From Aquila chrysaetos chrysaetos (lineage: Eukaryota; Chordata; Aves; Accipitriformes; Accipitridae), in NCBI RefSeq assembly GCF_900496995.4, contig NC_044014.1, forward strand, positions 5,530,001 through 5,594,000: a stretch of 64,000 nt of DNA. Reading direction: 5' to 3'. The notes beneath the pieces were generated by a model that ran no database searches, had not been told where the DNA came from, and worked only from the letters and a program-made list of their open reading frames with translations. A program made the translations under genes and the position numbers. Of the stretch, positions 1-64,000 are shown one piece after another; the first letter of the stretch is position 1, and each line of letters begins with the position of its first letter.

Positions 1-3000
1 CTCCCACGGGGAGGAAAGGAGCAGAAGCATTACAATCCTTGCACGTATAAGCAGAGAGTTTAACTCAAAAGCTGCTTTAAAGCATATTTACAATATGCAT
101 TTTAAAGCCTGTAAGTGAGAGCCAAAACATCTCTTCTGATGAAATTATGTTGACAGAGCTTGGAAATTTAATCTCACATGGAGGTTGAATTCATTAAGCT
201 TCAGCTGCCAGTCATTGGATCTTGTTATTAATTTGATACTGAGGTAGAAAAGTGCCCTGATGTAACTGCTGTGTATAAGTACTGACACACAGTGATGAAG
301 TAATTTCTCAGCCTTTTAAGTACTCCATTTCCCTGAAAGTCATATTTAAACACTTTGAGTTCGTTAGCACTAGGATTTTAATATTATTATGTTGCAGTTG
401 TTTTCCTCATTCCTATGTGCATAGCATTATACTAAAATACATATGATGGTTCTTCATTTTCTATCAAACAGTGCATTTTTATTTCTCTTCCATTTTTAGA
501 TATAAAGTTTATTACTGAAAAACAAAAAGCCCCCCCCCCTTATTCTATTTTAGCCCAAAGCCACTCCACATTAAAAAAATGTGAATTATCTTTAAAATAT
601 AGTGTCTCTGCAATAAAAAGTTTGAAATGTTTTCTTCACTTGGGGACTATCTCTTTCATTCCAAAGCTTAAAAGACGAGGGCTTAATCTTCTTCAGAAAA
701 GGGCGTATTCTGCACTGAAATATATACAAACCGCCCAGAGGGCTTTCAGCTTGCACGGTTGTTGCAGTCACTTACTCAGCTCAGGATGGTGCTTTGCTTC
801 TCTCTGTCGTTGGGCTCAGCAGCGGCATACCCTAGAGAAAGCCAACATTCAATGCTTTAATGGTCTTGGGATGACAATAGAAGGTCAGGACATGCGAGTT
901 CGCTTTCTGGCACTGTCACAGATGCGATGCTGTTCCTTCAGCAGATATCCTTTACCAGATGCTGGTTAGCAATATACACCTTCCCTTGTAAAGCGTTTGA
1001 GGTCTGCATATGAAAGTATACAACAATGTAAACATGATTTATTACTAGAAAAATTGTTACTCTATTGGAGCACACAGAATGTGAGACAGAGGCAATGAGA
1101 TACACTATTTTTTTTTTCACTATATACTATATTACAGAGATAATTTACATTTATATTAGATAGTATGGCATGGAGCAAAACAGGCGGTTGAAGCTGCTCT
1201 CATTTGTACTTTAACCCGGAGCCATAACATTATACTTCGCTGTAAGAACTCAGAGTCTCGGAGTGACAGTCTTAAGTCGCAGTCCATGATGGGTGGAAGT
1301 AAGAAAGTTTTCATTCAGTTATAGCAAGATCGCAAAGTAAGTTGCAATGCCCTGCCCTCGGCACACCCTTCTGACTTAGCTATGGCTAATCTAATGTTAG
1401 ATTTCCCATGCTGGGGAGTCACTAGGTGATGGCACTCGGGGTTTCTCCATCTGGCTGTGCCAGGTGGCAGATCGAGGAGATGTGCCAGGCGGTAAGAGTC
1501 CCACTGCTGGTGCCACCAGCCCTCGACCCCTCTCGTTGGTACCCACTTATGGATGTGCTCCTCCAGCATGGAACAGCCCCCACTGGGATGCCCACATAAG
1601 TGGCAGAGTCTTAGACCAAGGTTTTTAATAGGAAGAGCAACTCTGCAGGTGGAGATCCAAGCAGCAGCATCTAAAAATGTGCTGTTTAACATTAAAGGAG
1701 TAATGACAGGGGCTTCCAGTACAAGGTCAAAAATGCCTCAGCCCATGGCATACAGCACAGCAGCAGCACAAGCTCATTTGATAATTTCAGATGGGTTCAA
1801 CAATTTTCCCAGCCTACTTCTGCCCTGGCAGGCGTCATGCCAGATCAGGTATCACCTGGTGCTCTGCAGCTGGCATGGAGGTGGCGTTAAAGCCGAAAGC
1901 TGGTGTGAGCTCCACAGCAGACGCCGTGGCTCATTCGGCTGCAATGCAATTGTGTGCCGACACAGCCTAATCCTGACCCAGTCTGTGCTGGCGCAGGATG
2001 TGGAGCTCAGCCTGAGGAGCACCTCTCCAGCCAGGCTCGGTCCCACTCTCGGGGCAGCCACCCTCTGACATCCCTGGGGCTGGACTGGGCACGGGGGTCA
2101 TCTCTGCACGCACCCAAATAAACATTAGCCCTGCTCAGGAAGCAGTAAGCGTCAAGAGAAAGGTTGGTCTGGCTTCTCGCACCGGGGCAGGTCAAGGCAC
2201 TGCAGGAGCCGTTCTCCTTTGGGAGCAAAATTCAGCATTGCCTCCAGCACAGAGGACATAGCTCTTTCTGGTTCAAGATCGGTGTGTCAGCTTTGTAAGC
2301 CTTAAGGATATATGCTCGAAACATGTTTTACTTCGTAAAAGCAAAGAGCTTTCTCGTTTTCTGTATAGTCAGGGAAAAATTTGCAGGGCTGCGAAGTAAC
2401 TGATATTGGTGGCCATTAAAAAATGTACAAGAATTGAAGTGTATGGAGACCCTGGTTAACAAGTAACAATGTAACTTTTAAGCTCAAAAGATAAAATGAA
2501 AGAAGCAATTATTAAAGATTTATTAAAAGATAAGGGTATCTCTATATAATCCACCATATTACATTACACAATTTCAAATAGATAACAAAAATAACAACTC
2601 TGTGCCTACATTTAAAAAGGAAAATAGAAACATTGGTTAACATTTCAGAGTATCTAGAAGGAATGCAAAAATCTTTCAATGTTTAGGTTTAGAAAATGTG
2701 TAAAATTACAAAGTTCTAGTGACATTCCCAAATTCCAGCTTTTTAGCCTGTTGATGTCCCCTTCCCAGGTTGTTCCTTGAATGCTGTTTTACATCTCCTT
2801 CAGAAAAAAATATTTTGTAATGTCTTAGGTTGGTTTCTGAGCAGAATAACTGAGCTTACTTCAGCACTAATCACTCCTGTAAGTTACTTGGGTGAAATAG
2901 CTGTCATCCTTCTAGGACAATCCCCATTTTTCCTACCTCATTGCTTCTGAGGAGCTCCCAGTATCTCCCAGCATGATTTGCTTTTTATACCTCCCTTTGT

Positions 3001-4576
3001 GACATCCTGCAAACTCTGCTGCCTTCAGTAATGTCACTTTTTATTTACGTTGGAGGAAAGATTAAAACTGACCACTGGGATTAAAGCAGCTGGAAATTTG
3101 GTCCTGAACTCGACCAAATTTCAATGTTTGTAACTTCCAACTGCTCTAATTTTTCATATAGGAAGCCAAAGTCTTTGCACATTGTATACATTATGCAATG
3201 GTTTACTGATGTACACTGATTGTGAATATTTTGTCATCAAAAGCTGCCTAACTCATGTCTTAAAATACTTGTGTCTTTATTCCATTCTCTCTAGGATTTA
3301 CACTTTTATTGAAGTCAGTGCAAGAATAAGGCTTTTTTAGTATGTTCTTACAGTAACGGATGCAGTTATGACATTGTCTATAAAATCCTCTGTTGCCAAC
3401 AGTACCTATCCAGAAGCCACCCTGAACAGATAACTGCTGATGGGGGAGACAGCCAGAGCCGGGGCCAGAGCCAGCTCCAGCCCCACCAAGGTGAGGAATG
3501 GGGTTTTGCACCGAGATAGAGCCCCTGTGCCTCGGGCACAGCAAGTACCCGCCACGGGGTACAGAGGCAATCATGACCTCTCCTTCTTGGCCCCCAAGGA
3601 TGCTTTAGGAGATAACAATTTTTCTCTGGAGCCCTTTTTCTGAGCCCTGTTGCCATCAATGAGTACATCCAGGGCTGAACATGGATGAAATTGAACCACT
3701 GCTGAAAATTATTTAACTGACAACACACCCAGCACCACTCCAGATATTGCTCTAGCTTGTCTGCCTTTTCAGCATTTCCTTTCTCTCCACAGATTCTTCC
3801 ACTCTTGCTAAAACCAGCTCCACAGGTTGTGGCAATAGTTTCAAGGGGTTGTGTAAACAGCAGCATTGCCAGGTCATCTGCGCCTCTGCTCAGCCGGTGG
3901 CAACGCTGGCGTCTCTGCTCCCTGCAATCTGTCATCCTAAAGTAGACAGAGGTTGACAGTTGTTCTCATGCTGAATGCTACCTTTGCCGTCAAGCTACCG
4001 CGCTCATCCAGCCATAATTTATTGAAGTTAGCCAGGTGGCTTTATATTTCAAAGGGAGAGACCCTATTTCCATGGTAACTGGACTGGATTTTTGTTTCTT
4101 CTGATATCTGGAATGGCAGCATTTCCAGAAGGGGTATTGGGCTGCTCTGTGACATTTTAGGATTTTTTATTATTATTCTGTAGACAGCTGGGCTATGAAA
4201 TGCGTCAATCTTTTTTCTATGACTGAGTGCAGTTCTGGTATTAATGATGAAAAGATGGCTGGTTCTGTCAGTCCTGTTTTGTCTTGGGGAAAAGAAAACA
4301 GAAATGACTTATCCTTTGGATCATTCGGTAGGCTCATCGCACCTTAGAACCATTTGAAAGCAACCGTAATGGCATGGGCCATGTGTCTGACTGGGAATGA
4401 CTTCACTACTATGAAAATACCTCTGTAGATGTTAAATAATGTCTTATGTACCACTAGCACAAGGATGAATTAAGATTAGAAAGGAGTAAGGTAGAGCTGA
4501 TGCAGGGGAAAAAAGATAAATATCTGATGGCTATTAAAATGCATATCTTTCTTTTTACAGAGATTAATTGAGTTAT

Positions 4577-4614
4577 AGTTTTGTTAAAAGCATCTTTCAG
4601 TTTTGTTAAAAGCA
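4577..4614 (+). repeat. 16-bp direct repeat
   Basis: AGTTTTGTTAAAAGCA occurs at 4577-4592 and 4599-4614, a perfect duplication with a 22-bp period. Confidence 0.85.
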
Positions 4615-7399
4615 ATAAGAACCCAACAGAAGTATCTTATGGTCCTGTTTTGTATTAATTATTAACCGGCAAGAGTAATCAAAATCATTAAATAAATTTG
4701 GCTCTCTCCATTACAAGCATAGCAGTGTTGTTTGCAGTGGCAGACCATGGCCAGATCTGACATTTCTAAGGGAAAAAAGAGTGGGCGAAATAGAGCAGCT
4801 GGTTTTTGTGGCGCATGCTGGGAGAGAGCAGAGGTGAACCCATGCTGGGGGGCAGCCCTGAGCTGTGCTGGGGCACAAACCTCCCCCTCGGGGAACAGCC
4901 CCACGGGGTTGTCTTATGTAGCTGCAAGTACCGGCACGCTTATCTACCAACTTCCAAGTCCATAAATTGTTTTACAGTTTGAGGCCAGTGGGTAAAAAAG
5001 TGTCCCATTCGCTTAACAGCAAACGGTTCCCTTGTTTGGAGTTATACTGTCATTTATTCCTTTTGCGCCCCTTTTATTTGAGAATTCCTCAACCATCGCC
5101 GCCAGAGACTGGGGATTTTCAGCGTTGCTCCTCCTGGGCGAGGCTGGGAACACGGTACGGAGCTGGCTCTTTGATCTGCAGGAGTGGTGGTACTCACAGC
5201 GATGGGCACCAGCTTGGACCAGTGCCTGTCTGCTGGGGAAGCATCCTCCTCCTTTGAGGTTAGGGAGCTGTCTAAGCACCGACCGCCCCTGGCTCCTGTG
5301 CCCTTCATTTGAGTTGTTTAAATGAAGAGACTCCTGTGAATGCTATAAAACTGCAGTTTACTGAGAAATCAAGGACCAGTGGGCTGTGATAGGAAGCCAA
5401 TTTAGTCCAGAAAATGCGAGAGCCGCGATAAGGAAGAACAAAGGACAAAAGGAAAAAAGGCAGAAATCATGGCTAACAATTATATGACTAACCCACTCAC
5501 TCCTCTGCAACGATTAAACATTAAACTCCCACAAGCTAAGTAAACAAAAAAAATACCCTCTGAATTCCCCTAAGGCTTTGTCTCTGTAGCAAGGTCTGGA
5601 TTTGAGGGACGAGCACAGCCGCATCCTCCGCCGAGCTCCCCTCTGCCCTGGAGGTGCTGTCTGTAACAGGGCTGTCTCTGCCCTGGCTGTCCTCAGCTTG
5701 GGGTGCCGAGCACGCCGTGCCTATAGCTCCCATACCATCCCTATAGATGCAGCAGGGTGTCAGAGGCTCTGTCCCTCTGCAGAGCAAGGGGCTCCACCTT
5801 ATCTGCGTGGGTTCTAGCCCAAAGAGGCAAAATGGTACCTCTTTTTTTTCCTAGAAAGGAATAACTTGGGTTTACCTCTCCTTAGCTGCTATAACCCCAC
5901 TAGCTTGTCCTCCTTTGGCTTCATTTTATTCATCGGGCGGATCCCAGGCACATGCGGATTGCCTGTAGCCTGAAATTTGGCTTTTGCTACTTATCGCGTC
6001 CTCTGTTTGCCAGCCCAACTTTAATTATTCTGACTAACTTCAAAAAGCTGAAAGAGACTTAAAATCATCCCGGATTACAAAGCAAGGAGCCGAATTTACT
6101 TTTACAGAGCAGCCTTGCCAAAACAAAGACCGCAAAAGTGGTTCTCTCATAGGTGGACTCAACCACCACTTTTATCAAAGAAAGGAACGGAGCAGCCGGC
6201 TTCCCACGCGGCTCCCGTCCCAGCTCCGGCTCCTGTCCTCGCAGAAACCCAGCTTCCCTCGGGAATGCAGCGCAAGCACGCACAGGCATGCCGGAGCGAG
6301 CAGCACGCAAACGAATCTTCCTTTCCAGGGTCCCACAATGCGCTTGCTTAACGAAAAGCTCAGCTTTCCACCTCCGCTTTGGTCTGCCGCCTCTGTTTGT
6401 GTTGCAGGCTGTAAATGGGGTCAGCAGCAGTTGCTGAGATTGTGATTCATTTTTTTCCTGTGGACAACAGTGAGTCACTGCAAGGAGGGTAGGGGATGGA
6501 TTACTGGCATGGAAGGCTCTGAGGTGGTGTTATCCCAGAGACGTGTCTGGGGGCAGCTGGAGAAAAGGGGATTGAAAGTCCCCAGTTGCTGACAACGAAG
6601 ACTTTCCCACTGCAGCATCTCCCCTGCTGTCCGAGCAGCGGTGCAGCAGTCAGGTACCCAGGAAGGTCTGGGGGCCAGGGTGAGACTCTGCGAAAGAGCT
6701 ACGATATAATTCCAAGTCACCACTTTTAGGCATGTAGAGTAGGTAAACCGAGATGCCTTGGCTGCACACTTGTTCACAAATACACCAACTTTGTTAAATC
6801 GCCACGATAAATCCACACGCACAAAAGGTCAGACGCGCAAAAAGGATTTCTGTTTGCAAAATCTGAAAATATCCCACCCCTGAAGTTCATCTCTGAACAC
6901 CATCACTTGGAAGGGAACAAGGCATCCGAAATCAAAATTAGAAGTATGTTATCAATCATAAATGTTTATTTCTTCAATGCTGTGGCCAAACCCATGTGGC
7001 ACTTACAGTCTATTCCTGGCTGATATAAATGGGGCTGTAGCGTAATGGGACTACTCCTCAGCAGAACTAAAGGTAAGGCTAGGCAATTGCAACTGGTCGA
7101 GTTATTGTGTCTAATAAGTTGATTCAGCCACATGAAGGGCTAGCTTAAAATAATGTATTTTTTAATCTCTGCAATAGGCTATGGGCCTGTTTGCAGCTAG
7201 GGAATATGATTCAGTGAAAGAGAAGTGGCATATTAAGCTCAACTCCTTGAACAAATGTGTGTGCAAATAGCAGTGGTGGATTAAGGACTTAGTTTTAATG
7301 AGTAAAAATGTAGAGCTCTAAGGGAGTTAGAGAGCTGAACAGAGGAAAAGTAAATGTAAAGGTAAAATAGGAGAGGAAAGGAAGAGAACAGGGAGAAGT

Positions 7400-7423
7400 A
7401 AAAAAAAAAAAAAAAAAAAAAAA
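7400..7423 (+). repeat. A-tract (24 bp)
   Basis: An uninterrupted run of 24 A at the end of a purine-rich stretch. No retrogene or target-site duplication was seen around it. Confidence 0.9.
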
Positions 7424-10400
7424 TTATGGAGCAGACATAAAACCAGAGGAGATTACCAGGAAGAAAACAAAACCAAACGGAGACTGGGTTGTCCCCTTTC
7501 AGATGGTGATGGTGAAATGAAAAAACCTCATTGGAACCTAAAGCAGTCACTTCAGTTCAGCTCCCCCGGAGAGCCTCATAAAACCAGCACGACGTACCCA
7601 AAGATACGGAAAATGGTGAGTACCGCTGCTGTGTAATCTGTTTTCTTTCATTTGATGGAGGTCATGACTTTGATATTTTCCACCAGACTGGCCCAATTTG
7701 GGTGTCGGGCTGTTTGTTTGTTTACAAATAGAGAAATGTCTCTGACATCTGTCTGCATTCTCCTAGCAGCTACCTCATGGTTTTTGCAACTTCCCAGCCT
7801 TGCCCACGGACCTTTCTTGGAAGGTTAGTTTAGTTTGTGTTCATTAGAACACCCTTTAGCTGAACTCACTTAACACCAAAATGACAAAATTGCAATGGAT
7901 GAAAACTGTCTTAGCCTTTACGTAATGTTTTGCTAATTTTAACAGACAGGTTGAGTTGTAGGAACCGGTAGGGATGCTGAAGAGCCATAAAGAGATTACA
8001 TAGTCAGATATTTCTGGAAACGTCTAGATTTCTAGAAATACACATGAAATCATAACGAGATCAGAGTGCAGCTGTGCAGAGAAGAGGCAACTCTTTTTTC
8101 ACCTCCATTGTCAGGCCAAAATTAGTCCAACGCCAGTTGGAGAAGTGATGCGGTCGCTTGGCTTTACAGCAGCTAGAGCAGAAACCTGTGAAATGGCCAC
8201 AAGCTGGGGCTGGGGCTGGGTATTAATGAGTCCCTTGAGCCCTTGGAACAGCTCCTGGCTCATCCCTGTGTGCACCCTGCAGCAGGTTCAACCTGCAGCT
8301 CACCTCCTGGGGCATCCCTTGGGGTTACCTGGTGCCACTGCAGGAAACAGAATTAATTTGGGAAATACACGGAAACCACAAGGTCAAAGCCTCGAGCGGA
8401 AATTTTGCGAAGAAACAAGCTGTTCTCTGCGCAGCCAAGTAATAACCTTACGGATTTTGTGTCTGACCCTTATCCCCATGCTGCGAGGCTCCCAGCTCCT
8501 TCCCATGTCCTCCTGGCTGTCCCCTGGGGTGGGCTGGGGCTGCGGGCAGCTGCCCAGCGGGCAGGACCACAGCCAAGCACCATGTGTCCTCTCCGCCAGC
8601 ATCCCGACAGACACCTCTCCTCCCTGCCCCCTGCCGATTTTTTATCGTATGGGCAGGGATGTCATTGTCTTTGGGATTCGTTAGGCTCTCACAAACTTGA
8701 TTCTAATTAGCCAGCGGGTTCCGAATTATGACAAAACGTGTTTTAGCCTTAATTCTGCTTTAAAATTGGCTTCTGTGTAAGAACACATGAAAAATGATGT
8801 GTATGAGCTTGGGAGCTTACTACCTACACCATTTATCTACTAACGGCTATCCCTAAATGTTTTACATTTCCTACAATATGTGAATTTTATAATTGTACAG
8901 CTAATTGAACAGGGGTTTTATTGAACTGTCTCTGGGAACAGTTTACACTTAAATACTCAGCCAACTGTTAACTGCTAAAGCTTTTACAGAAATTATTGCC
9001 TTAAATTTACTTTCAAAATTGTGATTTAGTGCAAGCACACTGCCATTCTTTTAGCAAGCAAAAAATAAACTTTATGCTGTAGAAATGTACACATGGTCTT
9101 TGGCAGACTGTTTTCCTGACCTCAGAATTACCATGAAACATGCATTTTAAATACTGAGAATCTTGAGAGTAAATGTATTTACAGGAATGAAAGCCTGACC
9201 AGAATGATAAATGAATCAGGCTTAATCAGAAATAAACAGTGACCTATTCATAGCTGTTTCAAAAAGGCAAGAATTTTGCAGATGTTGTTAGGTCAAGTTA
9301 TATAAAAAGACAGTTTATAATGAGCAGAATGTGTGTGCTAAAGTCAAGGGAAGTCTTCACAGACACATGTTTTTCCCATAGCTACGTGACTTTATTCCCC
9401 AGTGGCGTGGCTTCATTTTGATACATGCTCCTTTCCATCTCTGACCATTGCACCATCCCCTTGGTGGTGGGACTGCTGGAGAGCACAGTGAGAACTTGGC
9501 GAGACACGGGAAACTGAAGTTTAGGCTTAAATCCCTTAAGACATCCCAATCCATATTCATGGGAGGGATGCCCAGTGCCGAGCAAAACCAGCCCTGGGAA
9601 CATGCACGACGGCCGGCACGGGGGCGATTGCTGCACCGCTCAGATTTTAGGCAAGGTCAGACATTATTCTGACATATGCATCAGTGCCCCATGGTGCCCG
9701 CTCCCCGTGTACGGGAAACGCTTGCTCAGAAGGCAGCTCCGGCTCCCACGGGCAAGGTTTTGCCTGTCTGGAAATGCAATTTTGCGAGCCCTGTGTCTGG
9801 AGTCCAGCGGGAGTAAAGAACTCATCCAGAGCTGGAGCCCATTTTTCTCCCATCTCAAGCGATGGGAGAGTCAGGCAAAGGGCTGCAATTCAACCAGCAG
9901 TGGAGCTGGGGTAGAGCCAAGATGAGCTTTGAAAGTGCTCAGGAGTTGACAGTGATTTTCATTTGAAAACCCTGATTATAGAGCATCTGCACTGAAGCCC
10001 AGAACACCAGAACCTGTTCATTGGCTTGGAGCCCAACACACGCTCCATTAAACCACATTTCATTTATTCTAAATAAATAATCGGCATCCTTTATGGCACC
10101 GTAATATATCTCAGGTAGTATCTCTGCTGTTATTAAAGTAGAAGAAGAGGGGAAGGAGACTGATAGCTGATGTTTCATGCACTGAAAGGCAGCATTAATC
10201 ATAACCCGGGTACAAGATGGCAGTGCTGCATCAGTTCTGGCCTGAGCCTGCCTCTCCATATATCACCGTGTTGCACAATATTTCAGCTGTAACACAGAAA
10301 TTTTGGGATAGAGTCATCCTGGAATGAACAATTTATACCCAAGATGTGGATCTAATGGCATTAAACAAGATCCCTTGCTCTGAAACGGACTGTATTTTGT

Positions 10401-11504
10401 CCCCTCTGGAGGCAGCAGGGTTGCATGGGTGGCTGCAGAAGTCAGACCTGCAGGGACCAGAGGCTGCCAAGAGTCGTGCACTAAAATTCAAAGTGGAGAA
10501 GTGGGGTAGGAGGAAGGGACATAGGCTGGAGGGTCAGAGAGGGCACAAAGTAGCGTGTGAAATCACAAGGACTTACAAAAACAGTTGCACAAGTGATCTA
10601 GATTAGGCTCATTCACAGGTTTTGTAAAGTTAGAGCCCACTTGGAAACTATTATTCAATCAAAAAGAAATTAGAAAACATGTGTGGAACTGTGGGAAAGC
10701 TGAGACGTGAACACCCCCAAACTTTCTCTTCCTATAATCTAGAGCCAGGTTTTGTCATCCAAGCCCATGCCTTAATACAGAGGAAATTGCCAATTTTCAG
10801 CAAGAACCTATGGGTAGTGGAAACAGGCTGTTGATTGAATTTACCCTTCAAATGAGCATGACATGAGGAGAGGCTGCAGTTGCTTATTTTCACTCTGTGA
10901 CAAACATTATTAGTAGGCTAAACTGATTGCTCCTGCTTCACCAACCCCATCAGGTGCTAAAATCAGTTCTTCAAGTGAGGAAACACTAGGGCTGACTGAC
11001 TCAAGGAGGTGGGAGAAGCACGTGTTGCATGGCTTGGAACGGATGGTAGTCATGCACCTACGCCCAACCCCAAATCAGAATCCATTCTGGAGGAACTGAT
11101 CTGATTTATTAGTAATTTAAAATTCTAAGATGACTTCTGGCCAAGTATTTGGTTTGGCAAAATAGCTGCAATCTCGTTGCTTTGAACTTTTAGCAAAAAG
11201 ACAGTTTCTTTTTAAATGAGGAAGGGGTAGCTCTAGGCGCTTTGTTTTCCTGCCGTGAAGCAGACAGGGTGTAATCTATACCTGAAATCTGAGTTTTGCA
11301 GACAAGGTGAAAAGAAACACGTTTGGCTTCTAAGTGACTATTCAAAAGCCCTGACATAGATGCACGCAGAGGAACCACAGACGGTGTCTCTTAACTTTTT
11401 GTAAAAGCTACGCAAGCAATTCACAGGTCTTCACAGGAACTTGGTATTTTGCTGGGGAGCATAATCCTTTCTAATACTGTTAATTTTAATAAGCCCTTTC
11501 TTGT

Positions 11505-11705
11505 CTGGTGGTTAGACCACAGGTCTACAAGTCATAACACAGGCGTGCCGTTCCTGCTCTTTGTTAGCCTTGTGTCTCACCTCGAGCAAGACACTTACAT
11601 CGTTACATTTCTCTGAACCTTCAGCTCTAAAACTATAAAATATTTGCCCATCTCTATTGCTCAACTGAAATAACATTTGCAGAGCACTTTGGGTTGTCAG
11701 AGGAG
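11505..11705 (+). mobile_element. MIR-like SINE fragment
   Basis: The tRNA-like head (ggtggttagaccacaggtct) is followed by a CORE-SINE body (tctcacctcgagcaagacac), a ctctgaaccttcagctctaa segment and an end resembling the agcgctttgag tail of MIR. The match is from memory of the consensus and the copy is worn. MIR-family relics are common in sauropsid genomes. Confidence 0.6.
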
Positions 11706-14700
11706 AGACATTATTTATTAGCATAATTTCTGATTTCGGTTACGCCCCCGCAACTTGCTTGTTCATGTGGAACAGCGTCATTTCTCTGACTTCCTTTCTG
11801 CGCAAGGGCTTGGTGTTATCTGCATTAGGAAGTATGGTTAAGGAAAGAAGTATGTTTCTTTTTAAGTTTTTTTAGCTATACCTACTTAGCATGTGCTTTT
11901 CCTTTCACAGAAGTCATTTTACTTTTTTCTAAGCTGAAAACCTTGCTTCTGTGAGTTACATTCCTGAGATAACCAATTAGCATTTTCCGTGAGGGCTTGA
12001 GTCCACATGCCGCCAACATTTTCTTTGAAGTGCTAAGCATCTCCTTTTGACACCAATGTCAGTAAAAATTAAGAGAACTCAAATACTCCAGAATTGAACC
12101 TTGGGTGGAACGGTTCTTGTGGAGACTGTGCATGCTTGAGCATCCCTTGTAGAAAGCACTGGCGTTGATGTGCAAAGTATTTTATTTACAGAATCTGTAC
12201 TTATCAACCCTCTAGCTAACTGTGACCCTTGAAACACCCTGCAGCTTCTAGAAAGAGCCAAGATAGTTAATGGTCATATGTAGACGTGACGATCAATGGG
12301 CAAAGGCTGAAGAAGTCTAGCATAAAACCATGTCAGCGGTCTGTTGAATCAGCTCTTTAAACAAACTGCTGGATGTCGATGCAGGGTTTTGAAGTCTTAC
12401 GTGCTGACAGGCCCTTGTGTTTGCCTACTAATGGCAAAGGCATTATATTTGTCATCAACTGAACAGCAATAATTGGAGACAGCATTTTTGTCATGAACTC
12501 AATAGGTGTTGCAACAAGCCTGATGTTTCTCTGGTACTCCGTGTCTGCCACCACATTTTAAAATTCATGGACTATGCCTACTTTTTTTTATTTATTTTTT
12601 ATATGTCATATCAGAGGCCAAGCTCTTTTACTTGCACTAAGCATTTACTTGCCACAAATGCCACATCAGTGTTTTAGACATAGTAAGAAAAACTGCAGTA
12701 GAGTTTATCCTTTTCCAAATGCCTTTTGCAAGAGGATTGTTTCACTCCAGATTTTGGTTGAGCTGATCAGCACTCATCTGTGTATCTGACTCTCTGAAGA
12801 GGTAATGAATAAAAATCAGGCAAAAGTCTGTAATGTGTATGGGAAAACCAACTGCTAAATATCATTTGTGTCAACTCGTAATTGCAATTTACATTAGGAG
12901 ACTGTAGCCCCTGGTTACGTGCGGCTTTTTTCAGATATAAACAGAAATAAAGTTCTCCAAGGTGTTTTCAGCAGGAGTGAAAATACTGAGTCCCATGCCA
13001 AGGTTTGCACAATGCATTTGATTTCCCTACCATTTTTGCTGTTAGTTCAAATTAAAGGGATGCTGTAGAGTTTTGACCCAGAATCATGGGGTTCTGTAAA
13101 ATTGCTACATGCAGCTTAAAGAGGAATGTGTTTCTGTGAAAAGTAAAGAGATTCCCTGGTAGGGACAGCCATCCCTGCCAGCAACGCTGGAAAACATGTT
13201 GGAGAGGACCAGGCAAACACTTTCTCTGACATCCCGAATGAGAGATGCACATTCCAAACTTGGACACCTTGCCGGTGTTTCCAGTGCTCGTACCATACCC
13301 AGACTTGGTCCTGCAAATGCAAATTATTAAATGGTTGGGTAAGAAGGAAGATCAATTTTGGTTCAAAACGTATCATCTCCTCCACGCTGCTTTGGTGTTC
13401 GGTTCTGACGGCACCTTTCGAACCACTCCTTTGCCAGCCCAGCCCTGAAAGCCCAACGTTTGCCTCCGTGAGGGCTGAGACTGAGCCTGGTAAGTACCAG
13501 CAGCTCTGGAAACCCCCGAGCAGCAGCAGGCTGCCAGCACAACCTGTGTGCTGCAAAAAAAAACCCCTATTCACTACCATCACCAATATTATTAATCGGC
13601 CTACGGTTTGCTCAGACAGGAAATTGTTACTGACCACTTTAATTTTACTAAACAAATGAAACCACCCCATTACTCATTCAAATCTAATAAACCGCAGAAC
13701 ACAGAGGAGGAAGTGAGCACTTTAAAATGGCTTGGAGAAAAGTTCTCACTTTGTTTTGCCATTTAATTAAAGCCAGGCTCTTTACAGGAAGGGGAATAAT
13801 TAAATGGCAACGACATGTGTACTATGATAATCTTCTCCATCGGCATCTCAACGTGCAACTTGCTACTGAAGGCAGAGGGACTTTTCGCGCTGCTCTTTAC
13901 ATTCCCAGAGCATTACCTGGTCCTCAGAAAGAAAAGAATTAGAAAATACACTGAGTGCCAGGACAGATCTCTTCTGTCGTGCCCTGTTGGGTGATACGGG
14001 GCTTCGTTACAAAGGGGCCGATGAAATACATTTCCTGACACTTACTGTCTGCAGACGTTCAGAAAGCGAATTCCTGAAGATGGGCCCTGCAGAACACCTG
14101 ACAACCAGCTGTTTTATCGATACCTTGGCATTTCCTGATCATCGAGTGTCTAAAATATCAACAAAATATCATTGCAGTTTTAATATTTGCAGTTCTAGCA
14201 CTAGTTAAATACATGATATGATTTGTATGCATATGTAAATATTGTCTTTGCAGTCAGAAGGCAGACAAAGCATGAACGTACTTGCACCACAGAGAGCGAT
14301 TGCTGTAATTGTTTGCCTTTCTTCTCAACGTCAAATTACTACTTTAAATGAAGGTAATTTCACAAACAGGCAGAAACGCCATTTTCACTATGGGAATTCT
14401 TACTCCAGTGTAAAAGCTGTATGATGAAGCGTCGTGTTTAACTGCTTCTACCTGAAAGAAGAATTCATTACTGGGAATTATTCCTTTGTGGTGATTTGGC
14501 TCCTAAAAGACGATTAAGGAGAAAACCCACTAGTACCAGATAATCTCAATAATAAGGTCAACTAGCACAAAGAAACTAACATGCAACATGATTTTGTAGC
14601 ACTGCAAAGGCTGCGGAGGCTTTGTCAAGTACGTACTAGTTTGTTCCTGTACAACACGTGCTCTTTGGGACTGTTGGCGTTTGGCTCCTTCACGCTCAGG

Positions 14701-15285
14701 GGGACGGACAGTGTTTGGTGGAAGGTCCTCGCCAACTTGGAGCTAGACCGAAGCAGCTCTCACCTGGTTTGCTGTAGACACTTGATCTACTGCAGCCTTA
14801 ACCCAACGCATACAGGAGGAAAGTCAACAGGAAGATGCATTAATTGTATTGCGTATTAAAGAAGCCCGCATGCTTAGTAAAATGCCCTTTCAGTCACCAC
14901 CAGAATGAACTGGTGTCTGATAAGAGAAATCATTTTTATTACCATGCATCAGTTGCATGCTGGGACCGTGTTATCTGCATGGCGCTGGTGTGGAGCCGGC
15001 CCCTCTTCCCTTCCCCTTCACAGATGAGCTGCAAAATGGGATGCAATCTGCTCTGCTTCCCATTCTTCAAAATACTCTCCCTACCACTTCAGTTAGTCTT
15101 ACTTAATTTGTTTTGCTATTTGCAAGGAGTTACAGATTTGACATCCTAGAAAACAGCTGTCATTTTTACAGGAAAAAAGTATGTGATTCATAATTTTCCA
15201 GAAATATGCACATTGGCACCTTCTGAAAAACACATTAACTCTTGAAACTTGTAGTGTATTGTTTCCATTTCTTTGCTTTACATAC

Positions 15286-15363
15286 CTGTTCAAACAACAT
15301 ACCAAATCTCACAGCCTGCAAGGAAAAATCTTTGTGGTCTCTTGAGCCTTCACCATTCTCCAG
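15286..15363 (-). CDS. BTBD16: BTBD16-like coding exon (LQAVRFGM motif)
   Basis: A 78-nt exon in phase 0 at both ends, with acceptor ccacttccctttcag and donor GAACAG|gtatgt. It encodes LENGEGSRDHKDFSLQAVRF followed by GMLFEQ. LENG...KDF..QAVRFG is a conserved run in BTBD16 as I remember it, corresponding to the WTGFNFGFDL part of germ-cell-less. Confidence 0.78.
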
Positions 15364-15728
15364 CTGAAAGGGAAGTGGTTGCACCTTATGAAGAAAATGA
15401 TTCAGAATGGTGTCATTTTGTAATAGCACTTTTCCTGTGGCAGAGAGGACTATGGAAGATCCAGGGAGATGGAGTATCGGGAGCTGTAGGACAGACCTTT
15501 TTGCTAAGCCAGAACATGCAAAAGAAATTCATAATGTAATTCTGATCAGTGTTTAATTTCAGTAATCACTTTCTGTTTGTTTTTTGTTTTTTTTTCTTTC
15601 CTTTTTTAAAAAAGCAGCATCCTCAGCTTGCCTCATCAGGAGCCATGGGTTGAAATGCTGTGATAAAACCAGACTGTCATGACAAGGGTCCTGAGGGAGG
15701 TCAGCAAGAAATGCAACGGAAAGGTATC

Positions 15729-16206
15729 ATGGCCAAGATGACCCTCAGCTCCATCTTCCTTCTTGTCATTTTGAGAGGTGAACTTGCACATGTTGTATAG
15801 AGTGGAAGAAACTCATGGATAGTTGAAAAAATATTAATAATTAAATACAGTGAGCATTTCATAAGATGCTGGTGAACACACTCAGTCTCAGAAGGAATAG
15901 CTGGATGTTTTGAATAATGCACTCTTCAGAAACCTCCGGAAAGTCAAAAAATTATTTATGAAGTGCATGTAAGGATAACAGTAGTCTATCCACTAAGCTA
16001 AAAATGTCTGTCTTTCTGTCCTCTACCTTTTAGCATCATTTACAGGGTACCTTATAACCCAAGGTGTACCACCAAAGCTATTTTATACATGCAACAGGGA
16101 AGTAAAAGCTTTGCAGTTCAGAGGTTGTTTCCGACACCCTTCTTCTGGCCCAAATCCGACCAGGACTTCAAGGCACTTTATAAGAATGCAATACAAAAAG
16201 CAGTAA
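15729..16206 (+). CDS. Candidate two-exon small secreted peptide, antisense to a BTBD16-like intron
   Basis: Exon 1 (15729-15777) starts at an ATG with a strong context (ATCATGG) and encodes a signal-peptide-like MAKMTLSSIFLLVILR. It ends one base into a codon at AGAG|gtgaac. Exon 2 (16034-16206) follows an excellent pyrimidine tract (tctttctgtcctctaccttttag) and continues in the required phase for 56 codons to TAA. Total length is 73 residues, with two cysteines in the mature part (LFYTCNRE and FRGCFRH). A second acceptor 12 bp further on keeps the frame. I do not recognise a family. It could be chance, because both exons are small and no transcript evidence is available. Confidence 0.28.
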
Positions 16207-16314
16207 TCTGAGTTTCAAGGAATAACCTCCAACATTTTCTGTTTCTGTGCTGCAAAGGAGTCTTCCATCTCAGCGCACGGCGATGCTCGGCTAGGACCCA
16301 GCCGGCCGAGGCAC

Positions 16315-16358
16315 GGGGAAGAAGTCGATCTCCTGCAAGCCCTCCAGCTGCAAAGGTG
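16315..16358 (-). CDS. BTBD16: Tentative BTBD16-like exon (LEGLQEIDFFP)
   Basis: With an acceptor at gttgaag it starts with two bases, as the preceding exon requires, and reads PLQLEGLQEIDFFP. That resembles the family's DLEEIxxIxFFP segment. The acceptor has a poor pyrimidine tract and the only suitable donor (CCCC|gtgcct) is weak. The expected SWL...HYH sequence that should follow was not found. The region is GC-rich. The match may be real but degraded, or chance. Confidence 0.3.
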
Positions 16359-17626
16359 CTTCAACAGCCGCCCGTCCAGCTCCATCCCACCCTGACACCC
16401 CGTGTTCCTACGCAGGGCGTTATTAAGACAGTGGTATTTCCTGCTCTGAAACTGTACATTCCTATCGCTTCCTCTGAAAGAATAACTTTGGCGTAAGTAA
16501 CTAGCAGCCTTCAAAGGGAGATTCCACTGCAGCGCCGTTGAAGCTGGCTTGCCACAGCTCTGGAAGTCCCCGAGCGCTCAATGCCACTGAAGCATCTCAC
16601 CATTTTTTTCCCTACAGATCCCCACGCAGCCGTGCTTCCAGCGAAGGGGGACTAGTTTCCTCCTGTGCCCACTTTTTTGGCACCCCTGGGCTGCAGGAGC
16701 CTTTAGGAGTACAAGTTCCCTGCGAGGGCTCCCCACCAGCACAGGTAGCAGGCTTACCAACAAAAAAAAACCTCATTATACAACTGCTGAAGGTCCTTTT
16801 CCTCTCCCATCACCTCCACAGCAGTTATAGGAAGTGATGGTATAGCCTTGTTAAACAAAAAAAGCCCCACCACGCCCCCAACTTTCAGAGCATTTTTAGA
16901 ATCCTTTCCAGTGTACCTCATCCTTCATGTTTGCTTAAACAACTGTTTAAACAGTTTGTGTTTGCTTAAGCAACTAGATTTATATCCTTCATCAGTAAAT
17001 AAACCTGTAACTGTATGCTTTCCTACAGTTGCTTCTACTCTGATTATTGCAAAATAAAACAAGTAGGAAAAAATTACATGTATACAAAGAAAACCGGTGT
17101 CTTTAATGAAAAAGATCAGAAATTATAGATCTGGTTTGATGTATGCAAACAGACACACAGCCAGTCATGGCTGCTTAGCTCCAGCATTTAGGTTTAGAAG
17201 CGTGTCTCTAAGCAAAATGATGTCCAAGCAAAAATGTTAGGGTAGGTGATAAAATATGAATCCAGAAAGTCTGTGAGTTAGGTTTTACTGAGCTTTGGCT
17301 GGAGTTGCTGGATTGAGGAGCTCTGTCTCCTCTGGCTTAGACATTACATAGCAGAGCTCATAATTTTTCATCTGTTCTGGAATGTAATTTTGCAATAAAT
17401 ACCGATTCTAACCACTAGGTGCAAAGGAATTTTTTAAAATAAACTTTTATATTATCCACCTGTGCTCAGAGTAGGTAAGAGTTTGGAAGGAAGGTGCCCC
17501 CCTGCCCAGGAGGGAGGTACCGATAGGAGCTGGGCTGCACACAGACCTGGTACCGGCACTTCAAATCTTTCCATCTGAAAATAGGAGCCGGTAAGGTTTA
17601 AATCACAAACACACGATAAAACGTAC

Positions 17627-17718
17627 TTGAAATGAGTCCATGTAAACGAAGGGATTGAAAAACAGCTATGTATCTCTGTCCTATTTCCCTTTCCAGGAAG
17701 GAACATCTCTTGGGTAAT
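17627..17718 (-). CDS. BTBD16: BTBD16-like coding exon (SLRLHG motif)
   Basis: A 92-nt exon behind a very strong acceptor (ctttgttttgtttttag), ending at TTTCAA|gtacgt. Its first base completes the Arg codon left open by exon 26586-26705, so the phases agree across an 8.9 kb intron. It encodes LPKRCSFLEREIGQRYIAVF followed by QSLRLHGLIS. The FLExxxGxxxxxVFxxLRLHG pattern is the hallmark of this family (germ-cell-less has VFRHLRLQ at the same place). Confidence 0.78.
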
Positions 17719-20482
17719 CTAAAAACAAAACAAAGTAGCAGAAAACTTTACTTAACCTCAAGCTAATTTCCTATCTGGACTAAATTTAGCTGTTGAGATT
17801 TTGTTTGGTGTATGTGCCTCCCAACGTACTGACTTTCAGAGGGATGTTTGCCATTTGCCTAGAGCAACCGCTGTAGCACCCTGGTTAAAACTGGCTGATT
17901 TAATTTCACATCTTAGCATTAATTTTTAACAAGAAATATCACTTCATGTTTGGAGACGGCGGTGCTGGAGTGGCAGAGGAGTGTGGCAGAGCTGATCGCT
18001 GAATTTTGCTCACTGGAAAAGCCCAACCACCCACATAGTGAACAGCTGCTGGGAACTGACTTCCAGTGACCTCCGCCTCTCAAAGACCAGGCGAGAGAGA
18101 GCAAGAGGATAAAAACATTATCATAAAAGCTTCTCCATGCTTATTTTGAAACAGACAGTCATTAATTCAAGGAAGATCAAGTCAGGGACCAGCCCAAAAC
18201 ACTTAGATTATTTTTCCATGAGTCAAGAGTTATACTCAAAACAAAAAATTAGCCTACAAATATCAAGGCCACGCTGGTGCACTAAGCATTTCCCAGCACA
18301 GGTCACTGCTGCCAGCCTCCTGCTACAGAAAAAAAATGATCTAACAAATGGTTTGGAAAGTTTTTAAAACTTTATTCATTCCGTCTGTCTCTGTCTTTCT
18401 AAAACCTTTAATTTTAAGGTCAGAAATTATTTTTACTGCTGTCAGCTCAAGGTGTATACATTCTGGAAGGAGCATAAAAGAGTGACAAGTACCTTTAGAA
18501 ACTCTCTAAAATTGAGAGCAAGTAGTTCTTCTCGACGTAAGGATTTGGGGAAGTTGGAGACCACAACAAAGTGCTGCTTCTCATACCTAACTGAGAATCG
18601 CATCGTCTTCATGATGCGAGTCTTTCCAGGGTAAGAAGATACCAGGTTACCAAACTATCACTGAAACTATGAGTGAGTAGTGTCTGCTGCTCACCTCAGT
18701 CCAGTGATAACTGGAGGAAGAAGAGGAAGGGAAGAAAAGAAACGATTTTTAAGCAACTGAATTACGAAAAAAAAATCACAACCACTTGTCCAAGTAGAAA
18801 ATAACGCCTTTATTAAAGTACTGCTTGAAGTTAATGTTAGAACAAACACTGCCTTTGATCCCATGCAAATAAAGTGATTGAGAAGGAATGACAAATGCCT
18901 GGACAGACTGGCTAGAAAAGGTGATTTCAGGCTACCTTCCTGCATCACGTCCCCCCGCAAGACCCACCGGCCCCCCTGCCACAGCCCCCTGCCCGGGCTC
19001 AGCCCTGCTGCACCCGGGGCTTGCTGCGGCTTGTTACAAAACCAGAATTTGAATGCTTGAAATGAAATTAAAAGCTTTCTGTGCTTATAAATCCAGCGGC
19101 ACCGGCTGCAGCCGTCTTTTTTCTGTTGTGCTAAAAGGAGCAGCACCTGGCACAGGCACACGCACCGGGACACTGGGCGTCCAGCTCTTGCCAGATCAGT
19201 CTTTTTTTCTTGGTTTTTTTCTTGTCTGGGGGCAGGAAAAAAAAAAAAAATTAAATTGCATAAACCACCCTTGTTAAATTGGACCTTTATTTGCTTCATG
19301 AACTGAAAGGTATATTTAAGATTTTGCTATTTACACTAATGAATTGTAGCAGCCTGGGATGTAAATGAAAAGAAAGCTGTACTACATGTAATGCCAGCAA
19401 TTTAGCCTTCTGTAATCATTAACGCTCTTTCCTAAGTCCATAGTTGATTCACTTCGATTTTTTTGTTGGTGCGAGAATGTAGGGCCCTGTCTGATTTACA
19501 GACCCATGTAGGCTGTGTTAGATGAATGAGACTGTGCCAGATGCAGACCAGGACTGAAGATGATTTAAGATTCTTTCCACTCTTACAGCAGCAGCTTCTC
19601 TTTCTATCTCTGGCATTAACAAATAAACACATTTACAGGCAGGGCAAGAAGAAGCAGCTGGTTACTAGTAGGAAACAAAGTGGTAAATAATTAAAACAAT
19701 TAGCTCTAGGAAGGAAAAAAGTAAAAAAATTGGTTTACTGTAATAATTATGTTTTTCATCTGGTGACACCCAAATCTGGCAGAGATCTGTGAAAGCTGAT
19801 TCAGGACTGGTTTTCAGAGTTAAGTGCAGGTGGTGTCAACGACTTCAAAAAAAAAGCTATGAATAATACATAACTAAACTTTTGTTGAGTAATTATTAAT
19901 AGGCAACACGCGATTCAAGCTAAAGAAGGCTCTCAGCTGGCAGAACGTGGTAGAGATCACAGTAACGCTGAAATTGTCAATCCACGGGGCTTAGATAGCA
20001 CTAGGCAGAAAAGGAAATGTATTTTCCTTGTATTTCCCCAAACAGTTGTGAGTGGAGCAAATCAACATCCGCAGAAGGCAAGAGAAAAAAGTCTCTGCTT
20101 CTGATGCAACTTCCCATATGTTTTCAATCAGAATTTTCCATATGCTGCCTTTTGCTGATGCACTTTAAAGCCATGTAAATGCTCTGATTGCAAAGAAAAA
20201 AAAAAAAAATTATATACTTATGGGTTGGCTGAACACTGCCACTGCCACAGCTTCTGAAGGACATAAAAGAGAAAGATTAATCATTCGCTTCTCCAAGTAG
20301 CTGTGCATTCGTGGGTCCTGGAAACACAGGTACTATTTTGCAAAGGGATCATCAGAAATGAGAAACGAGCTGTAACTCCATCATATCTCCTCCCCCACAT
20401 TGTGAAAGGTCACGGTTGGCTGGGCCCCATTGTAGCTCAGCTCAGAAAGTGGTAAAGGAACTCAGAAGTTGTTTTTCCCACC

Positions 20483-20507
20483 AAAAAAAAAAAAAAAAAA
20501 AAAAAAA
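20483..20507 (+). repeat. A-tract (25 bp)
   Basis: An uninterrupted run of 25 A followed by GAAAGAAAAAAG, inside the large BTBD16-like intron. Confidence 0.9.
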
Positions 20508-23410
20508 GAAAGAAAAAAGAACAATTGTACGCCACTTCCATTTTCTGCAGAGGAAATGGTGATTTGTCTCAGCCATGCTATTGCCTGGGAATTCAGCAGC
20601 TTTTGGTAATAAAGGAGTTAAACAGCAAGTTCATCTTAACTCTGGAAGAAAACATGTTGTTTGAACTGCTTCTTTCCGGGGTAAATAAGCATTAATGCTT
20701 CATAGCACCTTTTCCCTTTGAGGTGCGTGTTGTCTGTGGCTTGACTGGCTTTTATTGAATCCCACCTCAGGTCTCACACAAACAATGTGCCACACCTGAA
20801 AGACGCAGCCACGCTGGAAGAGCTCAGCCTAAGAAAAACAAGTAAGAAATGCGCTGAAATGCTCTGAAATTCAGCCTCCTGAGCAGACGTGAATTCCAGG
20901 GTGCAAATTAATTACGTTATGTGGGCTCGCTCATCCAGTGAGTCGTGGTGGAAACCCAGACGAGTATCCAGCAAATGGATTTTTTTCACTATGACCTTTT
21001 AAAATATTGCAACAGCAAGGGTGTCACTGGAAAAGCCCCAGATCCTCTTTCTCTTTTGTTCTGAACCAGCCCCTCCAAGCCATACTGCTGAATTTCACTC
21101 CAGGTCTCGTGTCCGAACACAAATCCGTTCTGTCTCCTCACCATGAAATTCTAGGTAACAGCTGTGCTTTTGATGAGCCTTTCCCATATTTACTCTTTTC
21201 AACCCAGAACGTGCACTCTAGTGGGTAACGGTACACGTGCGAAAGACGACCCAGTCCCTCCGGGTAGCATCACCTCTCCTCGTGTGGTTATCACAACTAG
21301 ACATAAGGGAAGTCATACACAAAGGCACATTAAAATATGAAAATGAGTTAAGAATACCCCAAAAGGGAACTTGTTCAGCTTTAGATCAGCCTCACATAAA
21401 TCAGCCCAATGAACGGCAGTTCTGTGATACTACTTTTTCTTTTTCCTACATGACAGCTGCCTGTTTCCCTGCAGAGGATGGACCTGTTCCGGGCAGGAAT
21501 CAGGCTTATTTAGGAAAAAGAGGCTGGGTTGCCTCTAACACCTGGTCCCTTAATCAATTCCCCACATAGTCACCAGTTATTCATGGTTTAATTTCTGGAG
21601 ACCTCTGATTCAGAGCTCCAGAGCTGTCAATAACTCGTTGTAACTGGGGTCAGCTAAAGTTGCGTGTCAAATAAATGAAATGCTACATACATCTAAATTC
21701 TCTGAAGGAACCCCAAGCTGGAGGCAGCAGCTGAGCAGAGAAGGTGGACACTTCTGATGTTCATTTCCCTCTGCCCTTGTTCCCCCAAGGGGGGGAATTC
21801 AGAGGAGTTGAATCTTCACACCTCAAATTAGTATGAAAGTACATTATTAATAAACATCTGCAGTGTTCACTGGGCAAGACCGAGATGACAACCATCATAA
21901 ACCTGATGGTGACATTAAGTATCATGATTTCAAGAAAGTGTTTAAACAGCATATTGCAAGATGCAGCAGGCAACAAGAAGACAGAACATGCAGACACCTC
22001 ATTTTTGGAATGCTTTTCCACTCTGAAACAGGGATGTGGTGACAAAAATGGTTCTTTAATTATTTATTATAAAGCTTATGCAAAAGGGCCCGGAATTGAG
22101 ATTGCACAGGAAGTTTTAATCATGTCATTTCACTGGTTTTGCGGACCTGACTTGGCCAGTCCAGTAGCATTCTTCCCTGTAATGTGCATCCTGTCCTTAC
22201 AGAGCATTTGCTTGTAGCCAACTGTTGGCTTTACAAAGAAAACTGTGTGAAAAGTCTGTATTTTTCATGTCATTAACAATGAACAAAACCCCAGCTCGCA
22301 GTAGCAATATATATTCTGTTCTACACATTGTTTGTGTTCTGAGAAGGAAGAGGAACGGGGCCGGGCTCCTTCAGAAATGAGACAGAAATGCCATTGAGAT
22401 CTCGTTTCCTCCGCAGGAGCTTGCGAGAGCCTCAGTCGCCGCAGTCCTGCGTTGGGTTTGAGTAGTGTCACGGTTTGTAAGATCCGCTACATCTTCCCCA
22501 AATCACTCATTCGAGATGAGAAAGACTAAAAATGGGCCTGCTTTGAATTAGCGAAAGAGCCCTAACACCTCGAGCGGATTGAGCTGAGGACAGTCCCTTT
22601 GAACGGGGAGCAGAGATCCCCTCACCTCTACTCCTGACGAAGAGTGGGAGGGAAGCCTCAGGACAGCTCTTGCAGCTAGAACAGCCTCAACGGGTCCGGT
22701 AATTAAGAGATCATCCCTGACGTGTCCACTGACGGTCAACAGGCCCCTGGTTTCCTCACCACAAGCAGCACAGCATATGCCCAGTTGGACATCAAATCCT
22801 TCTGAAGTAATTGTTTGAAGTAGTCGCAGCCAAGCAGAAATAGGAAAATGTTAGATGCTGTTTGTGTGCTGGTTGTACACACTGACATTCAGACTCCAAA
22901 AATGGTGGGATGGCTTAAAATGTTATTGTTGTTTGTAAATTATAGTTTAGGGGCTCTGCCTGTTTAACTCTGGCTTACTGCGATGCGAGATATTTTAGGG
23001 TGGTACATGCCGATTTAGCTGCTTCCAGGGTGTGGGGCTTCTAAACCCATTCTTCCTCCCAACTAAAAATCATGGGACTTGTGAAAACATTGCAGCTTGG
23101 CAACACTGTGCATATATTGGGTGGCTTTTGTGGGAGAAGAGGTCACTGGTAGCTTCTACTTTCCTCCGTCTGCTTGCATGGACCATAGAAAGGCAATCTC
23201 ATTTCCACACAATCGTATCTCGACATGGTTGCAAAAATATTAGTTAAATCAGAAATGCTAGCTGCCCTGTAAAAACCCATCTTCAAATCCAGAAGCTATC
23301 CTGGGAGAACAAAACAGATAATGTTCACTTCAACCAAGAGAAATCATTCTGAACAATATTTTAGTTTATATATTTTTTAAAATATATTGTGGCCTTTTCT
23401 GGGAAATTAA

Positions 23411-23447
23411 TTTCCTCCTCCCCTCTTCCTCCTCCTCCCCTCCCACC
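23411..23447 (+). repeat. Pure pyrimidine tract (CCT-rich)
   Basis: A C/T-only stretch built of CCTCCT and CCCCTC units, with the mirror-like composition that can form triplex DNA. Confidence 0.7.
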
Positions 23448-26400
23448 TGAAGTGATGGCCACCATAAAAGAGACTTCTTGATCCCAGATGTGTTCCATTT
23501 CCTGCAGTAAAAATTAAAATCATTGCCTTTTTCATGAGTTTCTGCCAAGGATAGAGACGCAGTACTTAAGAACTTTCTGCAACTGCTTTAGTTCGAAATG
23601 AATAAATCAGTAGGATTTGATGAGCTAGCCAGCATTTTCTAATTTGTTTCTACTGGCAAAAGTGCCGCAGTGAGTTTTACATCCAAACAAATTTGGTGGC
23701 AGCATCTGCTTTATAATGACCTAAATGTCTAAATCTAATTTTAGAAAGTGACTTGCAAAGGGTTCAAGCAAGGCTTTCAGAGCTTGGTCCGGATTTTATT
23801 TTCACTCCTTGAAGTGAAGAGCTGATTCATGGTGTTCATGTAGTCGCGGTTGATTTACAGACCCACAGTGGGGTCCTAAGCTGAGCAGAGCTGTGACCCG
23901 TACACAACCTCCACGTGTCCGGAGAAGGACATCAGTGCTCTTTGTGATGAAGATGGAGGAGGGTCAACCCTTCCGAGCCACAAATGGTTTGACATACTGA
24001 GGTGCGAGCCTGTAGGGAAGAGAAGGTACGTTTCAATACCCCAACTGGCAGCGTTGAAGAAAAATGGGCAAACCTTGGTGTTTAGCGAACCCTCAGCAGT
24101 CGTATGATTGAAGAAATCCTGTCTCCGGGCGGTCTGTGATTGCCTTTGATCCCAGGAGTGACCTTTCCAGGTAGATTGCAAATATCCCTACTACAGGCAG
24201 CAGTGGTTAGGTTCCACCTTCTTGGCTTCCAGGAAAATTTTGGTGGCTTGGACTGGGCTGGGCTGCCTTCGGGGTCTGCCCGTTGGGCTGGAGCTCAGGC
24301 AAATAGCAATGCTGGAATTGTCTGGCAACTGGAAGCGGTTATAATCCACCTGGAGTTAATACTAAAATACCCTTAAAATCCTGCTAATGAGAAGGTCTCT
24401 GTGTGTTCCTCCAATTCTTAACCTTTTTGCTGGGGCCCTTCTAACCGTCCCCGATGGAATTGGCTTCTGGCGCTCTGCCTCTGGCTATTACATCGCATTT
24501 CGGTCTCCAGGTTTTGGTCTGATTTGCTCTTTTATCATCTGGAATTCTGTTTTATTCCAAATTTGGAGTTCTGAGCTTAGATGGGCTGTAGTGCCCAGGA
24601 CCGATCTGTTTATATATACCTGTATGATTTTTTACATCCAGGCTATATAGGTGTTTAAAAACTGCCTTATTATGTTGTATCATACACACAGAAAAGAATA
24701 TAAATGCATAAGCAATACCATGTTTCTGAGCCATATGAGAAAATATACTCTTGAACGGTATTTTAAATAACTAAGATACCATTCCGGAATAAAATTAATC
24801 ACACTAATAATCCTCATAAAATGTAAAATCAACGTCAAATGTTATAAGGGGTTATTACTGTATATGATGTAAAGAAACAATTAAAGAGCATGTTTAGTGT
24901 CTTGAGTCACATGTAGCTTTGGCCTTGTGTTTTAGGGATTTTAGTGTATGGTTTTCTTTTCTTTTAAAGCTAGTGGTAAAAACACATCTCAGGTCAAAAT
25001 AGTAAATAATGAATCACCCACAAATTCAGCTCATTTCCTATCTCTCACTGAAAAAAATGTTGATTCCAGGCATGGGAGCAGAACTTTGAGCCAAACAGTA
25101 ATTTCTTTATGGTGTGCATGACTCATAGGAAAGAATGCCTCATGGGGATAGCAGGAGAAAAAACTAAATAAAAAAAAAAACCCGTAAGTAAATTCACTTT
25201 AAAGAAACAGGCAATCAAGTAAAGAGCAAAAGGTCAGAAGAGGCCCTCAGCCGTTTTTGTGTTGTTCCTGTGGTCTTCACCGTGTCCTCCGGCTCCGCTG
25301 CCCTGAAATGCCGGAGCTTTTCCCGAGGAGCTCCCCAGGCAGCGGCAGCGGAGGGTATCGGAGGGGGCAGCACCCCAGCCAGGAAAGGTGTGGGCTCCGT
25401 GGGACGGCTCAGGGTCAGCCTGAGCCCATCAGCTGGTTAAAGAAGCCAAAATCAGAATTGTGGATTAATTTCACATCGTCTTACAAGACACTGGGAATAG
25501 AGGGTTTTTTTCCGATGCGTGCCCATGGGTTGCCCCGGCGTGAAATCCCGCGAGCTGGCGCTGCAAGTTACGCGGCAGTGATCTGTGGTGGGATGTACGG
25601 CGCCGAGTCAGCAGAAACCCTCTGTTCTGTTGGGCTTTTAATGTCCGATACCTTTTTAGTAACTTTACTTAAGTGTCTTTTTCGCATTACTCTTTCCTTA
25701 TTCACAAACGTGAATAAAAGCAGTATATCCTCCTCCATAAGTTGCTGTGGGATCTCTCGATGGGCCTTTAATTATTACAAATATTACTTGCCCTCTCTGG
25801 GAAGTGTCTCCTCCCTCAGGCAGATTCATTCAGCGGGATAAATCGATATTCATCAAGGATATTTCATGAACGCTGATTGTGAAAAGAAACAGAATTTCAA
25901 CTCAGCTTTCAACAGTAATATCTCATCTGATTTCCATTTCTTTTTTTTTTCCAGAGTGCTAATGGATGATTAATTTCAACAAGCATTGCGATGTATATTT
26001 ACATAATTATTTATGAGTAATTAAAACATCTTGTCTCCTGTTCCAGAGTCAGTATCACGTGGCCAGGAATACAAAATGAGGCAATGATGCAACATTAAAA
26101 TGTAGGGTAGCTTATTCCTGTAGGGTAACTACGTGCTTCTTTAATGTCACATATTTAAAGCCGTGCTCAGGACCAATTAATTTCAGTCTGTGAAGACTAA
26201 GAAAATTATTTGTATTATCTCAGTACAGATCATTACTGTCTCCCACGCATTTTAGGAGCTTTCAGAAAAATGCGATTCAGGTTCCAGCAAGATATAATTT
26301 GGGGCCTGAGGGTAATTTCCTGTTCAGCACCTTTCCTTCACAGGGATGCTACAGCAAATGGACTATACATTTATATACTATGATTGCTATAAGAAATAAA

Positions 26401-26585
26401 ATGGATTGCTCTGGTTCTCCCTGAACACTTAAAAGATGACATAAAAATGTGCACTTTGGAACACTTATTTAAGCATTAATTCTTGATGATGGAGGAAAAT
26501 GCATTACAAAATTAAAATTTGTATTTCAAAAAAAGCTTGAATTGGAATGGAATTAATTTCCTTCCACTCAAATTCACTTCCTTAC

Positions 26586-26705
26586 CTGCTAAAATACAGT
26601 AGAACTGTTTCACGAGCTGGAATTATCTGGACAGTTGCATTTATCCCTAGGAAGATCCACCAGAGAGTTGTTTTCCATAGGTGAAATTCACAGAGTGTAA
26701 ATAAC
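26586..26705 (-). CDS. BTBD16: BTBD16-like coding exon (BACK-like region)
   Basis: A 120-nt exon with the strong acceptor ttttctttctgcag and donor TAGCAG|gtaagg. It begins with one base of a split codon and ends with two. The only fully open frame gives LFTLCEFHLWKTTLWWIFLG followed by INATVQIIPARETVLLYFS. This aligns with the germ-cell-less segment containing EMDIYTALKKWMFLQL, where a Trp-rich helix follows an acidic-aromatic motif. Confidence 0.75.
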
Positions 26706-28523
26706 CTGCAGAAAGAAAAGATTTGTTAATAACAGATTGGCATTAATTATTTATTCCCTATTACCATGCCAGGGAGAGGAGATCAGCCCTAAGCCACCGT
26801 TTCCAACCATGCTACATTTGGAAGCGCTAGGAGGGCACTCATTGGTTGCACTTCTACAGATATTTGGGAAATCATAAGACTGTATATCCAGAGTGACTTT
26901 TGCTCTGGAAGATGTAATACAGATCAAAGGCCTGATCTCTCACCGCATGCCTGCTGGTGAGGGTTCCAGGGTAAGGGCTAAACCACCTAAAATTCACTTG
27001 CTGTTGGACACAAAGCTCTCCAGCCCCGCGTAGCTTCTCGCAGACCCCGGGTGAGAGCCAAGTGCTTTCCTGGTTTTGGGCTGTCTTGTTTTTACTTTGC
27101 TTCAGGGGTGAAAATGCCTGCTAGAAGACACTGAAAAAGCAAGGATAGCAAACCTTTCATTTCAGAAAGCACAGCAGCAGTGTCACTCGTACCACCCCCT
27201 TGGTGCCCACGGCAGCACTGGCAACTCATCGACCGCTCTCCTGCATCAGAGCTTATAGAGGGGTAAAATACTTGAGTCTTGAGTCCAGAAGCTTATTCCA
27301 TCAAATGTCCGTATCAAAACGATAAATACAATAGATTTCTACCTCGTCTTTGTAACTACTAGAGGCACACTGGCCTTCCTCACTTATTGTGTTTTCCTTC
27401 AACATAAGAAATAATTTCTATTTTATATAGTGGCCGCCTGATTAATAGGGAGAGAAAAAGTGGCAGATGATTTACGTGTTAGGGCGTGAGGATTTCAGCT
27501 CAGCCAGGGAGCACCGACAGCCTGGAGGAAGAGTGCAGGCTACGGGTGATGCATTTTGGCATCACGGGGATACAGGGAACTGCAGAAAAGAGGTTCTGAA
27601 ACAAGCTCAGGCTGCAGGAGATGAAATGCTGGGAGCCCTGTAGTCCATACCCAGCTCTAACTCGAGAGGCAGAGACCGGGGAACTCATCTGAGCCTGAGT
27701 GAGCAGATGATTTTCTGGGCGAGCAGATTGAAGCCAGAAGACAGAAGGTATCCCTGGCTGACCGTAGAGAAACCAAGCCTTGCCAGAGAAAACGTACGTG
27801 TCAAGGAGACCGCTCGAAAGGTGAGTGCGGGTGTGGAGGAATCCAGTGGCCACGGGTGTTTGTGATGACAGCTGGTGTAAAGGAAAAAGTACTGATTTTC
27901 CAGTGGAAAAGGCGACGTCAGGATGAGTTACATCAGAAGTCAGAAAAGCACGCTTTGTAGTGGAGGGGCCTAACAGGAACAGCCATGTATTTCTGGTTTT
28001 GCTTAACACTTGACATTAAAATCAGAAAATTTGGTTCGGGAGGGAAAAGACAATTACTATAACTGGTAACTAACGCCTTAAAAGTCGGAAAGAAATGGTA
28101 CCATCTGCAAAGGAAGGATCAGGTGGTGCACAGCAAGTTACAGATAACACCACAGATGTTGGGTCCTTCCGAATTAAACATCTGTACTGTATTTGCCTGC
28201 GATCACAGTAACCCACGCTTGATGCCTCCGGTGAGCGCAGGACTGCAGGAGACCCACACCCCTAATTACAGCGAAAAAAACGCAGCGGCTGGTAAATGAC
28301 AAACGTGAAGGAGTAAAGGAGCTAACTTAGCTTTAGCATCAGTCTTTGGGTATCACCGAGAGATCAGTGAGGATGCTGTATTACATTTTTAGATAAAGTT
28401 TTACAGCCTACTCTTTCATTTCAAGTTAATTAACATTAATGAGAATATTACATGGATTAGGGGGTGGCTCCCGTTTTCCAGAGCATTGGCTATGTTTATC
28501 TATCAAGACTATTCTCATTTTAC

Positions 28524-28561
28524 TGACTTTCAGATCCTCTTTATATATTAAAACCAGGAAC
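28524..28561 (-). CDS. Candidate upstream BTBD16-like exon (BTB-like strand/helix)
   Basis: A 38-nt stretch between the strong acceptor ggctttttccctccag and the donor-like GTCA|gtaaaa. The single open frame gives FLVLIYKEDLKV, which fits the LY..(D/E).(V/L).(I/V) turn of a BTB domain (germ-cell-less SLYRDDVLI). It is short, and the neighbouring exons needed to confirm it were not found. Confidence 0.22.
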
Positions 28562-29879
28562 CTGGAGGGAAAAAGCCCTTCATCACATTTATCCTAAGTC
28601 AGTGTTTGTGATGAGTAGGTTATGGCACTCTCTAATCATTGCTAACTTTCATTAAATTTGAGTTTCTTATTAGAACAGAATTAACCACATGGGATTTTGT
28701 TAGAGAGAAACTACACTTAATATTAAAAAATTGCATTGCAGCTGAAGGTGGAAGAGCTTAGACTGTCAATATTTTGAACCTTCTCTCAAAACTACAGACT
28801 GTTTCATTTTAAAAGGGCAGCAACAACAAATCTTCCAGAAAATTTGCTTTCATGTTTTCATGCCCATCGTCATTTCTTTGCTGTTTGTTTGTTTTAAAAT
28901 GCTCCACTCCACTGGTGGCCATGGTATGCTATGTTACAACACAACGTTTCCAGACATGGAAGAATGTTTATAAATCTGCAGGGAAAGATTTAGCTATCTT
29001 TTAAAAATAAGCTATTTATGTATCTGGGTGTAAAAGACTGATGTTCAGTTCAGAGCCTCGTCCCATCAGCCTTCCGTCTGCTCTGGGTCACTGTGGTCAT
29101 GTTTACTGGGTAGAGCTGGAACTATTTTTTTACGGTTGCCCTTGTAGCTGGAAGACATGACCATGAACTTCAGAGCCTTCGTAACAAGTAAATTCTTAAC
29201 GATGCCAATATCATGTAAAAGAGTTACAGGAGTTTGAAACGGATCTGGATAAAATAGCTAAACAGAAAGAGGTTTTTAATTTTTTTTTTTAGGTAAGATA
29301 TTACAATCAGTGCAGTGTAAGAGTTCTTACTTTGAGCATAATCTCACCTGTCTTACATACCGATGGGTTTTTTTTGGCCGTTCAACAGTGTATTTGCCCG
29401 ATTCTACTTTATTGCACTGGCATAAAGACGAAGTAAGTCATTCTGTGTAAGCAAATAACTAGAGCATAACTGGTCCAGACACCAGCATGGTGTCTCTGCA
29501 GAAAGCAGAAATTCTGAAAAGGAGCGGGACAAAGCTCACAAGGCAGTACTCACCCCACGGGGAAGGCTGGTGTACGTTCGCAGCACTGCTCCAGCGCTCC
29601 CCGGCTGCATCCCCGGAGAAATGCCATCCTTTCTGTCCCAGGGGCAGGGACCTGGAGTGGGAATGAATGTCTAGCAGATCTAGTGTTTGGACACAGGGAG
29701 ATCTGGCAAGGGACATGTAACAAAAACAAACCTGCAGGCACCTGGTTTGGGAAAGAGGCCGTCTTCTGATCTAATTTTTGCGAGAGTGCTTGCAAGGTTG
29801 CCCAAATTGGTCGATTTGTGACGTAGCATATTATTATCATCCTCCTAAAAAAACCACGGGCACCTACAAATGTATTTTA

Positions 29880-30480
29880 GGATTTTTGTGTAGAAATGCA
29901 ACTCGAGTGGGGAATTAGCTCCCGAATTCAGCCCGGGTCCTTGACGTTTGTACAGCGCCGAGCACATCCAGGCTTGCCTGGGCCTGGCTCGTTTCGTGCT
30001 CGCGATGGCTACGGTCATCGCAAGGGTGAGATGCGCGTCCAGCAGATGATGGCTTTTGCAGGACGCAGTAGAAACGGCCAGAAGCATTACTTTTGAGGAC
30101 AGTAAAATACCATCACACCTAAAGAAGGGGGGGACCTGCGAGCCAGCCTGACCCGAGGGATGGAGCACGCAAGGCACTAAGGTTGGGGGCAGGATCCCTA
30201 GTGGGCTCTGGCGGGCGAGCTGAGCAACGAACATCACTTCCAGCCGCTTTTTGAGGTCGATTTCGTGGTTGAATGCGGCGGGGGGAGCCGAGGGAGATGA
30301 TTTGTACAGCCCGGGTACCATCTGGTGGCGGGTACGGGCAGAGCCCGGCCAAGCCGGGGCTGCGAACACAACCCCGGGCGGTCAACAGAGGGTTAACCCG
30401 TAAGGGTTTGGGTTTTTTTTTTAACGTCGAGTTGATTTCATCGCGTCGTTCGTTCTTATAAAATCCCGAGTCCACAGCAA
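29880..30480. promoter_or_regulatory. CpG-rich patch, possible promoter
   Basis: About 600 bp of clearly higher G+C and CpG density than the flanks, with many CG dinucleotides between 30180 and 30480. On the plus strand a TATAAAA motif occurs at 30456-30462 at its edge. It lies between the Ly6-type gene and the located BTBD16-like exons, so it could be the promoter of the BTBD16-like gene or of a non-coding transcript. Base composition is the only evidence; the strand is not determined. Confidence 0.35.
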
Positions 30481-33400
30481 AGGAAGTCGTTGACTGAAAA
30501 GACCTCACCCCCAGATAGACGTAAATTGATGGGCGAATTATTCAGCACCTTAAATTTGGGTGGATGCCACGTTTAACAGAGTTCAAGCCCCATTTTTGTC
30601 AAGTAACGTAATACAAAGACGTGTACGGCGATGTTATATGCGAGTCAATGCATGTGAAAGGATTTCCCCAAGAGCTTCGAGGTGTCTAACAGCAGTTTGG
30701 AGGTCCCCGAGCCGGTCCTCAGTTTTGTCACCTTGAGACCTCGCGCCCCAAGGAGTTTTCCCAGACCTCAGCGGTGTCTCTGTCTCTCTTACCTGGCCAG
30801 CAGTGACAGACGTAGCTGAGCAAACTCCACACTTCACGACGGGCTGACACCTGCGATACAGAGGGAAAAAAGATTTCTAAAGCATATAAAAAGAAATGTT
30901 TCTATTTTGTGATCAGAAGTCAAGAGATGTGAGTTAAAAAGGTAATTTTAATAGTTGGAATGGGGTGAGGACTCTGGTTACTAACAGCTGTTTGCCAATA
31001 AAACACTCTCTGGCATTTTCTTGGAGGAAACCTCAAAAAGATCTTTTCACATTAACCGTCTCCAGAATGGGTGTTAAGTTTCCTATTATTGTAAGCAAAG
31101 CATGGGAAGTTTGATACCCTGCGTGGGAGCCAGATGCCAGGCCCAGCACGGGCAGCAGCTGAGGAACAGTTGAGAAGTGACCAAGCACTGTTGCCAGTTG
31201 GAAGTAAGAAGGAATTCCTGAGAAAAAGGAGTTTTCAGAAAGACTCTGAAGATGAGTTGGGGTGACAGGAGCATGAATAAGTGATGGCTCCATTGTTTTA
31301 GTATATGGAAGAAAAAGAAAAGGGGAAAAAAATGTTTTAGTGATTCTGAAGAGACCAGAGTGACCAGAGGTGACAAAAGAGGAGCTGAGGAGAGGCAAGA
31401 GATGCAGCGCTCCGGAACAGGACGGCTGCTAATGCCCTCCATAATTCTAGGGAAAATGGAGAAAGAGGGAAGAGAGGGTGTTTGAGAAGGTCTGAGCTGC
31501 AAGTGAGGTGCTTGTCTGAAGGGTTTCCAAATCCTCAGATGAAAGGTGCTTTAACTGTTGTATAACCTTGTTTCCAAAAAATAATATTACATTCCCAGGA
31601 TCAAATACATGACCCTTTGTAAAAAAAAAAAATCTGTCTGATGTTGATATCATCAGAATTTACTTCCTCAATTTTATTTTCATCAGTATGAAAAGGTAAC
31701 ACATATACTCCAGTTCTTCAGCCTGTTGGGTGCTATCAGTGGGCATCTATGTTTGTACACATATTTTTTGCATTTATATACGTTCCTTCAGAAGGACTGA
31801 CTTCTTTTTCCTTGACTTGAGCATGACAGTTCCTCTATTACTCCTCCTGTTTGGAGAACATCAGGCAGCTGTGAAGTAATTTAATGAACTGAAAAGAAGT
31901 GATTGCTGATGATCCTAATCAGTCAGTTCTCTATTGCTGTTTGATATCTTGCTCCATCAAAGGAACAGATCATGAATGCGCAAATTAAGTGCGATTTAAG
32001 GACACTTAAATATTAACAGAATGGGACTGCAGATGAAATTGTAGTGGCTTTGATTCTTAACTTTCGAAATTCCTATCAATCATTGTCATTGCTGTCATTA
32101 TTTTGGATGTGCAAAAATGAGGTTTCCAAACCAGACAGCTGAATAAATCAAATAAGGCAAATACAGATATATGACAGAGAGACATTAATAATTGTCTGTA
32201 AAAGAAGTTTATCTGCTTCCTGCTTGCCAAGAGGTTTTTCTACTCAGATAATTCAAGAAAAGTACTAAAAGTTTAAATGTCTATGCGTTAATTCTAGCTT
32301 AAATACCAAACCAAGAGGGCTTGTTTCATGCCTGTGATCAATATTTGTTTTCTTGTGCTGCAGCCAGGCAATAGAGACAATAATTTTCTGCTGTTCTCTC
32401 ACTCTGGAGATGCTGTGGGTGAGGGTCTCCTGCCGAGACACATAGAAAATAAACCCCTGAGAAGGAAAGGAAAGTAAAATCTGGGCTGCGGGGTCAAAAT
32501 GCTGTTCGGTCATCAAGGTCACTGCTGTGAGTGAACAGGCGTACGGAGGTGCTAGCACAATTCAAGTGGCAGCAGCCTAGTGTGCATCTTAGGGATAGCA
32601 ACCCCTAAAAAGTATCACGTGCGGGATGGCGGCCAAAGTTGCAGCCTCCTGGCTGCGTTGCAGTTGGAAGAACCGTGTCAACTCAAATATTATATAAATA
32701 CCGTTCATACGCACTTGGATTTTGCGTGGTTGTGTTGAAGAACTCCCAGGAAGAAGAAGGATGTGACGGACACCTCGTTCCTCGACAGTAGTGCTGTAAA
32801 ACGGCCTGACTGTTCTTCAGCCCAGCAAGAAATTTTGCAGATATTCTAATGATAAGCTATGCAAAAATAGGCTTATTCCCAAACTAATTCAGGCATTACG
32901 ATAAGCTGAAAGTCTGAAGCTTTATCTGAATCTGATCACTGGATTCAGAGTGCACGGGAGCGTTTCCACTGATACCTTCACACTATAGATCAGCTCATCT
33001 CCTTCCTTGTAATGAGATAATTACTGTAGATGGAGAGAGTTTGACAACACGCAGATTTTCCTTGTGCTGCTGCTGCTTTTTTTTTTTTAATTCAAAAATT
33101 TTTTAATTTGAAAGATCCCCAGCTTTCAGAAACAAGACGTTGCATCCCTACTATTCGGGGCATGAGATGCTGAGAGGAACACACCCTGTGGCAGGGATTG
33201 CTTTTCCTGCCTGGGATATAGCTTTGTAGCCTGCTTTCATTCCTGGGCTAGCTTTACCAACGTAACAAAGCTATACGGTATCATCGCATATATAAAATGC
33301 TATGCTTCAGCTATCTTGAGAGAACAGCTTGGCTGCAGAATCAGAGGTATTGCTAGGGAATCGGTCCAGCAAAAAGCGTTTCACGGATGCTGAGCAGCAA

Positions 33401-33506
33401 ATGAATGGCTAGCACAGCTCCCGCTGCCTGCCAGCCCCGTCACAGTGATGGGTAAGTGAAAACTGGTTATTGCTGCCATAAATGTCCCTCTGTGGCATTT
33501 TTTTTT

Positions 33507-33527
33507 GTGTGTGTGTGTGTGTGTGTG
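33507..33527 (+). repeat. (GT)n microsatellite
   Basis: About ten GT units directly after a T-run. Confidence 0.9.
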
Positions 33528-35334
33528 CTGTTCCCTTGCCGTCAGTGAGATCATTTGACTTTTCATGGGTTAACACATTGCTTGGTATATACTGCTATTT
33601 TAAAAAGCAATTAAAAAGCTGAGTGATACCGCACAGCACACTCCTGTCAGTCTCTACTAATCAAGGCGGTTACCTTCAGCTAACTGTAGCATTTTTGATT
33701 CCACTGAGATATGCAATTCTAGTTCAAGTAACTGTATTTGAACTATATTTTACGGTAAAAAAATACTACAAAGCAAATAGCTTTTCCTGAGAACTACCTC
33801 AATTCACCAGAGCCAGCGTGGCTGAAAGCTGTTTTCATCTTCTCCTGTCTTGAAGCCCTGACCATGATCTGTAAGGGCTGCAGCTTCTGTACCACCCCTC
33901 TCCTTCCCAGCCCTATTTCTCCTGGTTTTTATCACCGCCCAGCGTTGAGGATTAGCAAATCAAACACGCAGCTAACACCTCTGGAGGGTTTTTAATATGT
34001 TCTGTGTCCTGTAGGTGTGAGAAGCAGGGCTGCTCCCATTTCTCTTGAAGATAACACAGTACGGTGGGCAACAGCGGGTCTTTGACATGACTTGCAGCCA
34101 ATATTCCAGGATAAGATGCATCACGACATCCACCAAACCCGCGCTCGAATGGGCCTTCCCAGACCACGGTGAGCTTTGTTAGACAAAACACATGGCGATT
34201 CCTCCGTATGGACATCTGTGTTCATAGTGCAAATAAAATAGCGTAGGAAAGCCTATGGAAGTATGGGTTTTAGGGGTGGTCCTCCTCTCCCTGTCTTGTC
34301 CAGGGCCAGCCGTTAGGTCACTTGGTCTGTGACCCATCCACCCCCGTCGCTGCCCTAAGAAGCTGAGACTGAGATCAAGCTTTCAGGAACGCGTCCACAG
34401 GCAACCCAAAAAACTCCGACAGTTTCTGGATTTGAATAAATAAATCTGGTGAGGATCCCGCAGGAAGCCCAACACTTCAAGAACACTTATAAGGAAAAAG
34501 GAGAAACTTGCCTTAAAGTGCTGCTACTTGGGTCAGGGAAAATAAAGTGCAATTTCCAAGGAACATCTTCTCTCAGGTCACTGACTTGGACCAGCGTCTT
34601 CTGTGACCTTCTGTGTGTGGGCAAAAAGAGTTCCTTTGGATGGGGTTTCTGAGTATATAACCTTAGAGAAGAAAAAACGAGGAGGAAAACTTAAATATTA
34701 AGAGTTTTCAGATCTGCAGAAGGACTTATGTGCCTGTTTCTTTTTCCAATTTTCTTAGCTGGCCTCAGTAAAGACTCCCCTCAAACCTTCCCTCACCTCT
34801 GCCTTTAGTCCATCACCGCTGCAAGAACATTACCCAAAGCAAAACATATTTGTACCATTTTTTCTGCTGTAAATTTCTACTGGTTTTATGCAATTTTTCT
34901 ATTTTTACACAAATAGCAAAACCACAAACAAGCCCCTGATTTGGCACTGCAGCCTCTTTAGACTTTTCATGCAGAACTAGCAGAGTCTAATCCGATTTAA
35001 AATGCATCCAAATTCCCAGCAGCAACCGGCAGGAGAGCGGGACAAAGCTGACATCCAGACGGCCAGCTCTGAGAGGGGACCTGGAGCTGAGACAGGGCTG
35101 AGATACCTGAGGGTTGGTGTCTGTCTGCAGGCACCGCACTTCAACCAGGGCAAAATTCCAATGGCAGCAACATCGCTAAACCTTGTCCTAATTTCAGCCA
35201 TCGGCTCCAATCCCATTTCCTTTGCCTGACTGGGGCTTGTGGCCACCTTGACCTTAGTTTCCCAGTTATCAAAATAACATGAATGAAAATGCTTCTGTAG
35301 TTGCTGGGCAAATCTAGAGCAAAATTGTTTAAGG

Positions 35335-35335
<1 letters not shown>

Positions 35336-35365
<30 letters not shown>

Positions 35366-35380
35366 AAAAGAGAGAGAGAA
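35336..35380 (+). repeat. A-tract grading into (GA)n
   Basis: A run of 20 A, then GAAGA, A9 and an AGAGAGAGA end; a purine-only tract. Confidence 0.85.
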
Positions 35381-35402
35381 CTATTTTAAGAACTATTTTA
35401 AG
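35379..35402 (+). repeat. 12-bp tandem duplication
   Basis: AACTATTTTAAG occurs twice in direct succession, immediately after the purine tract. Confidence 0.85.
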
Positions 35403-37965
35403 TGCTGCGGCTGACTCTGTATTTCTGGAGACCAAAGCAGCCCGCAGGCCATCTGTCTCCTGGAGAACTGGTCTCCGAGACTGGGCACAGAAAGATCCTC
35501 AAGCACACATGACTGACTTTAGAAATCAGCTCCAAGACGGGGAGGACTCTTTTATTTGCTGGCTTGGGACACCCCGTCCATGGGCTAGTAATCCTCTCTT
35601 CATCCTCCTGAAGAGAGCAAGCTGGAAGAGAGGTCACCAGGATTTGCCCCAAATAGCTCGGGTTCGCAGCGCGGTCCGGAGCCAAAGTTTGGATAAGCAT
35701 AAAAAGCTTTGGATAAGCCACATTAAAGTAAAGGTCGGATGAGATCACTAGACTGCTGATCATTCATGAGCAAAGTATTATTTTCAGTTTCCACAAGGGA
35801 TCCTGATAATTGAGCGGGCAGAAGATGGCTTTTTCAAGGACTGCTTCTCTCTAACGTTAACAGGAGGCGTCAAATCAAAGTTTTCTTTTCCTTCCCCTAC
35901 CTGTCATCATCCTCAGAAGAGTCTCATCGAGGCCAGCTCCGAAAGCCTTATTGGCTTGCACAGTTCCTAAAATATCACAGCTGAAATTGCCAGCAATTGG
36001 TGAAACCCACTTGACTGCAAAACCGCCCTCATTTCAAGACGACTGCACCCTGAACACGCACAGCTTTTTTTCATGCACGCATCCGTCTCGGGGCCAAGGT
36101 TTTGACCCCGCAGCTGTGCTGGGATTCAGAAAGAAGATCTACTAAATCTAGAAAAAATTGACAGAGCAGAGCTGTGTCGGGAAGATGCTTTAGCAGAAGC
36201 TCCTCCCCGTCCTAAACCTTGGGGAGAGCTAACCAAACCAACGCAAGGACAAACCATTCGTTTTCTTTTGCGGCACAAACCTCACCAAATGCAAAACAGC
36301 CTGGTAGAGCTTTCCACGAGCTGCTCCTACGCTTGATTACAGGAATGCTAATAAACCCGCTGCCAATGCCCCACGGGCACAGCCCTGCTCGGATGACTTC
36401 CCAATGAACATTTTTCCTGGCTCAGTTAACTGCCCCACTCATGGATTTGCTTCATCCTGGTGACTGATTTGCTCTTTCCAGAGTCATATTCATTGAAACT
36501 GAATATTTAACAAAACCAGACATGTTTATCCAATACGAGGAGTCATAGCTGGCTGGGAGAGTATGGAAACTGAAGTGATGGAGACTGCCAAATACTCATA
36601 AGCACTGTTAACGGTACAGTGCAAAAGAAATGTCCAAAAAGGCAGCTCCCAAAAGTAAAGCTTAACCCTCAGAAGGACTAAAGGAAGGGAGAGGTGAAGA
36701 CAGGGCTTGTCACTAGCTGCTCTTACCTGCCCATGTACAGCTGGAGTGGCAGCTTTCGCAGATGCAGTGAAACACAGAGGTGAGACCGAAAAAAGCACCG
36801 AGGCCGTTTGATACTGCAAAGGTGCTCATTTCTCTTCTGTGACAGCAGATTGCTTTAAAAGTGTGTCTTAACCCCCGGCTCTGCAGCCCCAGCAAGGCTC
36901 GATGCTCACAACTGACTGTGATTTAAATGGATCCTGCTTTAAACACAGCTTCTGGGTTTCTGGCACGCCTGCCGGTGGGGCAGCAGTTTTGATCCGGAGC
37001 TGGCTTGTACAGGCCTTAGCCATTAAGTCTTCATCCACTCAGCATAAAATAAAATAGAGTGAAACTTATCGTGCCAATAAAGACTGAAATTAGTAATCAT
37101 CATAGAGTTGGGAGATGCAATTTAGAGATTATTATGCTATTAGAAATTTAATTCTATTGACAAATATATATGAGAACTTGAAATTAATAAATATACACTT
37201 TTGGATGTCTTCTTTTCATTCGATAAAAATCCTCCAAAAGCTGCAAAGGGGGATAAGAACAAGTTGCTAAAGGGAGACAAAGAACATCCTCAAGATCCCA
37301 AAAGCTCTGTGAAGGTTGGGAGAGCAGAGGAGCAAAACCATGCATCAAAAATTTGTCTTTGAGCAAAATCAGGCTCTGACCCGGCTGAAGAGGTGCCAAC
37401 CAGTCCGACTGAGCTCCAGGCCAGTGACCTTTCTGCACTGAAAATCAGAAACTGAGGGTGACCGGCATTGCTTAAAATAAGATGACAGACATCTCAAATG
37501 AAGGCGGTAGGAACCAGTGACTACATTTGAACGCCAGCCTTTATTTTTTGGCCAAGTCTCTGCCGGTGTTCAAACACCTCCCCCCTTGAGCGTTTAAAGC
37601 AAAAAATGAAAAACATTTTGGTGAGGATGAAGGGCAGGAAGTCTTCAGAAAAGGGAAACGACTTCGAGTGAGAAATTCCCCTTCACCTTTCAAACAGTAT
37701 CTCATACTTACAAGCCTTTTCAGCTAGCAGCTAAAAGGGTAGTTTTTGAAAGAAATATTGCCTGCTGGGCTAAATTGCCTGCTAGAAAAGGTGTAAGCAA
37801 TTTTAGTAATGGTGTATTCCTTCACAGACTACTGGTGCTAAGTTTGGAGCAGAAGAGGGCTGGGTGGCTACAAAATGCTCAGCCCCATCCTCCCACTCTC
37901 CTTCCTCTGTTTAGTTTTGCTCCAGAAAAGTGCATTACCTGTCTCCATGGGAAACCTGTCCCTAT

Positions 37966-37989
37966 GGCAACATATAGGGCAACATATAG
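37966..37989 (+). repeat. 12-bp tandem duplication
   Basis: GGCAACATATAG occurs twice without a gap. Confidence 0.85.
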
Positions 37990-40900
37990 GACTATCTTGA
38001 TGCAGACATGCTAGTACTTTGACAGCCCCTTCTTTTTGTGACACTTCTTATGGTAACATCCTGAGATCGTCAGAGAGATGATGTGAGATCGCCGGTGTCC
38101 AGACGCATTTGGATGATTTTCTGCCGAGAACTTGGTTTTGCAGTCCTTCACTTTTCCAGCTCTTGAACTCTCCGCCTTTATATCACCACTGCAATTTTGT
38201 CTGAAATGTGTTGCAAAATCTATGTATTTGCCTCTATCAGCAAAAATCTGTAACCTCAAAAGAGATGTTTTTTGACGAGACCTACTTTCCATAAAGCCAC
38301 GCTGCCAAGTATCACATGCTGCTTCTGTGGTTCTTTCTGAACTGAATCCCACATTGGCTCTTCCCTTGTTTTGTTCAGATGCTAACAAAGTTTACTTGTA
38401 CCTACGCCACCACCCTGATGAATTTCTAGCTACACTCTTTCTATACGCTGTTACTTGGATTAACACTGTTATCATTTTTTTCCACTCTGTTGTGAGTAAA
38501 TATGCTACATCTAAGCACATCATAAATTTACCAATTAAAAATACCCCGTGCACTGCTGGCTTTGGATGATAAGAAGGAGTGTATGTGTATGCAGGGTGAT
38601 AACCTTGAGCTCCATGAATTGCAGTCAGGACTTCGGATTTCAAAAGCATAAAGCTCCTCCCCAAGGGCAGTCACCCGCCACAGCCAAGAGCTCTGGGCTA
38701 CGTCCCAAACATCTATAGGGTCCAGAAAGGTTGAGACCCTTTGGAGTGAAGCTCACAGTGAAACCTGTCACCGTGGGGCTTTCGTTGCACACGAAGACAT
38801 GATAGCACAAGGTACGAGGGTGTTCTTTGTTTTAATCAGAGCCACATGACTAACATTTCACATGAAAAAAAGGTTAAAAAAGAAACTGGTCTGTGACACC
38901 CAGATGTACTTAAAACTTCTTTCATTACATAGCACAGCCGGTATTGAGGTAATCTTCTCTGATCTAGATTTTAAAGCTCACGAGCCCCCAGATTTGCTCA
39001 TTCCTCACCAAGAAGAAAGGCAGCTTGGAACCTTGCTCTCACTGTGGGAAAATTCAGGCGTGGATGAATATTGACACAAATCAAGTCACCCATTTGCATG
39101 TATGCTCTTTGAGAAAGTGCAGGGGCACTTTGCTCAGATGTGCCCTCCTGGTAGGTCGACGAAAAAGAAGTCCTATCATTTTTTAGTTGCCACAGAAGGC
39201 ACTTCATTATCAGTTTCTGCTCCTTTTTGTCCCAACTGCCTGTCAACATTAAGGAAGTCAGAAAGAGTACGCCACTGCGCCAGGAATGCTTAGACTTCAG
39301 AACAACCAAACTAAAGACAATTACTTTCTGTTTTACAGATGATTGGGCGTAGCTCTGCACAGTGACGGCAATTTTCTGTGTTTTTAATGGGGTTAAAAAA
39401 AGATTCCTTCTAGTTTGTTCCAATTTTTCTGTGCTTGTCTTCCTGTTAATGTTTATGCCCAGAACCATTGTGAAACCCCCATAAATACGGTTCATCATTT
39501 CTAGACGTATACATGCATGCACACTTCAGGTTCATAATTAGGCAGGAAAAATGTCAGACCCGTAAAAAGCAAAACACAGCCCGTTACGTGCTGGGTGGCA
39601 GAATCAAACGGAGGCGGTGGGAGGCTGTGAGCCGCCTGAAGATCTGAGTCCTGGCTGTAGTCAGGAGCGACAGATGGTGTTTGTCAAGAGGATAGAGCCT
39701 TACCTTCTTATTTTATCATGGAAATATCACAGTAAGAAAACTATCAACATTCCCTATTTTATCTAACAGATTTAAGAAATACATCCCACAGAAAAAAAGC
39801 CAGAATTCCTGCTGGAAAAGAGACCACCAGATGCAACTGGAAATCCCAGTTAAAAGATGCAGTTTTGTTTATCAAGAGACATTGTTAGCCATTGCATGTA
39901 TTTTATTTTCTCATTAAGGAAATGCACTGAGCATATACAGAGATTACATTCAATACTGATTTACCCTTACAGAACAATCAGAAAATAAAGATACAATCAA
40001 CACACATTTCCTGTAGCAGAACAGACTGAAGGAACTGATTCAAGCTGAGAATGAAATGAAAAATACTTAAACCAACTTAAGTGATTTTTACACAGATGAG
40101 ATATTTAAGTCTAAATTAACATTCTCAGCCAAGATCTGTTGCATTGTTGCAATCTTTATATCCAACAGCTTTATCAGACTTGTGCCTACCAACTAAGCAT
40201 AGACCAGAACTGCCTTGTCTGAGAGCCCATTCGAACAAAACCCCAGCAGAATAGTCCCAGTCTGAAGCCGCAATCTACATGAGATATGAAAGGATCCATA
40301 CGGAGGAAAGAGTACAATAAGACAAGGAGACAGTTTGGTCCATGTGACAGGCAACAGCTACAAGGCAGACTCGGGTTATACTCTATGTGGAGGTTTCACT
40401 GGTTTCACCTGAAGAAGCTCTCTAGAGTTTGCAACCTTAATAAAATTTTTGTGAATGTGCAGAATTCTGTGACGCACTGCCGGGAACTGATTTTTCAAAG
40501 AATTATACTGAAAAAAAGTCACAACACAAAGCTAGTGGGAAAACTACTTTGCCACGTATTTTGTGAGTTCCATAAACTTGACGACCAAATCTTTTTCCAA
40601 ATGGGGAACTAAAACTAGAACGCAAAAGACGACCTCTACTTCAATTACATCAGCTGGACCTTAAGCCAGTCCTACGCATGTTGTGTGCCAGAAATTAGAC
40701 CAGATCATCACAGTTGGACATTAAAACCTACAAATATCACTCATCTGCTTGTCTGTTCCTCTCAGTTTTGAAGCAAAGGAGGTACCACCCTGCTCTCCAA
40801 TATCATAGACCTAAGACCCTGCTTAGTGCTATCACATCGTGCGTTATGTCACTTCTCATCTTGCCTAGTTTCACAATATAACCACGGTTCGAAGGACCAT

Positions 40901-41475
40901 CTGCCTACTAGCTAGTGATGCACAATGCCTTCCACGATGGGGCCCATTCTGGATCATTTACTTTGTAAGACTGCAACAAATGGGATTATTAAAAATGTTG
41001 ATTTAGTTCCTTACATCTCTAAAGATCTCCAAGTCATTTTGTTCACTTTGCAAAATGAAAAGGATACATAAACCACCACCGATCAACTCAATCACATCAT
41101 CGAAGGGGGAGACACATACTGTTACTCTCAAAGAATAAAGTTTAGGACAGTGAAGAATTAACTACGTAGTTGAAACCACATGAAGAGTTTGGATAAACAA
41201 AAATGTTATTACTGAAGTCATAATTTGCCTACAAGACAAGAATGAACCACTTGTTCTCAAAACCAGCAGTAAAGATAGAACGAGCTGATCTTTGGAGGGA
41301 GCCTCCTAGTTCAAAACAACTTCCAAGCTCTTTTTTTTCTTCTTCTTCTCAAAGGATCAGAAAAGAGAAGACTGAAAGGGTTTTTTTTTCAGGAAATATA
41401 CATAATATAGCGTACCTCCATGCATTGTTCTCTTAATGACCTTCTCTTAGCAGTTTGTATTAATACTAAATCATC

Positions 41476-41481
41476 TTTATT
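41476..41481 (-). terminator. Candidate polyadenylation signal of the Ly6-type gene
   Basis: A perfect AATAAA in the minus orientation, 448 bp past the stop codon of the Ly6-type gene. It is the first perfect hexamer noticed downstream. Use is inferred. Confidence 0.4.
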
Positions 41482-41928
41482 TCAAGTTTTCTGGCTTTGT
41501 CCAGTTTGCAAATGTTCTCTGAAAGACTCATTTGCTTGCTAGAATTTTCAGTCACTTTGTGCTTGAAAATGTTAGCTTGCGTTTGAATGTCTGCCAACAG
41601 TAAACAGCATTTGGAAGATATTGGTCCTTTACCCTACTACAAGGCTATCTGCAGCTCTTTATATGTACTATCCTCTAAAATGTAGGAAAATGTTACATAT
41701 TTGCACGATCAACCCCTTACGATAAACAAGAAGAGGGCAGCGTTTCTTACATATAGGTCAAGACATATTTAGCAGATGGAACAATTTTTACCTGAACATC
41801 TGTCAGGCCTGCCTACTGCTTTTTGCCTACCGAGGAATATGGTACATGGAGTAACGTGATTAGGAAATACAATCATCCCTTTCTAAGAAGGCGGACTTGT
41901 TGCTTCAGGATACTCTTTTTTTCCCCCC

Positions 41929-42134
41929 TCATGTCAGCTTCAACAACGGGTGCCACAGCAACGTGAAGACGAGGAGAGAGAAGTAGCTCGCGGAGGTGGT
42001 GACTCTCGAAGCCAGGCTTTTTGCATTGCAGTTGTTTGAGTAGCAGCAGTGAACGCTCACGCCAGGCGCCCTGGACCCGTCCCTCCTTGCCCGCTCGCAG
42101 AAGGACCTGAACGAACAGGACTTCATAACGCCAC
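41929..42134 (-). CDS. Ly6-type gene, exon 3: second half of LU domain and GPI signal
   Basis: The coding part runs from the acceptor ctctgttgtag to TGA at 41931-41929. It encodes GVMKSCSFRSFCERARRDGS, then HCCYSNNCN and a hydrophobic tail after a Ser/Thr-rich spacer. It supplies cysteines 6-10. The usual Asp in the CCxxDxCN ending is Asn here, while the terminal CN that closes the LU fold is kept. The GPI attachment site is probably within the NAKSLAS region. Confidence 0.88.
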
Positions 42135-42750
42135 CTACAACAGAGCCACGTTGAACCCAAACGGACCTGCAGGTTCGTGGTCACCCGCTCCTGTCTGCAG
42201 CATCCCCTCAGCATGAACCTGACCGTCCAAGATTGAGCAACAACCCTAGGTTTGGCCGGTCCTTACAAGTAAATGAATACAATTGCATCAGATTACAGCC
42301 CACTAACACGCTCCCACTTACGTTAAATAATTGTAATTCATCTTAGATGCAACTGATGCAGCTTAAATATCTCAGAACGTGCTCAAGTGCAGTGCCTCAT
42401 TAGCTTCTTTTCCTTCCTAATATCCAGGTAAGTCATTTCACTTAAATTTAGTTTAAGTAGGATTTAAGTAAGAAGTAGGCAATACTTAAAATGCTTTTTT
42501 ACAGTTTTCACATAGTGTGGATACAGCTCATCATGGCATACTGACAAATCATACTCACTGGGATTTTGTATCGGATTGCTGCTAAACCAATAAAATAGGA
42601 ACTGAGATTTATTAATAGGGTTTATCTTGAGAGGAAACACCTACCTTTGTTTTTCTCCTTAGCTTACTATATACTCTTCTCTTTCCAACACTGATTATTT
42701 ATTTCTATTTTGAAAAATTTAATGAGTCTGAAGTGTTTGTGACTACTTAC

Positions 42751-42867
42751 TTGCTTGTCCTCTAATGACCGCACATGCATCTGAATGCCCTGGACATTGC
42801 TGAGTTCCTTGTCTGTTACAGTCTTCATCACTAGAACCTACACAGGTGTAACACTGTAGTGCTTCGC
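42751..42867 (-). CDS. Ly6-type gene, exon 2: first half of LU domain
   Basis: A 117-nt exon with a polypyrimidine acceptor (tttttttctttaatgccag) and donor GCAA|gtaagt, phase 1 at both ends. It encodes EALQCYTCVGSSDEDCNRQG followed by TQQCPGHSDACAVIRGQA. It contains cysteines 1-5 of the finger, including the CYxC signature at the start of LU domains. The other two frames contain stops or give no family match. Confidence 0.9.
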
Positions 42868-43733
42868 CTGGCATTAAAGAAAAAAAGACCACTTATAACA
42901 GTAGTGTTTAGAGTTTACAAAAAATATTTTACAGTATCAGCTACACAGTCTTTATAATTCTGTTTGAAGCATATGCAAAAAATTGTTTTTTTAAAAAAAA
43001 AAAGGTTTAAAAAACCCCTAAAGATTCTGCAAATCCTATAAATTTTTCTTTTTTAGCAGTGGTCCAGATACCGATTTTAAAGATTAAAAAAAATCAGCCA
43101 TGTATTATTTAGTTGTTACAACTTGCACTTAAAATAATCCAAGAACATCTGATGTTCTGTAACTGCATCCACACCTTCTTGCAACATTTTCAGAGTAGAG
43201 TCCACTGGAACAAGTTGGAGCAGCATGGTTTTTCCCGCCCTCCGTCATGACCTTTGGTCCACAGTACCAGGAAAAAGGACATTGTAAACACATAAAATCT
43301 TACTATGATCCATATTTCATCTTCTCCTAAAGTATCAATTCAGCTGGAAGGCACAACAGTATATCTTAAAGAGTTTTGCTTTTGTTTAAACGTTACAACT
43401 GTAACTCAATCCTCTTTCTCTTCCTTGGTTCAAACGACGTGGTATTTTCAAGGGCAAGCATGAATTTGGAATATATTTAAAATACAATACTTCAAACTGC
43501 AGAGCAGAAGGCACACTTGCTGTCCACAGGGACACATGCATTGAAATTTGTTAGCATACATATTTATGTTTACATTACACGGCACAGGAGAAACTCTGTG
43601 CTGCTAAGTACATACACAAAATAATCTGAAAACAAACAAACCCAGGAGAGAAGCCCAGAACAGCAAAGAGGCTCAGCCATGCTTGAAATAGGAAATGAAA
43701 AAGAAGTTAAAAAAGAAAAGGGAGTTGACTTAC

Positions 43734-43788
43734 TTTTGAGTACAAAAAGGGAGCTGACAAGAACCAGGCTGACGACTGTCCACATCAT
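43734..43788 (-). CDS. Ly6-type gene, exon 1: signal peptide
   Basis: The ATG at 43788-43786 is followed at once by a second ATG with A at -3. The product MMWTVVSLVLVSSLFVLK is an uncharged hydrophobic signal peptide. It ends one base into a Ser codon at the strong donor AAAA|gtaagt. Joined to exon 2 it gives KSEA-LQC, a good signal peptidase site before Leu. The 5' untranslated region was not delimited. Confidence 0.85.
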
Positions 43789-44412
43789 GGAGATACAAGA
43801 GATGTACCATTAGTCAAAGAAAGCAGTTTGTTTGCTATTAAAGCCTTAATGCTTATCTTACATACCTAATCCTCTGCAGAGGATAACTTACAGGATAAAG
43901 AGGTGTGCGAAAACGCTACTTATCTAGCTTATTCTGGTTGTACTTCTAATCACACGTACTTCATCTCCGCAAACCTTGTAGGCAAATTCTTCCAGTAGCA
44001 GAAAAAAGAAAATGTATTCACCTTTCAGCGATAGATATGCTTAAAAACCACCATCCCATCATCACATGTCACAGCCTCCAACTCATGCAAACAGCCTCAT
44101 TACATTTGCCTATGGGATTTGCTGGATCAGGGTCAGAGTATTAAACATTTTGAAGGGTTAAGCCTATGCTTGAGACCTGAGTGGTCCAAATCTAGCATAT
44201 ATATATTTATAGAGAGCAAGATATAGACATAGGTATGTGCACATAAGTAGTATATTCTTGTGACCCACGAAGTGCTCCAAGCAGTGACCCATGAAGTGCT
44301 TTCTGTGAAGGAATTCATTAACGAGAGCCGCTATATCTCGCGCTCCGCATGAAGTAAGCAAGTGAAGTACATAAAATAGAGCCATACTTATCTTCAACTT
44401 TCAACGAAAAAA
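43789..44412. other. Compact spacer between TACC2 and the Ly6-type gene
   Basis: About 0.6 kb, assuming TACC2 ends near 44413. It must hold the 5' UTR and probably the promoter of the Ly6-type gene. A strong donor-like site (TTAG|gtatgtaag, minus, around 43865) could end a non-coding first exon. A 24-bp tandem direct repeat lies at 44260-44300. No clear TATA box was seen. Confidence 0.4.
44260..44300. repeat. Short direct repeat (17 bp copies, 24 bp period)
   Basis: GTGACCCAYGAAGTGCT occurs at 44260-44276 and 44284-44300 with a single C/T difference. It lies in the spacer between TACC2 and the Ly6-type gene. Confidence 0.8.
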
Positions 44413-44418
44413 TTTATT
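44413..44418 (-). terminator. Candidate polyadenylation signal AATAAA of TACC2
   Basis: A perfect AATAAA in the minus orientation, 472 bp past the stop codon and followed by a T-run. An alternative perfect hexamer lies at 44476-44481. Which one is used is an inference. Confidence 0.45.
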
Positions 44419-44757
44419 TACAATAGAGAATTTCATTTAAGTGACATGCATTTTCATTTTTTTTTCATTTTTGATTTTATTTTACAAATCGGCAAATGCA
44501 GATAAAGTTTACACTCCTTAAGGCAAGAGTCCCCATGCAAGTAATACATGTTTATATTAAATCCAAAAGACATCCAACATGGGAACTCATGTACAAAGGG
44601 AAGGCTAGGATCAGCAATTTGTAATTTCTTAGAGAACTTGACAATCTCCCTGATACAGGAACTTTGAGATCAACTTGCTATGAATTATACTATGAAAATG
44701 CAAACAATAGCAAGAAATTCTGATAGTCATCTTAGTACTGCATACAATTAAATCAAC

Positions 44758-44763
44758 TTTATT
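44758..44763 (-). terminator. Alternative proximal polyadenylation signal AATAAA of TACC2
   Basis: A perfect AATAAA in the minus orientation, 127 bp past the TACC2 stop. It would give a short 3' UTR if used. Confidence 0.3.
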
Positions 44764-44889
44764 TAGAAAGAAAATACAGTAGTGCATACGAAAAAGTGAA
44801 AATATAACCTGTCCACATAAATGTATGGACATCAGTGTGCCAATGGTCATATTGCACTCAATATCGAAGTCCAGAAATTTGGTTAAAAG

Positions 44890-44955
44890 TTAGCTTTTCC
44901 CCATTTTGGCAATCAGTTCATCACAAATCTTTGTTAATTCTTCTATCTCCTTATT
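44890..44955 (-). CDS. TACC2: TACC2 terminal coding exon with stop codon
   Basis: The coding part of the last exon: 21 codons plus TAA, following the acceptor ttattttccag. It encodes NKEIEELTKICDELIAKMGK and a final Ser. The extreme C terminus identifies the paralogue as TACC2 by memory of the family. The 3' untranslated region continues to lower coordinates. Confidence 0.95.
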   Translation of the reverse strand, partial: NKEIEELTKICDELIAKMGKS

Positions 44956-45099
44956 CTGGAAAATAAAAGGCAATATTAAGTATTATGAAAAATATTGTTG
45001 CATTACGATGAGGTTTTTTTTTTAAAATTATCCAACCTTTGGGAGAAGTGTGGTACAATTAAGCTTTCTCCAATACTGAGAACAGAATATCTATACATA

Positions 45100-45145
45100 T
45101 AAAGAGAGATATATAAGTATATATATATACATACATAGTACAGCT
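45100..45145 (+). repeat. AT/TA-rich microsatellite
   Basis: A TATATAAG/TATATATATAC run in the last TACC2 intron. Confidence 0.75.
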
Positions 45146-45933
45146 ACATATAGTGCATTCTAACAATATGCTTACTTATTTCACATACAGATTCTCCAGC
45201 TTCAATAAATACAATTTAGCACTAAAGCAGACAGCTTTATAGCAGTCATTCCTAGCACACAATAATAATACATAGTGTAAACTTGTTTCTAGGCTGCACT
45301 TTTATAGCATTATTTTCAACCTGTTTTCCAGGGGCTCTAAGCAAGGACGAGCTGTACTATACTGAAAGCAAGCTCCTTTGCTGAGCTAGAGAACATGAGA
45401 TATAAATAGGGAATTCCTACAGTCACTTTTGCCCTAAGCTGTACGGATCTGCATCTGATCATTTTGTCTATGTTAACAGTGGAGGCACGTAAGCTAGCAT
45501 TGGAATTACAGCTAAAACTAAAAATGGAAACAAAAACCGAAAGAAGAACTAAAACAAGAAGATCTGAAACCCGAGAACCAAAGCAAACCAAGGGCCCTGC
45601 TAAGTACACAGGTGCACACTGAGCTTTGACCGAGCCCGAATCAGCCCCGAGCGCTGGCCCGTGGCCGAGATCAAAGCCTGGCAGATGGGTCCGTTTGCCT
45701 GAACCGGCCAGTGCTCGCAGCTGATTTTGTTATAAGGTTTGGGCAGTGCTGCTCTCCCCGGGGCCGGGGAGCTGCCCAGCCAGCTGGACGTGAGGAGCAA
45801 GACAGGTCCTTGGGCAGATCTCGGCTGCAATCTGAGGTCCAGAGGAGAGCTGGATGCAGCCACTCTGGGGAAGTTTCACTTAACTTTGGTCATCCCGTTG
45901 ACTTCTGCGTTAAAGAGCTGAATTGCTATTTAC

Positions 45934-46054
45934 CTTTTGTTCCAGTGTTCTTTCCAATGCGTCCACTTTCAGCTGCTCTTTACGAAGGCTGGCCTGATAC
46001 GCTGCTTGCTCTTGCTGAGCCTTGCCTCTCACTTGTGCAATTTCAGCATTGGCT
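45934..46054 (-). CDS. TACC2: TACC2 penultimate coding exon
   Basis: A 121-nt exon. The first base completes Arg, then 40 codons run to the phase-0 donor AAG|gtaaat. It encodes ANAEIAQVRGKAQQEQAAY and ends LERTLEQK. The acceptor is tttttctag. The following intron contains a GC-rich, CpG-containing patch around 45640-45850. Confidence 0.94.
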
Positions 46055-47183
46055 CTAGAAAAACACAGATTTTTGTCACGTCAGGCTCTCTACAGGAAAG
46101 GACAGTGGGTACCAAAGGATGGACTGCATCTTAACAGATGGGTGGTGAGGCCAGGACTGCTTTCTGCATGTCTTTGAAAGTATTCTGAGACTTGTCCCTA
46201 GAGACTTTTCATGACTCCTTCTCTTGCTCAGCAGAGGCTGCAAAGTCTTTTCTTAATGTCTGTGTCATTCCCTTCACGCTTCTCTCGGATATCTGTGCCG
46301 GGTTCACAAATATCACTTAGGTAGAAGTGTTTTATGACCGTTTCTAAACTTGATCTCCAGCTCTAACAGACTAGACTCACAGCTGGGACAACAGCTGGAA
46401 AGCAAATCCAAGTCTTACTTCGCTTTAGGCACTGATCAATCCTAGTGACATTTTGGAAACATCTCTTGGGTCTAGGGGACTGTAATATGAGTCCTGAATG
46501 TAATCCCTAGAAATGCTTAATTTGTCATTACACGGAAACATAGAAAAAAAAAAAATTCAAAAAAATCAACCAGAGCTGCCTCTCTTAAGCCACAATCCGA
46601 TGTTCGCTCCTTAACGGTGGCTTAAGGAGTTACTACCCGTGCACATCTGGCACGATCTTTTGTGCAACTATTCCTTGTCACCCTCAGCACAAGTTGGGCT
46701 GATCCAGCTTAGATAATCGGCGTTACTAGGGAGAGACCGCCTCACTGATTCTGCACTGAAACAGTCGAGCAGCACTTACATGTTCTGTTCTGCTGATTGA
46801 CGCAGGGGCAATAATACAGCACAGGGGCAATAGCAAATCTCTGGGGGCAGGAATACTGGCTGCAGGTGCAAATATCTGAGCATAGACCTCCATAGCTGCA
46901 TAAACCTAGCTAATGGCTTCTTTCTTGTTCTTCCCTGGAAAATATGTTATAGAAACATGAAGACATTTGATAGAGACAGAAATTTAAGGTGTTGCATATG
47001 GTCAGGAGCTGGAAGAAACACCAGCACGTTACAGAAGTTCTCATTACGGCATTTCATTCCACCCTCCACCACAGAGCAGCCTGTGCTCTGCATATTGAAG
47101 GAGCAGGTTTGGGATGCAAGGTCCAGCCACAGGAATCCTCCTGCAGCATGAACTCCTGAAAAGAGATGTGTACAATCAATTAC

Positions 47184-47290
47184 CTGTCCAGTTTCTCCTC
47201 GGCATGAATTTTGAGTGCTTGATACCGCTGCTCTTCCTTCTTCACTCGTGATAAATATTCCTGCGCACATTTCTTTAACACTTCTTCATT
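47184..47290 (-). CDS. TACC2: TACC2 coding exon (coiled coil, 35 residues)
   Basis: A 107-nt exon starting in phase 0 after the acceptor ctcatttaag and ending with two bases of an Arg codon at GACAG|gtaatt. It encodes [20 protein letters not shown] followed by [15 protein letters not shown]. The helix continues the TACC coiled coil without a break. Confidence 0.94.
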
Positions 47291-47886
47291 CTTAAATGAG
47301 AAGATTACATTAAATTTAATCCGAGAGACTGAAGTGTAGGACAGGCACCTATTTGCAGGAGTCACATTCAGATATTGCAAAGGCTGCAGTCTAACTAACA
47401 CTGACACCCCCACACAGAGGCCATCTGAAGCAATATTACACAATGCAAAAAGCTTTACAATTCTTCTGTTTGCATTTGATACATGGCTGCAATCCTTCAT
47501 CTGAGGATTACGTTATGTCATGCACTTTAGACATAACCTCTAACCTTAGGAATTCATGTCCTAGGTTTTAACAGAATGCTCAGTCCAGAAGCCAGCCCTG
47601 ACATGTGCTCAAGTCCTGCGGTTATGTGACATCTATTCAAATTGCAGTGCCACACATGGGAGCAAGTTACTCTTGTGCAAAATCTTCATATTTTTAAAGC
47701 TATTCCAAAACAAAAGCACAAATAAATGAGCATTCACGTTCTCCCTCCCCCCCAGCACACTGCACTCTAATGTAATACATCAGATTCGACTGGAAATGAA
47801 GATGTGCCTTCTGTTAAGTAACACTGGTATACATGACAGCCTGCTCAGCTTTGCTCTTTAAAGGAGGAGACTTTAACATGACTCAC

Positions 47887-48047
47887 CTTCCGAAACCCCT
47901 CCAATACTTCTTTCATTTTTTCATATCTCCTGAAAAGATCTGCCAGTGATTTCTCCACTGAGTTCAGATCTGCCAAAGCTTGTTCCTTCTCCACTATCAG
48001 TTGCTGAACAGTGTGGTGGGAGACAGATTTCTCTCTCTGTTCATCCT
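47887..48047 (-). CDS. TACC2: TACC2 coding exon (coiled coil, 53 residues)
   Basis: A 161-nt exon whose first two bases complete a Glu codon and which ends in phase 0 at AAG|gtgagt. It encodes DEQREKSVSHHTVQQL through EKEQALADLNSVEKSLADLF to the end EVLEGFRK. This is a continuous charged coiled-coil segment highly typical of TACC1/TACC2. Confidence 0.94.
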
Positions 48048-51000
48048 CTGTTAGAAAGAGAGAGGGGGAGGAAAAAAAGTGATTTTCAGAAGGGTAATAG
48101 TAGTAAGAACACTGATTTCACTATCATCTATAGTGTCTACTATACGGTGCTCTATGCTGTGTATTAGTAAGTTTGCAGGATCCAGAAAACTCATTCTTAT
48201 ATAAAGACACAATCCTGTTTTGGAAAAAGGTTGCTAAATACAGTGATATTTAAATATTTTGATGTTGGGGAAAAATGTGAACATATCTCTGTACTGATGG
48301 TTTATTTCACTCAGCTGTTCCCATGAAAAAGGCAGGTGTTGGATTTCCCTTGTTTTCCTGAAGATGCACTAGCTGAAGGAAAGGACAGTTATGCATATTA
48401 CTAGCACTGGCAATAAATTATTTGCCACTGATGATATGTGCTTGTCATCTCCTGGCATCTCTTCTAATCCTGTACAAACAAGGCACTTTGTTTAATGGAA
48501 ATCAACTCAAATTCTTCCCTTGGAAATACAGTGTTTTGCAAACTCTCATTCTTAGGATTACTGTAGCAAGTGCCAGAAAGGAAATCAAACATTAAACTGA
48601 CTTTCGAAGTTCTGGTCTGCAGAAAACATCTTCCAAGATTCTCCTGTGTATAGTTAAATTTGAGGCAGGGATGGTGGGAAGAACACAACAGGAATCCAAG
48701 TCCACATGAAGAGAACTTTTCAAAGGAATTGACCTAGTAATAAATTGGAATACCCATATAACACTGGAAGAAAAGGTCTGGCATTGTCTTCCAAAATGCT
48801 TCCTCGTTGTTTGCTTCATATCCTAAAATATGATTTTTTTCTCCATGTTTTAAGGGCTACTTTGAATGATACTGAAATGAAACCAACCTGCAAAACACAG
48901 TGGCTTTATATGACCATTCTCCTATGTCTATGATGGAAACTAAAATAAGGTAAGAAGTTCTCACATGTAAAAAGCGTGGGCCATTTCAGAATCTACAACT
49001 TTTCATTCAGGCCTTTATATTTTGAAATATAAAGAACTAAACAAGAGGGGTTTTTTTTTTATTTGAATAGAAGTCTTCATCTGAATTAAGTATTTCATAG
49101 TGCTGGTCAGCGCTGAAATGTCAAAGCTGATACTGTCAATTCCCAAGCCGAGATTAATCTCTTTCCTTTGCATATTTCCATCCTTTCATACTCTTTTTTG
49201 CTAGCCTAACCAAGCCCAGAGCAGCAACGATGCCACGCCGTGTGTCAGCTCATGTTGGCTATGTTCCGTGCTCCTCTGCATGCCCCCGACAGCATCTTGC
49301 TGGGGCAGAGCCTGATCTGAGGTTATTTTGCTCTATATGATGCAGAAGATGGAACAAACCAGAGAAGCTCACAGGACCTGCACCGAGTTTGCAGCACTGG
49401 AAGCTGTAACACCTTTATTTTACTGATGAACAAACACCTTTGACATGGCAGAACTGAAAAACCCAGAGCCCTGTAATGCCACATCAGTTTGATAACATTT
49501 AACATTTCATAAAAAGTAAATATTCTTTTCTATTTTGCCTTCTTAAAGATACTCTGTGGTCATCTGCAATGTCAAAAGAACGTATTCTCAAGTAAAATGA
49601 GAAAACCATTTGTCATCTTTCGTTTATTTTTCTACATCTGAGAAGTTGTCACCTGGTGTTCCAGCACAAGGTTTATTTAATCACGCTGGAGATTACACAC
49701 TGTCTAGCTTAATTCCAAAACACTTACTGGCAGGATCCTGTTCTTTGGCAAAACCTCTGTCGTCGTAACTCCATGCAGGGGAAAGGATCCGTTTGCATGA
49801 TCACGTAATGTACTTAAATGTATTTAATGTCAGAACTCTACTTTTTCTGAGACTGCTGTCTGCGGTATTTTAGCAACTTCCTTCTTATTTGTTTCTAGGG
49901 CAATCTAGAAAGTTAGTAATTCGTGACTCACTCCCTCGCAACTACCGAGCTCTCCCTGTACCTCCCAGTGCATCGCTGTGCCCTCCTCTCTCCTCAGCTG
50001 GACCTCAAACACTCATTCCCAGCCCCACTTCAGCCTGCACACGGGAATTAGGGGCAAGTGATACCGATGCTGCTCTCCTGCTCTCCCTTCCACTACATGC
50101 TAGAGGTGTCCACGGAGCGGGGAGTGAGCCGAGGCCTCCTTCGACTCCAAGGGAAAAACAGGAATTTATACTGGGGAAGGGAGTGACATATACATTGAAA
50201 AGAGGGAAAGTTTCCAGTGAGCTTTAGGAAAGGGGCATCCCATAATCTCAGATAACAGTTAAGATACATTTAAAACCAAAGTGGCTAAATAAACGGAAAC
50301 TGGAATCTGGCTGGAGGGGGCCTGGAAGAGCTACGTGATATTTTCTAAAACTATGAATTAGCTTTAATGAAAAAGCCGCTTAGTGGCACTGTGCTGCTAA
50401 TAGTCTGCCAGTCAAATCTTAGTTAAGCAGTTACAGATACTTATTTCTAAAGATATTTATGAGGTTATGCGATTAAAATATTTTAATTAAATGGCTTCCA
50501 TGTCTGCAACACACGCTGTCCACAGCTCACCAACAATAACAACAGTATGCTCAGGACTAACGCTATCCAAATTGACAGAATCAGAGCACCACCACAGCAG
50601 ATCCGCTTTCAGGCTCAGCTCAGTATTACTTACATTACTTAATGGGAATGCAGCAAACGGAGAACAAAAGCAAAAGAAACTAAAAATGCAAAATGCTGGT
50701 GTGAAAGTTGGTGAAAAGCTTTACTTACCAGGCTTGCCTGATTTGTTTTTGCAAGCAAATAGCAAGAAGCAACAAAAACGGAAGCAAAATAGAAAATCAG
50801 GAATTGTTAGGAAAGCAGAAAGTAAGTAATGCAACAACCTGTAATGCACAAAGCATAACATCTGTTTTTCAGAATGAGAATTTAATTATGTATTTAAACG
50901 TACAAGTATAAGGATACATTTTTAACAGAAAAAAACCCAACATTACAAATCCAACAATAAAAAGGAAATCCACGACAGGGATTTGGGAAGGGAACTGTGG

Positions 51001-52596
51001 ATGGCTGTGATCAAGGGGTGTGTGTAGGGTGGGGTGCAGTGAACATCGGGGTTACGCAGGCTCCGCTCCATACGGCTGTCAGTGCCACGCAGTCGTGAGC
51101 TGCAAAACTTGGGCAACAGTCAGCAAAGCAGTAGCAGAAGCAGCAGGCTAGCCTGGAAAGCCTGTTCTTTTTTCTCCCCCCTCCTCAGTATAAACAAGAA
51201 TGTGTTAGGGGCTGAGGCAAGTGTAAGAAAAAAGGAAAAAAAGGTTAAAGCGCCAGGAAAAAATATGCAAAGAGACGCTAACGGGGATCTATACACCGAC
51301 AGCTTGCAAGCTCTAGCTATATGGAGTGTGGCATGAAACTAATTGCGTAAGCTAAGTCAGGTAATATTGGGTTCTATACATATATGACAGCAAATACTAG
51401 ACCTGCCACAGCCCTTGCAATCAAAGGCAATTACTGTTTGCAATGCATGTTTTCAGTGCCTTTACAGGCAAACATGCACAATCACATATTGTTAATATGG
51501 AATATTTTCAATACTCATTATACATACACATGACAACCTATAAAAAGCTGAGCAGGACCTATCAACCACACTGAATATTCATTAAAGGGATTTGTGAAAT
51601 TGGTTCACTTGTAATGCCCTCCTAACAGGGCTGTATAAATAGCTCAGAAGGGTTAAATCATAAATAGAAACAGCACAGGCATTTCTTTTGTTAAAATGCA
51701 TATTTTGCTTTAGTAGCAAGGCATTGTTGTGATAGTAGTTCAGCGAAGTATATGCAAATAGCATACAGACAATAATTTTCCTCCACAACGTGGCATTTGG
51801 ATGAGTGAATTCGTTTATAAAAAGGGACAGTAATTTATGACAAATGACAGGAGAAAGTGTGGCAATTAGATAAAAAATTTACATTAAATGCAGGGAAAGG
51901 AAGCCTCGCATTTAACGTATTACCATGCTGTAGAATTTGCATACTGCTCTTAATTAAAGCATGCTTTCTGTGTCACTGTTGTTGTTTCAGTTCCTTTGCA
52001 AATGGACAGCAAATTACATTATTTATAGCCATAGCTCTTAAAAACTTGCCATAGATCATTTGAAAGACTCTGACTGATACTCTGAATTTGAAGTTTAAAG
52101 ATCTTTCTACTTCCTCAGTGCTCAGTGGCCCGATACTTTACTTATCCTTGATTTTTTTGCAACAAGAGGAAATGGCAATTGTAGAATTTACTATGTATGC
52201 CATGGATGTGCCTTTGCCTTAGGATCCCTATTCCATACCTTCTTGTTGCACTGTGGTCTCACAATTTGAATTTTTTTTTTTGTAATTCTGTTTCTCAAAA
52301 ATATAATTTGAATTTGTTACCAAAAAGAAACTTCTGTTGCTAACTATATGCATATGCTTGGGAAGACAGGTCCTCTGTTTGTACATATGAATGGCCAGGT
52401 TCAGGGACAAAGCCATACCAGACTATGTTTAGTGTAAACCAAAATGAATTCAGTTCTTTGCATAATCTGGTCACTCCTATTTTAACACTTGCACGATGAG
52501 CATGACAGACGTTACGTCAGAAGGCAGGCAAATTTGCTCAGCTGTACACACAAAAGGCAACGGAGGCATAACACCATAGAGAATGAAGCCAGGCAT

Positions 52597-52680
52597 GTTA
52601 TTATTATATATTAATCATTATTATATATTATATTACCGTATTATATAGATTATTATAATGACATTTACTTATTTATTTAT
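52597..52680 (+). repeat. ATT/TATA low-complexity repeat
   Basis: Composed of TTATTATATATTA-type units ending in TTATTTATTTAT, within the 6.1 kb TACC2 intron. Confidence 0.8.
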
Positions 52681-54170
52681 AGGCCCATTTTTCCCTTCAC
52701 TTGAAAGAAGCTGGGGTGTCTCCCAATGGCTGAGAAATGCAGGAAGGCAGCAAAAGCACCAGACATTGAACTATTTCCCCCCGGTCTCTTTGGGCAAAAA
52801 TAAGCAAATTCACTACAAACGTATGTAAACACAACTCAAGCATTAATTAAAAGAAAACAATTTAAAAGAAACCAAAAATATGGGGGGTCACACAATACAG
52901 ACTGTATATGAGGGGACTGCCATTTTAAAAGGGGCAAAACAATATGATATGTTGAGAGCTGTAATAAAAATTCTTACTGGTTAAAAACCTGCTAGAAAGA
53001 TGCAGGTATGCCTGTTTTGTTCCTGGCACACTATACTCTCTGTGACAGTTCTCTCAGGGGGAGTAAGAAGTAAAATTAATTTCTTTTTATTTTTCAATAA
53101 ACACGGTGCGAACAGGCTGGATTCATAACACTCCCTGCTCACAGATACCATTAGCTAGGCTAGCCTTTCTCCTGCATCTCAAAGCCCAGATTTAATTCCA
53201 AGGCCACTCCTAATGGCTTTTAACAATATTTCACAGTTCTCTGCTGCTTTACTCGAGCTTGTCCAGACAAGCTTGGTCCTGCTTTCTCATCAGCCACTGC
53301 TTCTTTTCCTGCTCTTCCCAGCAATTTTGGCCATAGAGGACCCACACCACCGCTCAGCTATTCGCCTTTCTGGGAGACAGCTCAAGCTGAAGCAGTACAG
53401 GGCAGTACAAGCCACTGGTGCTTTCTATAGCCAGACTAAGAAAAAGAGCTTTGGAAATCTTACGAGGAGGCTTTAAAATCACATCCCAGGGGCCAGACCT
53501 CCCGCACTAAGGAAGCACATGAGTCCTGCAACCTTTGGTTTTGAAATGCTACTGCATGTAGCATTTTTCATTTGTGGGGCATGCTGTTAACAAAGGCGTT
53601 TTCTAATTACTGTGAGGCAAAACATGTCATAATTTAGACCTTAAAGGAGACCCCTAAGTCAGTAAATAACTGGGGAGGTGGATTGGCCACTTATAATCTC
53701 TCAGCTGGGATTGGAGTTAATCTAGGTTTTGGTCTGACCAAAGCACTTAGCACAGATAATCCCTGTTGTTGTAAAGAGCTAAGTTTGATATCTCCCATGA
53801 AACAGTTGGGAGCGGATGACTAAAGGGTTTTTAGGTCATTGAAAGTCTGTCCTGGAGATATCCATGAATTCTGGGCACAGCATTTGAACATGTTTCCTAC
53901 GGGACAGTTAGCTTTGAGGCAGAAGAAAAAGCCCTGACCTTTCTGTATTACCTGGACTGCCTCGGGGGCTGCTTTCTGTAAAATGAAGCCCTAGCTTTTC
54001 ATCACAACCTGGCAGCACACACTGGTGTCCTCAGATGCATTCACAATTCCCAGCAGCATCAGCAGATGTAGCTAGCATCAAAATTAAGCCCACAGACTTC
54101 AACCATGTTTCTAGGCTCTTTTCAGAAAATCAGAGCGGAGGATGGCATCTTTCAGAGTAGAAACACCTAC

Positions 54171-54214
54171 CTATCATCTGAGCAATCGTCTTCTCATATT
54201 CTGAAACTATTTTC
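54171..54214 (-). CDS. TACC2: TACC2 short coding exon (coiled coil)
   Basis: A 44-nt exon. Its first base completes the Arg codon of the previous exon and its last base begins a Glu codon. The acceptor is ctcttacag and the donor GATAG|gtaggt. It encodes KIVSEYEKTIAQMI, a nearly invariant TACC motif. The exon sits alone between introns of 4.5 and 6.1 kb. Confidence 0.93.
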
Positions 54215-55530
54215 CTGTAAGAGGGAAAAAAAAGAAAAGCTTTTGGCAAACATCATAATTGCTAATGCTTACTTAGCAAATAATGCTACTCAATAACTGA
54301 ACTATAGTATTTTAAGAGATACAAAACCCTTTCACACTTTTATATGCTCCTTATTACCTGAGTAACAAATAAAACTGCCGGTTTAAACATTGCATCTGAT
54401 TTTTAATTCCCCATGTAAATCAATACAGGTGGAGGAGTGAAAAGGGATTGCTTTGAAACAAATTCTGTTATTTGAAACATGCCCGAAGTACATTACCGAT
54501 CATGATTTAAATATGAACATTATCACATTGGTCTAATTCAAGAGTTACAAAGAGTCTGATTTTTCCATTACTTTCTGCCCTCTTCTCCATGTATGTGTTC
54601 GCTTACTTTTAATGTAAACATTAAGTAAAGTTATAACTGCTAGCAAGTAAACCTAACAGGAGTATAGTTGGCCCTCATCCAAAATATATCTAATCTTCCA
54701 CTCTCCAAATGTGACTAAATGATCCATTAGCACTTAAGAGAACAAGACCAAAATATTCAATTATGTAGCACAAAATCCATCGTGTCCTATTTCCCAAATC
54801 TGTTTTTGAAACAGAGGTGGCAAAATGTTACTTCTAAGACTATTTTATTTCCTGTACTCACGGTAGGCTTTGAATTTCCTTCTTGAAAAAAGGTTAGCCA
54901 AAATAAGCAGATTAAATGTGATTTAGAAAGATGATCTATCCCTTCCCAGAGCCAAATAAAGCTAATAAAATGAGACTGGCTTGATCTGCGCTTTGATTCA
55001 TGAGCCACGTAGGACTGTCTACGAAAACCAAAATTACCCCACACTTCATCTGAAGTGGATATTCAAAATAGTTCACTGGTATTTGAATACATCTCCTTCG
55101 AAGTCTTAGCTCACTTTCACTTGCTCCATTTAGAGAAGTCTGCTGCAGTTGGTGAGGTTACAGAAAGGATGTGGGAAAATCCTGAGACAAAAGTCAGTAA
55201 GGAAAGGAGAAACTCGTGGAGCTCCCAAAAAACTAATGCAGTACTGCCTGTCTCAAATCTGAATCACAAGCAGAGCCCAGGAGCCCCTGAGAAGGCCACT
55301 TGACCCAAAGGTCAGTGGCACCTCACTCGCCCTGGTCCTGCAGAGCACTCAGCAGAGCAGGGGCTTTACAGCTGCGTACCCCGCTGACCTCACTCAGGCT
55401 TCAGGTAGAAACAATTTTCGGTACTGGGGCCAGAGCCTGTTTCTGCACAGCTCACTGTGCCTCCAGCCGCTGCCTCCGCTGGGATCTGCTTGGATGCTGC
55501 TTTCCCTGCTGTCAGTCCTGTTGTTTTAAT

Positions 55531-55566
55531 TGCCTTTTTTCTTTCTTTTTTTTTTTTTTTTTTTTT
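55531..55566 (+). repeat. T-rich tract
   Basis: CTTTTTTCTTTC followed by 21 T, in a TACC2 intron. Confidence 0.85.
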
Positions 55567-56231
55567 AAGCTATGAATGACACTTTTGAGAGCAAAGATAG
55601 CTGCAAGAATCTTCCCCTAAAAGGAAGGGATTGGTTTCATGTCCAAAGAAGATTACCTCAAAAGCCTGCTGTAAGCAGTAAGGATTTTAAAGCCATGTCA
55701 TATCCTTTAGGCACCTTTAGAAAGTTTTATCATCCTAGAAAATGGAGCCAAGGACTCAGGGCAACAAATATGACACTAAACACTGTTACAACACTACAGC
55801 ACTTCCCAACCTAGGCTGCACCGTGGAAGTTGGCAGCAAAGTGAAATAACATTATCTGTTTCTTATTTTTACCAGCTTAGACTAGCTGAAGTAGGTACCA
55901 CATTCTCTGCATTATCCAGCCGTATGAATCATGTGGCAGCAGTTCAACAGAAATGGATACTGCAATGACACATTGGCTTTAATAATACTCAATTTGGAAA
56001 GCAAGGTAGTCAAGTGAAGTCTTGTTCCAGATTCATGTCAAAGGCCTCTTTCAGTCAAGCAGCCTAAATAATGGTCATTATGGCTGGGGAACTGAAGGAT
56101 GCTGGCCACATCATTCCCCTCTGTAATGGTACATCTTCAACTCTAGCTTGACATTCTGCATAGGTATTTTTGGTATTTTAGAATGAATCCATATTCAGTC
56201 TATTTACTGACTTCCTGCAGTTTCCTAAGTC

Positions 56232-56300
56232 ATAAAACCACCAAAATCCAGGGCTACAAAGGATCTCAGAGGTCATCTGCTTGACTGCCCTTACTGAGGC
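56232..56300 (-). mobile_element. CR1-like LINE 3' end remnant
   Basis: Read on the minus strand, the sequence contains GATGACCTCTGAGATCCTTT followed by a GGATTTTGGTGGTTTTATGA tail. This resembles the degenerate CR1 3' end (GATGACCTCTAGAGGTCC, ending in a TTCTATGA-type repeat). Short and diverged. Confidence 0.4.
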
Positions 56301-58738
56301 ATAATCAATTAGACCCCCAAATAACCATATTTAAATATGTCTTGCCTGCCTCTGGTTGTATCCTTGAGTACAGAGCCCAAGGTATAGCCCACCTTAGTTT
56401 AGCTCTTTGATCGTTATTACATTATTACAACTTCTCATCTTGGCTACTGGAGTGGAATTTCCTCCAGTCTGACATTTTTCTGGAAACTTAGCTGAACTCA
56501 GGATATTCCAGGTAGAGTATGCAGGACTTGGGTAAAGGAGCATTGCTTCTCTTTCTGTGGAAAGTGATGGTTTTGTGTTTGCAACTCTAGTTAATCCCTT
56601 CACTCCTTTCTTATCATTATGTCATATCTAATTGCTGCATCTCTAATTTACCACACATGAACTGTTTCAACATTTAATCCTCCAAGAGAAATCTTTCTTT
56701 GTGCACACATGCATGTTTTATCATTTTGCGACAATATTAGTCAGATTTTTTTTCAGCCATGTGTTCTAGGGATGTGCCTGTGGGAAATTTGGCACAGATA
56801 AAGTGGGTTTTTTTCAAATCAAATCTTACTGAGGGTGTAGACACACAAGCAAATTACTGTGAGGAAGATGAAGGTACAGATCTACAGGGTGCCAGCTGCT
56901 CGGTGTGACTCCCTGCTCTCCTTTCATTAAGGAATAAGCAACCTCTGTCAGTGCCTGTTTGCAGCCAGCAGGCACGTGCACCCAGGCAGTGTCTAGAAAA
57001 CAGACCAAGTACCGCACTTGAGCGTGTACTGAACGCTGAGACATTCCTTACACAATCCCTCATTTTGTTCATTCCTTGTTTTGCTTCCTCAGTTGGACTG
57101 CTTGCAGCAGCTCCTTTCCATTTTGCCTCATTATGCATTTGAGGGCTATGCCAGGGTTTTGTTTCCTTTCCCAAGCAGAGCGCAAGAGAGGTGAGAGAAC
57201 TCAGCTGGGCGCTGGGAGATGGTTTTTTGAAAGAAATAAAGCGGCTGCCCTTGCCTTTTGCAGATGCTTCTCTTAAGATGCTTTGGCTCAAAGCCCTGCG
57301 CTGCCGCTATTCAAATCTGCCATGTGCGACTCCTGGCACCCATGCTAGCGTTTGCCGAGGTCTGCACCGCAGTTCCCTTTTACCCTTCCTCCCCAAGCAC
57401 AGTTTTCCTGGATATAAGCAGGATTGCATATGCAGGCCATCACTTGATACAGCTCATTGGCTTTAGCTTTAAACTACTGAGACATTTAATTCTGGGAAGA
57501 AGCTGGTGCTAGAACAGAAGTGATTTTGAAGAAAATTCAGTCTCAGAAGTGATTGCAGAAATTATTACTTCAAAGAAGGATGCTAAAATAATCTGACAAT
57601 TTCCTTTTATTTATGAGTTAAGGAGCGGTGTGGTTTTTCTATTTGTTTGAAGGTAGAAAATAATAGGCTTTAAAGACTCCCTGAAATATTTTTATACATT
57701 CTCTTTTGCAATTGATGACTTTCCCAGATTCAGATCGATGAGCAGGTCAAGCTCATTGGTATGTTGTTCTTATGGTATTACCACTGTAAAAAAAGAAAGG
57801 CTGAAACTTTCAACTGACTACATGGGAAGCAATAGTGATTCTTGGAGCAATACCGCTCACCTCATCCACTACAGTGATTTTGTGGTCACCCTTGCAAGTG
57901 GTAGGACCTCGGCTAGGAAGGAAGGTCAAACCAGTTATGCTCCAGTATACAGATATTTAATGTAATAGAGGCAGGTTTGCGAGGAGAAATAGAATAGAAC
58001 AAACTCAAAAGCTCAGGGTCCTTCTGTCAGCTCTCAAAGGGAGCAGCAAAATCCAAGATAACAATTGCCTAACTAAAATCAAGCCTAGTGTGTGCAGCAA
58101 TTAAAAAATGAGCTCAGTTCAAAGGAAAGGGTGTAGAATCTCCTTGAAAGTCAACACTCAGAGGCCAGAGTGGTTCCTCTGCAAGAAATGTTTTTCTACT
58201 GGCAACTGGGTTTTTTGTTTTCTATTGTTAAAGAAACTTTTTACAATAATGTCCTGGAGGGAGCCTGTACTACTCATACCTGTCTGCAAACCTTCACATT
58301 CTTTTTTCTGTTGGCAAAACTATTTGTGGAGAGTGAATTTTAAATTAGCAGGTATATACATCTGCCAGCTCTGCAGGCAGCCTCATTCAGTCAGGCAACA
58401 GAAACATTACTATGCAATCCATGTGAGAATTCACAGCACAAACTGGAGGAAATTCTTCCCTTACATTGACCTAGATTAAGACCTCTCTTATCTCAGTATT
58501 TTGAGGATGTAAATGAGATTAGCAACGGAGAAGTTGTCAATGATTAGCCTGAACAGGGGTGCCCACCATGTAGAGCAAAGACAAAGTATCAGTTTAGGAT
58601 CAATCCAAAGCCTGTAGTTAAAAATAACAAAACAAATTCAGCTAACTAGAACAGTTGTACGATCAGGATACTCTGTGTACTGTCCACAGGTTGAAATGAG
58701 ACTCTGTCAGTGTGATTAGCGACAAGTTAATAACCCAC

Positions 58739-58815
58739 CTCATTTCCATCACTTCCCTTCTGCTTTCTTCATATTTCTCTTTCCACTCAGATACTTCTCT
58801 TTCCTTGGCCACAAT
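58739..58815 (-). CDS. TACC2: TACC2 coding exon (coiled coil)
   Basis: A 77-nt exon that starts in phase 0 and ends with two bases of an Arg codon. It follows a clean polypyrimidine acceptor (tttctttgtttcag) and has donor ATGAG|gtgggt. It encodes IVAKEREVSEWKEKYEESRR followed by EVMEM, a charged heptad-type helix typical of the TACC coiled coil. Confidence 0.93.
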
Positions 58816-59737
58816 CTGAAACAAAGAAAGCAAAGGAAAAATACAACAGTAAAACCAAGTGATCTATTAAAGAGAAATTAAATAACTGTACGATATTTGA
58901 TTTAATATCGAATTCTAATTAACAAAGGTATAGTTTTCAAGTGCATAATGGGTTCAAATATAAGCATCCCCAGTGACTTTATTCTTTTTCAGACTGCAAG
59001 GTGCAATTAAAAAAGTTCAGATGTGAAATCATACTCAAGTTTTGAAAAACTAACTTAGGAAAGCAGATGCAATGTTCTTGTTTCATGATTCATACCTGAT
59101 TACAACATGGACACTTCTCAAGAAATACTATATTACACTACACTGTGTCTGATCTGGCCTGGTGCCAAACCTGAAATAATTCTGTACGTGGGTTTGGAAC
59201 ATGGTCCCCTGGTTTGTCCTCTAAGGGGGTTCTACTGCTTCTGCATGCATATTTAGGGCTGACCGTCCATGAAATTTTACACCCAAAGGACTGTGCTCCT
59301 TTGTGCTCCTTTCGTTCACACAATCTATCATAAAGTTTGGGATACTCTAACACTAGATTGTACCCATTTTTTAATTGTTATTATTAGCCAGACTAATCTC
59401 GTATGTAGCTTTGTAAAATCCATAATTTTATTCCTATTTCTAGCATCTTACAATTTTTATATAATTATATAGCAATGTCGAGATGCACGGAGTACACTTG
59501 AGGTTAAAAATAAAGATTTATTTTCATATAATGTCTGCTTTTCACTTATGCCAAAAAAAGTAACATTTTCAGTGTAGCACCTTTTGCTTTGGTAGCCTCT
59601 AGCATGGCTTTAGCATGGCTGAGGATGGTTTCAAGAATAAAACAAGTGTTCGTAATATGAATCATTTGGGAGAAAACAGGAAAGAAGCAAACCACAAGGG
59701 GCACATATTTCCTTTTCCAAATTCTGAAGAAAATTAC

Positions 59738-59881
59738 CTCTGCTCTGGCAAGTCGTAGTGCAGAGTCTAAGTCTTGCTGGGGGTAGAGAAGACCCGTGGT
59801 GCTTTCTGCATCTGAGGTGCCGATCCGGGAGTACAGTGCACTTTTAGAGATGGAAACATCTGCTGGGATAGCAGGTTCTCT
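59738..59881 (-). CDS. TACC2: TACC2 coding exon (start of TACC domain, 48 residues)
   Basis: A 144-nt exon in phase 0 at both ends, with acceptor cag at 59882-59884 and donor GAG|gtaatt. It encodes 48 residues starting REPAIPADVSISKSALYSR and ending LARAE. The segment before the coiled coil, with ISKSALYSRIGT and the LLYPQQDLDSAL stretch, is the usual entry into the TACC domain. This is the most 5' exon found. No further TACC2 exon was identified between 59882 and 64000. Confidence 0.93.
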
Positions 59882-62800
59882 CTGTGTGTTTGTTTTTTTA
59901 AATACAAAGAAATGAACCATTAAATATGTGTTTAGCTGATATGTTTTCTGGGTGTAGTGCTAGGCACCAGGGTCCTGAGCTAGGACTAGAATCCTGTGCA
60001 CTACTAAATTATAATAGTAATAACACTGACAAGGAACTTTGAATTTAGCAATCATAAAATATACATTTAAGATCCATAGTAAACACCAAGACAGCCATAT
60101 TACCCTTACAGAGAGAAAATAAAGACAGCACTTTGCCACCAATATTTTAAGGTCCTATATTAGAAAATTTGCTACTTTCTGATGCAGAAATTTCATCAAA
60201 ATATCCACAAGAAATGCATCTCAGCAGAGGAAATTAGAATTAGAGGCAGAGAGCTTGTTAAGCTGAATTCTGCTTCCATAAGAACAGATCAAGAAACCAG
60301 AAGCAAGAGGACAGCTCACTTTCTTAGGTCTGACCTGCCAATATACTGTATCTATCATAAATGGTATTACATAAAAAGTGTAAATATACAAGTGATATTG
60401 CCACCCCACTGGTATTTAGCGTGCGATTAGTAAGTCAAATGAGGTTTTATTTGCAGCTGCCCGCGTTGCTCCTGTCAGCAGCCCAGATTAACGCAGGAAG
60501 ACAACAGCATGTGAAACGAGGAGGAGAGCAAAACAGAGGTATGTGACACCGAGATGCACGAGGTGTCTTGCAAACAACTCTAGATACAAACAATCCAAGC
60601 TACAGCACATTAAAACCAAGGATATTATAAAAGACAGTTAGGAAAATACTGAACAAAGAAAACCCCCACATTTTTAGACACCATCCGTAGCAATGCCCTG
60701 AGAGCAGACCCCTCTGCGGCAGACACACCACCACAGCTGTATGTCCCTGTGTCCCCTACCTACGCTTTGCATCTCGCCACCAACCACCTAACAACACGCA
60801 CGTGCTGACCGCCTGGCTGGGTATTGCCTCTGGGAAACAAAATGTTCTTTCTCTCAGCCGCTGGTGGGTCACAAAATCATTTTGGGGGTGGATGTGACCA
60901 TATCGCTGTTGCTGGGGTTTCATGTTCCACTCCTCTGTTAAATATAGATGAAACTGGCCAAAGGAATCAGGATTACTGGGGACAGGGAGGAGAGGGGCAG
61001 ACGGAACAGATACCACAGCCATCACCAAAACACTGCTTCCTTACAACACTGGACTAAAACAGGCTGGAGAATCAAAATGTCACAAAAAATTAAAATAAAC
61101 TTTTTTTAAAAGAGGAAGCCCTCATGGAAACCAAACAGGGAAGCAAGTTAATGGTAAGAGGCATCTCTATGAGCTCTGTTAACGTTTCCAGGCTCCAGAG
61201 CAGAGAAAGGGGTTGCCCTCCACCCGTGCAGTGCTAGGACCCCCACGACTACACTGCACAGGCACAGGCTACATTGTCCTCGGGATAATTCTGCGAGACG
61301 GAGCCAGAGCACCTTCACTTCACAGGCTGATGACCTGCTCTGGTCCCTGCATCGCTAAGAAGGGTCCCGGGGGAGCCCCACCTTGGGGAGCACCTGATGG
61401 GAAGATGGGCTTAGCTAGCCCTGGCCAGGGACATGATCTTGCACTTATTAAGTATTTTCCTTTCTCTTTCTCTTTATATGAAATCCTTCCACCAAAAGAA
61501 GTTTCAGAGGAAAGATCCTGTATCTGAGTATGGCTGAATTTCCTTGAATTTCTGTGACCTAACAAGATACTTCACATAGTACAGAACATTCAAACACACT
61601 GACTTCACTGGGCAGGACACAAATGCTCGGAAATCCCTCTCTCACTGTGTATGCATACACATGTCACTTGCTAAGCCAGTGTCAAAACTGCATTTTAAAA
61701 TATGGAATGATTTTTTTTTTTTTAAGCAGATTCAGTAGCAGAATTTTTCAGTGGGCTCTCATAACAATTACAATTGTCTCTTGTGATGATGCTACATGTA
61801 GCCACAGAGAGGGCTGGACCATGGCCCACAGTTTGTGTGGGTGGGGAGGGAAGTCAGGTTGATCAATGCCTTTTTCCCTCCACTGATGGAAATGGGTATT
61901 CACATACAGCTTTTCTGGTACAGCACTTCCTTTCTGCTGAAAAGGGGATAACATATTTTTACAGTTTACTTGTTACCTTTGTGCATAAAGCAATATATTC
62001 TGTTCCTTCAAGTTCACTAATGCAGTACCTTAGTCTTTAGGCTTTATCTGCAATAATTAAGAGTAGCAATCAAGATTTTTTTAATGAGTTTTTTTAGATA
62101 AAAGAGAGGAAAAGATTTTATTTTATTGTAAAAGAAGGTTGGATCTTTTTAGTTGCTTGGGTGGGGTTTTTTTAATAAAATAGCAGACACACATTCTACT
62201 GCTTGAAGCCCAGGAATGTGAAAGTGAGTAGATAATGTTTGAATCAAGGTGCAGTCCTCCTGTACACAATGTGCACACAAATAGACCTCATTAATTTCAA
62301 CACCATATGCTCTTGTTTCAACAGTTACAGGAAATTTTGTCAGATGCTATTCCATAAACCATTCACTTGCTTACAGTTCTTCTCACATAGCCTAGAATAA
62401 TAGAAAGGATCCAAACCCACTGTTAATTTTGTTGCAATCCCTTCTGAGTTCTCACATCAGACCTTACTGAAGAAGCTATATTAAAAATTACATACAATGC
62501 TCACTCGAGATAAACACAGGACTAGATGTTCTGGATATCACATCTGTAGAAAACATGAAGAAACTACACTGGCTACATTAAAAGACTAGGCAAGAAAATT
62601 TAATTAGAGCAAGAATAAGCTAACCAGTACTTACAAAACACTATACTGCATCTTTATATAACAGAGTCTCACTGATTTGCTTTGTATTTTTTTGTTCATT
62701 TTTAAACACAGGAGTCAATTGACTATTACTTCTAGCATTTATGGAGCAGGCCATCCCTTCCCTTTTTTGCTACATTTAACCATGAACACACAAAATAATG

Positions 62801-64000
62801 ATCAATTCCAATTAGGAGGTGCAACCTCAAATCTGGATTTTCCTACCTGAGCAAAAAGGATCACAAGATCTATCAAAATTACATAGCCTGCATTCTTGAA
62901 AATATCTCCCAATATACAACAACTACACACAAGAAAATACATCTGGGACACAAGCTCAGACATCTGTGTAAATGCATAAACACAAAAACACATGGTGCTG
63001 TCCACAGATCTGAGTAAAAGTAAAAAAGTCAATAAATAAGACTCAGTATCCCAACTTCAAAAAAACACTATTTTAGTTCCTTCTCAAACACAAGGCAAGA
63101 ATAACTGAGAGATAAAAAAGAGCATTAGATCATCAAAGCTGTCCTCAAAAGAAAGGCCATCCTGGAGATCAATCTGTTGAACTGTAGGTATCATATTTCA
63201 AAAGTCTCCTGCAGCTTAATATGCTGGATCTCATAAAAAGATTGCTGGAAAATATTAATTGCGGCAAAAGAAACACGAATCTCCCCAAGCTCACATAAAA
63301 ACGTGTCAAAGTAACTGCCAGGATGATGAAAATTTTTAAAGAAAAAAGAACACTTAAAACATTTAATACATACTTATGCATATTTTTTATATAGTGCTCA
63401 ACGCCTCACTAATATAGTTACGTTTTCTCTAGTTTTCTCTTGCATTTGAGTAAATTGTACAAAAGAATACTAATAATGACATGCAAAACAACTTAATATT
63501 TCCAAAGATGACTGTAAAAATTCTTGGAATTTAACCATTGAGCAGAAATGCTTGTGGTAGTGGTCCGACCAGGATTGTCCTAACTCTGGGAACACCTCAC
63601 AGGAGTCACAACCGGGCTCTTTGGCAGGAGCAACCGGTAAAAGTCCTCATGGTTTTACTTCAAAAGTTCCAAAGTGATGCACAATTCAGTAACTGTTATT
63701 TGCTGCCTCCAAATATTCCTATCCTGAGAAAATAATATAACCTGACCAACAGGATGACAGTATTACCCAAAATAACTCTGTCAATGCTTTTAGTTCAACA
63801 CCTAATTGCTGAGAAGGTAAGCAGTTAATTGGGGTAATAATAAGCGTAGGGATTTGTAAGTCACTGAACCTCTCACAGAAAGATTTGAGTTTGCAGGGGA
63901 ATTACTACTAAATGTAGGTCACTACAATCTTAGTGTAAATATTTGAGAGCTCAATGCACTTCCTCTTCTCCTCCCAGCATCTTTCACAGAAACCAGATAT
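59882..64000. other. TACC2 intron continuing past the right edge
   Basis: 4.1 kb upstream of the first visible TACC2 exon. No exon with agreeing splice sites and TACC-like protein was found. A worn repeat-like stretch lies at about 59950-60000. Otherwise this is ordinary AT-rich intronic sequence. Confidence 0.6.

Follow-up and report, generated by a model that had tools for sequence, protein, structure and literature searches.

Proteins with a Ly6/uPAR (LU) domain follow a common disulfide rule (cysteines 1-5, 2-3, 4-6, 7-8 and 9-10), and in one of them, CD59, the Trp directly after Cys 6 is important for complement binding. Their genes have a three-exon layout, given as the rule for the family in PMC6600238. 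Many of the mammalian genes sit in tandem clusters (PMC4839075), which makes the age of single members hard to fix; the tables of that paper, published in 2016, hold 35 human and 61 mouse genes. If a pair of such genes could be tied to both of the TACC-PLEKHA blocks, the family would gain a point of known age.

Here we consider an Ly6 gene that lies next to TACC2 on contig C11, within a window (C11:5530001-5594000, meaning the whole stretch of 64,000 nucleotides that was analysed) of a genome searched over 1.234 Gb and 144 contigs. Among solved structures, the top sequence match of its product is CD59 (PDB accession code: 8b0f), which shares with it a single LU domain, a signal peptide, an LQCYxC start, the C-x5-C arrangement between Cys 6 and 7 and a CC-x4-CN end, but has other cysteine spacings. 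Domain 3 of uPAR (PLAUR) has the same C-x5-C between Cys 6 and 7, whereas uPAR contains three LU domains in place of one, and 18 residues separate Cys 5 from Cys 6 in its domain 3, against 13 in the window gene. The clustered Ly6 genes on contig C4 also carry an LU domain recognised by PF00021 and differ from the window gene in location; the three end exons read from this cluster have C-x3-C between Cys 6 and 7, in contrast to the C-x5-C of the pair described below. The stretch C4:1779000-1887400 (about 1.78-1.89 Mb), in which four first-half LU exons are seen, is part of this cluster, which we take to be the equivalent of the 8q24-type cluster, and one of its genes presumably resembles LYPD2. 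The fish Ly6 protein EPG, known for a magnetic response, offers no lead for the window gene in the accessible part of PMC10688439.

The gene model next to TACC2

The features of the locus are as follows, with positions counted in the window unless a contig is named.

44890-44949, minus strand: end of TACC2 (EIEELTKICDELIAKMGKS, then stop), the synteny anchor, found by motif, 1.1 kb upstream of the Ly6 ATG
45913-48117, minus strand: open frames with three TACC_C pieces of TACC2 (about 45.9-46.1, 47.2-47.3 and 47.9-48.05 kb)
43788-43734, minus strand: exon 1 (55 nt), coding part MMWTVVSLVLVSSLFVLK plus the first base of S19, with a phase-1 donor GTAAGT; the homologous C13 exon splits the same Ser codon
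43733-42868, minus strand: intron 1 (866 nt)
42867-42751, minus strand: exon 2 (117 nt), first half of the LU domain with Cys 1-5, phase 1 at both ends
42750-42135, minus strand: intron 2 (616 nt)
42134-41929, minus strand: exon 3 (206 nt including the stop), second half of the LU domain with Cys 6-10 (CCYSNNCN), hydrophobic C-terminus and stop TGA
41476-41481, minus strand: AATAAA, candidate poly(A) signal by motif match, 448 nt past the stop
about 14410-14520, minus strand: weak BTBD16_C piece, a far neighbour (PF21059 20.2 bits, cut-off 27; coordinates derived from residues 2427-2463)
C11:5502510-5502611, minus strand: PLEKHA-type PH piece, 27 kb left of the window

The initial annotation had proposed three minus-strand exons with agreeing phases and a 125-residue product with ten cysteines in the LU pattern, and both the coordinates and the frame are re-derived exactly as it claimed. 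The two introns are in phase 1, both donors read GTAAGT, and both acceptors (...CTTTAATGCCAG and ...GCTCTGTTGTAG) finish with AG; once joined, the exons encode 125 residues, 10 of them Cys. Exon 1 presumably encodes a signal peptide. The first ATG has a T at -3, a weak context, and the second (codon 2) has an A at this position, therefore the protein may begin at residue 2. The AATAAA listed above is the sole one from the stop codon of the gene to window position 40000.

At the other end of the product, a GPI-type tail had been suggested. The C-terminus is hydrophobic, but only moderately so: the best 15-residue mean is 1.6 (1.3 in the sister gene described below), and the stretch includes H, P and K. 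We regard a GPI anchor on this protein as probable.

Membership of the Ly6/uPAR family

The window gene is a member of the known Ly6/uPAR family and probably belongs to a new subfamily within it. The Pfam model PF00021 (UPAR_LY6) scores 33.7 bits on the product (cut-off 24.8, E 5.1e-8), and the model for snake toxins and toxin-like proteins scores 29 bits (cut-off 21.2). The cysteines are spaced 2, 7, 7, 6, 13, 5, 16, 0 and 4, which is a ten-Cys signature that ends with CC-x4-CN. The gene likewise has the LU layout, a signal exon followed by two domain exons with phase-1 introns. The reading of the gene as Ly6/uPAR holds, as does the gene model, and the remark that phase-1 introns are the standard Ly6 layout matches the rule as given in PMC6600238.

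The structural relatives found in the PDB point in the same direction, with CD59 at E 5e-4 over residues 6-113 and domain 3 of uPAR at E 0.006; a profile made of both sisters finds CD59 (E 5e-4) and GPIHBP1 (E 0.005). Half-domain Cys patterns, paired on the same strand no more than 5 kb apart, are found once in the window and in none of 150 first-order Markov sequences of matching composition; this control is a weaker one because the patterns were devised with the gene already known. The main evidence beyond chance is that both LU exons of the window match the C13 locus in the whole-genome search, with agreeing splice positions. At E 0.001, a whole-genome search with PF00021 lists three places on C4 and neither of the two sisters; the window gene is missed there because the exons are scored one by one. 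In a tree of eight chosen LU domains the sisters are joined with a support of 80/84, and no other grouping is resolved. Viral contigs scanned with an alignment of the two sequences yield 23 pattern matches and no relative, a result that carries no biological weight.

A sister gene on C13

Does the genome contain further genes of this kind? Searched against its own genome (tblastn), the window product gives nine matches, of which three are to itself, two, with E 1e-7 and 2.6e-6, are to exons of contig C13, and four have E above 1. Of the 14 matches listed in the reverse search with the C13 product, the only ones below E 0.01 that do not come from its own exons are the two window exons. Among the best candidates, scored exon by exon, there is no further member with E below 0.01 beyond the pair. 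The exons of the sister gene are:

C13:36152472-36152415, minus strand: exon 1 of the sister gene
C13:36150578-36150465, minus strand: exon 2
C13:36149757-36149549, minus strand: exon 3

The sister introns are both in phase 1, its product has 126 residues with 10 Cys and scores 25.4 bits on PF00021 (cut-off 24.8), and an AATAAA lies 131 nt past its stop. The two genes are alike in exon layout, in intron positions and in their place in a paralogous block. Intron 1 cuts a Ser codon that is aligned between the sisters, and intron 2 falls in codon 58 of both, six residues ahead of Cys 6; in the automatic alignment a gap of one residue follows directly on intron 2, and this gap can be shifted into exon 2. 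The products are 44% identical over 125 columns (BLAST), or at 56 of 121 residues in another alignment, and the LU domains at 37 of 70 residues (53%). Beyond the cysteines, the strongest common element is the block K-S-C-S-x-x-S-F-C-E-x-A-R-R. The sister differs from the window gene in its ending (CCFSDDCN as opposed to CCYSNNCN), in a spacing from Cys 7 to Cys 8 that is shorter by two residues, and in GC3 (0.82 as opposed to 0.60).

Neighbours of the two genes

The terminal exon of TACC2, with its stop at 44892-44890, is located by a motif that we take to belong to the TACC family, and further TACC_C exons of this gene exceed the Pfam cut-off. The gene had been placed between TACC2 and BTBD16. 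The TACC2 side of this claim stands, with its stop 1.1 kb away, but BTBD16 is represented only by a weak piece at a distance of 27 kb. A search of all three frames of the minus strand over window positions 11.8-41.8 kb does not find the BTB domain of BTBD16; apart from the weak BTBD16_C piece, these frames give only matches at chance level, to DUF4834 (E 0.026) and C2-C2_1 (E 0.085).

On C11 the order, all on the minus strand, is the TACC2 stop, the Ly6 ATG 1.1 kb further on, and then the PLEKHA piece. On C13 the order, again all minus, is a TACC stop, the Ly6 ATG 5.1 kb further on, and a PLEKHA piece. Upstream of the sister gene lie TACC_C exons above the cut-off and a TACC terminal exon; downstream, on the same strand, lies a PH piece with 24.3 bits (Pfam PH cut-off 25.1). 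This piece matches PDB 1v5p ("pleckstrin homology domain-containing, family A") with E 9.4e-14, and the C11 piece matches it with E 5.6e-8. A genome-wide search with the C13 PH piece at E 0.1 lists only the places on C11 and C13. If 1v5p is PLEKHA2 (TAPP2), as we assume, the better match of the C13 copy makes it PLEKHA2 and the C11 copy PLEKHA1, and the TACC gene on C13 is called TACC1 because of its PLEKHA neighbour. The numbering of the TACC and PLEKHA copies as 1 or 2 is therefore presumptive. The synteny argument needs only TACC, Ly6 and PLEKHA1/2 in the same order on one strand at both loci, and this holds. An open frame on C13 (36170363-36170743), which by eye resembles an N-terminal piece of TACC1, matches no Pfam family and plays no part in the argument.

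In the accessible part of PMC8983885, Plekha1-Plekha2, Tacc2-Tacc1 and Htra1-Htra4 are listed as syntenic paralogues, and the Plekha1/2 regions are assigned to one ancestral chordate chromosome. A third TACC gene, taken as TACC3, is on contig C1, and no Ly6 relative is found in the 50 kb downstream of it (the best match covers 13 residues, E 0.95).

Origin of the pair

Because the sister occupies the corresponding position behind another TACC gene, the pair probably stems from the early vertebrate genome duplications. Taking the two statements jointly, we judge it quite probable that the window gene is intact and encodes a small LU-domain protein, either secreted or displayed on the cell surface, and that this gene and its C13 sister are ohnologues, which would descend from one Ly6 gene by an early vertebrate duplication of the block. 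In this scheme an ancestral Ly6 gene would have lain between the ancestral TACC and PLEKHA1/2 genes, and the duplication of this block would have followed early in the history of vertebrates. As one species is compared, the case for age and retention is built on synteny within a single genome. The gene had been offered as either lineage-specific or lost in mammals; the first becomes unlikely because the sister is in a paralogous block with the same order and orientation, and the second may be so.

Alternatively, the pair could be a younger duplicate, made at the level of birds or sauropsids and then transposed, rather than a product of the early genome duplications. The comparison within one genome and the lack of a copy in the 50 kb downstream of TACC3 leave some room for this reading. 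It requires, however, that the new copy came to lie between the corresponding TACC and PLEKHA paralogues with both order and orientation unchanged. The identity of the LU domains (53%) is also lower than that of the neighbouring pieces compared between C11 and C13, which is 36/53, 27/40 and 18/21 for TACC (68, 68 and 86%) and 21/34 for PH (62%). We consider a younger duplication improbable. The lower identity of the LU domains fits a pair as old as its neighbours that evolves faster than they do.

The ohnologue reading also bears on the mammalian genomes. The TACC-PLEKHA blocks presumably lie at 10q26 and 8p11 in human and at 7 F3 and 8 A2 in mouse. The tables of PMC4839075 place no human Ly6/uPAR gene on chromosome 10 or 8p and no mouse gene at 7 F or on chromosome 8. 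With the blocks at these presumed positions, none of the 35 human and none of the 61 mouse genes in the tables falls in them. The earlier statement that mammals have no Ly6 gene at this place is borne out for human and mouse as tabled in PMC4839075, and among the titles and abstracts listed we recognise no report of an Ly6 gene at TACC1, TACC2, BTBD16 or PLEKHA2. If the pair is confirmed in other vertebrates, it would be a hidden Ly6 branch that is missing from the human and mouse tables and an extra gene in a known paralogon.

Relation to CD59

As CD59 is the closest solved relative by sequence, could the window gene be the CD59 gene itself, or a duplicate of it, and encode an inhibitor of the complement membrane attack complex? 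The CD59 model PF25152 gives 33.5 bits for the window gene and 31.8 for the sister, which comes near, but both scores are below the cut-off of 33.9, and a whole-genome search with this model at E 1 lists neither sister. The genome has what is likely its own CD59 gene elsewhere, at C16:27623008-27624745 on the minus strand, with two LU exons spanning 27623071-27624718, one of which, at 35.3 bits, is over the cut-off. The C16 gene has a Trp straight after Cys 6 (SCWKASQC), as does CD59 in the PDB, whereas both sisters have a Ser there (SCSFRSFC and SCSYKSFC), and the Cys spacing differs as described above. We therefore reject the identification with CD59, which these observations make highly improbable.

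Constraint on the pair

Over the 121 aligned codons, the sisters show 45 differences at first, 43 at second and 69 at third positions, and 35 of their 56 identical residues are encoded by different codons. The similarity of the LU domains stands at z = 12 relative to 500 shuffles with the cysteines fixed in place. In a simulation of drift along one branch without indels, 733 of 4000 runs keep the frame and all Cys when 0.05 changes per site are made; the number falls to 6 of 4000 at 0.2, and to none of 4000 at either 0.3 or 0.57. From this simulation and the third-position divergence of 57%, which is spread over two branches, we infer that selection acted on both sisters through most of the time since they arose. 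That the gene is recently dead or silent, with intact exons and no expression, agrees with the weak context of the first ATG and the moderately hydrophobic tail, but is very improbable when the frame, both splice-site pairs and all ten Cys are intact despite 69 third-position differences in 121 codons.

A proposed mode of action

The gene model, the LU match, the sister with its common intron positions, the matching neighbours and the constraint on the protein are observed. For the intact gene of the probable ohnologue pair we infer, beyond this, a GPI anchor, expression, age, loss in mammals and a function along the following lines. The signal peptide, which would be cleaved after Ser-Glu-Ala21, may direct the protein to the ER. 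Five disulfides would fix the three fingers of the domain, and the hydrophobic C-terminus would probably be swapped for a GPI anchor. The mature domain, with about 75 residues, could then sit on the outer membrane and bind another protein with its finger surface, for which the block K-S-C-S-x-x-S-F-C-E-x-A-R-R is the best candidate for a binding face common to the sisters. That it inhibits complement as CD59 does seems unlikely; it would more likely modulate some other receptor or ligand, a role that we put forward tentatively.

Taking the locus as a whole, we lean slightly toward an LU subfamily of two ohnologues that may have been kept in the TACC-PLEKHA-HTRA paralogon since the early vertebrate duplications, would be at work in birds, and would have been lost from both blocks in the lineage of human and mouse. 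If true, the subfamily would supply a factor at the cell surface that mammals have dispensed with.

Further observations

Near the TACC gene on C1, one stretch of TACC_C exon matches twice on the plus strand, about 43 kb apart (C1:8276896-8277012 and 8320029-8320145), with further copies of a short nearby pattern at 8290761 and 8312317. The repetition is either a segmental duplication or an assembly artefact.

A stretch on contig C37 (C37:36992647-36992763, plus strand) matches both sisters over 33 residues and runs without an intron across the border of exons 2 and 3. Its flanks have no further similarity on either side. It is identical to the window product at 14 of 33 residues (E 1.9) and to the sister at 15 (E 0.059), and it keeps the Cys spacings x7, x6 and x13, the last as in the window gene. 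This stretch is possibly a decayed processed pseudogene, or a chance match; in the former case it would point indirectly to splicing.
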